NCBI RefSeq assembly: GCF_000025625.1
Contig: NC_013922.1
Location: 2,728,001 to 2,792,000 of the forward strand
Direction: 5' to 3'
DNA length: 64,000 nucleotides
From: Natrialba magadii ATCC 43099
Lineage (GTDB): Archaea > Halobacteriota > Halobacteria > Halobacteriales > Natrialbaceae
Shown here: positions 1-64,000 of the stretch, piece by piece
How the letters are laid out: each line of letters opens with the position of its first letter
How positions within the stretch are numbered: the first letter of the stretch is position 1
Notes under the pieces: generated by a model
What the model was told of the DNA's origin: nothing
Seen by the model: only the letters and a program-made list of their open reading frames with translations
Databases searched by the model: none
Translations under genes and position numbers: made by a program

Positions 1-416
1 AACGGGACGCCGTAGTGTTCGGCCAGCGGCTGGAGGTCGTCGTGGTTGCCGATGACGACCCCGATGTCGGCACCGAGTTCATCGTTTGCCCAGGACTCGA
101 ACAGCGCCTCGAGACAATGGCTCTCCTTCGTTCCGAGGACGGCGATCTGCTGGGTCTCTCGGTCGGCAGGGAACCGAACCTGCACGTCGAGACCGAGGTC
201 CTCGCCGAGTTCGTGCAGATCCTCGCGGAGCGTCTCCTCGGTACAGACCATCTCCGAGGTATCGACGGCGAGGTACATACGGAAGACGTCGTCGCGAACC
301 GCCTGATCGAGGTCTTCGATGTTGATCCCGCGCTCGAACAGGAGGCTCGTCACACGGGCGACGAGCCCAGTGTCGTCGTCTCCAATCACCGTGATTTCGG
401 TCACGTCTGTCGTCAT
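1..416 (-). CDS. purU: Formyltetrahydrofolate deformylase PurU, N-terminal part
   Basis: Reading leftward from an ATG at 416, the frame stays open to the window edge, so only the first 138 residues are seen. The N-terminus (TEITVIGDDDTGLVARVTS) is a typical ACT domain. It is followed near residue 105 by IAVLGTKESHCLEALFESW, which matches the start of the formyl-hydrolase domain of PurU. PurU hydrolyses 10-formyl-tetrahydrofolate to formate and tetrahydrofolate; formate can feed purine synthesis, and purS and purQ lie 5 kb away. The catalytic residues are outside the window. A two-ACT regulatory protein is the main alternative, but the formyl-hydrolase-like segment argues against it. Confidence 0.85.
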   Translation of the reverse strand, partial: MTTDVTEITVIGDDDTGLVARVTSLLFERGINIEDLDQAVRDDVFRMYLAVDTSEMVCTEETLREDLHELGEDLGLDVQVRFPADRETQQIAVLGTKESHCLEALFESWANDELGADIGVVIGNHDDLQPLAEHYGVP

Positions 417-494
417 CGTGGCCACCTCCGCTCGAGCGTTCGTCGGGTCGTCAACATCAGCATCAGCATCAGTATCAGTACGCACCTCAGTCTA

Positions 495-849
495 TGGGTG
501 GCTAAAAGTCCTGCTTTCCGCAGCGCCACTGCGAGTGATTCGATACCACCGCTGTCCGATCTTGCCTGTCCCCACCACAGTGCCATCTACGCCACTGCAA
601 CCGCTTGCCACTGCAACCGCTCGTCGCCACAACGAACACTCGATCGTCCGCTCCTCGGCGAACAACTCGAGTTCGGCCGTCGCCTGACAGTTGGCCACGT
701 ACTCGAGTGCCTGGTGGCGGAACTCGCCACGGAGGCTGTCGGTGCGGACGATGACGTCGAGGGTGGTTCGGTCGCCATTGGTGGCGAGTTCGTCGAGTGC
801 GTCGTATCGGTGCGGGCGTAGCTACAGCGATCTGGTCAGCTATCGCCAC
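495..849 (-). pseudogene. Possible frameshifted small haloarchaeal gene
   Basis: Two overlapping minus-strand frames together look like one gene. A GTG at 849 opens a frame whose first residues (VAIADQIAVATPAP) soon become Arg-rich. A shift near 815-825 gives a plausible acidic protein frame containing RYDALDELATNGDRTTLDVI and later AELELFAEERTIECSLW. That second frame has no start codon of its own before its upstream stop at 822-824. The family is not recognised. It follows the DUF7511-like gene, with which it overlaps by about 10 bases. It may be a decayed gene, a sequencing error, or chance. Confidence 0.3.
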
Positions 850-1202
850 TCCTCACGCGAGGCGAAGGCGTCACCGACAGCCCTGATCCAGGTGTCCCGG
901 GCCGTGCTTGGATTGAATTCGGAGTAGATGGTGCAGACGGCTCGGCTGCGGTCAGTTTGGTCGATATACGCCCGATAACACGGAGAGATGTCGGTCTCCT
1001 CGTGTAGTTGTTCCTCGTGGCATTTCTCCTCGCGCAACTCGTCCCGCTGGGTGCCGTTCTCCCCACCTGTGCTCCCGTCGGCAGCGGACGGAGATCGCGC
1101 CGGTGACGAGGCCGGTGGCGACGACGATGACGGGGATGATGAGGGTGATGATGCTGTCGATGACTGTGCGTCGGCCTGACTATCTGTATCGTTATCTGTC
1201 AC
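840..1202 (-). CDS. Small DUF7511-like haloarchaeal protein
   Basis: This encodes 120 residues from a GTG start. The first half is low complexity (Ser/Pro/Ala-rich, residues 10-45). The last 45 residues contain CTIYSEFNPSTARDTWIRA and GDAFASREEWR, the pattern of the short haloarchaeal DUF7511 family (C-T-I-[YF] ... W-I-x-A ... G-x-[FA] ... L/E-x-x-R). A second member lies at 54909-55247 and ends GSFVDLDSMR. No function is established for the family. The Ser-rich N-terminus is unlike the second copy, so the real start could lie further in, although no better start codon is obvious. Confidence 0.6.
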   Translation of the reverse strand: MTDNDTDSQADAQSSTASSPSSSPSSSSPPASSPARSPSAADGSTGGENGTQRDELREEKCHEEQLHEETDISPCYRAYIDQTDRSRAVCTIYSEFNPSTARDTWIRAVGDAFASREEWR

Positions 1203-1232
1203 TGAATTACCCCTCGTTCAGTTCGTGCGTGT

Positions 1233-1478
1233 TCACTCTGCAATGCCGATCTCTTCTGCGTCCCCGTCGGTGCTCGACACGGACTGTTCCTCGGCTCGGT
1301 CGTCTTGCTGTTCGTCTGCTGGAGCGTCGTCCAGGGACTCCTCGTCCTCCGCCAGCACCTCGAACGTCGGGAATCGGTCCTCGTACGTCGCGTCGTCGGC
1401 CAGTTTCTCGACCGTGAGCAGACACGCCTCGAGTTCCGCACGAACCGCCGGATCGAATCGTCCATTGGTTAACAACAT
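1233..1478 (-). CDS. Small acidic hypothetical protein
   Basis: This encodes 81 residues, acidic with a Glu/Asp/Gln-rich C-terminal half. The N-terminal half (RAELEACLLTVEKLADDATY) is predicted helical. No domain is recognised. Support for a real gene comes from the ATG at 1478 and an AT-rich promoter just upstream: on the minus strand a GATAATAAC box lies about 25 bases before the ATG, the spacing expected for a leaderless haloarchaeal transcript. The strand and acidic composition match its neighbours. Confidence 0.6.
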   Translation of the reverse strand: MLLTNGRFDPAVRAELEACLLTVEKLADDATYEDRFPTFEVLAEDEESLDDAPADEQQDDRAEEQSVSSTDGDAEEIGIAE

Positions 1479-1856
1479 AGCTCGACCCCTATTAGTAGTT
1501 ATTATCCATTACTCCAAAATTATTAATACTGTTGCAGATCGTCTAGATCGGTGACTACTGCCCTCACACGGCAGCCAGCCGAACCGGTTCGGCCGACGAG
1601 AGCGATAGGTAGTGACTAGGGACGTTCGTCCCGCGAACGGTGACGACGCTCCGAGTTCAACGCTGTTCGAGTAAGTCTTCCATGGAGAGGCAGCGAGACG
1701 ACGATAACGGCCGCAGGACCGACATTCGAACACTGGTCGCCGCGCCCTCCTCGCCCGACCCAGTTGCTGGTGTGTACTGCCAGGATACGACCGTGCACGG
1801 TCGAGATACGTCGCACATAACAATCGACCGACCCAGGATGTACGTTCGATGAAACG
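1479..1856. other. Intergenic region, no gene seen
   Basis: This 378-bp stretch separates two divergent genes. The part from 1490 to 1530 is AT-rich and holds the likely promoter of the small acidic gene to its left. The rest is GC-rich, and its open frames show Arg-rich shadow composition with no haloarchaeal codon bias. I see no RNA gene or repeat in it. Confidence 0.5.
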
Positions 1857-3149
1857 ATGGACCGACGAACGTATCTCTCGACGAGCGCAGCGACTATTTT
1901 TGCCGGGTGTACGGAACTCAGTGGAGCGGACGAACCGGACGCCGACGACGATCGCAACGGCAGCGAATCGACCGACGGCGACGAATCGACCGACGGCGCT
2001 ACCGACGACCCCAACGGATCGGACCAGCAGGACGACTACCCGGAGTTGGCCGGGTCGTTTGACAATTTCGAGGATCTCGACGAGTGGTGGGAGTGGCAAG
2101 ATATCGGCTTCCTCGAGGCGGACAGGAGCCGCTCGTACGACGGAACGCAGTGTGCGCTCCTGACGTCGTCGCCGGAGTCGGAGGGCCAGGTCCGGATCCG
2201 CCGCCGACTGGACGAACCTATCGACGTCCGGGATGTCGCCCCTGGACTCGCCCTGGCCACCGACACAGACCAGGGAGTGGTACGCATCCAGTTGCAGGAC
2301 GAGGACGCCCACTACCTCGAGTACAGCACGCAGTTTCCGGGTGGGACGTCGCTCACGCACGACAACTTCGGGGTCACCCGCGTGCGGGGCGATCCCGACC
2401 TGAGCGAGGTCGTCGTCCTTCAGGTCATCCGCTGGTTCGGTGGCGACGCCGAGGGGCGACAGTGGGTCGACGACTTCCACTTCGTTCCCAAACCAGAGCG
2501 GGGGAAGGTGTTGCTCCAGTTCCACGGCGGCTACGAGGAACACTACACCGACGCGCTGTCGCGCGTCTCGTCGACCGGCATCCCGGCGGCCGCGTTCGTC
2601 CCGCCTGAGCGACTCCGCGGCGGGGAGTCGGCCGAAGACGACCGCCTCACGCGCGAGCAGGTCGGCGAACTCGCCGACGAAGGGTGGACGATCGGCGTCC
2701 AGGCCGCCGCTGGCCGGCACCTCGAGGCCGCCGACGCGGATCGGGTGGAAGCGGCCGTCGTCGACCCCGTCGAGTGGCTCGCCGACGAAGGGTACGACGA
2801 CGTGGGCCGCTTCTTTGCGTATCCTTACTCCCAGTACTCCGAGGCGGCATCCGAACTCGTCCGGGAGAACTATGATCTCGCGTTCGCGGGACACTCGTCC
2901 GCTCAGGGATTCGCGAGGAACCCCCACCGGTGCTCGGTGCTCACCAACCCGACCCCCGAGGAGGCGACAGCGGCGCTCGAACGAACGGTCCGGTGGAACG
3001 GGATCACGACGTTCGCGTTCCACCGACTCTCGAGTCAGAACGAACGGACAGAATTCGAAGAAACGCTCTCCCGGATCGAGGCGCACGCGGCGGCGGGCGA
3101 ACTGGACGTGATCACGCCCGCGGAGATGGCCGACGAGTACGTCTACTGA
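1857..3149 (+). CDS. Degenerate polysaccharide deacetylase-like Tat lipoprotein
   Basis: This encodes 430 residues. It starts with a short twin-arginine signal and lipobox (MDRRTYLSTSAATIFAGC), so Cys18 would be the lipidated N-terminus. An Asp-rich linker runs to about residue 65. Residues 65-215 look like a beta-rich carbohydrate-binding-like domain (FEDLDEWWEWQDIG ... WVDDFHF). Residues 216-430 resemble a NodB/polysaccharide deacetylase barrel: LLQFHGGYEEHYTDAL, then LTREQVGELADEGWTIGVQ, then RFFAYPYSQYSEAASELVRE. In active enzymes the first motif is TFDDG; here the DD pair is replaced by His223-Gly224, so metal-dependent catalysis is doubtful. It probably sits on the cell surface. It converges with the SHOCT gene to the right. 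Confidence 0.8.
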   Translation: MDRRTYLSTSAATIFAGCTELSGADEPDADDDRNGSESTDGDESTDGATDDPNGSDQQDDYPELAGSFDNFEDLDEWWEWQDIGFLEADRSRSYDGTQCALLTSSPESEGQVRIRRRLDEPIDVRDVAPGLALATDTDQGVVRIQLQDEDAHYLEYSTQFPGGTSLTHDNFGVTRVRGDPDLSEVVVLQVIRWFGGDAEGRQWVDDFHFVPKPERGKVLLQFHGGYEEHYTDALSRVSSTGIPAAAFVPPERLRGGESAEDDRLTREQVGELADEGWTIGVQAAAGRHLEAADADRVEAAVVDPVEWLADEGYDDVGRFFAYPYSQYSEAASELVRENYDLAFAGHSSAQGFARNPHRCSVLTNPTPEEATAALERTVRWNGITTFAFHRLSSQNERTEFEETLSRIEAHAAAGELDVITPAEMADEYVY

Positions 3150-3169
3150 GACGGATCGTTGTCCACTTC

Positions 3170-3685
3170 TCACTCGGTCGACCGCTCGAGTTCCGAACTC
3201 GAGTGCCCCTCGGTCTTCGAGCGGCTACTATTGCGTCCGCGTGCACGCCCATGTCTATTCCCACTCCCATGTCCACGTCCACTGTCGTCCGCAAACGCTT
3301 CGCCGGCATCGTCGCTCGCGAGGTATCGCTCAGCGTCGCCAAGAGAGCCGGTTTCGAGGAGTATCTCGAGTCGGCGCTCGAACTCGGCGTCGGAGAGTTC
3401 GCCGTCGGCGTACCTGACCCGGAGCCGTTCGAGGGCGTCTTCGGGGTCGGTGGCGGCTCCATCGTCTCCCTCGTCGACGGAAACGTCCGACTCGGGCGCG
3501 GGCGCAGTGAGTGCCGAAGTGAGATCACGGAGCAAGTCACCGCCAAAGATGAGAACCATAATCCCGAGAACGATTGCGACCGACGAGTCGATCACGACGA
3601 GCGCGACAAACGCCGCAAGCAGTGCAACGAGGAGAATGGCAACCGCCATGGGTGACGACCTGCCCGTAGTCCGCGCTCCGCTCAT
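3170..3685 (-). CDS. SHOCT domain membrane protein
   Basis: The ATG at 3685 gives MSGARTT...; an in-frame ATG at 3706 would add seven residues. Two hydrophobic helices follow (AVAILLVALLAAFVALVV and VAIVLGIMVLIFGG), then an acidic linker, then a SHOCT motif (DALERLRVRYADGELSDAEF), a short helical domain common at protein C-termini and thought to mediate oligomerisation. The tail is Gly/Arg/Ser-rich. Many haloarchaea carry several such proteins. The cellular role is unknown. It converges with the deacetylase-like gene, with stops about 20 bases apart. Confidence 0.8.
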   Translation of the reverse strand: MSGARTTGRSSPMAVAILLVALLAAFVALVVIDSSVAIVLGIMVLIFGGDLLRDLTSALTAPAPESDVSVDEGDDGAATDPEDALERLRVRYADGELSDAEFERRLEILLETGSLGDAERYLASDDAGEAFADDSGRGHGSGNRHGRARGRNSSRSKTEGHSSSELERSTE

Positions 3686-3854
3686 GCCGTCCTGTTCGGA
3701 ACACAACAGTAAAATGCCATCGTTCGCGTGGCAACTCCATCCACACGCTGGTATGGTGTCGTTTCTCGACAGTCGAGTACTAACACCCCCACACCCAATA
3801 GCAGTAGTTAATAATGCAGTGGATTAAAATAATAACGCCACGTAGCAGCTGTCG

Positions 3855-5150
3855 ATGTACAAGTGCGTCATCGTCGGCGGCGGTATCCATGGCACGTATT
3901 GCTGCCAGCGGCTCCTCAACGATACCGACCTTACGCGCGACGATCTCTGCATCGTCGATCCACACGAGCAGCTACTCGAGTCGTTCCGGCAGAAGGCTCG
4001 CGCCTGTGACATGGATGCACTGCGGTCGACGTTCGTCCACCACGTGGGTACCGATCCGTTCGGCCTAGAGAGTTTCGCGGAGGCGCGCGACCGGGAGGAC
4101 GAACTTCTGGCGCGACCGAGCTATCCGCGCCGGCCGTCGCTGTCGCTCTTCCTCGACTACGCCAAATTCGTTATCGGCCGGGCAGGTCTCGACGAACTCC
4201 ACCAGCAGGCCTCCGTCACGTCGATCCGCCGCGACGGTCCGGACGGCAATCTCGTCGTCGAGACGACCGACCGGGCAGACCGGACAGGGTCGATCCGCAC
4301 GCAAGCGTGCGTCCTCGCGATCGGTCCTGGCGACCGCTATCGGCGACCGGGGTGGGCCGACGGTGTTGAGTCGATAACGCACGTCTGGGACGACGAGTTC
4401 GACCCTGTTCAGGCCAGAGACGAGGAGGGAGACACAATTGTGGTCGGCGGTGGCGTCACCGCAGCCCAACTCGCGCGCTGTCTCGCTGAGCACGATGATG
4501 CACCTGCTTCCATGACCGCCGAGAGCGCCGATACCACGCTCCTCTCGCGACACGACCTCGAGACCGCCGCCATCGAAGCCGACCCACACTGGATCAACTG
4601 GAACCACATTGAACGCCACCTCCACCGCCATCCACCAGGGTCGAAGGCACGATACGACACGATTCAGGCCGCGCGAAACGATGGGACAGTCCCCCCAACG
4701 GTCGTCGAACAACTCGAGTCGGCGGCCGACGCAGGCTCGCTGGAACTCCGTCAGGGAACGGTTCGCTCCGCTCGGACGACAGCGGGACGCGTACGGCTGC
4801 TGCTGGCCGACGATGGCTGTCTCACCGGCGACCGCGTCGTGCTCGCGACCGGCTTCGAACCGGTGTTCGACCACCCCTTCGTCGACCGACTCGTACAGGA
4901 GTTTGCACTCGAGTGCGGCCATCGCGGCCTGGCGGTTCTGGACGACGAGACACTCGCCTGGATGCGGACTGATGGGACGCAGTCCCCACTGTTCGTCACC
5001 GGCGCGTTGGCAGCGGGAACCGTTGGCCCGTTCGCAGCGAACATCGCTGGTGCCCGACGAGCGGCTGACCGGTTGACGGAGTCAGTACCGATGGCCGTCG
5101 ACGCTGCTAGCAACGGGGAGCCGACGAAAACGGTAACCCACACCGTTTAG
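3855..5150 (+). CDS. FAD/NAD(P)-binding oxidoreductase
   Basis: This encodes 431 residues and starts with a dinucleotide-binding fold (CVIVGGGIHGTYCCQRLL). A second glycine-rich motif (TIVVGGGVTAAQLA) lies near residue 196, and a conserved LATGFEP lies in the C-terminal third. This arrangement fits the flavin monooxygenase / lysine N6-hydroxylase-like superfamily, in which one fold binds FAD and the other NADPH. The substrate cannot be told. The rhodanese gene starts 24 bases downstream on the same strand, suggesting co-transcription and perhaps a link to sulfur or persulfide chemistry, which is an inference from context only. Confidence 0.8.
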   Translation: MYKCVIVGGGIHGTYCCQRLLNDTDLTRDDLCIVDPHEQLLESFRQKARACDMDALRSTFVHHVGTDPFGLESFAEARDREDELLARPSYPRRPSLSLFLDYAKFVIGRAGLDELHQQASVTSIRRDGPDGNLVVETTDRADRTGSIRTQACVLAIGPGDRYRRPGWADGVESITHVWDDEFDPVQARDEEGDTIVVGGGVTAAQLARCLAEHDDAPASMTAESADTTLLSRHDLETAAIEADPHWINWNHIERHLHRHPPGSKARYDTIQAARNDGTVPPTVVEQLESAADAGSLELRQGTVRSARTTAGRVRLLLADDGCLTGDRVVLATGFEPVFDHPFVDRLVQEFALECGHRGLAVLDDETLAWMRTDGTQSPLFVTGALAAGTVGPFAANIAGARRAADRLTESVPMAVDAASNGEPTKTVTHTV

Positions 5151-5174
5151 TGTGCCTACCGAGTATTGTACTCT

Positions 5175-5546
5175 ATGGACAAGATTAATCCGGCAGAGCT
5201 GGACGATCGCCTGTCGAACGGGACAGCGCCATACGTCCTCGACATTCGCCCCCGAAAAACGTACCAGCGCAGCCACATCGATGGCAGTCAGAACGTTCCA
5301 GTGTACAACGACCTGCGCCGCGGCGACGACGATGAACTCCGCCAGTCGCTGTCACAGATTCCAGCAGACGAGACTGTCGTCACGGTCTGCAAAGCCGGCG
5401 TCGTCGCACGGAAAGCGACGACCGTCCTCGAGGAAGAGGGCTACGAGGCGGCCACGCTCGCCGGTGGGATGCGACGATGGAACGGCTACCAGAACGGATC
5501 GCTCGGGTATCGACTCTCCTCGCTCGTCCGCCGAGTGCTCCCGTGA
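5175..5546 (+). CDS. Rhodanese-like sulfurtransferase
   Basis: This is a single rhodanese domain of 123 residues. Landmarks are YVLDIRPRKTYQRSHIDGS near the N-terminus and the active-site loop VCKAGVVARKA with Cys72 as the expected persulfide carrier, followed by LAGGMRRWNGY, a hallmark of the family. The ATG at 5175 (MDKINPAELDD) is chosen over an in-frame TTG at 5166. Single-domain rhodaneses move sulfane sulfur between donors and acceptors. The gene directly follows an FAD oxidoreductase, so the pair may form an operon. Confidence 0.88.
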   Translation: MDKINPAELDDRLSNGTAPYVLDIRPRKTYQRSHIDGSQNVPVYNDLRRGDDDELRQSLSQIPADETVVTVCKAGVVARKATTVLEEEGYEAATLAGGMRRWNGYQNGSLGYRLSSLVRRVLP

Positions 5547-5643
5547 CACTGCGGCTGTCTGGCACTCCGAACACATATCCACGAACGTGTATCACGGACC
5601 AAAGCCGAAAGCGTTTTTGAGCACGGTTACGGGGTTTCAGGTG

Positions 5644-5895
5644 ATGACCGCCTACACCGCGACGGTGACGGTTCGACTCAAACACGGCGTCCTCGATCCC
5701 GAGGCCGAAACCACGAAACAGGCCCTCGAGCGCCTCGGCTTCGAACTCGACTCGCTGCGCTCGGCCGACCGCTTCGAGATCGATCTCGAGGCGGACTCGA
5801 GTGAGGCCGCGCGCGAGCGTGCAGACGAAATGGCAGAACGGCTGCTCGCGAACCCGACCATCCACGACTACGACGTGGAGGTCGACGAACGGTAG
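5644..5895 (+). CDS. purS: Phosphoribosylformylglycinamidine synthase subunit PurS
   Basis: This encodes 83 residues from ATG 5644 (MTAYTATVTVRLKHGVLDPE), a near-perfect PurS N-terminus. The LKHGVLDPEAETTKQALERL helix region and the ending NPTIHDYDVEV are also diagnostic. PurS bridges PurL (synthetase) and PurQ (glutaminase) in step four of purine synthesis. It ends in TAG at 5893-5895, directly abutted by an ATG that opens a 20-codon frame before purQ. purL is not in this window. Confidence 0.95.
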   Translation: MTAYTATVTVRLKHGVLDPEAETTKQALERLGFELDSLRSADRFEIDLEADSSEAARERADEMAERLLANPTIHDYDVEVDER

Positions 5896-5958
5896 ATGAC
5901 GGTCTCTATCACACTGATCGAAACCGCCGGTCACACCACCGAGGGGTGTCGACTGTGA
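5896..5958 (+). other. 20-codon leader-like ORF repeating the purQ start
   Basis: Directly after the purS stop there is an ATG opening the peptide MTVSITLIETAGHTTEGCRL, which stops at 5956-5958, overlapping the purQ start region. Its first five residues copy the PurQ N-terminus (MTVSI), and the DNA atgacggtctctatca resembles gtgacggtttcgatca at 5955. This looks like a partial tandem duplication of the purQ start, or a short translated spacer that couples purS to purQ. Confidence 0.5.
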
Positions 5959-6635
5959 CGGTTTCGATCATCAGGTTCGGCGGCTCGAACTGCGACCGCG
6001 ACGCCGAGCGCGCCCTCGCCCACCTCGACATCGACGCCGAAATCGTCTGGCACGAGGACGGCCTCCCGGCAGACACGTCGGGCATCGTCCTCCCCGGCGG
6101 CTTCTCCTACGGCGACTACCTCCGCGCAGGCGCGATGGCGGCTCGCTCGCCGATCATGGCAGAGGTTCGCGAGGCTGCAGCCGACGGCACGCCCGTCCTC
6201 GGCGTCTGCAACGGTGCGCAGGTCGGCTGCGAGTCCGGCCTCACCGACGGCGTGTTCACGACCAACGAGAGCGCCCGCTTCCAGTGTGAGCACGTCTATC
6301 TCCGCGTCGAGCGCGACGACACGCCGTGGACCGCTGCCTACGACGAGGGCGACGTCATCGAGATCCCGATCGCTCACGGCGAAGGTCGCTACGAGATCAG
6401 TGAGGAGCGACTCGCCGAACTCGAGGACGACGACCGCGTGCTCTTTCGGTACTGCGACGAGGACGGCGAGCCAAGCGCCGAAGCGAATCCAAACGGCTCA
6501 AAACACAACGTCGCGGGAATTCTCGGTGACCGCGAGACCGTCGCCGTGTTGATGCCCCACCCCGAGCGCGCGACGCTCCCCGACGTGGGGCCGACGGACG
6601 GGCAGGGCGTGCTGCGCGGCTTCAAATCGGCCTGA
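5955..6635 (+). CDS. purQ: Phosphoribosylformylglycinamidine synthase subunit PurQ
   Basis: This encodes 226 residues from GTG 5955 (VTVSIIRFGGSNCDRDAERA); an in-frame GTG at 5946 would add three residues. It is a class I glutamine amidotransferase: the nucleophile Cys sits in VLGVCNGAQVG and the His/Glu of the triad in LMPHPERAT near the C-terminus. IVLPGGFSYGDYLRAGA is typical of PurQ. It supplies ammonia to PurL for FGAM synthesis. It is co-directional with purS 59 bases upstream. Confidence 0.95.
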   Translation: MTVSIIRFGGSNCDRDAERALAHLDIDAEIVWHEDGLPADTSGIVLPGGFSYGDYLRAGAMAARSPIMAEVREAAADGTPVLGVCNGAQVGCESGLTDGVFTTNESARFQCEHVYLRVERDDTPWTAAYDEGDVIEIPIAHGEGRYEISEERLAELEDDDRVLFRYCDEDGEPSAEANPNGSKHNVAGILGDRETVAVLMPHPERATLPDVGPTDGQGVLRGFKSA

Positions 6636-6680
6636 CAGACGAGGTACCATTATCACCGCGGACGACGTTGGGCCGTCCGT

Positions 6681-7082
6681 ATGGACCCGAAAATCACGCT
6701 CGTTACGCTCGGCGTCTCGGATATCGAGGACTCGATCCAGTTTTACCGAGACGGACTCGGGTTCCCGATGCGCGAGCGCGACCCGGACGGCGATGTTGCG
6801 TTCTTCCCACTCGAGGGAACGTGGTTGGCCATCTACCCGCGCGATCGTCTCGCCGAAGATGCCACCGTTTTGGACGATGGGAACGGGTTTTCCGGCGTTA
6901 CGCTGGCACACAACGTCTCCTCGAAGACGGAAGTAGATACGATTCTGGAACGAGCGGAAGACGCCGGTGGACGGGTGGTGAAGGTAGCACAAGAGGTCTT
7001 CTGGGGCGGCTATTCGGGTTATTTTGCGGACCCCGATGAACACCTCTGGGAAGTCGCGTATCCGCCGCTCACTGCGGAGTGA
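6681..7082 (+). CDS. VOC (glyoxalase/bleomycin resistance-like) family protein
   Basis: This encodes 133 residues with two beta-alpha-beta-beta-beta modules. The first is ITLVTLGVSDIEDSIQFYRDGLGF and the second ends WGGYSGYFADPDEHLWEVAY, the hallmark of vicinal-oxygen-chelate proteins; Glu in LWEVAY would be a metal ligand. The substrate cannot be predicted. It follows purQ by 45 bases on the same strand, and a functional link to purines is not expected. Confidence 0.85.
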   Translation: MDPKITLVTLGVSDIEDSIQFYRDGLGFPMRERDPDGDVAFFPLEGTWLAIYPRDRLAEDATVLDDGNGFSGVTLAHNVSSKTEVDTILERAEDAGGRVVKVAQEVFWGGYSGYFADPDEHLWEVAYPPLTAE

Positions 7083-7113
7083 TACAAGACCAATTTTCGA
7101 GAAGAACGAGCCG

Positions 7114-8214
7114 CTATCGAGTCAGCGGCTGGTTAAAACTCCGCTCGCGCTCCATCACGACCTCCCACGTCCGCTCGCACTCACACGAGACCTGCTCGAA
7201 AACGGTGGGATCCTGTCGCAGGTCGAAATCCTTGATCGCCTTCTGGACGAGATCGTCACACTCCTGGCAGTTGTGCGGCCCGCGGTCCGAGCCGTGACCG
7301 ACCGGGTCCGAAACGACGATGGCGTCGACATCGGCGGTCTCCTCGAGTACGTGTGCGACAGACCAGAGCCACGGCGGACGGTAGCCGTCGTTGAAATAGA
7401 GGTCGTCGACCATCGTGTAGCGCTGGACGTTACACGGGTTCATCGAGACGGTGTGACAGCCCTCGACGGCGGCACAGCGTTCGACAGAGGAGATCATGTC
7501 CTCGACAGCGTCGGACTCCGTGAGGAACGGTGGCTTCATCAGCAGGTAGGCCTTGATGCCGGCGTCGGCTGTGTCGCCGGCCTCCTCGTCGGCAGCGGCA
7601 GCCTCGGCGCAGGCGTCCTCGAAGTCCGCGAAATCGAAGTACTTGTTCACGCAGTCGTGACGCACGCGATCCGTGGCCGTCTCGAGACCGATCGCGACGT
7701 CGGTGTCGACGCCGTGCTGGGTGAAGTCGCCGATCTTCTCCCGGTCGACGAAATCCGGCAGGGATTCGACGACCATGCGCTCGCGGTCGGCGAAGGTGTC
7801 GGCGATCGCGCGACGGGTTTCTGCGCCGACTTCGCGCTCGTCGAGGAACGAACCGGAGGTGTAGATCTTGATGAGTTCGGCGGGTTCGTCGCCATTTTCC
7901 GCCTCGTGCTCGAGGCAGACGTCGATCTGATTCATCAGTGCCTCGTGACTGACGCTGCCGCCGTCGACACTCTCGGCGACGTAGCCACACATCGTACAGC
8001 CACCGGCGCGTGCCCAGCGACAGCCGCCGGTGTTCAGAATGATCGTCAGGCTCTGCTTGACGCCAGTGGGGGTGTTGTCCTCGTCCAGCCAGACGCGGGT
8101 CGGCTCGTGGGGGTCGTAGCTCGCCTCCTTGCGCGAGCGAATCTCCCGCATTACCTGATTGTGGGCGTCCATGCCCTTGCCCTGCTCGTAGACCTCGGGC
8201 GTGGGTTGACTCAT
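7114..8214 (-). CDS. Archaeosine synthase radical SAM subunit RaSEA
   Basis: This encodes 366 residues. The radical SAM cluster motif is CRWARAGGCTMCGY, a CX7CX2C arrangement (Cys65, Cys73, Cys76) like the Elp3-related branch rather than classic CX3CX2C. Further landmarks are IKIYTSGSFLDEREV, VDTDVAIGLETATD and MNPCNVQRYTMVDDLY. The family partners ArcS: ArcS transfers lysine to preQ0 at position 15 of tRNA, and RaSEA cleaves the adduct to leave the formamidine of archaeosine. arcS (36009) and tgtA (28397) are in the same window but not adjacent. It is probably soluble and monocistronic. Confidence 0.9.
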   Translation of the reverse strand: MSQPTPEVYEQGKGMDAHNQVMREIRSRKEASYDPHEPTRVWLDEDNTPTGVKQSLTIILNTGGCRWARAGGCTMCGYVAESVDGGSVSHEALMNQIDVCLEHEAENGDEPAELIKIYTSGSFLDEREVGAETRRAIADTFADRERMVVESLPDFVDREKIGDFTQHGVDTDVAIGLETATDRVRHDCVNKYFDFADFEDACAEAAAADEEAGDTADAGIKAYLLMKPPFLTESDAVEDMISSVERCAAVEGCHTVSMNPCNVQRYTMVDDLYFNDGYRPPWLWSVAHVLEETADVDAIVVSDPVGHGSDRGPHNCQECDDLVQKAIKDFDLRQDPTVFEQVSCECERTWEVVMERERSFNQPLTR

Positions 8215-8320
8215 TGGGAGGACAAAGCGGGCCAGCGCCTAAAGCGCCTTCGTCTGGACCTGCTGCTATACGCGCTCGACAATAGCGACAGCGTCGCTTC
8301 CACGACGGCTCGACGGCGAC

Positions 8321-8509
8321 TCAGAGCCGCATCTCCCGCGTCTCGACCGCATCGCAGGACGGACAGACGAATCGGTACTGGACGCGGCTACCCGACGAAT
8401 TGACCTGCCACCCGCCGCTCTCGTCGTGGAACCCACACTTCCGGCACTCGAGTTCGGCCTCGTCGAACTTCGCCCGGAGTCGGTCAAAGGGGGAGCGGTA
8501 GGTAGACAT
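8321..8509 (-). CDS. HVO_0649-type small zinc-finger protein
   Basis: This encodes 62 residues starting MSTYRSPFDRLRAKFDEAEL, the invariant opening of this haloarchaeal family. Two CxxC pairs (CRKCG and CPSCD) separated by about 30 residues form a zinc ribbon. No biochemical role is known. It lies between RaSEA and the nrd operon on the same strand, separated from both by more than 100 bases. Confidence 0.88.
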   Translation of the reverse strand: MSTYRSPFDRLRAKFDEAELECRKCGFHDESGGWQVNSSGSRVQYRFVCPSCDAVETREMRL

Positions 8510-8691
8510 GTGCTATCATAGGTCGTGGTACGACTTAACCACCGGGGGTACCCGTTAGGAACCTCACTGATCAGAGAGACAACGGTTTGGGCGAACAGGA
8601 CAGTTCGATAAATCAGATATTGCGATAGGAAACTGTTGCTGAGGTGCTGCTGGACGCCGGCGAAACTCCGCTGTAAGAGCGTCCTATGGGA

Positions 8692-9684
8692 CTACCAGTC
8701 GAGACTGCCGCCGCTCTGGTATTCGGTCACCTGCGTCTCGAAGAAGTTTTTCTCCTTGTTGAGATCGACCTGTTCGGAGAGCCACGGGAACGGGTTATCC
8801 GTCCCGTACTGCGTCGGGAGGTCGAGCTGTCCCAGTCTGCGGTCGGCGATATGCTCGACGTACTCCGCGAACTGATCGGCGCTCATCCCGAGTATCTCGT
8901 CCGGGCACGCCTCGTAAGCGTAGATTTTCTCTAGCTCGACCGCTTCGGTGATCAGTTCAACTACCTCGTCGCCGAACGCATCGGTCCAGACGTCCGGATT
9001 CTCCATCCGAATCTGGTCGATGAGGTCGACGCCGAATCCAACGTGGAGGGATTCGTCGCGCATGATGTACTCGAACTGCTGGCCGATCCCCACCATCTTG
9101 TTCTGGCGTTTGAGTCCGAGCATCATGGCGAAGCCGGCGTAGAAGAAGATCCCCTCCATAATGACGTAGAACCCCACGAGGTCGCGAATGAAGTCCCGGA
9201 GGTCTTCGTCGGTCTCGATGACGAACCCGTTCTGATTGATGACTCGAGTAAGGTCGATGACGAACTCGTCTTTCTCTGCGATAGACGGAATGCGGTCGTA
9301 CATGCCGTACATGTAGTCCGGTTCGAATCCGAGCGAGTCACAGCAGTAGATGAACGTGTCCGTGTGGATCGCCTCCTCGTAGGCCTGTCGGAGCAGGTAC
9401 TGGCGACACTCTGGGGCGGTGACGTGGTCGTACACCGCGAGGACGATGTTGTTCGCGGTGAGCGACTCGGCCGTCGAGAAGAAGCCGAGGTTCCACTCGA
9501 CGAGCTGGCGTTCGGCGTCGGAGAGCGCGTCGCCGTTCCACTGGGAGACGTCGTCTTGCATCGGAATCTCCTCGGGGACCCAGTTGTTGTTCACTCCCGC
9601 TTCGTAGTACTCGCGTGCCCAGTCGTAGTCGATCGGGAGGATCTTGTTCGGATCGTGTTCGGCGTCGGTGTTGATGATCGGCAT
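8692..9684 (-). CDS. nrdB: Ribonucleotide reductase small subunit, class Ic-like
   Basis: The ATG at 9684 (MPIINTDAEHDPNK) gives 330 residues; longer frames upstream are low-complexity readings of the nrdA tail. Metal ligands are visible: Glu73 in FFSTAESLTANN, Glu104 and His107 in EEAIHTDTF, Glu177 in MEGIFFYAGF, and Glu211/His214 in RDESLHVGF. The position four residues after His107, normally the radical Tyr, is Phe111, and the first ligand is Glu instead of Asp. Both are signatures of class Ic (Chlamydia-type, Mn/Fe) R2 proteins. The C-terminus (EYQSGGSLDW) is the expected NrdA-docking tail. It is the last gene of nrdR-nrdA-nrdB, 43 bases after nrdA. Confidence 0.93.
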   Translation of the reverse strand: MPIINTDAEHDPNKILPIDYDWAREYYEAGVNNNWVPEEIPMQDDVSQWNGDALSDAERQLVEWNLGFFSTAESLTANNIVLAVYDHVTAPECRQYLLRQAYEEAIHTDTFIYCCDSLGFEPDYMYGMYDRIPSIAEKDEFVIDLTRVINQNGFVIETDEDLRDFIRDLVGFYVIMEGIFFYAGFAMMLGLKRQNKMVGIGQQFEYIMRDESLHVGFGVDLIDQIRMENPDVWTDAFGDEVVELITEAVELEKIYAYEACPDEILGMSADQFAEYVEHIADRRLGQLDLPTQYGTDNPFPWLSEQVDLNKEKNFFETQVTEYQSGGSLDW

Positions 9685-9727
9685 CTGTGGTTGTGTTCGT
9701 GTGCAGTGATGGTTTCGAGACGGTGCG

Positions 9728-12238
9728 CTACTGGCAGGCCTCACAGGTTGGATCGTCGACGCGGCAGAGTTCGTCTCCGGAGCCGGGATCGGAGTCAGAG
9801 TCGGTGTCGGAGCCGGAGCCGGGATCAGGGTCAGAGTCGGTGTTGGTGCTGTCGTCATCATCACCATCGAACCGCGCAGCCGAATCGCTATCTCGGTGCT
9901 GGGTCTTCCCGTACTCGCCCATGTCAAGCGTCGACTTCTCGATCTGGGAGGCCCCGAGCGTGCGGAGATAGTACGTCGTCTTCAGCCCGAGTTCCCAGGC
10001 GGTCCGGTAGACATCGTCGAGGAGCGAGCCGTCAGTCGACGGGAAAAAGACGTTGTGAGAGACCGACTGGTCGATCCACGTCTGTCGGTGAGCAGTGAGC
10101 CGAAGCTGGTGGCGGGGATCGATCTCGAACGCGCCACGGTACAGCTCCTGGAGGTCGTCCGGGACAGTATCAATCTCCTGTACGGACCCGTCGTGGAATT
10201 TGAGTCGGTCGACCATCTCGTCGTCCCAGCGGTCGCGTGCCTTCAGATCCGCGACGAGCTTGTCGTTGATAACCGTGAAATCACCCGACATGTTGGACTT
10301 TACGTAGAGATTCGAGTAGATCGGCTCGATAGACGGCGTCGTCCCGTTGATCGTGGAGACAGTTGCGGTCGGCGCGATCGCCATCGTGTTCGAGTTTCGC
10401 ATTCCGTGTTCGGCAACGTGCTCGCGGACAGTGGCCCACTCGAGTGTCTCCTCGCGGTCGGTCGGAATCTCGCGGTCGCGTTCGTCCTCGAGGAGGTCGA
10501 CGGTATCCTGTGGCAGGAGGCCGCGGTCCCACTTCGAGCCCTCGTAGGAGGGGTAGGCCCCACGCTCGCCGGCGAGTTTCGACGAGTTCAGGATGGCGTG
10601 GTAGGAGACGAACTCCTGCCAGCGGTTGGCTGCTTCGACCGCGTCTTCCGAGTCCATCGGAATGCCGAGTTCCATCAGTGCGTCGTGGAATCCCATCGTC
10701 CCGAGTCCGACCGGTCGGTGGCGCATGTTCGAACGCTTCGCTTCCTCGGTCGGATAGAAACACAGATCGACGACGTTGTCGAGCATCCGCATCGCCGTCT
10801 CGATGGTGTCTGCGAGGTGTTCGCGGTCGAGTTCGCCGTCGGAGACGTGTGTGGCGAGATTCACGCTGCCGAGGTTGCAGACGGCGTGTTCGTCCGCGCT
10901 CGTGTTGAGCGTAATCTCCGTACAGAGGTTCGAGGAGTGGACCGTTCCGACGTGGTCCTGTGGCGAGCGGACGTTGCAGGGGTCTTTGAACGTCAGCCAC
11001 GGATGGCCCGTCTCGAACAGCCGTGTGAGCATCGTCCGCCAGAGTTCTGCCGCGTCGACGCGTTCGTACTGCCTGAGTTCGCCGTTGTCGGCCTGTCGCT
11101 CGTACTCGCAGTAGCGCTCCTCGAACGCCTCACCCGACAGGTCGTGCAGCTCCGGCACCTCGTCGGGGCTGAACAGCGTCCACTCCTCGTCGGCCTCGAC
11201 GCGCTTCATGAAGAGGTCCGGAATCCACGCGGCAGTGTTCATGTCCGGCGTGCGGCGGCGCTCGTCGCCGGTATTTCGCTTCAGGTCCGTGAACGCGGGG
11301 AAATCCAGGTGCCAGCAGGCGAGGTACGCACACGCCGCACCGCGGCGTTTCCCCGACCGGTTGATCGCCGAGGTCACGTCGTTGCTGATCCGAAGGAACG
11401 GCACCACACCAGTCGACTCGACGCCCGTACTCTCGATCAGCGCGCCCGCAGACCGAAGGTTCGTCCAGTCATTTCCGAGCCCGCCGCTCCACTTCGAGAG
11501 CTGTGCGTGGTGCTTGTACGAGTCGAAGATGTTCTCGAGACTATCTTGTACCGTCGTCAGATAGCACGACGACAGCTGTGGATGGGTCGACCCGCTGTGG
11601 AACAGCGTCGGCGTCGACGGCGTGAACTCGAGTGCCGAGAGCACGTCGTAGAACTCCAGCGCCCGCTGTTGTGGGTCGTCCTCCTCGAGTGCGAGTCCCA
11701 TCGCGACCCGCATCCAGAACGCTTGCGGGAGTTCGAGGTGCTCGCCGTTCTCCTCGGTTTTGAGGAAGTACCGCTGGGTCAGCGTCTCCATCGCCATGTA
11801 TTCGAACTGCTCGTCGCGTTCGAGTTCGAGAGCCGCTGCCAGTTTCTCGAGATCGAAGCGCTCGAGGAGTCGTTCGTCGAGCAAATCGAGTTCGACGGCT
11901 CGTTCGAGGTTGGTGACGAACGTGTCGCGGTAGGCCGTCTCGAGTGCAGCGCCCGTGAGGTCCTCGCCGAGAACGGTTCGATAGTAGCGTTGGCGAAAGA
12001 CGGCGGCGGCGAGTTGTTTGTACGTCGGTTCTCGCTCGATGCGTGCGGTGAGTGCCTGGAGGATGGCCTGATAGCACTCGTCGGGAGATGCACCGTCGTA
12101 GAGGTTGCGTTCGATTTCGGTGGCTAGCTGGTCTCGTTCCGCTGGTGAAAGCACTTCCTCGGTCCCCGTCTGCGCTCGGTCGAGTACTGATTCGATATCG
12201 ATAGTCTGTGCAGTCGATTGCTGTTGGTGGTGACTCAT
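9728..12238 (-). CDS. nrdA: Ribonucleotide reductase large subunit
   Basis: This encodes 836 residues. Active-site landmarks are Cys225 (QLSSCYL), Asn437-Cys439-Glu441 (NLCTEI), Cys454 (AVCNLGSVN) and the radical-transfer tyrosines in TTYYLRTLG. It ends in CEACQ, a CxxC redox pair. The N-terminus begins within the region that normally follows the ATP-cone (LYDGASPDECYQ ...), and no VxKRDG ATP-cone signature is seen. Residues just before the C-terminal cysteines are a DSDPDPGSGSD-type acidic linker. The ATG overlaps the nrdR stop as ATGA, so translation is probably coupled. It reduces ribonucleotides with NrdB. Confidence 0.95.
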   Translation of the reverse strand: MSHHQQQSTAQTIDIESVLDRAQTGTEEVLSPAERDQLATEIERNLYDGASPDECYQAILQALTARIEREPTYKQLAAAVFRQRYYRTVLGEDLTGAALETAYRDTFVTNLERAVELDLLDERLLERFDLEKLAAALELERDEQFEYMAMETLTQRYFLKTEENGEHLELPQAFWMRVAMGLALEEDDPQQRALEFYDVLSALEFTPSTPTLFHSGSTHPQLSSCYLTTVQDSLENIFDSYKHHAQLSKWSGGLGNDWTNLRSAGALIESTGVESTGVVPFLRISNDVTSAINRSGKRRGAACAYLACWHLDFPAFTDLKRNTGDERRRTPDMNTAAWIPDLFMKRVEADEEWTLFSPDEVPELHDLSGEAFEERYCEYERQADNGELRQYERVDAAELWRTMLTRLFETGHPWLTFKDPCNVRSPQDHVGTVHSSNLCTEITLNTSADEHAVCNLGSVNLATHVSDGELDREHLADTIETAMRMLDNVVDLCFYPTEEAKRSNMRHRPVGLGTMGFHDALMELGIPMDSEDAVEAANRWQEFVSYHAILNSSKLAGERGAYPSYEGSKWDRGLLPQDTVDLLEDERDREIPTDREETLEWATVREHVAEHGMRNSNTMAIAPTATVSTINGTTPSIEPIYSNLYVKSNMSGDFTVINDKLVADLKARDRWDDEMVDRLKFHDGSVQEIDTVPDDLQELYRGAFEIDPRHQLRLTAHRQTWIDQSVSHNVFFPSTDGSLLDDVYRTAWELGLKTTYYLRTLGASQIEKSTLDMGEYGKTQHRDSDSAARFDGDDDDSTNTDSDPDPGSGSDTDSDSDPGSGDELCRVDDPTCEACQ

Positions 12239-12765
12239 GGATTCGTCGTGTCAGAGTGGTAGTTGTCTGTCTCGGTCGTCGGTTGCGGCGACTGGCCCTC
12301 ATCGACGCCACTGGTCCCGTCGAGGACAGCGTCGAGTTCACGCCGGAACGCTTCGGGATCGGAGAACGCCTTGTAGACCGAAACGAAGCGGATGTACGCG
12401 ACAACGTCGACCTCGCGTAACTGCGCTGAAACGAGTTCGCCGATCCGGTTCGACGAGACGAGTCGCGTCTCCCGTTCTTGCAGCGTCGCCTCGACCTGGT
12501 CGATGAGCGACGTGACGGTCGTGTCGGTGACGTCGCGTTTCTCGACGGCTCGTTCGATTCCCGCACGGAGTTTCGCTCGGTCGAACGGTTCGAGGGCGCC
12601 GTCGCGTTTCTTCACCTGCAGGGAATCCCACGCAGGTCGTTCGTAGGTTGTAAATCGGAACGAACAGCACCGACACTCGCGACGCCGTCGGACGGCTGTT
12701 CCGCCGGTTCTCGCCTCAGTGTCGATGACTCGTGTTCGGTCGTGGGTGCAGTCCGGGCAGTTCAT
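12235..12765 (-). CDS. nrdR: NrdR transcriptional regulator with ATP-cone
   Basis: ATG 12765 gives MNCPDC..., the usual NrdR start; an in-frame ATG three codons earlier (12774) is possible. It has an N-terminal zinc ribbon (MNCPDC and ECRCCSFRFTTYER) and then an ATP-cone (LQVKKRDGALEPFDRAKL). NrdR senses dATP/ATP and represses nrd genes in bacteria; in archaea the role is inferred from homology. It is first in an operon with nrdA and nrdB. A dyad-rich motif and a TATA-like box lie 90-130 bases upstream. Confidence 0.92.
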   Translation of the reverse strand: MNCPDCTHDRTRVIDTEARTGGTAVRRRRECRCCSFRFTTYERPAWDSLQVKKRDGALEPFDRAKLRAGIERAVEKRDVTDTTVTSLIDQVEATLQERETRLVSSNRIGELVSAQLREVDVVAYIRFVSVYKAFSDPEAFRRELDAVLDGTSGVDEGQSPQPTTETDNYHSDTTNP

Positions 12766-12869
12766 AGTTGTCACTGGGCACCGCCGCTGGTACGACCCCT
12801 ACAGAGCGGGTGAGAGCTGCAGCAGCCGCAATATCTGGTGTCATCGACTGGTACATAAAACTTACCAAA

Positions 12870-12901
12870 CTCACTTTCACGAGTGAAAATTCACTTGTGT
12901 T
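12870..12901 (-). promoter_or_regulatory. Candidate operator upstream of the nrd operon
   Basis: Read on the minus strand, the core is AGTGAATTTTCACTCGTGAA. It contains two overlapping perfect palindromes, AGTGAATTTTCACT and TTTCACTCGTGAAA. It lies about 10 bases upstream of a TTTTATG TATA-like box (12853-12860). A 31-bp version with about 24 identical positions occurs in the same place upstream of the thioesterase gene (13520-13551). The regulator that binds it is unknown. Confidence 0.6.
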
Positions 12902-12980
12902 TCTTGGACGAACAGGACGAGAAACGCTGCCGGAGTCGGATCGAAGAACGTCACAAAATATGGGCTGTGGCTGTAGACGA

Positions 12981-13484
12981 CTAGTGATCCGGCGTTCGAT
13001 CTGCGAGTTCCCGGCGGCGAGCTCGCCGCTGTTCCAGCGCGATCGCACGAAGTTCTTGCTGTGCGTCCGACGGACAGCGAAGGTCAGGGACGCTGGCAGG
13101 CGTCTCTTCCGCATCGAGCGCGACAAAGCTGAAAAACGATGTTGCCGCTTCAGTTCGTTGTCCGCTCTCAGGACGTTCGGCGTGGACATCGACTTTGACA
13201 TCCATACTCGTGTGACCGGTCTCGAACACGTACCCGGTCGTCGTCACAATATCGCCGAGGTCGATCGCAGCGATGAAATCGACGTGGTCCATCGCCGCCG
13301 TCACGACCTGACAGCGAGAGAACCGTCGCGCAGCAATTGCACCGCAGATGTCCATCCAGTGAAGTACTGATCCACCAAGTGCTCGGCCAAGGTTGTTCGT
13401 CTCGTTCGGCATCAGAATTTCACTCATCTCCGTGTACGATCGCTCAAGTGTGGCTGTGGAATCCTGCGATTGGTCAACTGGCAT
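12981..13484 (-). CDS. Acyl-CoA thioesterase (hotdog fold)
   Basis: This encodes 167 residues. MPNETNNLGRALGGSVLHWM, with the catalytic Asp in MDICGAIAA and the HVDF strand, is typical of the YciA/BACH-like acyl-CoA hydrolases. The C-terminus is an Arg-rich helix. It hydrolyses fatty acyl-CoA to free acid and CoA; the chain-length preference is unknown. A TATA-like box lies about 28 bases before the ATG, so the message is probably leaderless. The upstream motif is shared with the nrd operon, which is unexpected for a thioesterase. Confidence 0.88.
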   Translation of the reverse strand: MPVDQSQDSTATLERSYTEMSEILMPNETNNLGRALGGSVLHWMDICGAIAARRFSRCQVVTAAMDHVDFIAAIDLGDIVTTTGYVFETGHTSMDVKVDVHAERPESGQRTEAATSFFSFVALDAEETPASVPDLRCPSDAQQELRAIALEQRRARRRELADRTPDH

Positions 13485-13519
13485 GCATTGTCGTCGACAG
13501 AGGGCCTACAAAATACTAC

Positions 13520-13551
13520 CTAATTTTCTCTAGTGAAAGTTCATTTGTATT
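13520..13551 (-). promoter_or_regulatory. Candidate operator upstream of the thioesterase gene
   Basis: On the minus strand the core reads AATGAACTTTCACTAGAGAA. It sits just upstream of a GTATTTTG TATA-like box (13509-13516). Over 31 bases it agrees with the nrd upstream motif at about 24 positions and has the same orientation and spacing to the TATA box. Confidence 0.55.
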
Positions 13552-13689
13552 GGTTGCTGCGAGAGTCCCAGTTCGACCTGTTGCAACCCGAGGAACACGC
13601 CGAGCAGCTGGAAGCTGACCTTACTGTACTGTAGCCCGCAGTTAGCGTCACAAACTGTGATTGACGGTCCTCGGCGTTTATGTGGGGTC

Positions 13690-13896
13690 ATGGCGATACC
13701 CGAATTCATGTTCGAATTCGCGCCACCGCTCCAGCTCGCCGGCGATGGATTCCTGTACTGGGCAATTGTCTTCTTCGTCCTCGCGATCGTTGCAGCCGCC
13801 GTCGGTGCGCGAGGCGTCGCCGGAATTTCGATGGAGATCGCACGAATCTTCGTGCTGGTGTTCATCGTGCTGGCGATCGTCGCACTCCTGTTATAA
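13690..13896 (+). CDS. DUF1328 small membrane protein
   Basis: This encodes 68 residues from ATG 13690 (MAIPEFMFEFAPPLQL); upstream in-frame GTG codons would add an unlikely polar extension. There are two transmembrane helices, FLYWAIVFFVLAIVAAAVG and ARIFVLVFIVLAIVALLL, separated by the ARGVAGIS turn, which matches the YtjA/DUF1328 family. The function is unknown. It lies between the divergent thioesterase and the AOR gene. Confidence 0.82.
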   Translation: MAIPEFMFEFAPPLQLAGDGFLYWAIVFFVLAIVAAAVGARGVAGISMEIARIFVLVFIVLAIVALLL

Positions 13897-13952
13897 ACCT
13901 CGCTCTCAGCGGTTCGCGGCGGGGCTCTCATACGGCCCGCTGTCGTTCATTA

Positions 13953-13986
13953 CCGGTGATCATTCCGACGAGACGGTGATCACCGG
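13953..13986. repeat. Inverted repeat upstream of the AOR gene
   Basis: Arms CCGGTGATCA (13953-13962) and TGATCACCGG (13977-13986) are perfect complements around a 14-base loop. The right arm is part of a 12-base palindrome CGGTGATCACCG. It lies 57 bases after the DUF1328 stop and about 200 bases before the AOR start, so it could be a terminator stem or an operator. Confidence 0.5.
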
Positions 13987-14182
13987 CAACACGCTACAAC
14001 GACCCGCATCAAGAGTGATCGGTAATCCGTACCCCCTTCGATAGCGATGGTGCCAGAACCGACAGTCGAACCGTGGGAACCGTGGGCCCAAACGCCGCAA
14101 CTATCGCCGTAACCGAAACCCGTTACGGATGGGTGTGAACAACTAACAACCTGGGGCGCCTATTAAAGGGAGAGAGATTACC

Positions 14183-16111
14183 ATGACCGAACTCGGCGGT
14201 TTTCAGGACCGGCTCGCACGCATCGATCTGTCCGACGGCTCGGTCGGCTACGAGTCGATTGACGAGGAAGACGCACGGAAGTATATCGGTGCACGCGGAC
14301 TGGGTGTAAAGCACGTGTTCGAACAGGGGCCGGACGTCGATCCGCTCGGACCGGACAACCTGCTCGCGTTCATGAACGGACCACTCTCGGGGACACAGGT
14401 GACGATGAGCGGCCGGATCGCCGTCTGTACGAAGTCACCACTGACCGGCACCGTCACCGACAGCCATCACGGCGGCTGGTCCGGCGCGCGCCTGAAGTGG
14501 GCCGGCTTCGACGGCCTACTGGTCGAAGGCGAGGCCGACGACCCCGTCTACGCCTACGTCGAAGACGGCGAGGTCGAACTCCGCGACGCCAGCCACCTCT
14601 GGGGGCTGGGCGTCCACGAGACCCGCGACCAACTCGAGGAGGAGGTCGACGGCAGCTATGGAAAGAACCTCTCGCTGATGGCCATCGGCCCTGGTGGCGA
14701 GAACGAGGTCAAGTACGCCTGTATCATGAACGAGGACGACCGTGCCTCGGGCCGCGGCGGCACGGGCTGTGTCATGGGGTCGAAGAACCTCAAGGCGATC
14801 GTCATCAAGTCGACGACGAAGATGCCCCAGCCGGCCGATCAGGAGACGTTCCGCGAGGGCCACCAGCAGGCGATGCAGGCGATCACGGAATCCGAAGTCA
14901 CCGCGCCGAACGAGGGCGGCCTCTCGATGTACGGGACGAACGTCCTGATGAACATCGGCGAGGAGATGGACGGTCTGCCGACGAAAAACGGCCGCTACAC
15001 CTCGACTGAGGCTATGCGCGACGCGGAAGGCGTCGACATCGACGCAGAACGCGTCTCCGGAGAGAACGTCCGCGAGAACATTCTCGTCGACGAACCGACC
15101 TGCCACTCCTGTCCGGTCGCCTGCAAGAAGGAAGTCGAAGTCCAGGCGATGCACAAGGGCGAGGAGATGAACGTCCGCACCGAATCCTACGAGTACGAAT
15201 CCGCCTACGCGCTCGGTCCGAACTCCGGCCACACCGACCGCGACGCCGTCGCGCTCATGCTCGAGCGCTGTAACGACATGGGCGTCGATACCATCGAGAC
15301 GGGCAACATGATGGCGATGGCCATGGAGATGTCCGAGGAGGGCAAACTCACTGACGAGGGTGAACTCGAGTGGGGCGACACGGAGACCATGATCGACATG
15401 ATCGAGCGGATCGCCCACCGCGAGGATGACCTCGCGGACCTGCTCGCGGAGGGGCCACGCCGCGTCGCGGATCGCAAGGAGGCTCACGACAACTCCCTCG
15501 CGGTGAAGGGCCAGACGATCGCGGCCTACGACCCGCGCTGCATGAAAGGAATGGGCATTGGCTACGCCACCTCGAACCGGGGGGCCTGTCACCTGCGCGG
15601 ATACACGCCCGCCGCAGAGATTCTGGGCATTCCGGAGAAGGTCGACCCCTACGAGTACGAGGGGAAGGGCGAACTCACCGCCGCCTTCCAGGATCTGCAC
15701 GCCATCAGCGATTCGTTCGACATCTGCAAGTTCAACGCCTTCGCGGAGGGAATCGAAGAGTACGTCCTCCAGTACAACGGCATGACGGGCCTCGACGTTA
15801 GCGAGGAGGAACTGCTCGAAGCTGGCGAACGCATCTACAACTTGGAGCGCTACTACAACAACCTCGTCGGCTTCGACGGCGCTGACGACTCGCTCCCGGC
15901 GCGCTTCCTCGAGGGCGAGGACGGCATCCCCGGGCAGGGCGCGAGCGAGGGCGAGTTCTGCGAACTCGACGAGATGAAAGAAGAGTACTACGACCACCGC
16001 GGCTGGGTCGACGGCGTCGTCCCCGACGAGAAACTCGAAGCCCTCGAGATCGATATTGGGCCGGGGACGGGTGTCTCTGCGGGCGATTCGCCGGCACCGG
16101 CAGACGACTGA
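14183..16111 (+). CDS. Aldehyde ferredoxin oxidoreductase family protein
   Basis: This encodes 642 residues. The N-terminal tungstopterin-binding part has RGLGVKHVFEQG and MSGRIAVCTKSPLTGTVTDS. The 4Fe-4S cluster ligands are the CHSCPVACKKE motif (CX2CX3C) and a distant Cys in DICKFNAF. It would oxidise an aldehyde to a carboxylate and pass electrons to ferredoxin using a tungsten or molybdenum bis-pterin cofactor. The specific aldehyde is not evident. A CTATTAAAGG box lies about 20 bases before the ATG. The C-terminal 20 residues are a Pro/Gly/Asp-rich tail. Confidence 0.93.
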   Translation: MTELGGFQDRLARIDLSDGSVGYESIDEEDARKYIGARGLGVKHVFEQGPDVDPLGPDNLLAFMNGPLSGTQVTMSGRIAVCTKSPLTGTVTDSHHGGWSGARLKWAGFDGLLVEGEADDPVYAYVEDGEVELRDASHLWGLGVHETRDQLEEEVDGSYGKNLSLMAIGPGGENEVKYACIMNEDDRASGRGGTGCVMGSKNLKAIVIKSTTKMPQPADQETFREGHQQAMQAITESEVTAPNEGGLSMYGTNVLMNIGEEMDGLPTKNGRYTSTEAMRDAEGVDIDAERVSGENVRENILVDEPTCHSCPVACKKEVEVQAMHKGEEMNVRTESYEYESAYALGPNSGHTDRDAVALMLERCNDMGVDTIETGNMMAMAMEMSEEGKLTDEGELEWGDTETMIDMIERIAHREDDLADLLAEGPRRVADRKEAHDNSLAVKGQTIAAYDPRCMKGMGIGYATSNRGACHLRGYTPAAEILGIPEKVDPYEYEGKGELTAAFQDLHAISDSFDICKFNAFAEGIEEYVLQYNGMTGLDVSEEELLEAGERIYNLERYYNNLVGFDGADDSLPARFLEGEDGIPGQGASEGEFCELDEMKEEYYDHRGWVDGVVPDEKLEALEIDIGPGTGVSAGDSPAPADD

Positions 16112-16254
16112 TCACCTCCTGCAATTTTTCCATCCCAGCGCGATTGTGGTGCTGTGTCCTGTCCGGAGCACTGTGACAGCCGCAGGAATCCGGCCACAAA
16201 CACAGAACCCGATGCTGCTATACCAGCCCCATCCCAATCACGGATAGACGCACG

Positions 16255-16938
16255 ATGATGGCCACGACCCACGCCCTTGCCGGGCTCGCGCTCGCCGCCG
16301 CCATCGCGACCGTCTCCCCCGCGTTCGGCACCATCGCCGCCGTCGCCGCGATTCTCGGCGGCCTCTTTCCCGATTTCGACCTCGCGGCAGGCCATCGTCG
16401 CACGCTTCACTTTCCCGTCTACTACTGGGTGCTCGCCGCGCCCGCGTCGCTCGCCGCCGTTCTCGCACCGAGTGACCTCACCGTCGCGCTCGCCGTCTTC
16501 CTCGTCGCTGCCGGCCTGCACTCCGTTATGGATCTCTTTGGCTGCGGACTCGAGTTCAAACCCTGGCTCGGCACCTCGGACCGGGCAGTCTACAGCCACT
16601 ATCACGGCCGGTGGCTCGCGCCGCGGCGCTGGATTCACTACGATGGTGCGCCATCAGATCTCGCGCTGGCGGCGGTGCTCGCGTTTCCCGCGCTGTTCGT
16701 CTTCGACGCGAGCGCCACGATCGAGACGGCGGTCGTGGTGTTGCTTCTGGTTTCTATCGGGTATGCCGCGCTCAGACAGCCGCTGGCTCGACTGGGTGAG
16801 TGGCTGCTAGAGCGGCTCCCAGCGCCCGTCGTCGCGGTGGTGCCGGAGTGGATCGCGTCGGCTGGCGAGCAGCGACGGCCGGAACAACAGCGACGGCCGG
16901 AACAACAACGGACAGACCAACACCGACGGGAGCAATAG
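16255..16938 (+). CDS. Membrane-bound metal-dependent hydrolase (YdjM-like)
   Basis: This encodes 227 residues starting MMATTHALAGLALAAAIAT. The His in TTHALAG, the GGLFPDFDL motif and the LHSVMDLFGC segment are typical of the YdjM/DUF457 membrane hydrolase family, in which His and Asp ligands bind metal near the membrane. About five hydrophobic helices are visible. The C-terminus carries a short repeat (EQQRRPEQQR) of low complexity. The substrate is unknown. A second member of the same broad family is at 53615-54172. Confidence 0.82.
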   Translation: MMATTHALAGLALAAAIATVSPAFGTIAAVAAILGGLFPDFDLAAGHRRTLHFPVYYWVLAAPASLAAVLAPSDLTVALAVFLVAAGLHSVMDLFGCGLEFKPWLGTSDRAVYSHYHGRWLAPRRWIHYDGAPSDLALAAVLAFPALFVFDASATIETAVVVLLLVSIGYAALRQPLARLGEWLLERLPAPVVAVVPEWIASAGEQRRPEQQRRPEQQRTDQHRREQ

Positions 16939-17086
16939 CGACGACACACCGTTCGGTTCGCATGCAGTGACCCAAACGCACCCACCGACTCGAGTGCACC
17001 TCGTGCACGCCGGGCAGCCACTGCACCAATGTCAACAAATACCTACCTACGACAGCAGCGCGTCTCACTCGGTGGAGGTCACGACC

Positions 17087-17491
17087 ATGGCAACACCAGA
17101 AACCCAGGCGGAAATCGAACAGATACTCGGTCAGGTACCAAGCTGGATGGAAACCATTGCAGCACCTGCAAGCGACCACAGCTGGGGGATCTTCCGAGAC
17201 CTCACGCTCGGCGAGACGGAGCTCTCACCGCGCGAGAAAGGACTCATCGGTGTCGGCGTCGCCGCCGCCATCTCGTGTCCGTACTGCACGCACTTCCACC
17301 GCGAGGAAGCACGGCTGGCCGACGTGAGCGAGGACGAACTCGAGGAGGCCGTCTCACTCGCCAGTTCGACCCGGTACTTCTCGACGACCCTGCACGGCAA
17401 CGAGATCGACATGGACGAGTTCGTCGCCGAGACGGCCGAAACCGTCGACCACCTCAAGGAACAAGAGGCAGCGCCGGCCGGTGCCGACTGA
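17087..17491 (+). CDS. Carboxymuconolactone decarboxylase / AhpD-like protein
   Basis: ATG 17087 (MATPETQAEIEQILGQVP) is chosen because a GGAGGT ribosome-binding site precedes it by about 7 bases; the longer frame upstream is not protein-like. The 134 residues contain the AhpD-type active site SCPYCTHFHREEA with Cys64, Cys67 and His71. Such proteins act as peroxide-linked disulfide reductases or as decarboxylases; the CxxC argues for a redox role. The C-terminus is acidic. Confidence 0.88.
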   Translation: MATPETQAEIEQILGQVPSWMETIAAPASDHSWGIFRDLTLGETELSPREKGLIGVGVAAAISCPYCTHFHREEARLADVSEDELEEAVSLASSTRYFSTTLHGNEIDMDEFVAETAETVDHLKEQEAAPAGAD

Positions 17492-17651
17492 GTCGAGAGA
17501 GTGAGAAAGTGGTGGTCTGTGAGCGAGGAAATTCGAAGGAATTCGAGGCGACTCGAGTACGACCCGATTCAACTGGCGGCTGCACGGGAGGGGCGCCGCC
17601 AGCAGCTTCTTCGGAGAGAGTGGCGGAGAGAAGACACCAGAGCCAAAACAG

Positions 17652-18014
17652 TTACCGCGCGATAAGCACCGGCTCCCGAATCTCGAACGCCGTCTCGAAC
17701 TCCTCTTCACGATCCTGCCGGCGACCGATTCGACGCACCTGCTCCTCGTGTGCCCGCCGAACCGCTGCCGTCTCTCGCTCGGTCAACTCGAGTTCCTCGC
17801 CGAGGTCGTCCCAGTGACCCCATGCGACGAGAAAGGCTTCGTGATCGTCATCGGCGAACACGCGCTCGAACTCGCGGCGGTAGCGTTCGCGTCGGGGTGC
17901 AAGGAGTGTCTGCGCTCGGTCGACGAGGTTGGGAAGGCGCTCCGGCGGGACACTCGCTTTGGCGGCCGTGAGCAGGAGGATCTGACCCTCTATTGGATCA
18001 CCGGGTTCGGTCAT
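17652..18014 (-). CDS. Conserved haloarchaeal hypothetical protein
   Basis: This encodes 120 residues, mostly helical and charged: IEGQILLLTAAKASVPPERL near the start, RRERYRREFERVFADDDHEA in the middle and FETAFEIREPVLIAR at the end. I recognise a haloarchaeal pattern but no named domain or active site. Its ATG directly abuts the TAG of the upstream gene (18015-18401), so the two are almost certainly co-transcribed and probably act together. Confidence 0.72.
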   Translation of the reverse strand: MTEPGDPIEGQILLLTAAKASVPPERLPNLVDRAQTLLAPRRERYRREFERVFADDDHEAFLVAWGHWDDLGEELELTERETAAVRRAHEEQVRRIGRRQDREEEFETAFEIREPVLIAR

Positions 18015-18401
18015 CTAACCACCCGCGCGCATGGCTTTCTGGGCGAAGTCCTCGACGAGCGTCTCGAGTGGGGCAGATTCCTGGCCTTCGAAGACGACCG
18101 TGACCTCGGTTAGCGTGAGCGTCGGCCCGATCTGGACGGACTCTGAAGAGAGCGTCGCTTGCCAGGTGTCACCCACGACGGTTGGCGGTGTGCCGTCGCG
18201 GGGTGCATCGTGGTCGTGGTCGTCGTCGCGTTCGTAGTCGGAATCCACACTGTCGTGATCGGGTGTGCGTGTGGGCGTGGGCGTGGGCGTGGGCGTGGCC
18301 TCGGCTGCCGATTCGACGCGCTCGCCGCCGAGATTTGTCAGGTACCGAATCGCGAGCCGCTCGGAGATTCCCCGAAAGGAGCGTTCGATACGGCGGGTCA
18401 T
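18015..18401 (-). CDS. Conserved haloarchaeal hypothetical protein
   Basis: ATG 18401 gives MTRRIERSFRGISERLAIRY; an in-frame ATG 18 codons upstream is less likely. The N-terminal helix is followed by a low-complexity linker with a TPTPTPTPTRTP run and a His/Asp-rich patch (DDDHDHDAPRD), and then a beta-rich C-terminus ending LVEDFAQKAMRAGG. No domain is recognised. It is first in a two-gene operon with the 120-residue protein. Confidence 0.68.
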   Translation of the reverse strand: MTRRIERSFRGISERLAIRYLTNLGGERVESAAEATPTPTPTPTRTPDHDSVDSDYERDDDHDHDAPRDGTPPTVVGDTWQATLSSESVQIGPTLTLTEVTVVFEGQESAPLETLVEDFAQKAMRAGG

Positions 18402-18467
18402 ACGGACTATGTACTCGCAGAGATCATAAAGGCGCGTCGGCGATCCGCTGTCCACGCCGCTGTCGCA

Positions 18468-18785
18468 TTAGAGTAACGCTCTGAAGCCCACGACCGAAAG
18501 CACACCCGCACAGAGCGCGAGCAGAATGCTCTCGGTGCGCCACATGACGACCAGAACGACGGCTGCGGCACCCCACTCCGCCGGGCCGCCGTTCGCGAGT
18601 TCCGGGCCAAGAACGGCGATCACGATCGCGCCCGGGAGGACGTTCAGCCCGGCCTCGAATCGCTCGCTGAGTTCGAAGCGGCGGACGATCCAGATGCCGC
18701 CGACCTTGGTGAGAACCGTGACGGCAGCCATCGCGAGGACGACGCCGACGACGAGCGGGTCGAGCGAGAGCGCGTCACTGATCAT
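18468..18785 (-). CDS. AzlD-type branched-chain amino acid export subunit
   Basis: This encodes 105 residues with four hydrophobic helices, including VVGVVLAMAAVTVLTKVGG and LNVLPGAIVIAVLGPELA, the latter being the family signature (PxAIxxAxxxP). AzlD pairs with AzlC in an export carrier for branched-chain amino acids and some analogues. Its start overlaps the azlC stop by 11 bases, which supports translational coupling. Confidence 0.88.
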   Translation of the reverse strand: MISDALSLDPLVVGVVLAMAAVTVLTKVGGIWIVRRFELSERFEAGLNVLPGAIVIAVLGPELANGGPAEWGAAAVVLVVMWRTESILLALCAGVLSVVGFRALL

Positions 18786-19716
18786 AGCGAATCACCTCGA
18801 CGGCGGCCGCTGCGAGGCCGCCGAGCAGAATGTACCATCGGCCCGGGACGAGTTCTGCTGCGACGATAGCGACTGCGAGCGCGACGGTCCACGGGACGAG
18901 CGAGGATTTGCCTTCCCAGAGTTCGGCGGCAAGTGCGAGGAAGACGGCCGCGAGAATGAAGTCGAAGCCGTACTCGGTCGGATCGCCGACGACGCCGCCG
19001 GCGACGGCACCAATGACGGTCGCACTCACCCAGAAGAGCCAGACAGCGAATCCGCTACCGAGCAAGAACGCGCCGTATCCGGCCCCTGATCGGAGATTTC
19101 GCATCGTCAGCGCCCAGTTCTCGTCAGCCATGACGAAGAGGCTGCCATACACCTTCGCCGCCGAGAGGTGCTTGAACCACGGCTGGAGCGCTGCGCCCAT
19201 CAGCGAGTATCGAAGGTTGATCGCGAACGTCGTGACGAGCACCGCAGCGATCGGAATCGGATCGGCCCAGAGTTCGACGGCGACGATCTGTGAGGCCCCG
19301 GCGACGACAGTCGCGCTCATCAGCGCGGCTTCGGCGACGCTCAAGCCAGCCTGGTTAGCGAGCACGCCAAAGGCGATGCCGTAGCCGCCGACGCCGAGCG
19401 CGACGGGAAGACAGGTGAGAAAGCCGGTTCGAATGCCTTCCCAGCCGAACGTGACGGTCTCGGGGTCTGGATTCGCGCTGGTGCGTGAGACGTGCCCAGA
19501 ATTCGAGTCTGATTCAGGTTCGGTCCCGGTACCGGGCACCCTCTCGGCCCCGTCATCGGACTCGCGTTCGGCTCTGCTATTGGACTTGCCCTTAGCTCCA
19601 GTAGATTCAGTTTCAGCCACCACACCCGACTCCGCCGCGCACTCGGCCGTCTCGTCAGTTTCCCGTCTAGATCGTTCCTGATCGGAATACGCGTCAGTCT
19701 CCGGGTCTATTTCCAT
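18775..19716 (-). CDS. AzlC-type branched-chain amino acid exporter with acidic N-terminal extension
   Basis: This encodes 313 residues. From about residue 90 (TFGWEGIRTGFLTCLPVALG) the protein is a normal AzlC with the family segments GIAFGVLANQAGLSVAEAAL and SATVVAGASQIVAVELW and about seven membrane helices. The first 88 residues are acidic, Ser/Glu/Pro-rich and probably disordered, which is unusual for AzlC. A later start is not obvious, so the tail may be real. The upstream region 19717-19917 shows no gene. Confidence 0.85.
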   Translation of the reverse strand: MEIDPETDAYSDQERSRRETDETAECAAESGVVAETESTGAKGKSNSRAERESDDGAERVPGTGTEPESDSNSGHVSRTSANPDPETVTFGWEGIRTGFLTCLPVALGVGGYGIAFGVLANQAGLSVAEAALMSATVVAGASQIVAVELWADPIPIAAVLVTTFAINLRYSLMGAALQPWFKHLSAAKVYGSLFVMADENWALTMRNLRSGAGYGAFLLGSGFAVWLFWVSATVIGAVAGGVVGDPTEYGFDFILAAVFLALAAELWEGKSSLVPWTVALAVAIVAAELVPGRWYILLGGLAAAAVEVIRYDQ

Positions 19717-19867
19717 TCGATCACTCTTCGCTCACTCTCGGCGGGCCAACGCGTAAAGTGTTCTCGGAATCGCCGGACGGCGCAGCTGTATATCTTCGGG
19801 AGTTCAACGCAGCCCGCCAAACTGGTGGTCACCGGCACCAGTCTCACACGCATCTACTGCCTCAGTG

Positions 19868-19990
19868 GCTCACCGCACCACCACCAGCACCACCTCAGCC
19901 AATAACCGACCGGTCGCTCACAAGGATGACCCACTGTCACTACCAGCACCACCACCAGCACCACCACCACCAGCACCACCACCCGCTACC
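19868..19990. repeat. ACC/AGC-rich degenerate repeats at the SAMP gene end
   Basis: The plus strand holds two clusters of an accaccaccagcaccacc-type repeat: one around 19873-19893, beyond the stop codon of the ubiquitin-like gene, and one at 19940-19985 within its last codons. In the gene the repeat encodes Gly/Ala residues. This pattern fits expansion by slippage. Confidence 0.6.
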
Positions 19991-20253
19991 GGTGGAAACA
20001 CCGACACAACGTCGCCGTCCTCGAGTACAGTCTCAGCTCCAGCCATGTGCGTCACGTCTCGCCCGTTCTTGAGCACACTCAACTGCGGGCGAATCTCGTC
20101 GGACTCGAGTAGCTGTCCGTCGAGGCCGTCGTACTGCGACTCGAGGTCGGCAAGGACGTCGCCGACAGTTGCATCGTCGTCGACGGTTCGGGTTCGTTCC
20201 TTTTCGCCGACTGCGTCGCGGTACGTCGCAAAGAAGCGGAGTGTGAGTTCCAT
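19918..20253 (-). CDS. Ubiquitin-like SAMP/MoaD protein with C-terminal extension
   Basis: ATG 20253 gives MELTLRFFATYRDAVGEKE, a typical MoaD/ThiS beta-grasp start; upstream in-frame codons add an unlikely leader. LSVLKNGRDVTHMAG and VSVFPPVAGG complete the fold. In haloarchaeal SAMPs and MoaD the protein ends at this Gly-Gly, which is adenylylated and thiocarboxylated or joined to Lys. Here 19 more residues (GAGGGGAGGGAGSDSGSSL) follow, so the diglycine is internal at positions 91-92. The tail coincides with a DNA repeat. Either a protease must trim it or the protein is inactive as a modifier. Confidence 0.82.
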   Translation of the reverse strand: MELTLRFFATYRDAVGEKERTRTVDDDATVGDVLADLESQYDGLDGQLLESDEIRPQLSVLKNGRDVTHMAGAETVLEDGDVVSVFPPVAGGGAGGGGAGGGAGSDSGSSL

Positions 20254-20422
20254 GGTTGCTACTTGAGCGGAGTCGACATAAGTGGGGGTCACGCTGACAC
20301 CCGCGACGGTGGACACGCCGGCGGTTTCGCATCGCAGAAGCGGGAGAGACTCCGCAGCGACGGCGCTGCAGGCACGCAGGTGTCGGCTCAGCGTTTATTC
20401 GCGTTGGTAGAGAAGAACGGGT

Positions 20423-20791
20423 ATGGCTTCTGATCGTGACCAAACGCGGCGACAGCTGCTCGGACTGGCTGGTGCAACGGTGTCGACGATGCTCATCGCT
20501 GGATGTGGCGATACCGAACCCGAAGACGAGAACGGCGAACCGGAAGCCGAGGAGGGGACGGGCAACGGGCAAGATATTGATGATGAAGATGACGACGAGG
20601 ACGAGAACGAGGAGGCAGGGACCGGTGTGGCGGACGACGAGAACGGTGATGAAGAGAATGGTGCCGACGAGGATGCGGACGAAGACAACGGTGATGATAA
20701 CGGCGCTGACGAAGATGATGAGGACGATGGGGGTGCAGACGAAGACGACGGGGACGACGGGGACGACGAAGACGGCGAAGACGACACCTGA
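20423..20791 (+). CDS. Small acidic Tat lipoprotein
   Basis: This encodes 122 residues. MASDRDQTRRQLLGLAGAT is a twin-arginine signal and MLIAGC a lipobox. After the Cys the protein is almost entirely Asp/Glu/Gly/Asn (for example DDEDENEEAGTGVADDENGD), with no hydrophobic core, so it is probably an extended, highly charged surface-anchored chain. Its composition resembles the acidic runs of the two large proteins at 23378 and 25659. No enzymatic role is suggested. Family assignment is not possible. Confidence 0.7.
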   Translation: MASDRDQTRRQLLGLAGATVSTMLIAGCGDTEPEDENGEPEAEEGTGNGQDIDDEDDDEDENEEAGTGVADDENGDEENGADEDADEDNGDDNGADEDDEDDGGADEDDGDDGDDEDGEDDT

Positions 20792-20922
20792 TCGAAACCC
20801 AACACCACTGGCGGACCAGCACAGCCGACAACACCCACCTTTTCAGCCAGTCTGTTGTGATCTGCTACCCGTAATCGCTCAACCCGGGAACTAATCACAG
20901 CCAGCACGCCACAGAATCCGCA

Positions 20923-21849
20923 TCAGTCCGGATCGAACGGCGTAATCGAAATCGACTGTGCAATCGTCGAAATCCGAAGTACTGCAGCCGCGAGCAACGC
21001 AATCGGAAACAGTCCGACGAGAATCGTCCCCGTCACAATCGAAACAGACAGCGACGACAACGTCGCACCACCGTCGTACCCACTGAGGTGAATCAGGGAA
21101 CCGCCGGCCAGCGCAATCGCTGGAAGCCCCGCGTAGACGAGCAACCGCGACAGCCGCGAGAGTTCCTGCTGGATGTACATCGAGAGAAAGTAGTACCGCG
21201 CGATGTCGAGGGACTCGAGTGCGACCACAGTTTTGGCGAGGCGGTCGTCAGTTTCGGCAGGGCTGGGTGCAGTATGGGCCGCCTGAATCGAGTAGATCTC
21301 CTGTACATAGTCGAGGTAGCGGACGGGATAGATGGCGAGGACGACGGTACGGAGACTGTCGTCATCGGTGCCGAGACGCGCTGAAACGCGGTCGGTGTGG
21401 GTCTGTAGGCGCTCCCGAACGGAGAGTAATGACTCCTGAAACGGTGTGTTTGCTGGGACACCAGTGCCGAGGTCGGCGAGTGTCGCGTCGAGATCGGCGA
21501 CCGCGGCTCGGAGGAAACCGGCAGGCGAGAGGGATGCCGACGAGCCGTTCGTTGCGCGATGGTGAAAAGCGAGCGTCTCACGGATCTCACGCTGGAGTTC
21601 GGCTGGTGTACCGAAGTCACGGGAGATGACGAGTTGGTTGATCGAGACGACAACAGTGATGAGTGTTATGTTGCCGGCGACGAGGCTGCTGAGCAGGTAG
21701 TACAGCGGCGACTGATTCTCTCGGACGACGCCGACACCAGCGAAGCCGATGACAAGAGCGAGAACAGCCAGTGTGACGACGGCGACCTGAAGACGGTTCC
21801 CCGTCAGGAGTGCCCAGCGAGCGATCGCATCGCGTGTCTGTCCCGTCAT
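20923..21849 (-). CDS. Haloarchaeal multi-pass membrane protein
   Basis: ATG 21849 (MTGQTRDAIARWALLTGN) is preferred over an upstream ATG ten codons earlier. Two helices near the N-terminus (VAVVTLAVLALVIGFAGVGV and YYLLSSLVAGNITLITVVV) and two near the C-terminus flank a long, mostly helical soluble region (residues about 90-230). No known motif is seen. The layout, with a large central domain between helix pairs, resembles bestrophin-like or sensory membrane proteins only loosely, so the function is left open. Confidence 0.72.
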   Translation of the reverse strand: MTGQTRDAIARWALLTGNRLQVAVVTLAVLALVIGFAGVGVVRENQSPLYYLLSSLVAGNITLITVVVSINQLVISRDFGTPAELQREIRETLAFHHRATNGSSASLSPAGFLRAAVADLDATLADLGTGVPANTPFQESLLSVRERLQTHTDRVSARLGTDDDSLRTVVLAIYPVRYLDYVQEIYSIQAAHTAPSPAETDDRLAKTVVALESLDIARYYFLSMYIQQELSRLSRLLVYAGLPAIALAGGSLIHLSGYDGGATLSSLSVSIVTGTILVGLFPIALLAAAVLRISTIAQSISITPFDPD

Positions 21850-22001
21850 TGGCCAGTCTGACGACCGGCCCAGACGCACAAGTAGGTACGGGTGTCACGG
21901 GCGGGGAGTCAGAGAGTCGACGGTGAGACAGCGGTGAGTCAGAACAGTGAGTGACAGACGAGTCCGTCTGTGAAAGTGCCTGAAACTCGTCAGGAGCTCG
22001 T

Positions 22002-22277
22002 TCAGACGTCGACGTACTGGTTGACCCACTCCTGACGGCGTTGCAAAATCCGTCGTCCTTTCGGTGTCAATGCGTAGTAGTTCGTCCGGCGGTCGAGTTG
22101 CCCTTTCTCGACGAGCTGTTTCTCGACGAGTGTATCGAGATTCGGATACAGCCGTCCGTGAGTGACCGGCTGGTCGATATATCGATTGATATCGTCGAGA
22201 ATCTGCTGGCCCGACGGTCGATCCTTCCCTGCGATTACGTACAGCAAATCACGCTGGAATCCGGTTAACTGATCCAT
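22002..22277 (-). CDS. PadR-like winged-helix transcription regulator
   Basis: This encodes 91 residues. DLLYVIAGKDRPSGQQILDD, then YIDQPVTHGRLYPNLDTLVEK and DRRTNYYALTPKGRRILQRR form a compact winged helix of the PadR type common in haloarchaea. It would bind DNA as a dimer; no C-terminal dimerisation domain is present beyond the core. It is divergent from the Nudix gene, so the space between them (22278-22465) may hold its operator. Confidence 0.85.
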   Translation of the reverse strand: MDQLTGFQRDLLYVIAGKDRPSGQQILDDINRYIDQPVTHGRLYPNLDTLVEKQLVEKGQLDRRTNYYALTPKGRRILQRRQEWVNQYVDV

Positions 22278-22465
22278 GGATCATCCTCTGAATTGCAACC
22301 TTCATCCATTCGTGGCTTTGTTATAGAGTCTGTACGACCGCTGAGGGCGGCAGAACGGACCGCATAGTCCATCCACCCGTCGATTTAGCCGGTGATGGAT
22401 TTGAGTTGGATATCGTCACCCACCGTGACGCCGCGTTTTTGACAGACTGCGCCGTACCGGTCGGT

Positions 22466-23020
22466 ATGCCGACCGATCCGCTTGCCTGGGAAACCACCGA
22501 TCGAGAGGTAGCATACACCTGTCCGGGCTTCGATATCGTTAACGAGTCCGTTCGATTGCCCGACGGCACCGAAACCGACTTCGATTATCTCTCCGAACCG
22601 TCGAGCGTCTGCATCCTCCCGTTCACACCCGACGGCGACGTCGTCTGCATCGACGAGTGGCGACAGGCTGTCGCCCGTGTCAATCGTGGCCTCCCCGTCG
22701 GCGGCACCGAACCCGACGACACCGACCTCGAAGCCGCTGCCCGCCGCGAACTCCGCGAGGAAACCGGCTACGAGGCCGACCGCATGGAACCGCTCGTCAC
22801 GGTCGAACCCGCCAATGGCATCGCCGACTCCGTGTTGCACGTCTTCGTCGCCGAGGACTGTCAACCAACGGCTGAACAGGAACTCGACCACAACGAAAGC
22901 ATCCGCGTCGAACCGGTCGCCTTCGAGACGGTACTCGAGTCCCTGCTGGCTGGCGACATTCGAGATGGCCGGCTGGCGCTTGCGCTGTCGTACTATCAGC
23001 TTCAGGAGGAAACTGAGTAG
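22466..23020 (+). CDS. Nudix hydrolase (ADP-ribose pyrophosphatase-like)
   Basis: ATG 22466 (MPTDPLAWETTDREVAYTCP) gives 184 residues and matches the usual start of this haloarchaeal family; a TTG 20 codons earlier is less likely. The Nudix helix is LEAAARRELREETGYEAD (core REXXEEXG). FDYLSEPSSVCILPF and VVCIDEWRQAV resemble ADP-ribose pyrophosphatases. It likely hydrolyses a nucleoside diphosphate linked to another moiety, with Mg2+. Confidence 0.85.
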   Translation: MPTDPLAWETTDREVAYTCPGFDIVNESVRLPDGTETDFDYLSEPSSVCILPFTPDGDVVCIDEWRQAVARVNRGLPVGGTEPDDTDLEAAARRELREETGYEADRMEPLVTVEPANGIADSVLHVFVAEDCQPTAEQELDHNESIRVEPVAFETVLESLLAGDIRDGRLALALSYYQLQEETE

Positions 23021-23377
23021 CGTGAGCAGCGGGCACAGCGTGGTCGTGGGCGACGGGCAGTACAATACTACCCGCCCTCAGTGCAAGAGACTGCAAGACT
23101 GACTGCCGTCGGCCGGCGATTGTAGCCTAGCCTACTGTGGCGATCGCTTCGTGTGAGGGCTACGTGCGCCGTCGCCGTCGCTACTGTATGAGTCTGTTTT
23201 GGGTGTGGTGAGAGGACAGTACAGTAGCGGATACGTGATGCCGGTGTGGCGCGTGATGCGCGAAAAAATACTAACTCAGGACCGGGCGTGCCGATGGCAC
23301 GCCGGTGCCGAATGGGTGCAGGGACGCGTCGGTGCGTTTGCGTTCAGCGGCTCCTGGATGGGAGCTGCGGCGTCAGC
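23021..23377. other. Intergenic region between convergent genes
   Basis: This 357-bp stretch separates the Nudix gene from the large acidic-protein gene, whose ends face each other. It holds the hairpin and T-tract described at 23263-23303. No coding frame with normal composition is seen on either strand. Confidence 0.5.
23263..23303 (-). terminator. Possible terminator of the 520-residue acidic gene
   Basis: Arms GGCGTGCC (23285-23292) and GGCACGCC (23296-23303) form a perfect 8-bp stem with a 3-base loop. In the minus-strand direction this is followed about 16 bases later by a run of six T (complement of 23263-23268). It lies about 75 bases after the stop codon at 23378. Haloarchaeal termination relies mainly on T-tracts, so the stem may be incidental. 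Confidence 0.45.
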
Positions 23378-24940
23378 TTAGCCCAGGATCGCGATGGAGT
23401 TCTGGTCGTCGTTATCGTCGTCCATCCCATCGTCATCGTTCATCTCATCGTCGTCGTCCATCTCGTCATCGTCCATCTCGTCATCGTCCATCTCGTCATC
23501 GTCCATCTCGTCATCGTCGGTCACGTCCTCGAGGTCGGACGCGTCACCGAGCGTGACGGTTTCTGCGGTTGCGTCACCGATCGAAATCGAGGATGCGCTC
23601 GCGTGCGAGACGGTCTCCTCATCGTTCATGTCGTTTTCGTCGTCAGCGACATCGTTCTCGTCATCTGCGTCATCCTCGTGGTTTTCGTCGTCGACGCCGT
23701 TATCGTCATCGGCCATCTCGTCGTCCTCGTCATCGACGCCGTTTTCGTCGTCATCGACGCCGTTGTCCTCATCGTCGACACCGTTGTCTTCGTCATCTAC
23801 TTCGGTGTCGTCGGTCTCGTCATCGTCGGCTTCCTCGAGTGACTCGACCGTCATCGAGTCGATGGTGACCTCGTCAACATCGAACTGCTCGATGGTCAGG
23901 TGCTCGAGTTCCTCACCGTTTGCGTCGTCTTCGTCGTCAACGACGCCATCGTCATTCTCTTCGTTTTCGTCGTCGACGCCGTTATCGTCGTCAGCGGCGT
24001 CGTCGTCAGCGGCGTCGTCGTCAGCGGCATCGTCGTTATCATCGACGCCGTTGTCCTCGTCATCTGCCTCGTCGTTCTCGTCGTCATCGTTGAAGAGGCC
24101 CTCGAAGAAGTCACCGACCTGGTCGAGGATACCGTCGTCATCCTCGATCTCCAGGTTGTCGATCGTCATCTCATCGACATCCATGGTCTCGATGGTGAGT
24201 TCGTGGACGGTTAGCTCGTCAGCGTCCTCATCGAAGAGGTCGAACTCGTCGTCAGTGGCCTCGTCGTCGTCAGCCATGTCGTCGTTGTCATCGACGCCGT
24301 TGTCGTCATTGTCGACACCGTTGTCCTCATCGTCCGCGTTGGTGTCGTCGTTGTCGTCGACGCCGTTGTCAGCGTCATCGTTTTCGTCGTCGACGCCGTT
24401 CTCGTCGTCGGCGTCAGCCTCGTCGTCCATTTCCGCATCATCCATCTCATCGTCATCGAGTTCGAGGTCCTCGATCGAGACGTCCTCGAGTTCGAGGTGC
24501 TCGATCTCGATGTCAGAGATCATGACGGACTCAGCGTCGTCATTGTCGTCGACGCCGTTGTCAGCGTCATCGACACCGTTGTCAGTATCGTCCGCGTTGG
24601 CGTCGTCGTTGTCATCGACGCCGTTCTCGTCGTCAGCGACGTCGTCGTTATCGTCGACGCCGTTGTCCTCGTCATCTGCTTCGTCGTTATCGTCCAGTTC
24701 CTCTTCAAGCTCCTCGTCGTCAACGTCGAACTGGTCGACGTTCAGTTCCTCGATAGTGGCGTTCTCGATCGTGACGTTGTCAAGATCGAGTGTGTCTACC
24801 TGTACGTCCTCGAGTGTTGCGCTCATGTCTCCGGTGTCGTCTGCGGCAGGTGCTGTCGCGCCTGCGAGGGCAGGACCCCCCGAGAGGGCGACCAGCAGTG
24901 CAACGAAGACGACTCCGATCTGTTGTGGTCGTGAAACCAT
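23378..24940 (-). CDS. Large exported acidic repeat protein, copy 1
   Basis: ATG 24940 (MVSRPQQIGVVFVALLVALS) is chosen because it aligns with the start of the paralogue at 28106; the protein has about 520 residues. A signal peptide ends near ALAGA. The mature chain alternates two element types. One is a run of five-residue strands such as VTIENATIEELNVDQFDVDD, resembling pentapeptide beta-helix coils with Ile/Val at the centre. The other is long acidic linkers built from DEDNGVDDNDD-like units. At least five strand blocks are seen. No anchor such as PGF-CTERM is visible; the end is NSIAILG. Possible roles are cation binding, adhesion or surface coating; none is demonstrated. Confidence 0.75.
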   Translation of the reverse strand: MVSRPQQIGVVFVALLVALSGGPALAGATAPAADDTGDMSATLEDVQVDTLDLDNVTIENATIEELNVDQFDVDDEELEEELDDNDEADDEDNGVDDNDDVADDENGVDDNDDANADDTDNGVDDADNGVDDNDDAESVMISDIEIEHLELEDVSIEDLELDDDEMDDAEMDDEADADDENGVDDENDDADNGVDDNDDTNADDEDNGVDNDDNGVDDNDDMADDDEATDDEFDLFDEDADELTVHELTIETMDVDEMTIDNLEIEDDDGILDQVGDFFEGLFNDDDENDEADDEDNGVDDNDDAADDDAADDDAADDDNGVDDENEENDDGVVDDEDDANGEELEHLTIEQFDVDEVTIDSMTVESLEEADDDETDDTEVDDEDNGVDDEDNGVDDDENGVDDEDDEMADDDNGVDDENHEDDADDENDVADDENDMNDEETVSHASASSISIGDATAETVTLGDASDLEDVTDDDEMDDDEMDDDEMDDDEMDDDDEMNDDDGMDDDNDDQNSIAILG

Positions 24941-25050
24941 GCGGACTGACATACCCCCTACTATTGGCTAAAACGAGCCGACTGTTACAGGCTTATCGCA
25001 GCGAAAAGTCCAGTTAGAATTCGTGCAAGAGTCGCTAATCACTCGTTCAT
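24941..25050 (-). promoter_or_regulatory. Promoter region of acidic protein copy 1, conserved with copy 2
   Basis: Blocks such as ggctaaaac-agc-gactgtt and gttagaa----tgcaa--gtcgctaat are shared with the region upstream of copy 2 (28107-28215). On the minus strand GTTTTAGCC lies about 30 bases before the ATG in both genes and may serve as the TATA-like element. Conservation beyond the coding sequence suggests duplication of the whole unit and similar regulation. Confidence 0.55.
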
Positions 25051-25284
25051 TATCTCAGGTTTCGAGTACGTTTTCGGCGACGATTTCGGGCACCCGTTTG
25101 AACTGAATTGCGTTTGTGCCTGCGGCTGCCACTTGATTATCGGAAGCACTCATTTACCGCCGCTCAGTACATGTCCGATGACTGTACTCAACCCATGAAC
25201 GACACGAGCACGGATTGTTCCAGTGGTGGCGTGGACTCGAGTAGAGCGAGTCAGTCGGCCGGCTCGCGGACAGCCAGCGCAGGA

Positions 25285-25370
25285 CTATAGTAGCCACTGC
25301 AAGTCACTGCACACCTGATCGCCAGCCTGCTCGGCGATCAGTGTGTAACTAGTTGCAGTTGTTACTATAG
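25285..25370 (+). repeat. 86-bp hairpin repeat, copy A
   Basis: It begins CTATAGTAGCCACTGCAAG and ends GTTGTTACTATAG, so the two halves are imperfect inverted copies that can fold into a long hairpin with a short loop around GCCTGCTC. The reverse complement occurs at 44891-44976 with only about two differences over 86 bases. No open frame is present. This looks like a small non-autonomous mobile or palindromic repeat. Confidence 0.85.
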
Positions 25371-25658
25371 AGCCGGCAAGGGGTGTGGATCAGAACGACA
25401 GAACTCGAGGCTGCAAGGAGAGGAGTCACTGCGAGCCACTGTGCACCTGATCGCACGACAGTGGTGTGAACAGTGTGTGAATAGGGGCAATTGGGACTAG
25501 CGCACGGACGGGCTGCTCGGATAGGGGAACGGACACTGTCCGAGGATTGCAGTCCAAAAATAGAATCGCCGACAACTGGCCGGCGGGTCGACCGGGAAGC
25601 GGTCGGTGCCGGTCGTCTGGCTGGACCGCCTCTCGTCTCGGTTTCGCCTTAGTTCGCG

Positions 25659-28106
25659 TTAGACGGCGAGTGCGTACTCTTCGTCGTTGTCGTCGTAGTC
25701 GTTGTCGTCGTAGTCGTTGTCGTCGTAGTCGTTGTCGTCGTAGTCGTCATCCTCGGCATCGTCGAGTTCGTCATCGTACTCGTCCTCGGCTCCGGTTATC
25801 TCGCCAACCGAGATGCTGTCGGCAGTCGCGTCACCGACGGTGATCGACGAGACGTAGAGTGATTCGATGGTCATCTCGTCGGTATCGGTATCGTCGATGC
25901 CGTTGTCATCGACGGCGGTTTCGTCGTCCTCGACACCGTTGTCGTCTACGTCAGCGTCGCCAGTATCGTCGACACCGTTGTCTTCGATTCCGTTGTCGTC
26001 GTACTCGTCGTCAGCGTCAACGGCGTTCTCCGCGTGGTCGTCTTCCTCAGCGTAGTCGTCGTCAACGTGTTCGTCCTGTTTGTCGTCGTACTCGTCATCG
26101 TGGGCGGCTTTGTCATCGTACTCGCCATCGTGGGCAGCTTTGTCATCGTACTCGTCATCGTGGGCAGCTTTGTCGTCCTTGTCCGCGTGCTCGTCGTCAG
26201 CCTCATCGACGTTGCACTCGGTCACTGCCTCGTCATCATCGTCGACAGCAACGTCGTTCTCGTCAGTTTCATACTCGTCGTCAGTCTCGTCGGGTGCAGC
26301 TTCCTCGTCAGGTTCGTCGAGTTCATCGTCGACTTCGACGCCATCATGCATCTCGTCGATGGCGCTGACGCTCATCGATTCGACGGTGAGTTCGTCGACG
26401 GTGAACTGCTGGATCGTGAGCTGGCTGATTTCGTGGACGGCTTCCTCGGTGTCTTCGACACCGTTGTCCTCGTACTCGTCGTCAGCGTCGTCAACGCCGT
26501 TGTCCTCGTACTCGTCGTCAGCATCGTCGATACCGTTCTCGTCAGTTTCGTATTCGTCGTTAGCGTCGTCGGTTTCGACACCGTCATCCATCTCGTCATC
26601 CATGGCGCTGACGGTCATCGATTCGACGGTGAGTTCAGTGGTGGTGAACTGCTGGATCGTGAGGTGGCCGATTTCGTGGACCGTTTCCTCGGTGTCTTCG
26701 ACACCGTTGTCGTCTACTTCAGTGTCGTCGGTATCGTCGACGTCGTTGTCTTCGACACCGTTGTCATCGTACTCGTCGGCATCGTCGACACCGTTCTCGT
26801 CGAGGTCGTCATCTTCGTACTCGTCGTCGGCATCGTCAACGCCGTTCTCGTCGAGGTCGTCGTCAACGCCGTCCTCGTCATCCGCTGCACCGCAACAGGC
26901 ACCGGTGTGTTCCTCGTCGTCAGTTGCCTCCTCATCGTCGACCATCTCGTCGTCCTCGTCGACCATCTCGTCATCCGCATCGATGGCAGTCTCGTCGTCA
27001 TCCATCATGTCATCATCGTCTGCCATCTCATCGTCGTCGACCAGCTCGTCATCCTCATCATCCGCCAGTTCGTCGTCCGCTTCTTCGTCGACACCGTCAT
27101 CCAGCTCGTCATCGGCCATCTCGTCTTCGACGACGAGTTCGTCGATGGTGAGCTGTGCAACGGTCATCGATTCGATGGTGAGTTCCTGGACGGTTAGTTC
27201 GTCAGCGTCCTCGTCGAAGAGGTCGTGGTCGTCGGCGTCATCGACGCCGTTCTCGTCGAGTTCGTCATCTTCGTACTCGTCGTCAGCGTCGTCAACACCG
27301 TTGTCTTCGACGCCATTGTCCTCGTACTCGTCGGCAGCGTCGACACCGTTCTCGTCGAGTTCGTCATCTTCGTACTCGTCGTCGGCATCGTCAACGCCGT
27401 TCTCGTCGAGTTCATCGTCGTCGACGGCCTCATCCTCGTCGACAACGATGTCCTCATCTGCCTCGTCCTCGACATCCTCATCCATCATCTCGTCCTCGAG
27501 TTCAACGTCCTCGATGGAGACGTCAGTCAGAACGAGCTGGTCGATCTGGATGTCGGAGATGGTGACGTGGTCCATCTCGTCAGCGTCGTCGACACCGTTC
27601 TCGTCTACCTCGTCGGTGTCCTCAACGCCGTTCTCGTCGTATTCGTCGTCCTCGACACCATTGTCTTCGACGCCATTGTCGTCGTATTCATCATCAGCAA
27701 CGCCGTTATCCTCGTACTCGTCATCAGCGTCGTCGACACCGTTCTCGTCGAGTTCGTCATCAGCGTCGTCAACGCCAGTCTCATCATCGAGCCCGTCAGC
27801 ATCAGCCGCATCGTCATCTACACCGGGCTCGTCGGCGTCTACATGCTCATCGTCAAGCAACGCATGCAGTTGCTCGTCGTCAACGTCGAACTGTTCGATG
27901 GTCAACTCCTCGATCGTCGCCTCCTCTACCGTAACCTCATCTAACTCGAGTGTGCCTACCTGTGCGTTCTCGACCGTCGCGCCCATGTCTCCGTCCTCAG
28001 TGTCGTCTGCGGCTGGTCCCGATCCGCCAGCGAGGGCAGGACCCCCCGACAGCGCGACCAGGAGCGCCACGAAGACAACACCGAGTTGCTGTGATCGTGA
28101 AACCAT
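25659..28106 (-). CDS. Large exported acidic repeat protein, copy 2
   Basis: This encodes 815 residues starting MVSRSQQLGVVFVALLVALS, nearly identical to the copy 1 signal peptide. It has the same alternation as copy 1: five-residue strand blocks (VTVEEATIEELTIEQFDVDD, LTVQELTIESMTVAQLTIDE) between acidic linkers, here richer in DEYDDNGVEDNGVED and ADDEYEDNGVDD. A central GACCGAA is one of the few places with Cys. A KAAHDDEYDD unit is repeated three times near residue 680. The C-terminus repeats DYDDN and ends EEYALAV. It is a tandem paralogue of copy 1, same strand, separated by the hairpin-bearing spacer. Probably exported and cation-rich; the function is unknown. Confidence 0.75.
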   Translation of the reverse strand: MVSRSQQLGVVFVALLVALSGGPALAGGSGPAADDTEDGDMGATVENAQVGTLELDEVTVEEATIEELTIEQFDVDDEQLHALLDDEHVDADEPGVDDDAADADGLDDETGVDDADDELDENGVDDADDEYEDNGVADDEYDDNGVEDNGVEDDEYDENGVEDTDEVDENGVDDADEMDHVTISDIQIDQLVLTDVSIEDVELEDEMMDEDVEDEADEDIVVDEDEAVDDDELDENGVDDADDEYEDDELDENGVDAADEYEDNGVEDNGVDDADDEYEDDELDENGVDDADDHDLFDEDADELTVQELTIESMTVAQLTIDELVVEDEMADDELDDGVDEEADDELADDEDDELVDDDEMADDDDMMDDDETAIDADDEMVDEDDEMVDDEEATDDEEHTGACCGAADDEDGVDDDLDENGVDDADDEYEDDDLDENGVDDADEYDDNGVEDNDVDDTDDTEVDDNGVEDTEETVHEIGHLTIQQFTTTELTVESMTVSAMDDEMDDGVETDDANDEYETDENGIDDADDEYEDNGVDDADDEYEDNGVEDTEEAVHEISQLTIQQFTVDELTVESMSVSAIDEMHDGVEVDDELDEPDEEAAPDETDDEYETDENDVAVDDDDEAVTECNVDEADDEHADKDDKAAHDDEYDDKAAHDGEYDDKAAHDDEYDDKQDEHVDDDYAEEDDHAENAVDADDEYDDNGIEDNGVDDTGDADVDDNGVEDDETAVDDNGIDDTDTDEMTIESLYVSSITVGDATADSISVGEITGAEDEYDDELDDAEDDDYDDNDYDDNDYDDNDYDDNDEEYALAV

Positions 28107-28396
28107 GCGCCCGGTGGTTCCCCCCGCGAGCGGCTAAAACAAGCTGACTGTTTCAGTCATGTCTGGATGGAAATGCTAGTTAGAACCCCTGCAATCGTCG
28201 CTAATGACCCATTCATGACTGTTGTCATGACTGTCATCCGTCGCAAGTATCGTGCTGTAGCTAGCAGCTAGTGCAGACGACAGATCGCTTGCCATCGCCA
28301 ACCGGAGTTCGCTGTTGACGCCCAGTCACCGGCCTCCCTGTCCACGGACGCCCGGAGAACGGAACGTTTACCGGTTCGCTCGTCAACACACTGTCG

Positions 28397-29872
28397 ATGC
28401 GCGAGTGCTTCGAAATCCGGGAGACCGACGCTGGCGGCCGGCTTGGCGAGCTCACCGTTCCGAGAGCCGACACCACCGTCGAAACGCCCGCCCTCCTGCC
28501 GGTGATCAACCCGAATCTGGATACGATCAGCCCCCGTCGGCTCGCCGACGAGTTCGGCGCTGAAATTCTCATCACGAACTCCTATATCATCCACGGCACC
28601 GACGACGTCCGCGAGGAGGCACTCGAGAAAGGCCTCCACGAACTGCTCGACTTCCCGGGGGCGATCATGACTGACTCGGGCTCGTTCCAGCTCGCCGAGT
28701 ACGGCGATATCGACGTCACCACGGAGGAGATCCTGGAATTTCAGCACGCGATTGGCTCGGATATCGGCACGCCGGTCGACATCCCGACGCCGCCGGACGT
28801 CCCCCGCGAGCGGGCGGAGGAGGAACTCGCGACGACACAGGAACGCCTCGAAGCCGCCGAAGACGTGGACACGGGCGAGATGCTCGTTACCGCACCTGTC
28901 CAGGGATCGACCTACCCGGATCTCCGGGAAGAGGCGGGCCGCCACGCCGACGCGACGGAGCTCGACGTCTTCCCAGTCGGCGCGGTCGTCCCGCTGATGA
29001 ACGACTACCGCTACGACGACGTGGTCGACGCCGTTGCCGCCGCAAAGCGTGGCCTGGGTGCTGACGCACCGGTTCACCTCTTCGGTGCCGGCCACCCCAT
29101 GATGTTCGCACTCGCCGCTGCGATGGGCTGTGACCTCTTTGACTCCGCGGCATATGCGCTCTACGCGCGCGATGACCGCTACCTCACCGTTCGCGGCACT
29201 CGGAATCTCGATGACCTGTCATATTTCCCCTGCTCGTGTCCCGTCTGTGCCGCCAACTCGCCGTCTGACATCCGTGAACTCCCGGACAAGGAGCGCGAAA
29301 CAGAGCTCGCCGCCCATAACCTCCACGTCACGTTCGCGGAAATCCGACGTATCAAGCAGGCCATCCGTGCCGGCAACCTGCTCGAACTCGTCGAACAGCG
29401 CGCTCGCGCCCACCCGACGATGCTCGACGGCTACCGGGCACTGCTCGACCACGCGGCGGCACTCGAGCAGACGGATCCCGTCTCGAAGGGCGCGTTCTTC
29501 TACACGTCCCACGAGAGTGCGCGACGCCCCGAGGTCCTGCGACACCACCAGCGACTCGACCGGCTCTCGGTGCCGGACTCGCTGCTCCTGACAGAGGGAG
29601 ACGCCCCGCGAGGCGACGAGTTCGACGATTCCTGGCGTGTCGAACCGCCGTTCGGTCCGTTCCCGCGAGCGCTCTCGAAGAGCTATCCGCTCACGGCCGA
29701 GGTGCCGGATCGGACGGACCGCGCCGCGATTGCAGCCGCTGCAGACGGCGTCACACGCCTGGTCGAGGCGAATCCGGACACAGCGTTCACGCTGGCACAC
29801 CGGGGCTGGCCCGCGGCGGTACTCGAGACAGTACCAGCGACAGTTGAACTGGTGGATCTCGACGACGAGTGA
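28397..29872 (+). CDS. tgtA: tRNA-guanine(15) transglycosylase
   Basis: This encodes 491 residues. The catalytic aspartate region is [15 protein letters not shown] (Asp93), with the zinc site CSCPVC plus a downstream His, and [19 protein letters not shown]. The enzyme swaps guanine at position 15 of archaeal tRNAs for preQ0, the first step in making archaeosine. The length lacks a C-terminal PUA domain, which fits the split arrangement in which the related ArcS protein (36009) carries PUA. It starts about 290 bases downstream (on the other strand) of the acidic gene start, so the promoter region is shared and divergent. Confidence 0.95.
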
Positions 29873-29965
29873 GAGTGAGAGTGATCGTCATTCTCGACAG
29901 TCTGGTCCACTGCTCTTCGACGACCAGACCAGACCGTATATCTCATTGAGGTACAAACACCCGCT

Positions 29966-31921
29966 GTGCGCGAACGCTCTCGGAACACGTTGCGTCTCGG
30001 CGTGGCACTCGTCATCGGAGTCGTGTGTATCGTCGGGCTCACCGGCCTCTTTATCGCCGACGTCGGCTCGACGACACCGCCACCCGCCGAGTTCGACGAT
30101 ACCGTCCCCGTCGGACTCACACTCGAGGACGAGCGCGGCCTCGACGACGCCGTTTCTCTCCCGCAGGCGCAGGTGTTCTACTCGCAATACCAGTACGTCG
30201 TCGGCTACTACGGCGTCGAGACCTTCGTCGACGAGCGCCAGCAAGCCGGCCACGAACAGCAGTTCGGCCACCCGCTGACGGTGTACGTCTCCGACTACAG
30301 CGACACCGCACTCGAGTTGAGTGCCGAGGGGTATCCGATTCCCGAGCAGTCACCCGGTTGGACCGACGCCGAGACCGCGTGGTTCGTCGTCGACAGTGAC
30401 GCGCAGACGCCGGCGGGCGACACGGTTGTCCCGTTCAGCGAGCGCGAGGATGCCGAGACGTTCGCTGGTGACCACGGCGGTAGCGTCTACGACTGGGAGT
30501 CAGTACTCGAGCAGTCGTTCGACCGAGATGATGCGACGGTCGCTCGTGACCGTGTCGACGACCATCACCAGGTAGCGGATGACCGTATCGAGGCCGTCGA
30601 CTCGGCCGCTGACCGGCCACCGTCGATCGTCGCCGGCGAAGAGACGGAGACGATTCAGGAGGCGATCGATCAGGCACCGGCGAACACGACCGTCGTTGTC
30701 CCCGAGGGAACCTACGAGGAGACACTCGAGATCGACCGACCGATCACGCTCGCCGGCGAGGGAGAGGTGACGATTCGCGGCGACGATAACAGTACTGTCA
30801 TTACCGTCACAGGAGACGGCGTCGGGATCCAGAACCTCGCGATCACCGGCGTTGGCAACCAGACACAGGGTGGCGAGGATCTCCCCGTTGATGTCGACGA
30901 GGACGAGTGGGACGCGACCTTCACGACGTACTACGCCGGCACTGACGCAGGAATCGGAGCCTACGGTGCCGACAACCTCCACGTATCTGATATCGATGTC
31001 GAGACGCCTGCAAGCGGGGTGATCGGCTACGACAGCACGGATGCCGTTGTCCGGAACGTCTCAGTGACGGGTCCCGATGACCCGACAGATGGTCTCGCCG
31101 GCATCTTGCTGTTTCAGTCGCCCAGCGTGGTCGAATCGTCGAGCGTTCAGGGTGGAACGAACGGGATCTATCTCTACCGGTCTCCGGAGACGGTTCTCCG
31201 ATCGAACGAGGCCGACGGCAACGAAATCGGCGTGCACCTGATGCACACGAGCGATACGCTGATCGACGGAAACGAACTCCGATCGCATCCCGGCGCTGGG
31301 ATCTACGTAATGACCGGTCCCGAACGAAATGCAATCGTCGACAACGATATCCGAGCGAGCGAGACCGCCATCAGCGTCGGTGGCAGCGAGACGTACGTCG
31401 CATCGAACGTCGTCACCGACAACGGGCTCGGACTACGGGTGGAGTCCACCACCTCGTTCTACGACGGCAACGTCCTCGCCGGTAACACCGTCGGTGCGGA
31501 CGTGACGGCGATGCTTCCGACCAATCGTGTCATCGAAAACGACTTCGTCGAGAACGACGAGCACGCGACGGCAACGTCCGGGCCACTTCGGATCTGGAAC
31601 GACGGCGACAGCGGCAACTACTGGCAGGGCGGTGCAGCGATCGCAGGCGACGCCACCGGGACTCACGCCGACCGCTCGTATACGCCGACTGATGCAGTCG
31701 ACTCTCAACTACACCGCACCGACGGAACACAGACACTCGTTCGAGCGCCGTCACTGCAAGCACTCGCCGGACTCGAGGGCTCGGTTCCCGGCATGCGGAC
31801 GGGAAGTATCGTCGACCAAACGCCGACCTGCGAGCCGAACAATCCGGAACGACTCGACCGAACCGACTGGGCCGAGGCCGCCTGGCCGTGTGCCGACGCA
31901 ACCATTTCGACCAATGACTGA
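29966..31921 (+). CDS. nosD: NosD-like copper-maturation protein with NosL-like N-terminal domain
   Basis: This encodes 651 residues from a GTG start. An N-terminal helix (LGVALVIGVVCIVGLTGLF) acts as signal anchor. Residues about 45-195 resemble NosL (AWFVVDSDAQTPAGDTVVPF, then REDAETFAGDHGGSVYDW) but lack its Cys pair. Residues about 220-610 form a parallel beta-helix of CASH type (QEAIDQAPANTTVVVPEGTY, NGIYLYRSPETVLRSNEADG). NosD helps insert the copper centre of nitrous oxide reductase together with NosFY. Its stop overlaps the nosF start by 8 bases. Confidence 0.88.
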   Translation: MRERSRNTLRLGVALVIGVVCIVGLTGLFIADVGSTTPPPAEFDDTVPVGLTLEDERGLDDAVSLPQAQVFYSQYQYVVGYYGVETFVDERQQAGHEQQFGHPLTVYVSDYSDTALELSAEGYPIPEQSPGWTDAETAWFVVDSDAQTPAGDTVVPFSEREDAETFAGDHGGSVYDWESVLEQSFDRDDATVARDRVDDHHQVADDRIEAVDSAADRPPSIVAGEETETIQEAIDQAPANTTVVVPEGTYEETLEIDRPITLAGEGEVTIRGDDNSTVITVTGDGVGIQNLAITGVGNQTQGGEDLPVDVDEDEWDATFTTYYAGTDAGIGAYGADNLHVSDIDVETPASGVIGYDSTDAVVRNVSVTGPDDPTDGLAGILLFQSPSVVESSSVQGGTNGIYLYRSPETVLRSNEADGNEIGVHLMHTSDTLIDGNELRSHPGAGIYVMTGPERNAIVDNDIRASETAISVGGSETYVASNVVTDNGLGLRVESTTSFYDGNVLAGNTVGADVTAMLPTNRVIENDFVENDEHATATSGPLRIWNDGDSGNYWQGGAAIAGDATGTHADRSYTPTDAVDSQLHRTDGTQTLVRAPSLQALAGLEGSVPGMRTGSIVDQTPTCEPNNPERLDRTDWAEAAWPCADATISTND

Positions 31922-32819
31922 CGAACTATCGCAATCGACGTCACCGCGTTCATCGGTATCACCAGCAGAATCAGCGCCTGAATCAGGACCGGAATCGAAA
32001 CCGAAACCCGAATCTGAGTCGGGGTCGGGGTCGGGGTCGGAATCGAGATCGAAGTCTGAGTCGGAATCAGGACCCGAACCAGCACAGACACCTGTCCTCG
32101 AAGCGACGGGGCTCGACCACGACTACGGAGCCGTCTCCGTCCTCGAGGACGTCTCAGTCTCGCTACGCCCTGGAACGGTAACGGCGCTAATCGGCCCGAA
32201 CGGCTCTGGAAAGACGACACTGATCCGCGCGCTGGCGGGCCTCCACGAACCGACCGCGGGGACCGTTACCTACCACGGCCCCGACACGGCGCGCCAGATT
32301 GGCTACCTTCCCCAGCAGCCGTCGTTCCGACCTGATTTCAGCGTCATCGAGACGCTTCGGTTCTACGCGTCACTCGTCGGCGCAGCCAACCCAGAGGCAA
32401 CGGCGCGAGCACACCTCGATCGGGTCGGCCTGGGCGACGCAGCATCGCGTCCGGCCGACGCACTCTCCGGTGGTATGACTCGCCTGCTCGGTATCGCACA
32501 GGCGACGATCGGTGATCCGCCGGTTATCATCCTCGACGAGCCCGGAAGCGGGCTCGATCCGGGAATGAGCATGCACGTGTTCGACATCGCAGCAGAACTC
32601 GCTGCAGACGGCATGGCAGTCCTCCTGAGTTCACACGACCTCGAACTGGTCGAACGGGTCGCCGACGACGTGTTGTTGCTCGACGACGGCCAGATTATCC
32701 AGCGCGGCTCGACTGCCGACCTCAAGAACCGCCTGGACGCAGACTCGCTGTGGGACGTTTACCGGAACGCGACGGGCGGCGACACTGACACGGTTACCGT
32801 ACAGGGTGAATCAGCATGA
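31914..32819 (+). CDS. nosF: ABC transporter ATPase, NosF-like
   Basis: ATG 31914 (MTDELSQSTSPRSSVSP) lies within the nosD stop. A low-complexity Ser/Pro/Glu-rich stretch of about 60 residues precedes a normal ABC ATPase: Walker A GPNGSGKT, signature LSGGM, Walker B VIILDEPGSGLDPG and switch His in LLSSHDLELV. It energises NosY, and NosDFY together serve maturation of the copper site of N2O reductase. The acidic N-terminal stretch is unusual. The nosY start overlaps its stop as ATGA. Confidence 0.9.
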   Translation: MTDELSQSTSPRSSVSPAESAPESGPESKPKPESESGSGSGSESRSKSESESGPEPAQTPVLEATGLDHDYGAVSVLEDVSVSLRPGTVTALIGPNGSGKTTLIRALAGLHEPTAGTVTYHGPDTARQIGYLPQQPSFRPDFSVIETLRFYASLVGAANPEATARAHLDRVGLGDAASRPADALSGGMTRLLGIAQATIGDPPVIILDEPGSGLDPGMSMHVFDIAAELAADGMAVLLSSHDLELVERVADDVLLLDDGQIIQRGSTADLKNRLDADSLWDVYRNATGGDTDTVTVQGESA

Positions 32820-33718
32820 GTGACGAGAATCCGACTCGAGATGGAGTTGAGGCGCAGGCGCAGGCGCAGCCCCACAACCAACCCCAGACAGCCACCACAA
32901 CCCCCCCTGGAGCAAAACACGTCCTCAAAACCATCATCGGACGCGAACTCCGAACGATCGCCCGAACCCGAACGTTCTACGTCCTCGCCCTCGCACTCGC
33001 CGCCGTCGTCCTGGGGGTCGCCTGGACCGGCGGCGGAATCCGTGCCGGGTTCGTCCCCACCGCCGTCGATCTCCTGACACCACTCGAGTTACTCGTTCCC
33101 GTCGTCGCGGTCGCGTTCGGCTACCGCGCCGTGCTCGCCGACGAACAGCGCGGTGAACTCGACGTTCTCGAGACGTATCCCGTCTCGAACCGATCGATCG
33201 TTCTCGGTGTCTACGTGGGGCGGGTGATCGGACTCCTCGTGGCGATCGTCGTCCCGCTGGTGCTCGTGGCGATTGCCGTCGTCGTCGCCGAGGAGGATCG
33301 GATACTGATCTACGCCAGCCACGCGGGTGTCGACTCGCCGCTCCTGTTCGCTCGGTTCGTCGTGCTGACGGCGCTGTTCGCGATGGCGGTGCTTGCCGTC
33401 GCGATTGCGGTTTCGGCGGCAGTGAGCGCTACGCGGAGTGCACTTGCACTCGCAGTCGTTGCACTCGTCGTGTTACTGGTCGGGCTCGACCTGCTGCTCG
33501 TCTACGGCTTTACGTCCGGGCTGATCGGTGACGGCGCGCTCGTCCACTCGCTCGCGCTCAGTCCGCTCAGTGCCTTCCGGGGACTGGTCTTCGATACCGT
33601 GGTGGTCGTCGCGGCCGGCACCGGTCCGGCAGTTGCCTCGCCGCTGGCGAGTGTGCTCGGATTGGTCGGCTGGACTGTCGGCTCGCTTGCGCTCGCGAGT
33701 TGGCTACTGAATCGCTAA
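32816..33718 (+). CDS. nosY: ABC transporter permease, NosY-like
   Basis: This encodes 300 residues with six hydrophobic helices after a 35-residue polar Gln/Ala-rich N-terminus. The conserved cytoplasmic segment DEQRGELDVLETYPVSNRSI is typical of the NosY/ABC-2 permease family. It starts within the nosF stop (ATGA). The end of the gene (GTTGGCTACTGAATCGCT) is partly duplicated in the downstream spacer. Confidence 0.9.
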   Translation: MSDENPTRDGVEAQAQAQPHNQPQTATTTPPGAKHVLKTIIGRELRTIARTRTFYVLALALAAVVLGVAWTGGGIRAGFVPTAVDLLTPLELLVPVVAVAFGYRAVLADEQRGELDVLETYPVSNRSIVLGVYVGRVIGLLVAIVVPLVLVAIAVVVAEEDRILIYASHAGVDSPLLFARFVVLTALFAMAVLAVAIAVSAAVSATRSALALAVVALVVLLVGLDLLLVYGFTSGLIGDGALVHSLALSPLSAFRGLVFDTVVVVAAGTGPAVASPLASVLGLVGWTVGSLALASWLLNR

Positions 33719-33828
33719 GAACTGTTGTCTCGGTTGTTGCTCTGAAGTCTGCTAAGAACTGTTGTCTCGGTTGTTGCTTCGGTGCGACGCCAAGAACTGT
33801 TGGCTACTGAATCGCTGCTTCGGTGCGA
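33700..33828 (+). repeat. Interleaved direct repeats after nosY
   Basis: Three units recur in 130 bases. taagaactgttgtctcggtt occurs twice (from about 33716 and 33753). gttggctactgaatcgct occurs in the nosY end and again near 33799. gcttcggtgcgacgc occurs twice (about 33775 and 33817). The spacer is thus built from copies of the nosY end and of itself, and separates nosY from the convergent nosL. Confidence 0.75.
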
Positions 33829-33830
33829 CG

Positions 33831-34436
33831 CTACATCAACGACATTACGAGTTCCCCGGTCACGTCCTCGTGCTCGTAGTGCTCACCGCCATACTCCTCG
33901 TTGAACGCGTCCGCATCGTCGGAGTCGCTAAATGCAACGATCGAGCCACCCATCGCACCTTCGACCTCGCTATCGACGATGAGGTCGAGTCCGGTCGCTG
34001 CTGCAAACGCGTCGGCGTCCAGATGACGGCTGAGGACGTAGTTGTCGCTGTCGCTGCTCTCGTCGACCTCGTAGTCGACGGCGGAGTAGTCAGTCAGGTA
34101 CGTCACCTCGGGATCTGCGGTGTCTTCGTGCTCGAACGAGAAGGCATACGCACACAGCGAGCTACAGAACTGAGCTGGTCGGTCCGCATCGTCGTCGAGA
34201 ACGTCCGCGGGGTCTTCGTAGTGGACCTGGCCCGCAGGCCCCGGCTGGTTTCCGATCGTCATCGTACAGTTGTCACAGCCCTGTTCGCTGTCGATACTGA
34301 TCGGATCGGGGACGGACTCCTCGTCCTCGCTGAGACAGCCGGCAGCCAGGCCGATCGCGGCAGTCGTCGCCCCTGCGAGGATCGTTCGACGTGTCGTTCC
34401 CCGTTCAGCATTCGCTGACCGATTTCGTCTGTTCAT
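33831..34436 (-). CDS. nosL: NosL copper chaperone lipoprotein
   Basis: ATG 34436 gives MNRRNRSANAERGTTRRTIL, followed by a lipobox (GLAAGC), so it is a Tat lipoprotein of 201 residues. It has the NosL copper motif CDNCTM and a second Cys pair FCSSLCAYAF; the C-terminus repeats the NosL pattern GGSIVAFSDSDDADAFNEEY. It would supply Cu(I) to the N2O reductase system. It faces nosY convergently rather than joining the nosDFY operon. Confidence 0.9.
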   Translation of the reverse strand: MNRRNRSANAERGTTRRTILAGATTAAIGLAAGCLSEDEESVPDPISIDSEQGCDNCTMTIGNQPGPAGQVHYEDPADVLDDDADRPAQFCSSLCAYAFSFEHEDTADPEVTYLTDYSAVDYEVDESSDSDNYVLSRHLDADAFAAATGLDLIVDSEVEGAMGGSIVAFSDSDDADAFNEEYGGEHYEHEDVTGELVMSLM

Positions 34437-34585
34437 ATGCCCAGTTAGGAGTAGCACTGTAAATCCGGTCTGGTATGATTCGCGAACGGCCGTGAGTACC
34501 ACACCGCATGCGGCGACTCCGACCGTGGCCACTTTACCATCGTCATCAGAAACAGCAAAGGTGCGAGGGCGAACCAGTAGCCAAT

Positions 34586-34945
34586 ATGCTCGGACCAGCG
34601 TCGCTCGTCCTGGGGGTATTCGTGATGATACTGTTCGCGTCGTGGCTCGTCCGCCGTGTTCGCGGCTCGAGTCGGACCTCGGGTGACCAACGCGAGTCCT
34701 GGGAAAGTCACCAGGAGGCCCAGGGTCGCGAACCGCCAGTCGAGATCGGCGAGGAATACGAAGTCGCAATTCAGGAGTTTACCGAACACCACACGGGCGA
34801 GCGCCAGGCCGTCTGCAAGGTCGAAGGGTTCGTGATCTTCGTCGAGGACGTGCCGGACCACCACGAACCGACAGACGTGATCAGCGCCTCTATTCTCTCG
34901 TTCAACCGTGGGCACACGTCGGCGACGGCGACCTACGCCGGCTGA
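34586..34945 (+). CDS. Membrane-anchored TRAM domain protein
   Basis: ATG 34586 (MLGPASLVLGVFVMILFASW) gives 119 residues with one N-terminal transmembrane helix. The C-terminal 65 residues form a TRAM-like RNA-binding beta barrel: PPVEIGEEYEVAIQEFTEHH and GFVIFVEDVPDHHEPTDVIS. Haloarchaea encode many short TRAM proteins; a membrane-anchored one is less usual. It may bind RNA near the membrane, but this is inferred only from the domain. Confidence 0.75.
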   Translation: MLGPASLVLGVFVMILFASWLVRRVRGSSRTSGDQRESWESHQEAQGREPPVEIGEEYEVAIQEFTEHHTGERQAVCKVEGFVIFVEDVPDHHEPTDVISASILSFNRGHTSATATYAG

Positions 34946-34978
34946 TCCGCCGCTACTTTCTGACCCGCAGTCTCGCCG

Positions 34979-35896
34979 TCACCCCGAGACCGACACGAAC
35001 GACGCCCCCAGCACGACGATCACCGCAGCCACGCCAACGCGCCAGCTGACGTGCTCGAGTCGCGTCGGCAAGAAGAGTGCAGAGAGCACGACCACGAACA
35101 ACGGCGTGAGCTGAAGCAGCGGCATGACCACGACGACGGGGGCGATCTCGAGTGCCGCAAAGTACGCGACGAAGGCAACGGTCGTCGAGACGCCGGCTGC
35201 AACGTACCAGAACGTGGCCCGATCGCGAAGTGGAATCCGCCGAAGCGAGCCAGTCCAGAGCTGGTAGCCCACGAATCCGATCGTCGCCGAACCAGCCATG
35301 GCGACCAGGCCCGGCAGGACCGCCGTCCCCTCGGCCAATCCGACGGAGACGAAGATCGGCTCGAGTCCGATACAGACCGCGGCTCCGAGTGGTAACAGGA
35401 GCGTCACACCGGTTTCGCGGAGCGAGCGGTCGCGTGCCGTCGTCGCAGCGGTTTCCCAGGAGACGACGGCCAGGCCGGCGACGACAAGCACGATGCCGAG
35501 GAGGTGGACCGGTGTAAGCTGCTCATCGAGGAGTACCACGGCGAACACCGTCGCGAAGAGCACGTTCGAGGCCACGATCGGTGAGGTCAGACTCGCGCCG
35601 ATCTCGTCCGTGCTCTTGAACATGAGCAGCCGTGCGACGAACATCCCGACAAGGCCGGCCGCAGCGAACGACGCGAGCGAGGTCTGGGTGTACAGTCCCG
35701 TGTACGGCGGTGGGTAAAGCACCAGCACGGGGAAGCCGACGAGGACGACGTTACATAGCAAGACGACGAGTACGGCGTCCGTGACATCGCCGTCGTGGAC
35801 ACCCAGGCGCACGCACAAAAACTGGCCGGCGAACGCCAACGCACCGGCGACTGCGAGCCCGACTCCGAGCGCTGACTCGGAGACCTCGAGTACCAT
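34979..35896 (-). CDS. EamA/DMT family transporter
   Basis: ATG 35896 (MVLEVSESALGVGLAVAGAL) is chosen since longer in-frame readings are Arg/Ser-rich shadow. The 305 residues have about ten membrane helices in two EamA halves: ASLTSPIVASNVLFATVFAV with LLDEQLTPVHLLGIVLVVAG in the first and LEIAPVVVVMPLLQLTPLFV in the second. Such carriers export or import small metabolites; the substrate is unknown. It converges with the TRAM gene and diverges from arcS. Confidence 0.87.
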   Translation of the reverse strand: MVLEVSESALGVGLAVAGALAFAGQFLCVRLGVHDGDVTDAVLVVLLCNVVLVGFPVLVLYPPPYTGLYTQTSLASFAAAGLVGMFVARLLMFKSTDEIGASLTSPIVASNVLFATVFAVVLLDEQLTPVHLLGIVLVVAGLAVVSWETAATTARDRSLRETGVTLLLPLGAAVCIGLEPIFVSVGLAEGTAVLPGLVAMAGSATIGFVGYQLWTGSLRRIPLRDRATFWYVAAGVSTTVAFVAYFAALEIAPVVVVMPLLQLTPLFVVVLSALFLPTRLEHVSWRVGVAAVIVVLGASFVSVSG

Positions 35897-36008
35897 GACC
35901 CTCCTTTCGAGCGAACTGTCATAATTACTCTGTCGAGCCCGCGAACGCGACACGGACGCTGCGGTCCACACCGACAGCCTCTTTCGCGCTCCCCCACCCA
36001 GTTCTGAT

Positions 36009-37835
36009 ATGACCGAGTACTTCGAAGTCCACGAGCGCGACGGGGCCGCGCGCGTGGGCGAGCTGCGCCTCGATTTCGAGGCCGTCGCTGGCGATGCTGA
36101 TTCCGATTCGGACACCGATTCGAACCCCGACACTGCTCCCGATCGAACCCCACCCCAAACGACACCCGCGCTCGTCGACGACGTACTCGAGGACGCGGGC
36201 TCGCTCTGGTCGGCAGAGCGCGAGTTCCCGGACGGCGACGAGTCCGCACTGACGGTGCTCCCGCATCGGTCGTTCCCGGGCGGGACGGCCGACGAGGTAC
36301 AGGAGTCGTTCGCCGTCGACTATCCGGACGTCGAGTTTCCCAGTGTGGCAGTCGTCTCGAGTGACCACGTCGACGACCACGGGACGGACGCCTACGCAGT
36401 CTCTGACGTGCAGTCGTTCACCGGCCACGGTGCGGGGCTCGTCGAGGCGGTCGTGAACGTCCGCGACGAAATTCCGACTGACACCGCGCTGTTCTTTTCG
36501 GGTGTCGCAACGCCACGAAACGTCGCGCTGCTGGCGTACGCTGGCGTCGACCTCTTTGACCGAACCGCGGCCATCGTAAAGGGAACTGAGGGTCGGTACC
36601 TGACCACCGACGAGGCCTACTTCCTCGAGGATCTGGAAGAGTTGCCGTGCTCCTGTCCAGCCTGCCAGCAGCCCCGCGAGGCGTTCACCCGCGAGGACTG
36701 CGTCGACCACAACGTCAACGCTCTGGAGGCGGAACTCGGTATCGTCCGCCGGCGGATTCGTGACGGCCGCCTGCGCGACTACGTCGAGGGCCAGGCCCGC
36801 CAGGATCAGTGGCTCACCGCCGCAATGCGCGAACTCGACTCGCAGTGGGGCTACCTGGCGGAACGGACGCCGATCCTCCGTGATGCACAGATCGACGCCG
36901 CGACCGAGGACACCCTCCGTCGCGTCGAGATCCAGCGCTACGCCGACCGGGTCACCACACGGTACCAGAACCGATTCAAGAACCCGCTCGTGCTGGTCCC
37001 CTGCTCGGCCGCCAAACCCTACAGCGAGTCCCAGAGCCACCGCCAGTTCCACGACGCAATCCAGTGGCGCGCCCACCTCGTCTCGATGACGAGCCCCATC
37101 GGCGTCGTTCCGCAGGAACTCGAGACCACCTACCCAGCCCAGCACTACGACACCGTGGTCACGGGCCGCTGGTCTGAGGACGAAAAGCAGTTCGTGAGCG
37201 AGGTGCTCCGGCGGTATCTCGAGCGCAACGAGTATCCGAAGATCATCGCTCACGTCCCCAACGAGGGGTACCGCGACATCGTCGGCCGTGTCGAAGAGGA
37301 ACTGGATCTCGACATCACCTACACCGTCAACGAGCATCCTACCGACGACGAATCCCTCGCGAACCTGAGCGAGGCGCTGTCGGGCGAACTCAAATACTCC
37401 AAACGCGAGCGCGAGCACAACACCGTCCGCGCCATCGCGGACTACCTGCTCGGCGACGGGGCCGGTGACGACCTCTTCGAGGATATCCAGACCACCAGCC
37501 GCTACCCGAAGATTCAGGTCCGCGACCGGGAGGACACGCAACTGGCGACGATGGTGCCCCAGTACGGCACGCTCTCGTTCACACTCGCAGGCGCGCGCCG
37601 CTGGGTCGACAGCGATGCGCCGGTCAAGCGCGTCGAAATCGACGGCTTCGTTCCCCACGGCAGCGTGCTCGCGCCGGGTGTGGTCGAGGCCGACGAGGAG
37701 ATCCGCGTGGGAGACGAGGTCGTCGTCGAGGGGCCGAAGGCGTTCGGCGTCGGCCGCGCCGAGATGTTCGGCCGCGAGATGGCCGAGAGTTCGCGCGGGA
37801 TTGCGGCTGAGATTCGCCACGTTGAAGAGAAGTAA
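36009..37835 (+). CDS. arcS: Archaeosine synthase subunit ArcS
   Basis: This encodes 608 residues. An N-terminal TGT-like region includes an acidic insert (DADSDSDTDSNPDTAPD), FSGVATPRNVALLAYAGVDL and a zinc-type CSCPACQ. Around residue 340 is the lysine-transfer core LVPCSAAKPYSES, the signature of ArcS, and the C-terminus is a PUA domain (VKRVEIDGFVPHGSVLAPGV). ArcS attaches Lys to preQ0 at tRNA position 15; RaSEA (7114) then releases archaeosine. It is the second TGT-like gene of the window. The acidic insert is absent from many relatives. Confidence 0.93.
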   Translation: MTEYFEVHERDGAARVGELRLDFEAVAGDADSDSDTDSNPDTAPDRTPPQTTPALVDDVLEDAGSLWSAEREFPDGDESALTVLPHRSFPGGTADEVQESFAVDYPDVEFPSVAVVSSDHVDDHGTDAYAVSDVQSFTGHGAGLVEAVVNVRDEIPTDTALFFSGVATPRNVALLAYAGVDLFDRTAAIVKGTEGRYLTTDEAYFLEDLEELPCSCPACQQPREAFTREDCVDHNVNALEAELGIVRRRIRDGRLRDYVEGQARQDQWLTAAMRELDSQWGYLAERTPILRDAQIDAATEDTLRRVEIQRYADRVTTRYQNRFKNPLVLVPCSAAKPYSESQSHRQFHDAIQWRAHLVSMTSPIGVVPQELETTYPAQHYDTVVTGRWSEDEKQFVSEVLRRYLERNEYPKIIAHVPNEGYRDIVGRVEEELDLDITYTVNEHPTDDESLANLSEALSGELKYSKREREHNTVRAIADYLLGDGAGDDLFEDIQTTSRYPKIQVRDREDTQLATMVPQYGTLSFTLAGARRWVDSDAPVKRVEIDGFVPHGSVLAPGVVEADEEIRVGDEVVVEGPKAFGVGRAEMFGREMAESSRGIAAEIRHVEEK

Positions 37836-37917
37836 GTCGAGGTGTTCGTCCGGTAGGCAGGAGGCTGCACGTCCCTCGGACGGACGGTTCTGTTGAATCC
37901 CAGTAAGGCGACGGTTT

Positions 37918-37983
37918 TCACTGTTTGACGGTACGTTTGATGTTGTAGACGACACACATCAGAGCGATTTCACGGAACCCACG
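37918..37983 (-). pseudogene. C-terminal remnant of an IS transposase
   Basis: On the minus strand a short frame between stops reads RGFREIALMCVVYNIKRTVK followed by Q and a TGA at 37918. The REIALMCVVYNIKR pattern is typical of the last residues of haloarchaeal IS4/IS5-type transposases. Nothing upstream continues the gene. It marks the left edge of an AT-rich segment. Confidence 0.5.
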
Positions 37984-38015
37984 TTACCGCTACACAATCG
38001 AGTTATGAGTCTTAG

Positions 38016-38213
38016 TTAAAAACCTGGATTGATACTGAATATATCCATCACCAGTGTCTTTAATGGGTGTATGAGGGAAAGTGACAGTAGAGCTATTGAC
38101 AGATATGCGAATCCAAAGAATAGACCACTGCTTTCGGGCATAGACTGTAGCGCTAAGACTGCTGATGTCAGAGCACCTATTCCAAAGCAAATCGATTGCA
38201 AGTATTTCTCCAT
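38016..38213 (-). CDS. Small two-helix membrane protein
   Basis: ATG 38213 gives MEKYLQSICFGIGALTSAVL, 65 residues; a TTG at 38231 is in frame but less likely, since a strong TATA box (TATTTATAG on the minus strand, 38234-38242) sits about 25 bases before the ATG, the leaderless spacing. It has two hydrophobic helices (CFGIGALTSAVLALQ and GLFFGFAYLSIALLSLSLI). It is much more AT-rich than its neighbours. It lies downstream of the Tat-exported protein on the same strand and could be its partner. Confidence 0.55.
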   Translation of the reverse strand: MEKYLQSICFGIGALTSAVLALQSMPESSGLFFGFAYLSIALLSLSLIHPLKTLVMDIFSINPGF

Positions 38214-38287
38214 ATTTTCAGTTTTCTCCAAGTCTATAAATAGGTAGCCGAAATTATTATAGCGGCACGATCTATTTTAACATGTGG

Positions 38288-39172
38288 TTATACGTCGTCA
38301 GAGGCATCAATTGGATCACTCAGTGTGAATGCATCGTCACCCAGCGATCCGCTTACACCCACCTCGAAAGCGCCTACTGATGCCGAAATACTAAGACTCC
38401 CATATGGAGTCTCGGCAGTGGTATGTCCGTAGTGTGCACCCAGTGTACTTGGTGTTCCTTCCAATGCTAAGTTAATAACATTTGATACATATCCTGGTTT
38501 TGGAATTGTTTGGTAACTCCCCCACGGGGTCATTCTCCGTTTAGTATCAAGCTCAATCTCAAACGCAGTTCCGTGATCCCCCGGACTACCGGAGTACCAA
38601 CTCACATCATGCACATCGGACTCGTAGGTACCCGTTCCAACTTGACTCCAATCATTATTGTCGTAATTGAAACCTGACCCATCCTTCACATAGTATGGTT
38701 TATTAACTCTGTCGCGCAAGACCGCGTCTTCAAAGTCAGCCGTGAATCCGACAAGGACATCACCCTCTGAATGATCTGAGTCGCTTGACCATGTGGTGAA
38801 ATCAGCCGCACTTTGACTATATCTCTGATCAGGAGAAACACCTTCACGATCCTCACCATCACTTTCTAGGATCTCTACCCCAAGATCTTCGGGAACATAT
38901 TCTGTATGTGATACTTTCACTCCATTACCAAGTCCTTCTTCATCCAAGATTTCTTCAAATCTTTGGGTAGTGGCTTCTTCAGTGTCCTCAACATCACTGT
39001 CTCTTGCAACTTCAACCGAAGCTTGGATCATTTTCGTTTCCAGTGTTTGATCAGATTCGGATGATGCGCTTGCACTCCCGATTAAACCGGTTGCCCCTAA
39101 AAGAGCAACTGAGGTCCCCATTTTTAGCACATTACGACGGCCAATTGATAGTCTCTTTGACTTCATTGACAT
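38288..39172 (-). CDS. Tat-exported protein of unknown function
   Basis: This encodes 294 residues. A twin-arginine signal (SIGRRNVLKMGTSVALLGAT) ends near SASASS. The mature protein is Ser/Thr/Gly/Asp-rich and beta-rich (VGTGTYESDVHDVSWYSGSP, YGSLSISASVGAFEVGVSGS) with no transmembrane anchor, so it is probably secreted. A clear TATA box (ATTTATATA, 39197-39207) lies about 30 bases before the ATG. Codon use is much more AT-rich than flanking genes, which indicates transfer. Possible roles include a secreted toxin (halocin-like) or a surface protein; no family is recognised. Confidence 0.75.
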   Translation of the reverse strand: MSMKSKRLSIGRRNVLKMGTSVALLGATGLIGSASASSESDQTLETKMIQASVEVARDSDVEDTEEATTQRFEEILDEEGLGNGVKVSHTEYVPEDLGVEILESDGEDREGVSPDQRYSQSAADFTTWSSDSDHSEGDVLVGFTADFEDAVLRDRVNKPYYVKDGSGFNYDNNDWSQVGTGTYESDVHDVSWYSGSPGDHGTAFEIELDTKRRMTPWGSYQTIPKPGYVSNVINLALEGTPSTLGAHYGHTTAETPYGSLSISASVGAFEVGVSGSLGDDAFTLSDPIDASDDV

Positions 39173-39333
39173 TCATTTTATCCATAACACCACCAAATAT
39201 ATAAATACATTGTTTTAGTCTCTGATCCACACTAATCAAAATTAAATATGATGTGATCAGCACCAACTAATATGAGACACGAAACTAAAACATTGTTCTG
39301 GTTGGGAGAACGTATTCACTATACCGGCATTGT

Positions 39334-39983
39334 CTAGTTTAGCACCCCCGCTGGCATCTGTCCGTTGAGTGTCTGATGTAGTCGTTGTGTGTTATAATAG
39401 TGTACGCACTGCTCAAGCCCTTCTCTGACACTCGACCAACTGCCCACCCACGAATTATGGAAGCGGTCAACCCGTAACTTACGGGTATGAAACTGCTTTT
39501 CCATCAGGTTTCTCTCGGCATAGTCAAGCTGACCGCTTAATCCTAATCGGTAGAATGAAGTCAGATACCCGAAGTAATCGACGAGAAACACCGTGTTGTC
39601 AAGATGTGTTTCTCGGTTACTCGATACAGGAACGCAGTAGATGGGTCGGTGCCTCGCCATCCAAGCACTGCGACATCAAAGACCATCCGCGAGTCTAGGT
39701 CTATTGTGGCGTATACCCAAGACCAGTCGCCGTTGATCTTGACAGCGGTCTCATCAACTGCGACCCGCGACGACTGCGTCGTCCTCAGAACGCGGAGCGT
39801 TCTGATGGGCCGCACGAGAGCACTGCTCTCGTGGACATCAGCGGATCTGTCATTATATAAGGGAGACGACACACCCAGTGCCGAATTGCTTGATGAGTGC
39901 GTTCTACGCCGATCAAGCGAAGAATCGCTTGTGTTTCTCGAAGCAACGCCCGGTCGCGTGGAGTCGGACGGCGAAGTCGTTTG
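39334..39983 (-). pseudogene. Frameshifted, truncated IS6-family transposase
   Basis: The C-terminal half is readable in two frames: RVAVDETAVKINGDWSWVYA ... RMVFDVAVLGWRGTDPSTAF, then, after a shift near 39590, FYRLGLSGQLDYAERNLMEK ... HYYNTQRLHQTLNGQMPAGV. The first catalytic Asp lies in VAVDET. Upstream, more shifts separate GVERTHQAIRHWV from DFAVRLHATG. The N-terminus is cut at about 39980, where a second IS fragment on the other strand begins. The gene cannot make an active transposase. Confidence 0.8.
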
Positions 39984-40328
39984 AGGCTATGTGGCGTCCG
40001 ATCTGGCCGATTGCACGCCGAAACAAATCGAACGGCTCTACTGGAAACGGTCAGCGATCGAAACGAGTTACCGTGTATTTCCCCAAGCATGGGTGCTAAC
40101 GACAACACAAGACCCAATCATCCGCTTCACGTTCGTCCTGGTTGGATTCCTGTTGGAAAACCTCTGGCTTATGCTTCAATGGGCGGGCGCGACCTGCCCC
40201 GAGGAATTCACGTTCAAGCCTTCTCTGACTGGGTTAGGCACGGGTTAGAGGAAGAGTTAGAGCGGACGTGGGAGACTGAAATGAACGGCATCGATGTGAC
40301 AGAAGCGTACGCATCAGCCGCGGGCTGA
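39984..40328 (+). pseudogene. ISH3-like transposase C-terminal fragment with frameshift
   Basis: The plus strand reads KQIERLYWKRSAIETSYRVF, then DPIIRFTFVLVGFLLENLWL, in one frame, and after a shift near 40200 SDWVRHGLEEELERTWETEM in another, ending AYASAAG. The YxxRxxIExxYR-type motif and the tail resemble haloarchaeal ISH3-type transposases. The N-terminal part is missing. It abuts the IS6-type remnant, so one element inserted into or recombined with the other. Confidence 0.65.
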
Positions 40329-40755
40329 CGCCAGCCTGCGGCCTTGGGCAGGATCCAATGAGCAATAGCATTCGCTTCGAGTGGCGTAGTTCAGCCTTCT
40401 TACTCCGGATTTCTTCATCTATGAACTCTATTTCGTGCTTCACTTAGCTACCACACCAGCGTTTGCTCCAGCTACCCGTGACTCAGCACAACTCACGAAG
40501 CGACGTTCGGGATGCACCAACACTAGATGAGCACGGTCCTCTATTAAATATTTGATGACTATCTCGCTACTTACACGGACGGTTCACGGATTGGACCCTC
40601 TTACGAACTGTCGCTTCGTGTCTAATTGTGATTTGACGCCCGTGTCCGATTATCATGCGTCGCTCCGTACCCAAGACGGGTTTTGGCTGCGGAGCAACGC
40701 TGTCGGTCAAGGGTGACAGCGCGTGCACACCCAACTTTTTCACAGAAACTCCAGT
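40329..40755. other. Intergenic region after the IS remnants
   Basis: No gene is supported here. The composition is mixed, with AT-rich patches near 40540-40580 and 40740-40760. A frame opening at 40655 exists but has an odd amino acid make-up (many Cys, Asn and Thr) and crosses hairpins, so it is not called. Confidence 0.4.
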
Positions 40756-40930
40756 AGTTATATTACTCTCCTTAACAAACTGTCACAACGGAAGCCACCC
40801 AAATGAATACGCGGGGGCATGCGTACGAAATGCCCCGGGTGCTGTAACACCCGAGACGTGGCTTCCATCGCGGCACGCAATGGTTGCCATGTTTCCATTA
40901 CTGCTACCGAGACAAAAAGGTCTCGCACGA
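40756..40930 (+). ncRNA. Candidate structured RNA with three hairpins
   Basis: Three perfect stems lie close together: GGGGCAT/ATGCCCC (40814-40820 and 40830-40836), CGGGTG/CACCCG (40836-40841 and 40848-40853) and CGAGAC/GTCTCG (40908-40913 and 40920-40925). A TATA-like box (AGTTATATTA, about 40756-40765) lies at a suitable distance upstream for a transcript starting near 40790. No protein frame explains the conservation of pairing. It could instead be an end of a mobile element. Confidence 0.35.
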
Positions 40931-41061
40931 CGCACAGGTATAGACACAGACACAGGTATCGCTCCCAAGCAGCGCACTCACGATCAGCACACAGAACCGT
41001 GCGGCTCCGAGCACGGACCCGTTCCGGACCGTCTCCTCCCTGATCGTCGATGGTGGTCTCG

Positions 41062-41352
41062 ATGACTGCACGGTTCGACGACCACACCGACGAGTCGACA
41101 CCACTCGAGTCGGCCTCCCACGAACCAGCCGACCTCGACGCGCGAACCGAAATACGCTGCTACCGCTGTGACCGCGCCATCGAAACCGATCACTGGATTT
41201 GCCTCACCACGCGTCCGGGTCCCGACGCGACGAACCACTACGAAGCCACGAGCCGGCCCTGCTGTCCTGACTGTGTGGCTGCCATCGGGCTACTCGAGTT
41301 CGCTGCCGATCCGGGGTCGGGATCAGGAGCGGGGTCGGCCGGTTCGGACTGA
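41062..41352 (+). CDS. Small zinc-ribbon protein
   Basis: This encodes 96 residues from ATG 41062 (MTARFDDHTDEST); an ATG four codons upstream (41050) is also possible. Two CxxC pairs (CYRCD and CCPDC) separated by about 30 residues suggest a single zinc ribbon. The tail is Gly/Ser-rich. This fits the many CPxCG-type small proteins of haloarchaea. No specific role is known. Confidence 0.7.
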   Translation: MTARFDDHTDESTPLESASHEPADLDARTEIRCYRCDRAIETDHWICLTTRPGPDATNHYEATSRPCCPDCVAAIGLLEFAADPGSGSGAGSAGSD

Positions 41353-41577
41353 GTCGGTAGTCGATAGTCGGTTGGACGGCCCTCTTTGCCGACGGGGTCT
41401 CGGCGAGGGGTGAGCACTCCGAAGAGCAGGTCTGCTGAAACGCTAGTCGTCGGATAGCTGTCTCTGCATTGCACACCACCGCTGTGTGCTGTTCAGCAGT
41501 TCAGTAGTTCAGCAGGGGAGCCACCTATCGCTCCTCACACCCACACTTCGACACGCCCAACGGCGTCCACAACATCC

Positions 41578-42267
41578 TCAAGCCCCATTTGTGAACACCT
41601 CCTGTTTCACAGCATCCAACGCAGCAGCGGGGCGCAGCGTAATTCCGTCGGTGAGAATGTCCGAAATTCGATCGTGCGTCGGGGCGGCATCTCGCGTTTC
41701 GACGACGATATGGAACTCGTACCGATGGCCGTCGAAGCGTTCGGTGGCGATCTCTTTCTCGATCTCGTGCGCTTCTCGTTGTGCCACCATCCGCTTCTCC
41801 GGTACCACGACAAAGAGATCCACGTCGCTGGCTCTGTCGGCGTCACCACGAGCGACACTTCCGAACAAAACCACGCCGATTTCGCTGCTCACAGAGTCGA
41901 CGAGTCGTGTGAGGACCTCGCGGATCGGCTGCCGGAATTCCCTCTGCGGAACTAACGTGACGCGATCATCCGGCTTGGAGAGGTTCGTCATATTGATTGT
42001 CACTTGATTCGCCCGGGCGTCGCGCTGTACTGTAATCAGGTCTGCGGCCTCCAACGCATCTACAGCGCCGTTTACGTTTCCCATCCCCTTCCCGGTTAGC
42101 CGCTGAAGTTGACGATTACTGAACGCTCGGTTTGGGTTGTCTGCTAGCAGGTTCAGAATGTCGCCAGTCGCGGTATGCCGGAAGAGTTCGGATCCATCGA
42201 TGGGGAGTGGAAGACGAATGTGAATTCCATCCGGCCCCTCACCAGACTGAACAGGTCCGCAGTTCAT
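41578..42267 (-). CDS. HTH and minimal nucleotidyltransferase (MNT) protein
   Basis: This encodes 229 residues. An N-terminal winged helix (TATGDILNLLADNPNRAFSN, GMGNVNGAVDALEAADLITV) precedes a minimal nucleotidyltransferase core: GVVLFGSVARGDADRASDVD with Gly136-Ser137 and Asp148/Asp150, plus the third acid in EFHIVV. MNT proteins usually pair with a HEPN protein as toxin-antitoxin systems in which MNT AMPylates HEPN. No HEPN gene is seen on either side, so this is an orphan or its partner has been lost. Confidence 0.85.
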   Translation of the reverse strand: MNCGPVQSGEGPDGIHIRLPLPIDGSELFRHTATGDILNLLADNPNRAFSNRQLQRLTGKGMGNVNGAVDALEAADLITVQRDARANQVTINMTNLSKPDDRVTLVPQREFRQPIREVLTRLVDSVSSEIGVVLFGSVARGDADRASDVDLFVVVPEKRMVAQREAHEIEKEIATERFDGHRYEFHIVVETRDAAPTHDRISDILTDGITLRPAAALDAVKQEVFTNGA

Positions 42268-42668
42268 GAACAGGTATACGGTTCAGTCTGTGTTGGATGT
42301 TACGGATACGACTGTATACAGGGTAGGGACGTTTGCTTCGCGAATCAAAACGCGCTTCGGCTTCTGTAGCCCGTTTTTCTTGCCAAACCGGCCACTGACT
42401 CGTCTCGCCGTGTGGACGAATCCCACCGTGACGAGCGAGTACGGGTCCACGAGTCGCCCCCCTGCTGTTCCGGCTGGTGGCCGTATCGATTCACAAGCCG
42501 TCGCCGATCCACAATCGGCCAGCGTGAACTGAATCGGTGGCAACTGGGTTCGCTACTCACTTTGTCGACGACATCACTCATCGATACAACGAACGTCCGC
42601 TTGTACAATCGTCGAGGCCCCACGAGATCGCCCAATTTGCCGTGGCGATCCCCGTCGGCCGAGATTGC
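42268..42668. other. Intergenic region, no gene called
   Basis: A minus-strand frame from 42543 to 42283 would encode 86 residues (RLVDPYSLVTVGFVHTARRV in the middle), but its amino acid composition is atypical and no domain is seen. The region could hold a decayed gene. Confidence 0.4.
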
Positions 42669-43847
42669 TCACTCGCGCAAGGCGACGATGTGATTGTCCG
42701 CCGTCGACGCGTACAGTGTCGAGTCCGCAACGGCAAATCGGGCAGTTTCGACCGCGTCGTCCCCATCCCTCCCTCCGTCCCACTCCCAGAGACGGTCCCC
42801 GGAATCGGCATCCATCGCGGTCAGCGGGTCGCCAGCGTACACCGTCCCGTCGGCGACGATCGCGCCCGCAGCCCCACTCACCTCGGCGCTCCACCGGCGG
42901 CTCCCGTCAGGGTCCAGTGCAAGGAGGGCAGCACCGCTCGTCGCGACCGGCGACACGATCGGCCCGCTCTCGGCAGCAGTGATCGCGACCGACCCGTACT
43001 CGAGTTCGATGCTGTGCTGTGTTTCACCATCGACGCTAGAGACAATGATGGTCGCTGTATCGTCGGGAGAGTGATACTGAGGGACGTAGAGCTGTTCGGC
43101 TGCAATCGTTGGCGGGCCTGCTTCGGCCGCGGGCTGGCTCTGGACGCGCCATCGCTCTGTGAGCGTGCGGCTGTCTGCCTCGTAGCTGGCGAGCAGGCCC
43201 GAGAAGGCCGCGTACAGTATGCCGTTGGCGGACGCCATATTCCGGACCCATAGCTCGCGATCGCGGACGATTTCACCGGTGTCTGCGTGGAGTGTCCAGT
43301 ACCGGTTTCGACCGGCAACGAAGACATAGCCATGCTGTTCGTGGACGCCCGTGAGCTGGTCCGGGACGGTAGCTCGCCATTGCTCGTCTCCGGTAGGCGA
43401 ACGTGCTACCAAGGTCGATTCCTGGAGGTCCCTGTGCAGTTGGTAGAGGCGTCCATCAACGTATTTCAGCCTGGCAGCGCTGTCGAGGTCGTGGTCCCAC
43501 TGGAGCGTTCCGTCGGCGGCGTCGAGCGCCACCAGTCGGTGAGATGTCGTCACGTACACCGTCTCGTTGGCGACGACGAGTGAACCATCACCGAGCGGGT
43601 CCTCGAGGTCGTATCGCCAGTCGATTTCGGGTTCGGTCCGTGGCGGTGTTGCGTGTGGGTTGTACCGACGGTTCGCGGGGCCGTAGTCGTCCTCGGCCCA
43701 CGTGCCAGGTCCGGGTTGCCAGTCTGCCTCAACGCGACGCTCTGGAGCACTGCGGCGTACGTCCCCGAGGCGTTCCTGAGCGGAGGTACAGCCAGCGAGG
43801 CCGACGGTCGTAGCCGATGCGGCCACGAGGAATGGGCGACGGCGCAT
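42669..43847 (-). CDS. PQQ-type beta-propeller lipoprotein
   Basis: This encodes 392 residues. MRRRPFLVAASATTVGLAGC is a Tat lipoprotein signal. Repeated blades of the pattern V-x-x-G-x-[VL]-Y ... LDAADGTLQWDHD are seen (for example TTSHRLVALDAADGTLQWDH, GTVYAGDPLTAMDADSGDRL, LYASTADNHIVAL), giving a WD/PQQ-like propeller anchored outside the membrane. Such proteins serve in assembly or binding rather than PQQ catalysis; no quinone-binding Cys pair is seen. Confidence 0.85.
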   Translation of the reverse strand: MRRRPFLVAASATTVGLAGCTSAQERLGDVRRSAPERRVEADWQPGPGTWAEDDYGPANRRYNPHATPPRTEPEIDWRYDLEDPLGDGSLVVANETVYVTTSHRLVALDAADGTLQWDHDLDSAARLKYVDGRLYQLHRDLQESTLVARSPTGDEQWRATVPDQLTGVHEQHGYVFVAGRNRYWTLHADTGEIVRDRELWVRNMASANGILYAAFSGLLASYEADSRTLTERWRVQSQPAAEAGPPTIAAEQLYVPQYHSPDDTATIIVSSVDGETQHSIELEYGSVAITAAESGPIVSPVATSGAALLALDPDGSRRWSAEVSGAAGAIVADGTVYAGDPLTAMDADSGDRLWEWDGGRDGDDAVETARFAVADSTLYASTADNHIVALRE

Positions 43848-44034
43848 GGAGGGTTCAATCGTGTCTCACCGGTTGATACTAAATATCTGACGAATATGTA
43901 ACAATACGTACGATGCCGCTAAGTCTCGTTCATCTGAATCTCTCCCCGTGTAACATAACACGTTTTGAACATTCACCCTCCACCACAATACACTTCGATC
44001 CGAACTCGCGTAATACAGTTTTGAGACGCCAGTA

Positions 44035-44065
44035 TCGGAGTTTCTCCGACTTTCGGACCGGTCCG
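44035..44065. promoter_or_regulatory. Two adjacent palindromes upstream of HdeD
   Basis: TCGGAG-TTT-CTCCGA (44035-44049) forms a perfect 6-bp stem, and CGGACCGGTCCG (44054-44065) is a perfect 12-bp palindrome. They lie about 60-90 bases before the HdeD start. Such paired dyads suggest binding of a dimeric regulator; the factor is unknown. Confidence 0.45.
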
Positions 44066-44126
44066 TATTCGCGACCTACTGTCAAACTGTGAAAATGTGT
44101 TATCTCCGTACACTGCGTACGTCTCT

Positions 44127-44738
44127 ATGGAGACGATTATGTCCTCGAACACAGCAACTGCTGACCACGAATCGTACGGCTACTCACTCAAGCGCGGATG
44201 GCGGACATTGGCTATCGCCGGTGGCGTCGTCGGCCTGATCGGCCTCCTCGCAATCGTGTTTCCGCTCGCGACGGGCATTTCGGTTACCCTCGTAATCGGC
44301 GCACTGCTCGTCCTGAGCGGGATCGTCCACGGCGCACACGCCTTCACCGCACGCGGGTGGAGCGGCTCGATGTGGCAACTCGCACTCGGCGTCATCTCGG
44401 TCGTCGCGGGTGTACTCGTGCTCGCGAACCCTGTCATCGGGCTCGTGACCCTCACGCTGCTCGCGATTGCCTACCTGCTCGCCGACGGCGTGGCTGAACT
44501 CTGGCTGTCGATGCGGATGGCCGACCAGCCCGGTCGGATGTCCGTCGCCGCGAGCGGCGTTCTCTCGCTCGTCCTGGCCGGTCTGCTCTGGATCGGCTTC
44601 CCGGCGGACGCAGCCTGGGCGATCGGCCTGCTCGTCGGCATCAGCCTCTTCATGACCGGGCTCTCGATGGGCATCGTGGCCATCACTGGCCGCAACATGG
44701 AGGAGACGACTGCCGCCGGCGAACCACGAGCCGCGTAA
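44127..44738 (+). CDS. HdeD family membrane protein
   Basis: ATG 44127 (METIMSSNTATADHESYGYS) or 44139 starts a protein of about 200 residues with six transmembrane helices in three pairs, such as LAIAGGVVGLIGLLAIVFPL, VTLVIGALLVLSGIVHGAHA and LALGVISVVAGVLVLANPVI. The family is linked to acid resistance in enterobacteria; in haloarchaea the role is not known. The C-terminus is polar. Confidence 0.87.
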   Translation: METIMSSNTATADHESYGYSLKRGWRTLAIAGGVVGLIGLLAIVFPLATGISVTLVIGALLVLSGIVHGAHAFTARGWSGSMWQLALGVISVVAGVLVLANPVIGLVTLTLLAIAYLLADGVAELWLSMRMADQPGRMSVAASGVLSLVLAGLLWIGFPADAAWAIGLLVGISLFMTGLSMGIVAITGRNMEETTAAGEPRAA

Positions 44739-44890
44739 GCGCGTGACGCACGCCTACCCACGTTTTCGACCTCTTTTGACGGTGTCAGTACTTGACCTGT
44801 GAGCGAGCGCCCTGTCACGGAGCACCCTACTACCAAAACAGACAGCAACGGAGCCCCCAAACCAACCACCAGCAGACAGCAAAACAGCAA

Positions 44891-44976
44891 CTATAGTAAC
44901 AACTGCAACTCGTTACACACTGATCGCCGAGCAGGCTGGCGATCAGGTGTGCAGTGACTTGCAGTGGCTACTATAC
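44891..44976 (-). repeat. 86-bp hairpin repeat, copy B
   Basis: It begins CTATAGTAACAACTGCAACT and ends GCAGTGGCTACTATAC. Its reverse complement matches copy A (25285-25370) at all but about two positions. It sits about 55 bases before the luciferase-like gene and so may affect its promoter. The central part GATCGCCGAGCAGGCTGGCG forms the hairpin tip. Confidence 0.85.
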
Positions 44977-45031
44977 CTCACGCACGTGACAAAGCGAGCC
45001 GTTATTCGGCCTTCGGTCCCGAACACACTGC

Positions 45032-46060
45032 GTGAACCTCTCGATCGTCGATCTCGCGCCCGTTCCCGACGGCGCGAGCGCAACCGAAGCGTACGAGAAC
45101 ACGGTCGAACTCGCCCAGTTGGCCGAGCAACTCGGCTACTCGCGATTCTGGGTTGCCGAACACCACGGCATGGCTGACTCGATCGCGAGCACGACACCAG
45201 AGGTCCTGATCGCCCACCTGGCCGCACAGACCGACGAGATCCGCGTCGGGTCGGGAACCGTGCTGCTCAACCACTACAGCCCGTTCAAGGTCGCCGAGGC
45301 GTTCAGCACACTCGACGCCCTCGCCCCGGGTCGCATCGACCTCGGTCTTGGCCGTGCCACCGGCATGCCCGCCGCCGACCGCGCGCTCCAGACCGAACAG
45401 CGAAAACGCAATCCCGACGAGGACCACGCCGAGAAGATCGAGGCGGCCGCTGCCCACCTCTACGACGAGTTCAGCGCGGACCATCCGTACTCGAAACTCA
45501 CCCTCGCGCGCTCCGAGAGCGACGTACCAGAGATCTGGGTCCTCGGCTCGAGTCCCTCCAGTGCGAAAATCGCGGGCGAACTCGGTCTTCGGTACTGCTT
45601 TGCCGCGTTCATCCGTCCAAATCTCGCCGAACGGGCGTTCGAGACCTATCACGAGCACTTCGAACCGACCGATTCCGACGCCGGTCTGGACGAACCAGAA
45701 GGGATGCTCGCAGTGAACGTCGTCTGCGACGAGACCGACGAGGACGCTGCACGGCTCCGTGCGAGCGCCGAAGCATCCTACAAGCGCATGCAACGCGGCG
45801 TCGTCGGCTCACTGCCGTCGGTCGAAGAGGCGATCGACGAACTCGGCGGCGTTCCGGAGCCGACGCCGCAGTCGCTCCCGTCCGGGGAGTGGCCCCGTGC
45901 ACTCTCCGGCAGCCCCGAAACGGTTGGCACGCTACTCGAGAACCTGACGGATCGAGTCGGTGTCGACGACATGATCGTCCAGAATCTTATCGCAGACCAC
46001 GACGACGTGTGTCGGTCGCACGAACTGCTTGCCGAAGCGGTCGGGTTAGAGGGCCGCTGA
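45032..46060 (+). CDS. LLM class flavin-dependent oxidoreductase
   Basis: This encodes 342 residues from a GTG start. The TIM-barrel landmarks of bacterial luciferase-like monooxygenases are LAEQLGYSRFWVAEHHGMAD, VGSGTVLLNHYSPFKVAEAF, GRIDLGLGRATGMP and EIWVLGSSPSSAKIAGELGL. It would use reduced F420 or FMN; the substrate is unknown. The hairpin repeat copy B precedes it. Confidence 0.9.
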   Translation: MNLSIVDLAPVPDGASATEAYENTVELAQLAEQLGYSRFWVAEHHGMADSIASTTPEVLIAHLAAQTDEIRVGSGTVLLNHYSPFKVAEAFSTLDALAPGRIDLGLGRATGMPAADRALQTEQRKRNPDEDHAEKIEAAAAHLYDEFSADHPYSKLTLARSESDVPEIWVLGSSPSSAKIAGELGLRYCFAAFIRPNLAERAFETYHEHFEPTDSDAGLDEPEGMLAVNVVCDETDEDAARLRASAEASYKRMQRGVVGSLPSVEEAIDELGGVPEPTPQSLPSGEWPRALSGSPETVGTLLENLTDRVGVDDMIVQNLIADHDDVCRSHELLAEAVGLEGR

Positions 46061-46088
46061 GTATCGTCCGCCGCGCTCACTACTCGCC

Positions 46089-48002
46089 CTACTCGCCGAG
46101 CACCGAATCGAAAAACTTCCGCTCTGCCGTCCGGAGGTGTTGGTTGAACGTCGCCGGCGCGATACCCAGCCGATCCGCGATATCCTCGCCCGTACTCTCC
46201 CGGGGCCACTCGAAGTAACCCGCGAAGTAGGCCGTCTCGAGTGCGGCCCGTTGTTTTTCCGTCAACTCGTCTTCCAGCACGGCCGTTGCAGTTGATCCCC
46301 GCCCCGAGCCGCTGCGGTCACTGCGTTCGGTCGTCCGCTGGGCGAGGTAGGTGGCGTCTGGCCGCTGTTCTTTGATGAGTTCGATCATCTGGCGGGTGTC
46401 CCGACCCCGCGGGAGTTCGACGACGAATCGGAACTCGCCGTTGGCGATCGTTGCCGATTCGACCCGGCCACCGTGAGTCGCGATCGCTTCGAACAGTGCG
46501 GCTGCGGCGGGCATCACGACTTCGAACTCGAACTCGTCCCGGCGCGCCGATAGGAACCGGGCGTCGCTGACACCGTCGATCCCTTCGACCGTCTCCGCGA
46601 ACTCGTCCTGTGCAATGTCCGTCGCCGAACCGTAGGCGAGCAGCGTCTCGTCGCCGCGGACGAGCTGGTTGATCGAGATCCGGCCGGAGTCGGCCTCCGA
46701 GAGACCGACCAGTTCTGGGACCATCTCCTCGAGTCTGAACTCGAGTTCGATGACGGCGTCACTGACGAGTGCATCGCGTCGTTCGAGTGCGGTAATCGCG
46801 TGCGCGACGGTGTCCCCAATGCGAGCGAGGATCTGTGTTTCTGCTGAGGTGAACGCCCGCGGCGAACTCGAGTAGATGTTCAGGACGCCGTAGATGAGGT
46901 CTTCGTGGATGATTGGAATCGCTGCCGAAGAGTGATAGCCCCGCGAGGTGGCATCCTCGCGCCACGGTTCGAAGTCTGGGTCGGAACCGATGCTGTTTGC
47001 GACCTGCACCTCGCCGGCGCGAATCGCGGTTCCCGACGGTCCTTTTCCGGCGGCTGTGGTTTCGTCGACGCTGATTTCGACGTCCTCGAGGTACCCCTCT
47101 TCGACGCCGGCGGCCGCCTTCGGAACGACGTCGTCGCTCCCGGGATTGACCTCGCCGATCCAGGCGAACCGGTAGGCGTCCGACGCGGTGAGGCGATCAC
47201 AGACCTCCTGTTCGAGTTCGGCACGCGTCTCGGTCGTGATTACCGAGTTGATGATGTCGTGTCCGATATCGTTCAACCGGTTGACCGTCTCGAGTTGCTC
47301 GCGCTGGCGGCGGCGTTCGTACTCCTGTCGTGCGCGCTCGATCGCGTGGTGGATCGTTCTGACGAGCAGTTCACTCGTCACCTCGTCTTTGACGAGGAAG
47401 TCCTGTGCCCCCTGCTGGATCGCCTGAATTCCGACCTGCTGATCCCGAAGGCCGGTCAGGACGACGATCGGCGTTGCAGTGCTGGCATCGGACACCGTCT
47501 CGAGCGTCTCGAGTCCTTGGCTGTCGGGAAGGTTCAGATCGAGCAGGACGACGTCGATCGAGCGTTGCTCGAACAACTCGAGTCCCTCCTCGAGTCGCGT
47601 TGCGCGGGAGATATCGGGTGTTCGGCCGGCGGTCTCGTCGGAGCTCACGCGTTGTGCGAGTTCTTCGGTACCGCGAAGCATCTCCTCGATCAGCCGTGCG
47701 TCGCCTGGGTTGTCCTCGATGAGGAGAATGCGAAGCATCGCTTCGGCGTCCGCAGCGTCTGGGGTGTCTGAGAGTTCTGTGGCACTTGTTCTTGCTCCTG
47801 CTCCTGCACCTGTTCCCGCTCCCGCTCCCGCTCCCGATTCTGATTGCGATTCTTGCACCGGTCCCGTCCCTGGCCCAGCGCCACCATCTGCAGCTCCCGT
47901 CTCAGCGTTCTCCCCCGTCGCGTCTGCCCCACCGTTCTGTCGATCACCACTCTCGGAATCACGCATCCGGTCGGGATCATCCTCGTCGTGTCCGCCACTC
48001 AT
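46089..48002 (-). CDS. Response regulator, GAF and bacterio-opsin activator-type HTH protein
   Basis: This encodes 637 residues. A low-complexity N-terminus with GAGAGAGTGAGAGA precedes a receiver domain ([18 protein letters not shown], phosphate acceptor in [17 protein letters not shown]), a GAF domain (about residues 260-415), a BAT-associated domain and a C-terminal HTH-10 ([40 protein letters not shown]). It probably activates transcription in response to phosphorylation and a small ligand. Its ATG overlaps the upstream receiver-only gene as ATGA. Confidence 0.9.
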
Positions 48003-48463
48003 AGCTGATCACCCTCCGGTGGCAGTCGAACGACAGAGAACCAGAACTTCTCGAACGCCCGAACCGTCTCGATGAACTCGTCCGGATCGACCGGCTTCGT
48101 CAAATATGCGTTCGCGTGCAACTCGTACGACTTCGCGACATCCTCTTCTGCTCGCGAACTCGTCAGCACGATCACCGGAATCGAGCGCAGTTCCGAATCT
48201 CCCTTGAGCTCCTCGAGTACCTCCTCGCCATCCGTCCGCGGGAGGTTGAGATCGAGCAGGATGAGATCCGGCCGCGGCGCATCCGCGTATTCGTTTCGCT
48301 GGTGGAGGAACTCGAGTGCCTCCGTACCGTCGGAGACGACGTGCAGGTCGTTCTCGATGCGACCCTGTTTGAACGCTTCCTTGGTGAGGCGGACATCACC
48401 GGGGTTGTCTTCGACGAGGAGTATCTGTGCAGTTGTTGGCGTCGCGGATCGTCTCGTGGTCAT
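47999..48463 (-). CDS. Stand-alone response regulator receiver
   Basis: ATG 48463 ([20 protein letters not shown]) is chosen; longer frames upstream are not protein-like. The 154 residues form one receiver domain: acidic pocket in [11 protein letters not shown], phosphate acceptor Asp in [13 protein letters not shown], Thr/Ser in [12 protein letters not shown] and Lys in [11 protein letters not shown]. It is of the Rcp1-like type common in haloarchaea. It is translationally coupled to the GAF/HTH regulator. No histidine kinase is adjacent. Confidence 0.92.
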
Positions 48464-48883
48464 TGCTGGATGCGTGTTGTGTCGGTGGTCGCACGGTACG
48501 TGCTTGGATGGCGGTTCGACAACCGAGAGCGGGCCACTGGTCCGCGAACGGACGAAGAGATGCGATGAACGCGACGTCTCGCGTGCGTGTGTGGGGAGGT
48601 CGAAAAACGAACGATAGCCGAGTCGACGATCGATATCGAGCCCCGGCGGTGATTGCAGGGGAGTATCGACGTTCGGTCGAAACGGACACACTTGCTGGTG
48701 TCCGACCACGACCGGGGAAAAGCGGCCATTTCGTACTATCGCAAAGTTGATTGGGAGGGATAAATGTAGTGTTCAAACCTCGTATGAGGAGAATATCCGA
48801 AATTTCGGACAGTGCTGAACACGTGTTCACCACAATATGGAAAAATAGGACCCCATTGTAAGGTGTGGCAACGCCGTTGTTGG
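48464..48883. other. Intergenic region, no gene seen
   Basis: This 420-bp stretch lies between the response regulator start and the Orc1/Cdc6 stop. It should contain the promoter of the two-regulator operon. No RNA gene, repeat or believable small frame is seen. Confidence 0.45.
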
Positions 48884-49927
48884 CTACGACGTCTCGTCCT
48901 TCTCATCAGAAACCAGCCGATACCGTCTGCCACGGTGTTTCCCAACCGATTTGATCAGGTCGTAGTGGACCATCTTCGTCAGGTGATTGCGCAGGGTTCG
49001 GGTCGTTTTGGGCTCGTCAACCCGCTGTTCGTACCGTTCGTAGAGCGACCCTGGTTCGATCTCTCCCGCTTCTTTGATGACGTCGTACAGCACTCGCTGG
49101 TGTTCGAGCAAGCCTTCGACTGTCTTCCGGCGGATTGCCGTCCGCGCGTCTGGAATCGCCGACTCGATCTCTGTGGCCGTCACTCGTTCGGTACCGGCTT
49201 GTTCGGCACGCCGCGCTGCCGAACGCAGGATTCCGATACCGACGCGAGCATCACCCGAGGCTGCCTCAGCAATCGTCTGCAACTGGTCAGTCGTGACTGC
49301 GTTCGGTTCCAGCCCCTGCGTTGCGCGCTCGCGCAAAATTGCGACGAGTTCGTCCATCCCGTACCGATCGAACTGGACACGAGTTCCAGCGTGGAAGCGC
49401 GACCGAACCCGGTCGTCGAAACTCGCGAACAACTCCTCTTCTCGGTTGGCGATCAATACGAGCGAGACATGTGGGAGTCGGTAAAGATCGTAGAGGACGG
49501 CCGTCTCTTCGAGTTGATCGACCTCGTCGAGGACAGCGACAAGTGGTTGATCGGCTGCCGCCTCGAGTCGCCCGAACAGTTCGTCTTTCGGCGTCGATCG
49601 GTGGATCGACGTGGTCTGTCCGATGGACTCGAGGAGGCTGTACAGCACCCGAAAGCGCGTATACTCCTGCCAGCAGTTGACGTAGGCGACGCGGACGGCC
49701 GGGTCCTGTTCGCGTAGCTGGGTGAGCGTGTACCGTGCGAGACAGGTTTTGCCGACGCCGGTCGGACCGAACAGGAACGCGGGATCGGTTCGGTGACCGG
49801 AGAGCAACGGCTCCAGCGACTCGGAGAGGAGGTTGACCTCGTCGTGCCGGTGAACGATTTCGCTCGGAACGAAATCCTCGCGCAGGACGCGGGCGTCGAC
49901 GATCACACGAGCAGGGTTTCTGACCAA
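48884..49927 (-). CDS. Orc1/Cdc6-type AAA+ replication protein
   Basis: This encodes 347 residues. Walker A is LFGPTGVGKT (residues 52-61), Walker B VAVLDEVDQ and sensor motifs LVLIANREEE and DDRVRSRFHAGT follow. The C-terminal winged helix spans about 270-347 (TRTLRNHLTKMVHYDLIKSV). It belongs to the archaeal origin-binding family; haloarchaea carry many paralogues and only some mark active origins. A TATA-like element (TTATTATG on the minus strand) is just upstream. The adjacent 1.3-kb gene-free DNA is noted separately. Confidence 0.92.
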   Translation of the reverse strand: MVRNPARVIVDARVLREDFVPSEIVHRHDEVNLLSESLEPLLSGHRTDPAFLFGPTGVGKTCLARYTLTQLREQDPAVRVAYVNCWQEYTRFRVLYSLLESIGQTTSIHRSTPKDELFGRLEAAADQPLVAVLDEVDQLEETAVLYDLYRLPHVSLVLIANREEELFASFDDRVRSRFHAGTRVQFDRYGMDELVAILRERATQGLEPNAVTTDQLQTIAEAASGDARVGIGILRSAARRAEQAGTERVTATEIESAIPDARTAIRRKTVEGLLEHQRVLYDVIKEAGEIEPGSLYERYEQRVDEPKTTRTLRNHLTKMVHYDLIKSVGKHRGRRYRLVSDEKDETS

Positions 49928-50008
49928 TCATAATAAGTGACCGGTGGGATGGAACGTTCGATCGCTTTCTATATCGCCACATGCGATTTATCACCGGTGC
50001 TGGCATCA

Positions 50009-50026
50009 CCCACAGTCGTCTGTGGG
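50009..50026. repeat. Inverted repeat upstream of orc1/cdc6
   Basis: CCCACAG and CTGTGGG flank a 4-base loop TCGT, about 85 bases before the orc1/cdc6 start. It may be an operator or part of an origin. Confidence 0.5.
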
Positions 50027-50938
50027 CGGACTCACCGTGTTCAGCGACCGCAGCGATGAGAGGGTGGAGCCAAACGGAGAGCGCGGGCGAGTTCGCATAG
50101 GGCGCGTATCGCGTCTGCTGTCTCCAAAATGGCCGGTATTTACAGGAAGTGCAGCATAACGTTGACGAGTCGCCACTGGAGAATGTAGGGGTGCAACTGG
50201 AGAATGTAGGGTGCAGTTTGGAGTTTGGAATACGCGCGCGTGAGCGGTACCACCCATCAAAACCCAACCACTCACTTCCACCTGCCACCACAACTCAGCC
50301 ACTACCTCCCACCTGCCACCACAACTCAGCACCACGACAACACACCCAACTCAGTAGACGGCTGCCAACTGGAAAACACACACCGGCGCTACTGCACTCG
50401 GTGACTCTCACTGAGCACCCTGACCCCACCATCACACTCGAGTACCCCGACCTACTATCTCTGCCCACCACAGCGCGACCACGTTTTGCGGTCGAGTACC
50501 CTACCCTGGCCATCGATCCAGTCACACAATCGCGGAGTGTGCTAGACCAGTTTGTTCCAGGCGTATTTTGGTCACCGATGTCCCCCTCGGTACTCGAACG
50601 TGGCCCAGCGTGTGCCTGACTATGGCCCACCAGTCTCCACATCACATGTTCTCTTTTCAGTCGAGAGAGTGGGTGTACTCGTCTCGGTCTCGAGTACATC
50701 GCGCCAGAGAGACTCCCGGTCAACCGGCGTAGTGTGGTGGACGAGTGTGTTCGCTTACCGAGATCGTGTGGTGGATTCGACAGCGACAGGAGAGGCGGGT
50801 ACCGGCCGTGATCTGCAGGCACGTCTCTTAGTGAGCCACAGTAGTCGTGGGCTAACGTGTAGTGAGCGACAACGAGACCAGACATACATCGTATATCACG
50901 ATACAGAACGTGGGCGAGACGGTGCGACAGCAACGGGT

Positions 50939-51007
50939 CAGTCCGCGAACGACTCACCGTGCAGTCCGCAAACAACTCACCGTGCAGTCCGCGAACAACT
51001 CACCGTG
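50939..51007 (+). repeat. Three tandem copies of a 23-bp unit
   Basis: The unit cagtccgcgaacaactcaccgtg is present three times in direct succession, with two substitutions across the copies. No protein frame explains it. It lies about 220 bases before the small protein gene at 51227. Confidence 0.85.
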
Positions 51008-51226
51008 AGCGCAGTGATCGAAACCAGTAACGCAGATCAGACACCGAGTCAGCAGCGTACTCACTCATACTGATTGCAATGGCCACTCTCGCTGCCTTCG
51101 AACACCCGCGGTTACTCGAGTCCCTATCCGGAAGAGAGATCGAACGGGCAGTTGCTGAGTCGTCGACGAGCTGCTGTTTGCAGTGTGGCCTACAGTTTCT
51201 TGAGGATCGCTGACAGACACCAGCGT

Positions 51227-51613
51227 ATGGAAGAGATCGAACTGGGTGTTCCGAAACCGTTGCTCGAACGATTGCCAGCGGACGATGACGTCGCTGCGGC
51301 TGATATGCAGCGTGCCGTTGGCGGCTGGGAACAGCAGATAAACGAGATCATTGAGTCAGTCGAGGACGACCGAGAGGCGGCTGCCCAGATTCTCGACGTG
51401 ATCGATCGGTTCGAGGCGCGCTACGAGACCTACGACGACCTGGTGCCAGAACTTCGGGCCTGGGGACAGTCACCGATTTACGCGATTGCCTGGCGAACGC
51501 TCTACGCAGATATTATCGCACAGTTGTACGAGCACGACGACCTCGCAAGCCATATCGACCGGGAGCGAAACGCACGCCTCGTTGACGACGGTATTCGACT
51601 CCGCGACCTGTGA
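51227..51613 (+). CDS. Conserved haloarchaeal hypothetical protein
   Basis: ATG 51227 (MEEIELGVPKPLLERLPADD) starts 128 acidic residues; the longer frame upstream is not protein-like. It is mainly helical (EQQINEIIESVEDDREAAAQ, VIDRFEARYETYDDLVPELR) and ends VDDGIRLRDL. A YAIAWRTLYADIIAQLY segment is conserved-looking. No domain is recognised. Confidence 0.7.
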   Translation: MEEIELGVPKPLLERLPADDDVAAADMQRAVGGWEQQINEIIESVEDDREAAAQILDVIDRFEARYETYDDLVPELRAWGQSPIYAIAWRTLYADIIAQLYEHDDLASHIDRERNARLVDDGIRLRDL

Positions 51614-52020
51614 CATCCTCGCCCACCGTGAACGGCAGGACTCCCTCACTGCTTGAAGAGAAGGAAGAGAGATTTTTCGACCCAGGAGCAGTGTTGCGGG
51701 CGACCAGACGAACGCCGTTTGAAACCTACTGAGCTGTGATTTGCGCGGCGAAAGAAGTCACCGTCCTATGGCATGGCCACACTATTGCAATGCTGAAGAT
51801 TGGGTTCGTAGTCACGGTTGTATGCCAAGTGATAGGTAGGTGTCTTGGATGGAACTGTTCTATCCTCTCGACTGCTTCCTGACTTCTGTTTCCCATACTC
51901 GTTGAGTTCGTTAGTTTCACCCAACAGTCGTATAAATCTCACAGACCCTCACATCGGCAGAACAGATTTACAAATAGAAACGCTAATTCGGGAGATATTG
52001 CAACTACTCTTTCGAGAGAG
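51614..52020. other. Intergenic region, no gene seen
   Basis: This 407-bp, partly AT-rich stretch precedes the small zinc-ribbon gene at 52021. A 64-residue minus-strand frame exists (51726-51920) but lacks recognisable features. Nothing else is supported. Confidence 0.4.
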
Positions 52021-52272
52021 ATGGCGAATAGAGATGATGTATCAAGAGAGTTGGCGAAATGTACGAGCTGTGACTCTATCTATGCGGCTCGACAGTGGCC
52101 TGATGGCGAGATTCAACTGATCGGGAGCGGCAGTTGTCCCTGCGGTTCGACTGAGTTCGTTATAGTCGACGATACCGACAGTGAGCAAGCGGGTGGTAGC
52201 GACGAACCCGACGGGAAACGTGATCCCGACAGAGACGACGACCCATCTCCAGGACGGACCACCGCAGAATAG
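52021..52272 (+). CDS. Small zinc-ribbon protein
   Basis: This encodes 83 residues. CTSCDSIYAARQWPDGEIQL and SGSCPCGSTEF give a CxxC and CxC pair that could bind zinc; the tail is Asp/Arg/Pro-rich and disordered. AT-rich sequence precedes the ATG. The type is common in haloarchaea; the role is unknown. Confidence 0.68.
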   Translation: MANRDDVSRELAKCTSCDSIYAARQWPDGEIQLIGSGSCPCGSTEFVIVDDTDSEQAGGSDEPDGKRDPDRDDDPSPGRTTAE

Positions 52273-52405
52273 GTATCGATTGCCACCGATATCGGCCCCC
52301 GAGAATCGGGGTACTGGTGTTTCCAATCGACGTTATGGTTCACGGACGCTATGAGCCTCGCGTCGCTACGTGCCGGTCGGCGGTGTAGAGTGCGAGAGTA
52401 GAATA

Positions 52406-52425
52406 GGCCGGCGCAGATTACGAAC
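52406..52425 (-). repeat. Partial copy of the tRNA-Pro 3' end
   Basis: ggccggcgcagattacgaac at 52406-52425 repeats the first bases of the tRNA-Pro gene on this strand (ggccggcgcagattcgaac at 52471-52489), which is the 3' acceptor and T-arm of the minus-strand tRNA, with one inserted A. It lies 63 bases downstream of the tRNA end. Such duplicates commonly mark att sites of integrases. Confidence 0.6.
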
Positions 52426-52468
52426 CACGGTCGGAGCGAAGCTCCTCGTCGTTGGTCGGTGGGAGAAA

Positions 52469-52541
52469 TGGGCCGGCGCAGATTCGAACTGCGGTTACGG
52501 CCACCCGAAGGCCGAAGGATACCAGGCTACCCCACCGGCCC
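52469..52541 (-). tRNA. tRNA-Pro(CGG)
   Basis: The minus-strand transcript starts GGGCCGGTGGGGTAGCCTGG. Acceptor arms GGGCCGG and CCGGCCC pair with discriminator A. The anticodon arm is CGGCC-TTCGGGT-GGCCG, giving anticodon CGG (Pro, codon CCG). The T-arm holds GTTCGAATC. Length is 73 without encoded CCA. A TTAAAC box lies about 30 bases upstream. Confidence 0.93.
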
Positions 52542-52737
52542 GCAGGCGGAATGAGCACAGCAGATTGTTTAACGGTTCCGAAAATCGACTCTGTAGAACG
52601 CGCATCGTCCCCACACGACACTCACAGCACCGCTACTGGAACATCTCACTTTGGGTCCAGTGTCCAGTGTCCAGTGCCCAGTGCTCAACACTCAACACTC
52701 AGCACACAACCTCAGCACTCAACACTCCACACACCAC

Positions 52738-53337
52738 TCAACACTCCTCGTATCCCGCCGTATCCAGATAGTGATGCACCACCGTCACCGCTTGATCCGC
52801 ATGTAACAGGGTCGGCCCGAGCCGAAGCCGCTGGTCGACCTGCCCTGTGAGTACCGCTTCCTCTTCGGCCGTGAAATCGTGATGATCCGAGAGGACGAAG
52901 ACACCGGACTCGAGTACACCCGGCTCACAGTCGGTGATTGGTGTCCCATCTTCGTGGAGTTGGACGATGGGGCCGCCGTCGATTGTCTCGAGTGTCGCCT
53001 CGAAGCCGCGCCGGTAGAGTTCGATGCCAGGGTTCGGTTCGGCGGGGAGTGCACCGATCGCTTCGTCGCGGTGCTCGAGTGCGGTTCGGACGAGTGCGGC
53101 GGTGCTTCGCTCGTCGGGGTTGAGCCGGCGGAGTTCGGAGCCATCAAAGACGATGGTGAGGGTGTCCTGGACGACGAGGTGGACGCGGACGTCGTCGCGG
53201 ATACCGTGGGAGGTGACGAACGAGGCGGTAATTGATCGGGAGAGGGCATCGAGCCGGCCGGCACCGCCGGCAAGATCGTCGAGTGAGAAGTCAGCATCGA
53301 GTGGGACGTCGTGGGCGATAAGGACGAACTGGCGCAT
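52738..53337 (-). CDS. trmY: tRNA (pseudouridine-54-N1)-methyltransferase TrmY
   Basis: ATG 53337 gives MRQFVLIAHDVPLDADFSLD, 199 residues, matching the archaeal TrmY start. It is a SPOUT methyltransferase: TASFVTSHGIRDDVRVHLVV, then GVFVLSDHHDFTAEEEAVL in the SAM-binding knot, and a conserved C-terminal Cys (YEEC). It methylates pseudouridine 54 of tRNA to m1-pseudouridine, using the base made by Pus10, whose gene is at 56991. A 17-bp tandem repeat array lies directly upstream. Confidence 0.92.
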   Translation of the reverse strand: MRQFVLIAHDVPLDADFSLDDLAGGAGRLDALSRSITASFVTSHGIRDDVRVHLVVQDTLTIVFDGSELRRLNPDERSTAALVRTALEHRDEAIGALPAEPNPGIELYRRGFEATLETIDGGPIVQLHEDGTPITDCEPGVLESGVFVLSDHHDFTAEEEAVLTGQVDQRLRLGPTLLHADQAVTVVHHYLDTAGYEEC

Positions 53338-53424
53338 GCTGTGGTGGATGGGTGGTAGCGGGATAGCAGCCACGGTTTGCCGTTGTGCGTGTGTAGCAGT
53401 CTGCAGGTGGTTGAACCGGTAATG

Positions 53425-53559
53425 CAGCGGATAGCTGGTATGGGCGGATAGCTGGTATGAGCGGGTGCTGGTATGGGCGGATAGCTGGTATGGACGGATA
53501 GCTGGTATGGACGGATAGCTGGTATGGACGGATAGCTGGTATGGACGGATAGCTGGTAT
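53425..53559 (-). repeat. 17-bp tandem repeat array upstream of trmY
   Basis: Eight copies of ggacggatagctggtat or close variants (one 16 bases long) run head to tail. The last four are identical. The array starts about 88 bases upstream of the trmY ATG and ends before the next gene's stop at 53615. Confidence 0.9.
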
Positions 53560-53614
53560 GAGCTATGAGCAGGTGCTGGGTACTGACCGCTGCTGGTCGG
53601 TACCTGCCAACCGC

Positions 53615-54172
53615 TCAGGACTCACCCACGACACGACGACGGAGGGACGTCCGAACGGTCGCCAGTCCGGGTAGCCCGTCGCGGTACCAGACGAGGATGG
53701 CGAGGGCGAAGAGGGCGAACTGAAACCATTCGTAGGGACCGAGTGCGTAGTAGTTGAGGATAGCGTCGAGTATGCCGTCGACCGGATCCTCGGGTGGCTG
53801 TTCGATCAGGGGCCAGAGGAGGAACTCGGTTCCCGCAAGGTCACCGCGAAGCACCGACGGCGGCAGATCTGCGACGAGGTGCGAAACGTGCCCGATGAGA
53901 AACGCGATACCGATCTGTTGGCGGTCGAGTCGTGCTGCGACGAGGAGGACGGCAGGGATCAACAACGCGGCGAACAGCAGCGAGTGACCAAGGGTTCGAC
54001 CACCGGGAAGCACGCTCACCGACCAGGCGAGTGGCTTGTCGATCAGGTCCGGGAACTGCGATCCGATCGCGAGCGCGATTAGTGGGAGGGCACGCGGCGG
54101 ACGGTCGAACCGATAGTGCGTGTACGCAGTGTAGAGCAGATACGCGACGGCGAGGTGTCCCCAGGGCCACAT
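53615..54172 (-). CDS. Membrane-bound metal-dependent hydrolase
   Basis: This encodes 185 residues with about five hydrophobic helices. MWPWGHLAVAYLLYTAYTHY carries the N-terminal His, GSQFPDLIDKPLAW the Asp motif, and GHSLLFAALLIP and GHVSHLVADLPP two further His. This matches the YdjM/DUF457 metal-dependent hydrolase family also represented at 16255. The substrate is unknown. Confidence 0.85.
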   Translation of the reverse strand: MWPWGHLAVAYLLYTAYTHYRFDRPPRALPLIALAIGSQFPDLIDKPLAWSVSVLPGGRTLGHSLLFAALLIPAVLLVAARLDRQQIGIAFLIGHVSHLVADLPPSVLRGDLAGTEFLLWPLIEQPPEDPVDGILDAILNYYALGPYEWFQFALFALAILVWYRDGLPGLATVRTSLRRRVVGES

Positions 54173-54412
54173 ACAGATTCAGGCTGGACTTTTCCGCGGA
54201 CGGTATAGTAGCCACCGAAACCGGCTGTCCGAGTCGACGCGCTGTCGACAGTCAGTATCGCGACCGCTGGCAAATAACTCATTACTGCAAGCCACAGCGT
54301 CGTTCGATCCCGTCTAGAACTGAAATTCGGCCAGTGAGAATCACATCTTACCGAGACGACATTGCATAGACAGGGCCAACCGTTTCCGGTACATCAAGAC
54401 TGGAACCCCTGT

Positions 54413-54646
54413 ATGGCGAAATCACGATCTGGACAGCACGACGCGGGTCAGAGTCGGGACCAGGGTCAGGGTCAGGACCAAAACCAAAACCCAGACCAGG
54501 ACGATCCACAACTCCTCTCGCTTCTCGAAGGACGATCGTGTCCTGCCTGTGCAACAGGCGAACTCGAGTGCAGCCAGTACAAGGACAACAGGGCGGCAGT
54601 CTGTGATAGTTGCGGAACGCCCCAGGCGCAGGTCTGGTCGTCGTGA
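54413..54646 (+). CDS. HVO_A0556-like zinc-finger protein
   Basis: ATG 54413 (MAKSRSGQHDAGQSRDQGQG) gives 77 residues. After a Gln/Asp-rich N-terminus, LSLLEGRSCPACATGELECS and AAVCDSCGTPQAQVW form a zinc ribbon with CxxC pairs, the pattern of a small haloarchaeal family. DNA for the N-terminus is a degenerate ggtcaggaccaaaacc repeat. Role unknown. Confidence 0.72.
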   Translation: MAKSRSGQHDAGQSRDQGQGQDQNQNPDQDDPQLLSLLEGRSCPACATGELECSQYKDNRAAVCDSCGTPQAQVWSS

Positions 54647-54719
54647 CAGCCCGCCCCGGTGGGCTCGAAACACAGCTCAGCAAGGATAGCACGTCAGTTC
54701 GCGGTAGTGACGCCGCTTT

Positions 54720-54905
54720 TCACACGGGCGAGTTTTGATAGTTGTGTCCAACGACGAGGGCGACGACGTTGACGGCGATGAGTCCCAGAAAGAGCGAAAA
54801 TTGTGTAATCGAGTCGATGCCGGTGAGAAAGACCGGCAGGTAGACGATCGGGAGGAGCGTGCCGAGCCAGAAACTGATCATCGTGACGGTGCTTCCAAGG
54901 TGCAT
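54720..54905 (-). CDS. Small two-helix membrane protein
   Basis: This encodes 61 residues with two transmembrane helices, MISFWLGTLLPIVYLPVF and FSLFLGLIAVNVVALVVG. Its ATG lies 4 bases after the stop of the DUF7511-like gene, so the two are likely co-transcribed. No family is assigned. Confidence 0.7.
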   Translation of the reverse strand: MHLGSTVTMISFWLGTLLPIVYLPVFLTGIDSITQFSLFLGLIAVNVVALVVGHNYQNSPV

Positions 54906-54908
54906 TGA

Positions 54909-55247
54909 CTAGCGCATCGAATCGAGGTCGACGAACGAGCCTTCGATCGCCGAGATCCAGTTTGTCATGAGCTCTTCTTCGGGTGCGTCAGCGGGGAATA
55001 GTGCACACTCGTCTGCCTCTGGACCGTTATCGATCGTTACGTGGTCGAGTTCGACCGAGGGTGTTGGTCCGTCTCGCTCAGTGAGAGGTTCGTGATCGTG
55101 AGCGGTCTGATCGGGCTGATCGGGCTGATCGGGCTGGTCAGCACGGTCTGGAGTTCGTGGAGACGTCTCGCTTTCGCCGTCGGTTTCGGCCGGCTGTGCA
55201 TCACCGAACTCGGTATCGGACGACCAGTTGTCAGCATCGTATGTCAT
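54909..55247 (-). CDS. DUF7511-like protein
   Basis: ATG 55247 (MTYDADNWSSDTEFGDAQPA) gives 112 residues. A DQPDQPDQPDQ repeat occupies the middle. The C-terminal 50 residues carry the family pattern: VELDHVTIDNGPEADECALF, then LMTNWISAIEGSFVDLDSMR. It relates to 840-1202. Operon partner of the downstream small membrane protein. Confidence 0.78.
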   Translation of the reverse strand: MTYDADNWSSDTEFGDAQPAETDGESETSPRTPDRADQPDQPDQPDQTAHDHEPLTERDGPTPSVELDHVTIDNGPEADECALFPADAPEEELMTNWISAIEGSFVDLDSMR

Positions 55248-55772
55248 GGTGTGCAGGCGTCGAGTGATCGCGCCATTGGCGAGCAGACGGAGGACACCTA
55301 TTGTTATCGAGACTCTAATCGGCGCAAACGGAATCCTGACAGTCACTTTTCTCCGATTCGGACGATTCAATACCGCGTGGGAGAACGTAATAGGACCTGA
55401 TCTGTACGAATCCGTTATGGTGTTGATGAGTGGCGATAGGCAGTGCATATCCGGGTTGGTTCCGACCGACAATGTCGAATTGAACGGGCAGCGCGAACCG
55501 GCTTCCACTATCCAGGGTGCTATCTACGACGAGACGACGAGACGACGAGACGACGAGACGACGAGACGACGAGACGACGAGACGACGAGACCGTCCGAAC
55601 GGTTTCAGTACGGATGAACGGTCCGACAGCCGATGTCGAGAAAACGATAGTGAATTTGGAACCATCGTTTCGAACGGAGCAGAATTGAAACGCGAAATCG
55701 GCAGCGAGAGTCTCACGTTTCTTTCTTCCTTCCTTTCCCTTCCCAGCTCTTCTCGTCCCCGCTTCCTTTCCC
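55248..55772. other. Intergenic region with octamer repeat
   Basis: This 525-bp stretch between two minus-strand genes contains the acgacgag tandem array (55526-55590) and C/T-rich tracts near 55720-55770. No coding frame with normal composition is seen. Confidence 0.5.
55526..55590 (+). repeat. Eight tandem copies of acgacgag
   Basis: An 8-base unit repeats without error for 64 bases. It lies about 180 bases downstream of the HtrA stop and about 280 bases upstream of the DUF7511-like start. Likely a slippage-prone microsatellite. Confidence 0.92.
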
Positions 55773-56873
55773 TTACCGTGCACCGAGGACCATCGTCTCG
55801 GTCGTCTCTTCGCTGTCGCGCCGGAGCGTGAGCTCGAGTGTGTCGCCGGGGCTCGTTTCGAGCGCGAGGTGTGTCGAGAGCGCGTGGCGGTCCGGAATCG
55901 GTTCCCCGTCCATCTTGAGGATGACATCGCCACCGACAGGAATGGGTTCTCCCCCGCGTCGTGTCCGTGTATGTGACCCCTGAAGCGTACCATGTGCAGG
56001 CTGGCGCGGACGGACCTCGTCGATGATGACACCGGTCGCCTCAGGAAGGTCGTTCTCCTCGGCGACAAACCGGTCGACGGTCATGAGCGTGATACCCATG
56101 AACGAGTGATCGTACTCGCCGTCTTCGATGAGCGCGGGCACGACGCGTTGGGTCAGCGCTGCCGAAATCGCAAACCCAATGTTGTCACCGCCGGCTGCGT
56201 TGACGACGCCGACGACGTTGCCGTTCATGTCGACGAGCGGGCCGCCGCTGTTGCCTGGATTGACACCGGCGTCAGTCTGGACGACGTTCGGGAACGAGAA
56301 GTCACGATCCGGTGCGTCGACCGTTCGATCGATGCCACTGACAATCCCCTGTGACATCGACCCCTCGAGACCGTATGGATTGCCGATAGCAAGCACCTGC
56401 TGGCCAGCAACTGGCCGCTGTTCGGAGAGCGTAAGCGGTGTCGCAGTATCTGGGACGTGGTCCACCTCGAGGACGGCCAGGTCACTGTAGGTATCCCTGC
56501 CGACGACGCGAGTCGTCGTCCAATCACCGTTGATGTACTGGAGGTCGACCTCTTGTCCGCCAGCGACGACGTGTTCGTTCGTGACCACATGAGTGTCGTC
56601 GATGAGAAAGCCCGAACCCTGGCCGCGCCCCGGAGAGTCAGATAGCGGGCTGTCGACGCCGAAGACGCGGACCTGGGTGACAGAGTCGATGACCGACTCG
56701 TAGATGTCGGTGTACGTCGAGCCATCGGCGCGGTTGTCGTGGTCGATTTCGTGCGACGACCCACCCTCGATCGAACTTGCGTTGTTGGGTTCTGAACAGC
56801 CGGCAACGACGCCGGCGAGTCCAGCCCCCGCTGCCGCCAGAAACTGTCGTCGGTCCAGCCGAGAATCGTTCAT
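55773..56873 (-). CDS. HtrA/DegP-type serine protease lipoprotein
   Basis: This encodes 366 residues. MNDSRLDRRQFLAAAGAGLA plus GVVAGC is a Tat lipoprotein signal. The catalytic triad is His101 (VVTNEHVVAGG), Asp131 (DTYSDLAVLEVD) and Ser209 (VNPGNSGGPLVD). A C-terminal PDZ domain (GVIIDEVRPRQPAHGTLQG, GGDVILKMDGEPIPDRHALS) follows; its loop TLQGSHTRTRRGGEPIPVGG has a short Arg-rich insertion. It is expected on the outer face of the membrane, degrading or chaperoning misfolded exported proteins. Confidence 0.93.
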   Translation of the reverse strand: MNDSRLDRRQFLAAAGAGLAGVVAGCSEPNNASSIEGGSSHEIDHDNRADGSTYTDIYESVIDSVTQVRVFGVDSPLSDSPGRGQGSGFLIDDTHVVTNEHVVAGGQEVDLQYINGDWTTTRVVGRDTYSDLAVLEVDHVPDTATPLTLSEQRPVAGQQVLAIGNPYGLEGSMSQGIVSGIDRTVDAPDRDFSFPNVVQTDAGVNPGNSGGPLVDMNGNVVGVVNAAGGDNIGFAISAALTQRVVPALIEDGEYDHSFMGITLMTVDRFVAEENDLPEATGVIIDEVRPRQPAHGTLQGSHTRTRRGGEPIPVGGDVILKMDGEPIPDRHALSTHLALETSPGDTLELTLRRDSEETTETMVLGAR

Positions 56874-56990
56874 ACGAGACGGATAGCACTCGACCTATTT
56901 TGTAGTACCGAGGACTGCCGCCGCAAACCGACGGGTCGGGCGAGCACCAATCACCGAAGGGAAAACGTGTTACCCGCGGCCCCCCGACAA

Positions 56991-58352
56991 ATGGGCATGA
57001 CGACGCTCGAGAACGCCCGTGCGCTGCTCGCGACGGGTCCACTCTGTAACTCCTGTCTCGGTCGGCCCTTCGCCGATCGGAGTTTCGGATTGACGAACGC
57101 CGAACGCGGCCGGGCACTCCGGACGACCATCGCGCTGGCAGACGATACGGACTACGAACCCGACGACCCTGAGACGTGCTGGGTCTGTGAAGGCTACTGC
57201 GGCACGTTCGACGCCATCGCCGACACCATCGTCGACGCTCTCGGAGACGTCCACTTCGAAACCTACCAGGTCGGCACACAGGTCTCTCCGCTGGTCGAGG
57301 AGAACGACCGTCTACTCCGAGAAGACGCCGGACTTGACCCCGAGGTCGGCGAATCCCTCAAGCGCGAGATGAACCGCGAGGTCGGCCGCCGCGTCGGCGC
57401 AAAAAGCGGCGCAGAGGTCGACTTCGACCGACCAGACGTACTCGCCGTCATCGACCTCGACGGCTTCGACTCGTTCGAGGCACTCGAGTCCGACTCCGTC
57501 ACAAGCCACGCGGTAGACGTCCAGATCAACCCGGCGTTCGTCTACGGCCGGTACCGCAAGCTCGAACGGGACATTCCGCAGACGGAGTGGCCCTGCCGAG
57601 AGTGTGGCGGCAGCGGCGTCCAGCTCGGCGACGACGGCGAGGAGCCCTGTGACTACTGTGGCGGCTCGGGCTACATGTACGACACGAGCGTCGAGCAGGT
57701 CGTTCGCCCGCACGTCGTCGAGGCGATGGACGGCGACGAGGGAACCTTCCACGGTGCGGGCCGCGAGGACGTCGACGCCAGGATGCTCGAGGAGGGTCGT
57801 CCGTTCGTCCTCGAGGTGAAGCGACCGCGCGAGCGCACGCCCGACGTGGCCGCACTCGAGTCCGAGATCAACGAGGCCGCGGAAGGTGCGGTCGAAGTCG
57901 AGGGACTGCGCCTCGCGACCTACGAGATGGTCGAGCGCGTCAAGGAACACGACGCGAGCAAGCACTACCGCGCGGATGTCGAGTTCAGCGACCCGGTCGA
58001 AGAGGACGACTTCGAGACAGCACTCGAGGAACTCCGCGGGACGACGGTCGAGCAGGACACGCCACAGCGCGTCGACCACCGCCGAGCGGCGCTCACCCGC
58101 GAGCGGACAGTGTACGACACCGAGGGAGAACTCCGCGAGCCAACGCAAGCGGAGGTCCGGATTCACGGCGAGGGCGGGCTCTACATCAAGGAGCTCATCA
58201 GCAGCGACGAGGGGCGCACGGTGCCGAGTCTGGCGGGGCTACTCGAGACGGATGCAGTCGTGACGGCACTGGACGTGACGGGTGTCGAGGGTGAGCACGA
58301 GCCGTTCGAGATGAAGATGTACTTCCGGGACGAGCCGCGGTCTGACGCCTGA
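56991..58352 (+). CDS. pus10: tRNA pseudouridine synthase Pus10
   Basis: ATG 56991 (MGMTTLENARALLATGPLCN) or 56997 starts about 453 residues. N-terminal zinc site CNSCLGRPF and CWVCEGYCG; a second CxxCxGxG pair (CRECGGSGVQ, CDYCGGSGYM) sits mid-protein. The catalytic Asp is in GREDVDARMLEEGRPFVLEV, the Pus10 signature. It makes pseudouridine 54 and 55 in archaeal tRNA; TrmY (52738) then methylates position 54. It diverges from the HtrA gene. Confidence 0.95.
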   Translation: MGMTTLENARALLATGPLCNSCLGRPFADRSFGLTNAERGRALRTTIALADDTDYEPDDPETCWVCEGYCGTFDAIADTIVDALGDVHFETYQVGTQVSPLVEENDRLLREDAGLDPEVGESLKREMNREVGRRVGAKSGAEVDFDRPDVLAVIDLDGFDSFEALESDSVTSHAVDVQINPAFVYGRYRKLERDIPQTEWPCRECGGSGVQLGDDGEEPCDYCGGSGYMYDTSVEQVVRPHVVEAMDGDEGTFHGAGREDVDARMLEEGRPFVLEVKRPRERTPDVAALESEINEAAEGAVEVEGLRLATYEMVERVKEHDASKHYRADVEFSDPVEEDDFETALEELRGTTVEQDTPQRVDHRRAALTRERTVYDTEGELREPTQAEVRIHGEGGLYIKELISSDEGRTVPSLAGLLETDAVVTALDVTGVEGEHEPFEMKMYFRDEPRSDA

Positions 58353-58400
58353 ATCGCTGTTGCTCGCGTAACTGTTGTGACTCGTGTTCTGCGTGCACGG

Positions 58401-58580
58401 TCAGGGATTCTTCCCGCGGCTATCGTCACCGAGTTCCTCGAGTCGGTCGAGTTCGGCCTCCGCCTCTGCTGACCGGCGGTGCTGAGGAGAGGTAATCGCC
58501 TCGCCCGAGCCCTCGATGCGCTCGTCGGCGTCCTCGACGGCAAAGCGCTCACGCAGCCGCGTGAGGGCGGCTCGGAACAT
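58401..58580 (-). CDS. Small hypothetical protein
   Basis: ATG 58580 (MFRAALTRLRERFAVEDADE) starts 59 residues with a basic N-terminal helix and an acidic C-terminal helix (EAEAELDRLEELGDD). The type occurs in many haloarchaea next to pus10 and rnhB. Role unknown. A longer in-frame start at 58625 is less likely. Confidence 0.65.
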   Translation of the reverse strand: MFRAALTRLRERFAVEDADERIEGSGEAITSPQHRRSAEAEAELDRLEELGDDSRGKNP

Positions 58581-58749
58581 GTACCGTGGCTTCAACTCCA
58601 GGAATAAAAAATCTCTCGACGACACGTCTCGTGTTCGGTACTGGATGTCTCGCGCCCGGTACTGTCCTCGTCCAAATGAGCACGCAAAAGTGCACGCAAG
58701 AGAGCGCGCAAACGCAACCGTTTAGCAGTCGGGCGCAGATCCACAGCCT

Positions 58750-59415
58750 ATGCCAATCGGCGTCGACGAAGCGGGAAAGGGACCCGTGCTGGGATCGATG
58801 TTCGCCGCAGCCGTCCACGTCGAGCGCGAGACAGTGCTTCCCGACGGTATCGCGGACTCGAAGCGCCTCACACCCGCTCGACGCGACGAACTCGCCGCCA
58901 CGCTACGCGAGGACGACCGGATCGGCGTCGGCGTCGCCGAAATCACGACCGCCCAGATCGACGACCCCGAGACGGACATGAACTCACTCAGCGTGCGGGC
59001 GCACGCCGAGGCGATCGAGGCCGTCGCGGCCGATACCGTGCTTGAGGCACCCATAACTGGGCTCTGTGACGCCTGCGACACCGACGCCGATCGGTTCGCG
59101 CGCCGAGTCGCAGATCGGTGTGGACTCGAGTGCACCATCAGCGCGGAACACGGGGCGGACGACGACTCACCAATCGTCGGTGCGGCGAGTATTATCGCGA
59201 AAGTAGAGCGGGATACGCACGTCGAGTCGGTTTCGGCCGCGTTCCCCGACTGCGGCCCGGTGGGCAGCGGCTATCCGAGTGATCCGAACACGCGTGCGTT
59301 CCTCGAGTCGTACGTCGACGCCCACGGCGAGTTGCCCGCCTGTGCTCGCGAGTCGTGGTCGACCTGCGAGGACGTGCTCGCGGCGGCGGAACAGACGGGA
59401 CTCGGGCAGTTCTAG
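58750..59415 (+). CDS. rnhB: Ribonuclease HII
   Basis: This encodes 221 residues. The metal-binding acids are Asp6-Glu7 in GVDEAGKGPVLGSM, Asp in LCDACDTDADRF and a later Asp/His region. GAASIIAKVERDTHVE is the conserved basic helix, and GSGYPSDPNTRAFLE is typical. It removes RNA from RNA-DNA hybrids during replication. Located between pus10 and the CaCA exchanger. Confidence 0.95.
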   Translation: MPIGVDEAGKGPVLGSMFAAAVHVERETVLPDGIADSKRLTPARRDELAATLREDDRIGVGVAEITTAQIDDPETDMNSLSVRAHAEAIEAVAADTVLEAPITGLCDACDTDADRFARRVADRCGLECTISAEHGADDDSPIVGAASIIAKVERDTHVESVSAAFPDCGPVGSGYPSDPNTRAFLESYVDAHGELPACARESWSTCEDVLAAAEQTGLGQF

Positions 59416-59478
59416 GCGGTCGTTGGAACCGACAACGCGCGCTCGCTTTTATATCACTGTTCGTGGGCCGAACAGGCC

Positions 59479-60489
59479 GTGCTCGGCGTTCTCACCCTGC
59501 TCGCACTCGCTGTCGTCGCCACAGTCGTCGTCTGGCAGGGGAGTATCTGGCTCGAGTCGGCCACCGACCAGCTCGCGGTCGGCTACGGCATCCCGCCCGT
59601 CGTGCAGGGCGCGGTTATCGCCGCCGCCGGCTCGAGTACCCCCGAGTTGATGAGCGTCATCCTCGCGACGCTCGTTCACGGCGAGTTCGAACTCGGCGTC
59701 GGGGCGATCGTCGGCTCGGCGGTGTTCAACCTGCTTGTCATCCCCGGACTCGCCGCGCTCGCCGGTCCAAAAGAGATGGCGACCACCCGTGACCTCGTCT
59801 ACAAGGAATCGCTGTTCTACATGCTCGCCGTCGCAGTCCTGTTGCTGACGTTCTCACTCGCCGTGATCTACTCCCCACTCGAGGGCACAGGGCTGCAGGC
59901 CGAGGTCACCCGCGGGTTGGCGCTGTTCCCGCTTTCACTGTACGCGCTGTACGTCTTCACGCAGTATCTGGATGCGACGGAGGACGAACTGCGACCCGAC
60001 GCGAACATCGACCGGGCCAGGGCGTGGCGCTGGTTCGGCCTTGGACTGGTGGTCATCATCGTCGGCGTCGAGGGACTCGTTCGTGCGGCGATCGGGCTCG
60101 GCAACGCCTTTGGAACTCCGGCGTTCCGCTGGGGGATGACCGTCGTCGCGGCGGGCTCGAGCGTCCCCGACGCGTTCGTCAGCATCGTCGCCGCGCGCTC
60201 GGGTCGCGCCTCGGTCAGCCTGGCGAACGTGCTCGGGAGCAACATCTTCGACCTGCTGGTGGCGGTGCCGGTCGGCGTCCTCATCGCTGGTGCGCTCGCG
60301 ATCACGTTCGCACACATCGTTCCGATGATGGCGTTTCTCGTGCTCGCGACCGTTGTCTTCTTCGCGATTTCTCGGACCGGTATGTTGCTCTCGGAGCGAG
60401 AGGTCTGGCTCCTGCTCGGATTCTATGGCCTGTTCGTGAGCTGGCTGGTACTCGAGAGTGTCGGGCTGGTGAACGTGGTGCCGACGTGA
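59479..60489 (+). CDS. CaCA family sodium/calcium exchanger-like protein
   Basis: This encodes 336 residues from a GTG start and has about ten transmembrane helices in two inverted repeats. The alpha repeats are IAAAGSSTPELMSVI with IVGSAVFNLLVIPG, and VVAAGSSVPDAFVSIVAAR with NVLGSNIFDLLVAVP; both have the G-S-[ST]-x-P-[DE] ion-binding motif. It would exchange Ca2+ (or another cation) for Na+ or H+. Confidence 0.92.
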   Translation: MLGVLTLLALAVVATVVVWQGSIWLESATDQLAVGYGIPPVVQGAVIAAAGSSTPELMSVILATLVHGEFELGVGAIVGSAVFNLLVIPGLAALAGPKEMATTRDLVYKESLFYMLAVAVLLLTFSLAVIYSPLEGTGLQAEVTRGLALFPLSLYALYVFTQYLDATEDELRPDANIDRARAWRWFGLGLVVIIVGVEGLVRAAIGLGNAFGTPAFRWGMTVVAAGSSVPDAFVSIVAARSGRASVSLANVLGSNIFDLLVAVPVGVLIAGALAITFAHIVPMMAFLVLATVVFFAISRTGMLLSEREVWLLLGFYGLFVSWLVLESVGLVNVVPT

Positions 60490-60586
60490 GCCGAGCCAGT
60501 GGGTATCTTTGGCTGCACACTGGCGCTAGAGGGATTGCAGCGGCAGTCTGACCGCTCTTGCTGGTTCCCGTGGTCTCTCGAGTACG

Positions 60587-60691
60587 ATGCCGGTCTGTAC
60601 GCAGTGTGAGAATCCCGTCTCGATCGATTTCGTACAGGCACACGGTAACGGAGAGACCGTCGACTGGTGTCCACGATGTCGTACTGGGTGA
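60587..60691 (+). CDS. 34-residue zinc-finger microprotein
   Basis: ATG 60587 opens MPVCTQCENPVSIDFVQAHG, continuing to CPRCRTG and a TGA at 60691. Two CxxC pairs (CTQC and CPRC) in 34 residues resemble short haloarchaeal zinc microproteins (DUF7563-like). Too short for most gene finders. Upstream of it lies the CaCA gene end. Confidence 0.65.
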   Translation: MPVCTQCENPVSIDFVQAHGNGETVDWCPRCRTG

Positions 60692-60798
60692 GACGTCCGA
60701 GACTGCTGGAGAATCTCGTTGTCGATCCGAAAGTGAAAATAGAGCCATCGGAGTCGTCGAAGCTGAGGGGTGTTGGAGCCGCCTGATGTCGGAGCCGC

Positions 60799-62448
60799 TT
60801 ACTTGTCCGTCAGGAGCCGCTGTAGGATGTTCCCGTAGGCGGGACGGGTGACGAGCACGCCGATCAGCACGCCGAGGATCGTGATGATCGCGAAGCCACG
60901 GAGGTCGCCGAGACTCATCACGGCGAGTGGGGACATCGCGATGATCGTCGTCGCGGCGGCGGCTCCGATGACCCAGAACGCCTTGCGGAAGCGCGACTCG
61001 AAGACCCGCTGGGAGCTCACCTCGCCGTCGTCCATCACCTCGTCGGCGATGATGACGAGGTCGTCCACCCCCGTCCCGACGACGGCGATGAACCCGGCGA
61101 CGTGCGAGAGATCGAGTGGCATCCGGATCATCGCGGCGAAGCCAAGCAGGATGAGCACCTCGGACATCGCAGTGAGGACCATCGGCGCGGCCACGCGCGG
61201 ATTCCGGTAGCGCAGGAAGACCATGCCGCTGACGGTCAGCACCGAGAGGATCCCGATCAGCAGCGAGTAGGTCTTGAACTGATCTGCGAGCGCCGGCTCG
61301 ACGCTGAACGTCTGCTGGCGGTCGAAGTCGAGCGGCGCGGTCAGCGCACCGGATTCCAGATTGACTGCGAGCTGGTGGGCGTCCTGCTGGGTAGGCGTGA
61401 TCATCTCGAACGTCGGATCGTTTGCCCACTCGCCGGATGCCATGTTGCTTCCGAGGCGGTCACCCATACTGTGTGCGTCGACGACCTCGCCGTCGACCAT
61501 CGTCAGGAGACACCACTGTGGCTGGTCGTGATCGAAGTCGAACTCGCCGGCTTCGCGGTCCTGGATGCCACACTGCTGAATCCCTTCTGAGGTGAAGCCG
61601 TACTCGTTCATCGCGGCCTGATACTCGGAGGCCGCGCTGTTGCCGTCAGCATCTTCAGTGTCGTCGACGGTGACCGGGACGTAGTTGTAGCCTTGCTCGT
61701 CGTTGTACGAGGCGACACCTATCCTGCTGAAGTCGTCTTCTCCGTGCAGGACAGTCTCGTTCGTCTGGTTACCGTCCTCGTCCGGGTAGTACGCCTGAAC
61801 CTGCACGTCACCGCGGTCGGCGAGCAGTTCACGCAGTTCCTCCGGACTCATGCCGGGAACCTCGGTCACGATGTAGTAACTACCCTCGACGGTAGCCTCC
61901 TGGTACACCTGTCCGCCGGAGAGGCCGGCCTCGTTGACGCGCTGCTCGATCGTTTGCACCATCCGGTCCCGGGTTTCCTGCGTGACACCGTTCTCGACAT
62001 CGTCCTCGCTCACGTCGGCATCGTACTCCGCGATGACGGCTGCGAAGTCGGCTGCGCTAACGTCATCGACGAACACTTCGGCCGTATAGCGGTCCTCGTC
62101 CTCGTGATGGCGAACCGTCGCATCGGCCGTCTCGAGACCGAGTTCGGTGTACAGCGATGACTCTAACTCGGAGTGTTGCTCGGATTCGAGATCGATGTTG
62201 TCGACCATCATTCCCGTCGGAGGCGCACTCACGCGTGTGCCGCCGTCGAGTCCGATACCGTACTCGATATTCGACATGCTCTCCTCGATGGTCTGGTTCT
62301 CCTCGTCTTCCTCGAGGTCGCCAGCGAGGGAATCGTCCGCCATGATGCCGCCAGGGATGAACAGTGCGACGAGCGCGAACGCGATGAATATCGCGAGCAG
62401 GAGGATCCGCCAGTACTCCTTGACGAACCCGATCGGATTCGCGCTCAT
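60799..62448 (-). CDS. secD: Protein translocase subunit SecD
   Basis: ATG 62448 (MSANPIGFVKEYWRILLLAI) gives 549 residues with an N-terminal helix, a large extracellular P1 domain (GIGLDGGTRVSAPPTG onward) and five C-terminal helices. Landmarks are GIGLDGG, FIAVVGTGVDDLVIIADEVM and SLGDLRGFAIITILGVLIGV. SecDF uses the ion gradient to aid Sec export. The start overlaps the secF stop as ATGA, secF upstream. Confidence 0.95.
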   Translation of the reverse strand: MSANPIGFVKEYWRILLLAIFIAFALVALFIPGGIMADDSLAGDLEEDEENQTIEESMSNIEYGIGLDGGTRVSAPPTGMMVDNIDLESEQHSELESSLYTELGLETADATVRHHEDEDRYTAEVFVDDVSAADFAAVIAEYDADVSEDDVENGVTQETRDRMVQTIEQRVNEAGLSGGQVYQEATVEGSYYIVTEVPGMSPEELRELLADRGDVQVQAYYPDEDGNQTNETVLHGEDDFSRIGVASYNDEQGYNYVPVTVDDTEDADGNSAASEYQAAMNEYGFTSEGIQQCGIQDREAGEFDFDHDQPQWCLLTMVDGEVVDAHSMGDRLGSNMASGEWANDPTFEMITPTQQDAHQLAVNLESGALTAPLDFDRQQTFSVEPALADQFKTYSLLIGILSVLTVSGMVFLRYRNPRVAAPMVLTAMSEVLILLGFAAMIRMPLDLSHVAGFIAVVGTGVDDLVIIADEVMDDGEVSSQRVFESRFRKAFWVIGAAAATTIIAMSPLAVMSLGDLRGFAIITILGVLIGVLVTRPAYGNILQRLLTDK

Positions 62449-63341
62449 GATCGCACCCCGTGGAACTTGTACCACCGAAGGAGACTGAGGTTCAACAGGT
62501 ACGTGTTCATAAGGTCTGCTGCGAGGCCGATGAAGAGGATGATCCCGATCGACGCGAGCAGTTCGACGCCGAACAGCGTGGCGGCGATTCCCATAACGAG
62601 CATCGCAGCCATCGAGGTCACGGTCATCGTCACACCCGTCCGCGTCGCACGGTAGGTGCTCTCGTAGAAGTCACCGCCGCGTCTGAGGATGTGCGTGTTC
62701 AACAGGATGTCCGAGTCGACCGAGTATCCGATCAGCATCAGGAGGGCGGCAACCGTCCCGAGCGAGAGTGGAATGTCTGCAACCGACATGAACGCGAGCG
62801 GGATCATAATGTCCGAAAACGCCGACGCGACGATTGCGATCGACGGCACGAACGTTCGAAAGAGCAAGAACGCGAGCACGCTCATGCCGGCGAACGCGAC
62901 GCCGAGACCGAGCAGCGCGGTCTGCTGGGTCTGTGCTGCGAAGCTCGGTGACGCCGTCGATTCTTGCTGGACGATTTCGTTATCGCCATCCTGGGCGAGT
63001 TCCGTCTCGGCTTGACTACTCAACTCCTGAATCGCGTCCTGGTCCTCGATACCGGCAAACTGAACGGTGTACTGGTTCTCGACGCCAGGTGCCTGAATTC
63101 CCTGCACGGAGTCCGGCTCAACGCTGAACGCTTCTTCAATCTCCGCCTGTGAAGACGTCGTCTGGACCGTCAGCTCTGCACCGCCTGCGAAGTCCATACC
63201 GAGCGGGACCGGCGTGCCGGTCAGGAGAAACGAACCGCTCAGAATGAGCAACGCGACGGCGAGGACTGCAAGTGGTACCGCCGCAAGTTGGCGGTTCGTG
63301 TACCGGGTGTACGATATGTCCGGTACGTCGAAATACCCCAT
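62445..63341 (-). CDS. secF: Protein translocase subunit SecF
   Basis: ATG 63341 (MGYFDVPDISYTRYTNRQLA) gives 298 residues; longer frames upstream are shadow. It has six helices, the MDFAGGAELTVQT first periplasmic motif, and IGYSVDSDILLNTHILR, the family's conserved transmembrane segment 4. It forms a complex with SecD, encoded directly downstream. A TATATA-like element lies near the start (63341-63346). Confidence 0.95.
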   Translation of the reverse strand: MGYFDVPDISYTRYTNRQLAAVPLAVLAVALLILSGSFLLTGTPVPLGMDFAGGAELTVQTTSSQAEIEEAFSVEPDSVQGIQAPGVENQYTVQFAGIEDQDAIQELSSQAETELAQDGDNEIVQQESTASPSFAAQTQQTALLGLGVAFAGMSVLAFLLFRTFVPSIAIVASAFSDIMIPLAFMSVADIPLSLGTVAALLMLIGYSVDSDILLNTHILRRGGDFYESTYRATRTGVTMTVTSMAAMLVMGIAATLFGVELLASIGIILFIGLAADLMNTYLLNLSLLRWYKFHGVRS

Positions 63342-63458
63342 ATATCGGACTACTAGTAAGCGATTGAAGTAAGCCTTCTCAATTTCTCCTGTCGGTTTCG
63401 AAGAACGATCACCTGAAACCACAGCACGCTCAAGCACCTCGAGACCGTATCTGCGTCC

Positions 63459-63824
63459 ATGACGACACACACAGAGACGGAGCGTTCCGACAGTCGCGAT
63501 CGAACCGGACGCGACCCCGCGACACGCGTCGTCGTCTCCTACCCCGAGGACCTCTCGGAGTGGGGACGATTCCAGGTCGAAAAGCCGTCGTTCCGTGCGT
63601 TCCTCCGGAAAACCCGCGACCACGCCCGCGAAGGCGACGAGTGGGAAGAGTTCGTCGGCGTCGGCTGCTGTGGCAACTCACTCGATGTCCCGCTCCGTGT
63701 CGAATCGATCGAAGGCGGCACCGCGATCAACGAGCACACCGAAATCAGCTATACGGTTCGCGAGGCGTGTGGCATTCAGGGTAGCTGGCGCGTCCAGAGC
63801 AAGGGTGGGCCAAACCAGGCCTAA
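63459..63824 (+). CDS. Conserved haloarchaeal hypothetical protein
   Basis: This encodes 121 residues. WGRFQVEKPSFRAFLRKTRD, then EFVGVGCCGNSLDVPLRVES and GGTAINEHTEISYTVREACG. The conserved Cys pair (GCCGNS) and a Cys near the end (EACGIQ) might bind a metal. In other haloarchaea a homologue sits beside secF, as here. No biochemical role known. Confidence 0.78.
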   Translation: MTTHTETERSDSRDRTGRDPATRVVVSYPEDLSEWGRFQVEKPSFRAFLRKTRDHAREGDEWEEFVGVGCCGNSLDVPLRVESIEGGTAINEHTEISYTVREACGIQGSWRVQSKGGPNQA

Positions 63825-63877
63825 AACGGGCCTAAAACCGGGCTACTCTGGTAACGCAGACCACCCACACACACCAC

Positions 63878-64000
63878 TCAATCCGGGAGATACCGCACAC
63901 TCAACACACCGCCGTCCACCGCATCGAGCGCCGTCGTCCGGCGTACCTCCACCCGAACCGCATCGAGTCGTGCCGCCCGCGCGATTGTCTCCTCGTCCTC
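63878..64000 (-). CDS. DUF5812-like protein, C-terminal part
   Basis: Only the last 40 residues lie in the window; the frame is open to the edge. TIARAARLDAVRVEVRRTTA and the ending GGVLSVRYLPD resemble the C-terminus of a haloarchaeal DUF5812-type protein that is usually near secDF. Start and most of the protein are outside. Confidence 0.5.
   Translation of the reverse strand, partial: EDEETIARAARLDAVRVEVRRTTALDAVDGGVLSVRYLPD

Follow-up and report, generated by a model that had tools for sequence, protein, structure and literature searches.

Two tandem genes of Natrialba magadii belong to an unnamed, widely conserved haloarchaeal family of predicted secreted proteins with pentad blocks and niche-correlated linkers

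The pentapeptide repeat proteins (Pfam Pentapeptide clan) share with the family described here a register of five residues, in which the side chains at i-2 and i point inward, and a predicted beta-solenoid. They differ in placing a small residue and Leu or Phe at these positions, where the family has bulky Val, Leu, Met or Phe at i-2 and Ile or Val at i, and the family's blocks are interrupted by long acidic loops. A second likeness is to teichuronopeptide, an acidic wall polymer of alkaliphilic Bacillus that also sets fixed negative charge outside the membrane of an alkaliphile; such wall polymers lower the surface pH of these bacteria (PMC8153356). However, the Bacillus polymers are enzyme-made poly-gamma-glutamate or polyglucuronate, whereas the proteins considered here are made by ribosomes and exported, and are found in neutrophiles too. 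The genome paper of N. magadii mentions peptide repeats in general terms only (PMC3403918), and our literature searches returned no description of the family.

We analysed a 64,000-nucleotide stretch of the genome of N. magadii ATCC 43099, an archaeon of soda lakes (contig NC_013922.1, positions 2,728,001 to 2,792,000; the window). A first-pass annotation had placed two tandem exported genes with alternating strand blocks and acidic linkers between 23378 and 28106, and we confirmed them there as genes A and B, encoding Sec-exported proteins of 520 and 815 aa (Table 1); the word "giant" that it used for them overstates their size. ORF A (23378–24952, minus strand) counts 524 aa from its first ATG, but the alignment, the promoter spacing and the second copy agree and point to the second Met as the start, which gives 520 aa. 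ORF B (25659–28106, minus strand) encodes 815 aa. Conservation, promoter and signal peptide all favour the minus strand as coding; ORFs on the opposite strand (e.g., 23394–24971, plus) were rejected as mirror artefacts of acidic codons.

Table 1. Features of the two-gene locus and its neighbours, in window coordinates
Feature	Position	Strand	Remark
PadR-type regulator	22002..22277	-	conserved neighbour; context
NUDIX hydrolase	22406..23020	+	conserved convergent neighbour; context
Gene A (class A), exported protein of 520 aa	23381..24940	-	adjoins NUDIX gene; start at second ATG
A short hydrophobic C-terminus, QNSIAILG	23381..23404	-	conserved
A block 5	23528..23617	-	
A block 4	23825..23914	-	
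Conserved amphipathic helix DGILDQVGDFFEGLF	24083..24136	-	after block 3; class A-specific
A block 3	24137..24229	-	
A block 2	24449..24532	-	
A block 1	24707..24820	-	7 pentads
A signal peptide, Sec type	24860..24940	-	lipobox Cys and twin Arg both absent; by inspection
Promoter element upstream of A, family-specific, GTAACAGTCGGCTCGTTTTA	24969..24988	-	
Gene B (class B), exported paralogue of 815 aa	25662..28106	-	adjoins tgtA
B block 5	25785..25880	-	
B block 4, duplicated copy	26355..26435	-	
B block 4, first copy	26598..26678	-	
B Cys-containing linker insert, HTGACCGAA	26883..26909	-	common to at least one Natrialba orthologue
B block 3	27123..27212	-	
B block 2	27489..27572	-	
B block 1	27867..27980	-	
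B signal peptide	28026..28106	-	
Promoter element upstream of B, family-specific, GAAACAGTCAGCTTGTTTTA	28135..28154	-	
tgtA, tRNA-guanine transglycosylase	28397..29872	+	conserved divergent neighbour; context, outside system

The two signal peptides, described earlier as nearly identical, agree at 25 of 27 positions. By inspection, protein A has no Cys, an ALAGA cleavage region and no C-terminal hydrophobic stretch longer than ∼6 residues, and neither a PGF-CTERM nor a lipobox anchor was found in A or B; both are thus predicted to be exported through Sec without a membrane anchor. The first-pass annotation was right that a C-terminal anchor is missing, but it overlooked the conserved short hydrophobic C-terminus. 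Mature A (493 residues) contains no Lys or Arg and has a net charge of -247. The linkers of both proteins are about half Asp plus Glu with regular NGVDD units (13 and 9 in the two proteins versus 0.01 expected), and the linker DNA holds many imperfect tandem repeats.

Pfam and NCBIfam searches with A, B and 54 homologues gave no family covering them, in agreement with the earlier view that no named family applies. For the Pentapeptide clan, neither A nor B matched at the Pfam gathering threshold; among the 54 homologues, Pentapeptide_4 was matched in 7, at no better than E 0.014, and protein A was not one of them. A search of other haloarchaeal genomes, as the first-pass annotation had proposed, with a profile of the N-terminus (A1, built on the signal peptide and block 1) detected relatives in 122 of 295 sampled genomes of the order, the best window copy scoring E 4.7e-41. 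On sequence criteria, A and B are members of an unnamed, widely conserved haloarchaeal family of predicted secreted proteins. Of the proposed new haloarchaeal surface-protein family, the unnamed haloarchaeal family stood, and a location at the surface is something that we infer. No further members were found in the N. magadii genome: the third match, L009 at E 0.145, is not a member but a protein of another sort that shows a repeat pattern, and the plasmids searched yielded no matches, on which ground a plasmid-borne origin was rejected.

Orthologues occur throughout the Natrialbaceae at a single conserved locus, tgtA–(1–2 copies)–NUDIX–PadR, with this order kept in nearly all Natrialbaceae loci examined; some genomes of the group lack the family, and neutrophiles, Natrinema and Haloterrigena among them, also carry it. 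Upstream of the genes lies a promoter motif, overlooked in the earlier reading, at a fixed 48–49 nt from the ATG; in the six genomes tested, all 10 of its 10 matches lay at members of this family. The motif includes the element AACAGTC, and the neighbouring PadR protein is a candidate for its regulator. The wide spread of the family, its dedicated promoter and its conserved locus together suggest an important, though unstudied, role.

Next to the linkers, which are free to vary, the five blocks are constant in length and sequence. Block length has a CV of 0.01–0.05 for blocks 1–4 (that of block 5 is inflated by members with an extra C-terminal domain), whereas linkers range from 3 to 237 aa, with a CV of 0.40–0.64; a homologue from Haladaptatus with short linkers is 295 aa long. 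The pentapeptide-like short coils noted earlier were borne out by a 5-residue hydrophobic register in all five homologous blocks of A and B (p 0.0002–0.004 versus shuffled blocks). Across blocks 1–4 of the 54 homologues, hydrophobic autocorrelation was 2.4-fold the expected value at lags 5 and 10 and 0.15–0.19-fold at lags 1, 4 and 6. Six distant relatives show no break between blocks 1 and 2, which run in a single register of 12 pentads; in Halorussus and Haladaptatus the two blocks are offset by a phase shift of only 2 residues. Because the register is unbroken in these relatives, the most natural interpretation of the linkers is as loop insertions in what would be one beta-solenoid.

AlphaFold modelling likewise placed beta strands throughout the blocks, as the earlier reading had anticipated, with little order elsewhere; pLDDT was ∼80–91 in blocks 2–5 of A and mostly below 50 in the linkers, and pTM was 0.45–0.49. 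The models thus predict short solenoid-like coils for the blocks and disorder for the linkers, and the blocks may pack into one solenoid. Their shape may be the right-handed quadrilateral solenoid of pentapeptide repeat proteins; Foldseek of both models against the PDB returned no significant match. Bacteroidota "putative adhesin"-type proteins were the top entries in the profile search and the fold search separately: 3pet ("Putative adhesin", E 0.56) was the single match of the profile to PDB sequences, and Foldseek listed 3lyc and 3jx8, which we take to be DUF2807-type. None of these matches reaches significance (E 0.56 to 2.9) and the proteins have no acidic loops, so we treat them as a lead and not as membership.

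Whether the linkers present bare acid or predicted sites of sugar attachment tracks the alkaline versus neutral pH niche of the species, for which we assigned the labels haloalkaliphile and neutrophile from general knowledge. Haloalkaliphiles carry a charge of about -0.5 per residue and ∼0.2 sequons per 100 aa; neutrophiles carry about -0.3 per residue and 6.9 sequons per 100 aa. Of the Asn residues, 79% lie within sequons in neutrophiles versus 7% in haloalkaliphiles, with 668 sequons observed versus 169 expected in the former and 59 versus 76 in the latter. The niche changes at least 8 times on the TGT tree, and the correlation persisted after phylogenetic correction (PIC r=-0.87 and -0.84), with the same result when three uncertain niche labels were dropped. 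Loss of the glycosylation machinery was ruled out as the cause of sequon loss, since the oligosaccharyltransferase AglB/STT3 was found in all 14 genomes tested. The charge of TGT does not follow niche, and neither TGT nor NUDIX, the cytoplasmic neighbours, showed a niche shift. However, one acidic neighbour that is exported, a DUF4397 protein, tends in the direction of the family (three versus three proteins), and the shift may not be private to this family. A halocyanin control was left out, its ORF picking being unreliable and its neutrophile proteins numbering four.

We tentatively favour the reading, at somewhat less than even confidence, that A and B are paralogues, of class A and class B respectively, in a secreted "solenoid-plus-bristle" family. 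After Sec export of both proteins, the five conserved pentad blocks (∼5–7 pentads each, roughly one turn or slightly more) would stack as a single small beta-solenoid, from which the long linkers, staying disordered, would emerge as loops that form polyanionic bristles. A hydrated, strongly anionic layer on or near the S-layer is probably what these proteins would form or decorate, and such a secreted polyanionic coat is a likely function. The bristles of neutrophiles would carry N-glycans on their very dense sequons; those of haloalkaliphiles would be bare carboxylate chains and could retain cations and protons at the surface, a role that may resemble what acidic wall polymers do in alkaliphilic Bacillus, though the two are unrelated. 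The family is not essential for haloalkaliphily, given the Natrialbaceae genomes that lack it, and a role in pH cannot be its sole one, given its occurrence in neutrophiles.

The same linkers invite other explanations. Their Asp/Asn/Gly units had been likened to EF-hand or thrombospondin type-3 repeats, which in a secreted protein, with linkers so acidic and so regular, could mean specific Ca/Mg sites. We consider this very improbable: EF-hand DxDxDG-type core motifs number 2 and 3 in the two proteins versus 1.8–1.9 expected, full EF-hand motifs are absent, the thrombospondin core DxDxDGxxDxxD and RTX nonapeptides (GGxGxDxUx) score 0 in both, and Pfam gave no thrombospondin match. Moreover, NGVDD is restricted to some lineages, and many members have NET/NES, ETT or EETTEE in its place and keep the blocks, which does not support the earlier suggestion; bulk, non-specific binding of divalent ions by such polyanions is nonetheless plausible. 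That the linkers are neutral filler from codon-repeat slippage, constrained only for solubility in high salt, and the solenoid the whole function, would suit their repeat-rich DNA and freely varying length and sequence. Yet a stretch of 493 residues devoid of Lys and Arg is not expected of neutral filler, nor are the contrasting sequon fractions of the two niches or a correlation that survives phylogenetic correction, and we regard this account as improbable, although part of the pattern could yet stem from a pressure that acts on disordered segments of exported proteins in general.

A role in cell-cell or biofilm adhesion or matrix, with partners bound by the solenoid and the bristles as spacers, is conceivable but on balance unlikely. 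CARDB is the "cell adhesion related domain found in bacteria", and a Halorussus relative ends in such a domain (PF07705, E 1e-6, above cutoff), a likeness to archaeal proteins with CARDB; the 3pet match, though not significant, points the same way, and the conserved hydrophobic C-terminus and the class A helix could mediate contacts. However, CARDB is present only in some distant relatives: A and B have no Pfam match to it, a whole-protein scan of the 54 homologues found none, and Natrialbaceae members have no recognised binding domain. A strongly charged brush also tends toward repulsion rather than adhesion, and the fold matches were not significant. The class A helix, which is amphipathic and follows block 3 in protein A, had gone unremarked in the first-pass annotation.

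The solenoid-plus-bristle reading can be taken further, as a speculation to which we give little credence at present: a "switchable bottlebrush" with a conserved solenoid and a family-only promoter, whose bristles were re-chemistried several times independently, as N-glycan at neutral and bare polyaspartate or polyglutamate at alkaline pH. It would do in protein form what acidic wall polymers do for alkaliphilic bacteria, and directly support life at pH 9–10. An unnamed exported protein family is now defined in ∼40% of sampled haloarchaeal genomes, and the phylogeny-corrected exchange of its N-glycosylation sequons for unmodified acidic residues, in step with pH niche, offers a directly testable case of surface-protein adaptation to alkalinity. 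The unbroken register of the distant relatives, for its part, bears on how long disordered loops are tolerated within a repeat solenoid.

Genes A and B of Natrialba magadii ATCC 43099, whose genome comprises 4,443,643 bp on four replicons (PMC3403918), are tandem genes that share 25 of their first 27 residues, bearing out the near-identical signal peptides described in the first-pass annotation. By inspection, the signal peptide looks to be of the Sec type, with an n-region Arg, a VVFVALLVALSGG core and ALAG at the cleavage region, and with neither a lipobox Cys nor a twin Arg. We found no membrane helix at the C-terminus of either protein, consistent with the earlier view that both are without a C-terminal anchor.

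Features of the locus and its surroundings (window coordinates)
Feature	Position	Strand	Remark
Membrane protein, predicted	20923-21879	minus	318 aa; no Pfam match; adjoins locus, conserved in Natrialba
Gene A	23381-24940	minus	520 aa from likely start; 524 aa if upstream ATG used
Motif AACAGTC-N5-GTTTTAG before A	24969-24988		fixed distance from ATG
Gene B	25662-28106	minus	815 aa; tandem with A
Motif AACAGTC-N5-GTTTTAG before B	28135-28154		fixed distance from ATG
NosL-NosD fusion (beta-helix copper protein)	29966-31921		ABC-2 permease follows; in some genera conserved on the far side of tgtA

No Pfam or NCBIfam model covered A, B or 54 homologues, in line with the proposal of an unnamed haloarchaeal family. 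A search of other haloarchaeal genomes for paralogues, as had been suggested, was made with a profile, which matched 122 of the 295 genomes sampled from the order, Halorussus, Haladaptatus and Halostella among them. A 75-aa N-terminal query recovered clear orthologues in the majority of genomes from N. magadii's own taxonomic family, those with names being Natrialbaceae. The family is new, broadly distributed and unnamed; its probable architecture, a pentad solenoid with acidic disordered loops, is a variation on a known kind. Nearly all Natrialbaceae loci have the order tgtA, one or two family genes, NUDIX, PadR, and in tandem pairs with listed blocks the NUDIX-side copy (class A) carries an amphipathic helix that the tgtA-side copy (class B) lacks. 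PadR is often followed in these loci by an exported DUF4397 protein whose long, acidic tail is made of DENGYDD-type units (L052:11951-13306, L041:12982-14112, L068:13142-14494 and others); in the window it does not adjoin the family genes.

A and B each contain five homologous blocks separated by acidic linkers, with block 4 present twice in B. In the blocks, hydrophobic residues occupy positions 1 and 3 of a five-residue unit, like those of pentapeptide repeats, and the register scored 0.57-0.94 against about 0.2 after shuffling (p 0.0002-0.004). The claimed alternation of five-residue strand blocks with acidic runs was upheld. Across the 54 homologues, hydrophobic autocorrelation over blocks 1-4 was 2.4x expected at lags 5 and 10 and just 0.15-0.19x at lags 1, 4 and 6; block length was near-constant (CV 0.01-0.05 for blocks 1-4) and block sequence was kept (mean majority 0.65-0.73), while linkers ran from 3 to 237 residues. 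Mature A, 493 residues long, is 50% Asp plus Glu, contains no Lys or Arg and carries a net charge of -247. Three conserved elements had escaped the first-pass annotation: the amphipathic segment DGILDQVGDFFEGLF directly after block 3, confined to class A; a hydrophobic C-terminus, short and present in most members (QNSIAILG, QPSIAVLG and variants); and a Cys-containing linker insert in the B copies of Natrialba.

Blocks 1 and 2 of six distant relatives form 12 uninterrupted pentads that share one register. The two blocks are set apart by just a 2-residue phase shift in Halorussus and Haladaptatus and by a linker (median 35, up to 98 residues) in Natrialbaceae, a pattern that supports linkers as loops within a solenoid. 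AlphaFold models of A and of a short-linker Haladaptatus protein (pTM 0.45 and 0.49) had strands in all blocks, agreeing with the original beta-coil reading; pLDDT was about 80-91 for blocks 2-5 in A and about 65-85 for the Haladaptatus blocks, and in the linkers mostly below 50. Since a single block makes about one turn, strands throughout require pairing with other blocks, and we infer that the blocks probably stack into one solenoid. Foldseek against the PDB returned nothing significant for either model; A came closest to right-handed beta-helix enzymes, and the Haladaptatus model to 3lyc/3jx8. The sole PDB sequence match of the family profile was 3pet, 'Putative adhesin' (E 0.56).

Two properties of the family were unexpected: a family-specific promoter and a linker chemistry matched to niche. 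A motif near G[T/A]AACAGTC-N5-GTTTTAG precedes 58 of 59 Natrialbaceae members, starting 48 or 49 nt upstream of the ATG. Allowing up to two mismatches, the 21-nt pattern occurred 10 times in six genomes, every time at a family gene, and its reversed control had no matches there. When five genomes were searched for the 14 fixed bases alone, with up to one mismatch allowed, all nine exact matches lay at family genes; a further two matches, each with one mismatch, fell elsewhere, and the control matched once. In the tested Natrialbaceae genomes the element essentially stands before this family alone, a dedication that implies regulation that is probably tight and ancient. Distant relatives are preceded by a related, weaker pattern, roughly AAACGGT-N7-GTTTAT, the stricter form of which had three of its four exact matches in six distant genomes at family genes.

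The linkers had been likened to EF-hand or thrombospondin type-3 cation sites. NGVDD-type repeats are indeed abundant (13 in A and 9 in B vs 0.01 expected); however, EF-hand, TSP3 and RTX motifs were not above chance in A and B, and homologues swap linker chemistry wholesale (EDNETEDNET, NESEDNE, DENDV, EETTEE, ANETT). Specific cation sites are not supported: the linkers preserve their freedom in length, their disorder and a variable degree of acidity, not a metal-site motif. With niches labeled from general knowledge of the species and from strain or sample names, the median charge among 61 homologues was -0.50 per residue in haloalkaliphiles and -0.30 in neutrophiles, with N-glycosylation sequons at 0.24 and 6.9 per 100 aa, respectively. 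Neutrophiles have 79% of Asn in sequons (668 vs 169 expected) and haloalkaliphiles 7% (59 vs 76 expected); the oligosaccharyltransferase AglB/STT3 was found in 14 of 14 genomes tested. The tree of the neighboring TGT protein shows at least 8 changes of niche label; no independent pair ran against the trend, the four on well-supported branches being too few alone for significance. Independent contrasts related niche to charge (r = -0.87, p 1.5e-9) and sequons (r = -0.84), and both reached r = -0.90 once three uncertain labels were removed. TGT's own charge did not track niche (r = -0.25, p 0.2), and neither TGT nor NUDIX from these loci differed between niches. The acidic DUF4397 neighbor, whose tail may follow the same trend, leans the same way (three vs three proteins), so exported disordered segments at large may be under this pressure.

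The best-supported picture is a secreted solenoid whose polyanionic or glycosylated bristles would help to give the cell surface a hydrated anionic layer. The acidic wall polymers of alkaliphilic Bacillus are credited with lowering surface pH (PMC8153356), and forms with bare-acid bristles could, by analogy, play a comparable part here. Its occurrence in neutrophiles and its absence from some Natrialbaceae genomes show that the family is not restricted to haloalkaliphily, nor essential to it. The main rival to this surface layer is adhesion, favored by a CARDB domain in one Halorussus relative.

In Halorussus-type relatives (L108:4995-7202, L192, L193, L109), a second tail, acidic or Thr-rich, comes after a C-terminal CARDB-like domain. 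Elsewhere in the N. magadii genome, an unrelated weak match (L009:817-2463) has a different repeat pattern (IESEVINTEIVERHVVDSELVDRDVV) and no evident signal peptide.

What the first reader, a model, noticed from the sequence alone, without database searches (positions are those of the whole stretch)
25285..25370. 86-bp hairpin element present twice in inverted orientation
25285-25370 and the reverse complement of 44891-44976 match at all but about two of 86 positions, although 19.5 kb apart. Each copy is an imperfect palindrome ending in CTATAGTA. It has no coding capacity and resembles a MITE or REP-like element. One copy lies between the paralogous acidic genes, the other just before a monooxygenase gene where it could affect expression.
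Basis: seen in the sequence. Interest (0 to 1): 0.7.

Follow-up and report, generated by a model that had tools for sequence, protein, structure and literature searches.

The report
IS630-linked hairpin MITE of haloarchaea
The paired 86-base hairpins are two copies of a small non-coding jumping element that is scattered through this salt-loving archaeon and its relatives and is probably moved by the enzyme of a common insertion sequence, so it is a new example of a known kind of genomic parasite.

Summary
The repeat is an 84-bp element, TATAGTAGCC...GTTACTATA (80 bp plus a duplicated TA), at 25286-25369 (+) and 44892-44975 (-), with one internal mismatch. It is not a two-copy curiosity: at least 79 ungapped copies lie in the stretches I fetched from this genome, and it occurs in 110 of 391 sampled genomes of the class (27 of 86 genera). 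It inserts at TA with a TA duplication. An empty site in a same-genus genome shows the single TA, and 40 of 67 copies with intact ends sit in CTAG. A two-ORF, 1059-bp IS630-family insertion sequence in the same genome shares the TATAGTA ends, the CTAG preference and the TA duplication, and has itself landed in the CTAG inside this element. Best reading: a MITE mobilised in trans by that IS630, the haloarchaeal counterpart of pneumococcal RUP/IS630-Spn1. It is not a REP, a PATE or an Rfam RNA. Arm-to-arm compensatory changes across genera and minisatellite-filled long forms are the unusual parts. New member of a known kind; transposition and any effect on the flanking genes were not shown.

The parts
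25286..25369 (+). Copy 1 of the MITE (TATA...TATA; inner 80 bp 25288-25367 plus TA on each side), flanked by C and G (CTAG target)
   Evidence: same-genus genome G162 has no element here
44892..44975 (-). Copy 2 of the MITE; read along the window's plus strand the target was CTAC
   Evidence: empty site with a single TA in same-genus genome G338
25418..25501 (+). Decayed older copy of the same family, 48 bp from copy 1
   Evidence: 57 of 84 matches, CM 34.7 bits E 2.5e-6; related sequence at the same place in G162
25349..25352 (.). Internal CTAG in the right arm of copy 1, the site used by nested IS630 copies elsewhere in the genome
   Evidence: CTAG positions; nested insertions

Best explanation
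A non-autonomous IS630-type miniature inverted-repeat element. Its ends (TATAGTAGCC.../TATAGTAACA...) are recognised by the transposase of a resident group of IS630-family insertion sequences (1059 bp, two ORFs joined by a probable programmed frameshift). The transposase cuts the element out and pastes it at TA, preferably within CTAG, duplicating TA. Shown from sequence: copy number, exact ends, TA duplication, CTAG preference, empty sites, shared ends with the IS, and IS copies nested in the MITE's own CTAG. Inferred: that this transposase moves it, and the cut-and-paste steps. Unknown: any effect on neighbouring genes.
For: End motif 105 forward and 97 reverse hits in the own genome against 1 and 2 for the reversed-pattern control. 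79 ungapped copies in the fetched own-genome stretches, including 8 groups of identical copies, the largest of 7. Empty site in G338 with a single TA. CTAG target in 40 of 67 own copies with intact ends, expected fraction 0.08, p 5e-27, and in 48 of 80 copies with intact ends in other species' contigs. IS630 confirmed by NF033545 and PF13358. 23 of 30 delimited IS copies also sit in CTAG. MITE left end vs IS left-end consensus 20 of 30, p 5e-6 by shuffling, and 13 of 23 outside TATAGTA, p 5e-4. Other IS630 groups in the family have different ends. Three of 30 IS copies lie in a MITE at its internal CTAG; taking the IS out of L061 in the script gives a perfect 84 of 84 MITE.
Against: Beyond TATAGTA the right ends match only 10 of 23 (p 0.06), and the match is not clearly left/right specific: MITE right vs IS left is 19 of 30, against 17 of 30 for right vs right. 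The IS end sets in that call held a few misassigned or duplicate rows. No autonomous element with the full MITE end was found. 57 of 110 MITE-bearing genomes had no IS630 of this kind at E 1e-20, including a single-contig genome with many copies, although its ends are mostly mutated (G044: 18 of 72 ends exact). The co-occurrence statistic (53/57/73/208, p 4e-5) is not corrected for phylogeny.
Confidence: 0.85

Rival explanations
1. The MITE is mobilised by a different, unseen transposase with TA targets; IS630 group A shares only the short TATAGTA tip by common descent or convergence.
For: 57 of 110 MITE genomes lack a group-A IS630 at the cut used; subterminal similarity is modest at the right end.
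Against: No end pair with IS-like spacing carrying both MITE ends in the own genome apart from the nested IS630s or in G044. Same CTAG preference as group A. In G044, without IS630, the ends are decaying.
Confidence: 0.15
2. The hairpin has been kept as a functional RNA or DNA structure (processing signal, terminator, protein-binding site) and spread is secondary.
For: 94.7% of cells paired and 63 double-changed cells against 24.6 in shuffles over 50 distinct sequences; fixed 84-bp length in different haloarchaeal families; 33 of 36 annotated plasmid records have no gene under the best match.
Against: Matching arms are also expected if one transposase must bind both ends, or from hairpin-templated repair. 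Sites are not conserved between same-genus genomes. No Rfam match. In seven annotated neighbourhoods gene orientations are mixed.
Confidence: 0.12
3. A REP-like palindrome moved by a Y1 (RAYT/IS200-type) transposase.
For: Palindromic, intergenic, multicopy, and contains GTAG near one end.
Against: TA duplication at the empty site and inverted ends at both termini. Only one Y1_Tnp gene in the genome, and its best 84-bp neighbour scores 35 of 84, against 33 in a reversed control.
Confidence: 0.02

Closest known systems
RUP (repeat unit of pneumococcus) with IS630-Spn1
   Same: About 107 bp, roughly 110 copies per genome, ends like a resident IS630, target duplication, hairpin-forming, proposed trans-mobilisation (PMC3049150, passages read)
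   Different: Bacterial, AT-rich; here an archaeal host, 84 bp, mainly CTAG targets, spread over 27 sampled genera, with minisatellite-expanded forms. Sequence homology with RUP was not tested.
IS630 of Shigella and ISY100
   Same: TA target duplication; the title of a paper cited in PMC2170065 reports preference for TA in CTAG (reference list and passages)
   Different: Autonomous elements with a transposase
MITEs and SMRs of Haloquadratum walsbyi
   Same: Non-coding haloarchaeal elements with terminal inverted repeats; MITEs there are linked to IS only through their terminal bases (PMC3119063, passages read)
   Different: IS630 does not occur in that paper's main text. The sequences of those families were not compared here.
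BrickBuilt MITE of Porphyromonas gingivalis
   Same: A MITE with an internal minisatellite (PMC4596501, abstract read)
   Different: Bacterial, 23-nt unit; here most copies are the 84-bp form and only 9 long forms were seen among the fetched stretches

Membership tests
MITE | Short, non-coding, terminal inverted repeats | tested here: met
   84 bp, pairing arms
MITE | Many interspersed copies | tested here: met
   At least 79 copies on three contigs
MITE | Target-site duplication, shown by an empty site | tested here: met
   TA duplicated; G338 empty site
MITE | Ends related to a resident autonomous element | tested here: met
   IS630 group A: TATAGTA plus partial subterminal similarity
MITE | Mobilisation in trans observed | not testable with these tools
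   Needs an experiment
IS630-mobilised element | TA insertion with CTAG preference as in the IS itself | tested here: met
   40 of 67 MITE copies with intact ends, 23 of 30 delimited IS copies
RUP | Sequence homology to RUP | not tested
   Compared in architecture only
REP/RAYT palindrome | No target duplication; linked Y1 transposase | tested here: not met
   TA duplication; one Y1_Tnp gene without a similar palindrome nearby
PATE (IS605-type) | No terminal inverted repeats, no target duplication | tested here: not met
   Both are present here; definition from PMC3119063 passages
Known structured RNA family | Rfam match | tested here: not met
   0 matches at gathering cut-offs over the window

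The most novel reading that the evidence does not exclude
The element and its IS630 are a coupled system built on the rare CTAG word. Both insert at CTAG, which is strongly under-represented (29 in the window against about 73 expected) and is 4mC-methylated by an orphan methyltransferase in Haloferax, with homologues in many haloarchaea (PMC5867850 passages). Most MITE copies carry a fresh CTAG (50 of 79) into which IS630 copies insert, so the MITE serves as a portable landing pad. The hairpin arms are kept matched by compensatory change because the folded form matters for mobility or for the host. CTAG methylation would then control where transposition goes.
Probability: 0.12. Interest if true: 0.65.

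Novelty: new member of a known kind. Interest (0 to 1): 0.35.

Why it matters
It adds a widespread non-autonomous element with a clear candidate driver to the poorly described archaeal MITEs, gives a marker of recent transposition in Natrialbaceae and Haloarculaceae genomes, and offers a natural test of whether CTAG avoidance and methylation shape transposition.

Tried and rejected
Tried: an autonomous element with the full MITE ends. Two wide end pairs (916 and 940 bp, L028 and L029) turned out to be chance three-mismatch ends beside ordinary copies. Other IS630 groups (ends TAGTGATTAAGG, TAGGGATCAGCAG, TAGTACCGTCCCAA) were rejected as drivers. Viral spread: no match in the phage records or in an exact-pattern scan of viral contigs. 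The composite MITE+IS630 moving as one unit was considered and not favoured: L061 and L064 hold different MITE subfamilies, so they look like independent landings. Papers: eight searches showed no description of this element in the listings. One with IS630, haloarchaea and MITE together found 0 papers. Subscription papers and ISfinder were not available.

Full report
Observation. The exact unit is 84 bp, TATAGTAGCC...GTTACTATA, at 25286-25369 (+) and 44892-44975 (-), differing at one position. It folds into a long imperfect hairpin (RNA -44.2 kcal/mol, z -8.3). A covariance model built from 51 copies finds both, plus a decayed third copy at 25418-25501.

Family size. A 17-base end motif with up to two mismatches hits the genome 105 times forward and 97 times reverse, against 1 and 2 for the reversed pattern. 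In the fetched stretches I counted 79 ungapped 84-bp copies: 53 on the 3.75-Mb contig (14 per Mb), 16 and 10 on two smaller contigs (42 and 39 per Mb). There are 8 groups of identical copies, one of seven, which suggests recent spread (inference). Among 391 genomes sampled from the class, 110 have a match, in 27 of 86 genera. No phage record and no viral contig by exact pattern matched.

Insertion anatomy. In same-genus genome G338 the site of copy 2 is empty and holds one TA where the window has TA on both sides of the 80-bp core. In G162 the site of copy 1 has no element, while the decayed neighbour copy is present in related form. Of 67 own copies with TATA at both ends, 40 have C before and G after, so the target was CTAG (expected fraction 0.08, p 5e-27). 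In the 120 loci of other species, 110 held an 84-bp copy, 80 of those had intact ends, and 48 of the 80 were in CTAG. CTAG itself is rare in the window: 29 against about 73 expected from trinucleotides.

Driver. The genome holds four full IS630-family insertion sequences of 1059 bp (L061-L064). The two ORFs of L061 match NF033545 and PF13358, and in all four copies the frames meet at a conserved AAAAAAAGC run, a likely frameshift signal (inference). Their ends begin TATAGTA, as do those of the MITE. Left end against left end matches 20 of 30 (p 5e-6), and 13 of 23 outside the shared tip (p 5e-4). Right ends match 17 of 30, but only 10 of 23 outside the tip (p 0.06), and cross comparisons score 18 and 19 of 30, so left/right specificity is not shown. 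Other IS630 groups of the family have different ends. With the IS left out and the flanks joined in the script, 23 of 30 delimited group-A copies sit in CTAG, and three sit inside a MITE at its internal CTAG; in L061 the joined MITE is 84 of 84. MITE and IS630 presence are associated over 391 genomes (53 both, 57 MITE only, 73 IS only, 208 neither; p 4e-5, not corrected for phylogeny). G044, with no PF13358 match, has only 18 of 72 exact ends, against at least 100 of 202 in the own genome with a slightly stricter pattern. That fits decay without a driver.

Structure. Over 50 distinct sequences 94.7% of cells in 32 pairs are paired, with 63 double-changed cells against 24.6 in shuffles and at most 8 in slid versions. 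Shuffles do not control for relatedness. The changes mean the two arms evolve together. One transposase needing both ends alike could cause this, and so could selection on a folded form. Nine long forms (124 to 560 bp) carry tandem repeats in the loop, and one 50-bp form lacks the inner stem.

Context. Of 41 plasmid records with a match, 36 carry annotation and 33 of those have no gene under the best match. In seven neighbourhoods read, gene orientations are mixed. Any effect on the monooxygenase gene 56 bp past copy 2 is untested.

Known relatives. It works like pneumococcal RUP with IS630-Spn1 (PMC3049150, passages). TA duplication is standard for IS630 (PMC2170065, passages), and CTAG preference is in the title of a paper in that reference list. 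I found no description of this element in the listings of eight searches of the open library. It is best filed as a new IS630-type MITE family, a new member of a known kind.

Noticed in passing
window 25418-25501: Decayed third copy of the element, 48 bp from copy 1; a related sequence sits at the same place in same-genus genome G162.
   Followed up: yes
L041, L042, L043, L052, L057, L226, L230, L231, L245: Long forms of the element (124 to 560 bp) whose hairpin loop is filled with tandem repeats of GC-rich units.
   Followed up: partly
L228 729-778: A 50-bp form with the inner stem and loop missing but both ends intact.
   Followed up: no
L061-L064: IS630 copies whose two ORFs overlap at a conserved AAAAAAAGC run, a likely programmed frameshift site.
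   Followed up: partly
L252 1501-1505: In a Natronorubrum bangense plasmid an annotated gene ends within the first 5 bases of a copy, so the element may supply its stop codon.
   Followed up: no
G262:C97:11986-12162, G162:C43:79851-80029, G162:C12:22624-22803: Pairs of copies in the same orientation a few bases apart, suggesting insertion next to an existing copy.
   Followed up: no
window 23378-24952 (-) and 25659-28106 (-): Two paralogous, highly acidic repeat proteins (DDNGVDD-type units) with signal-like starts and no Pfam match.
   Followed up: no
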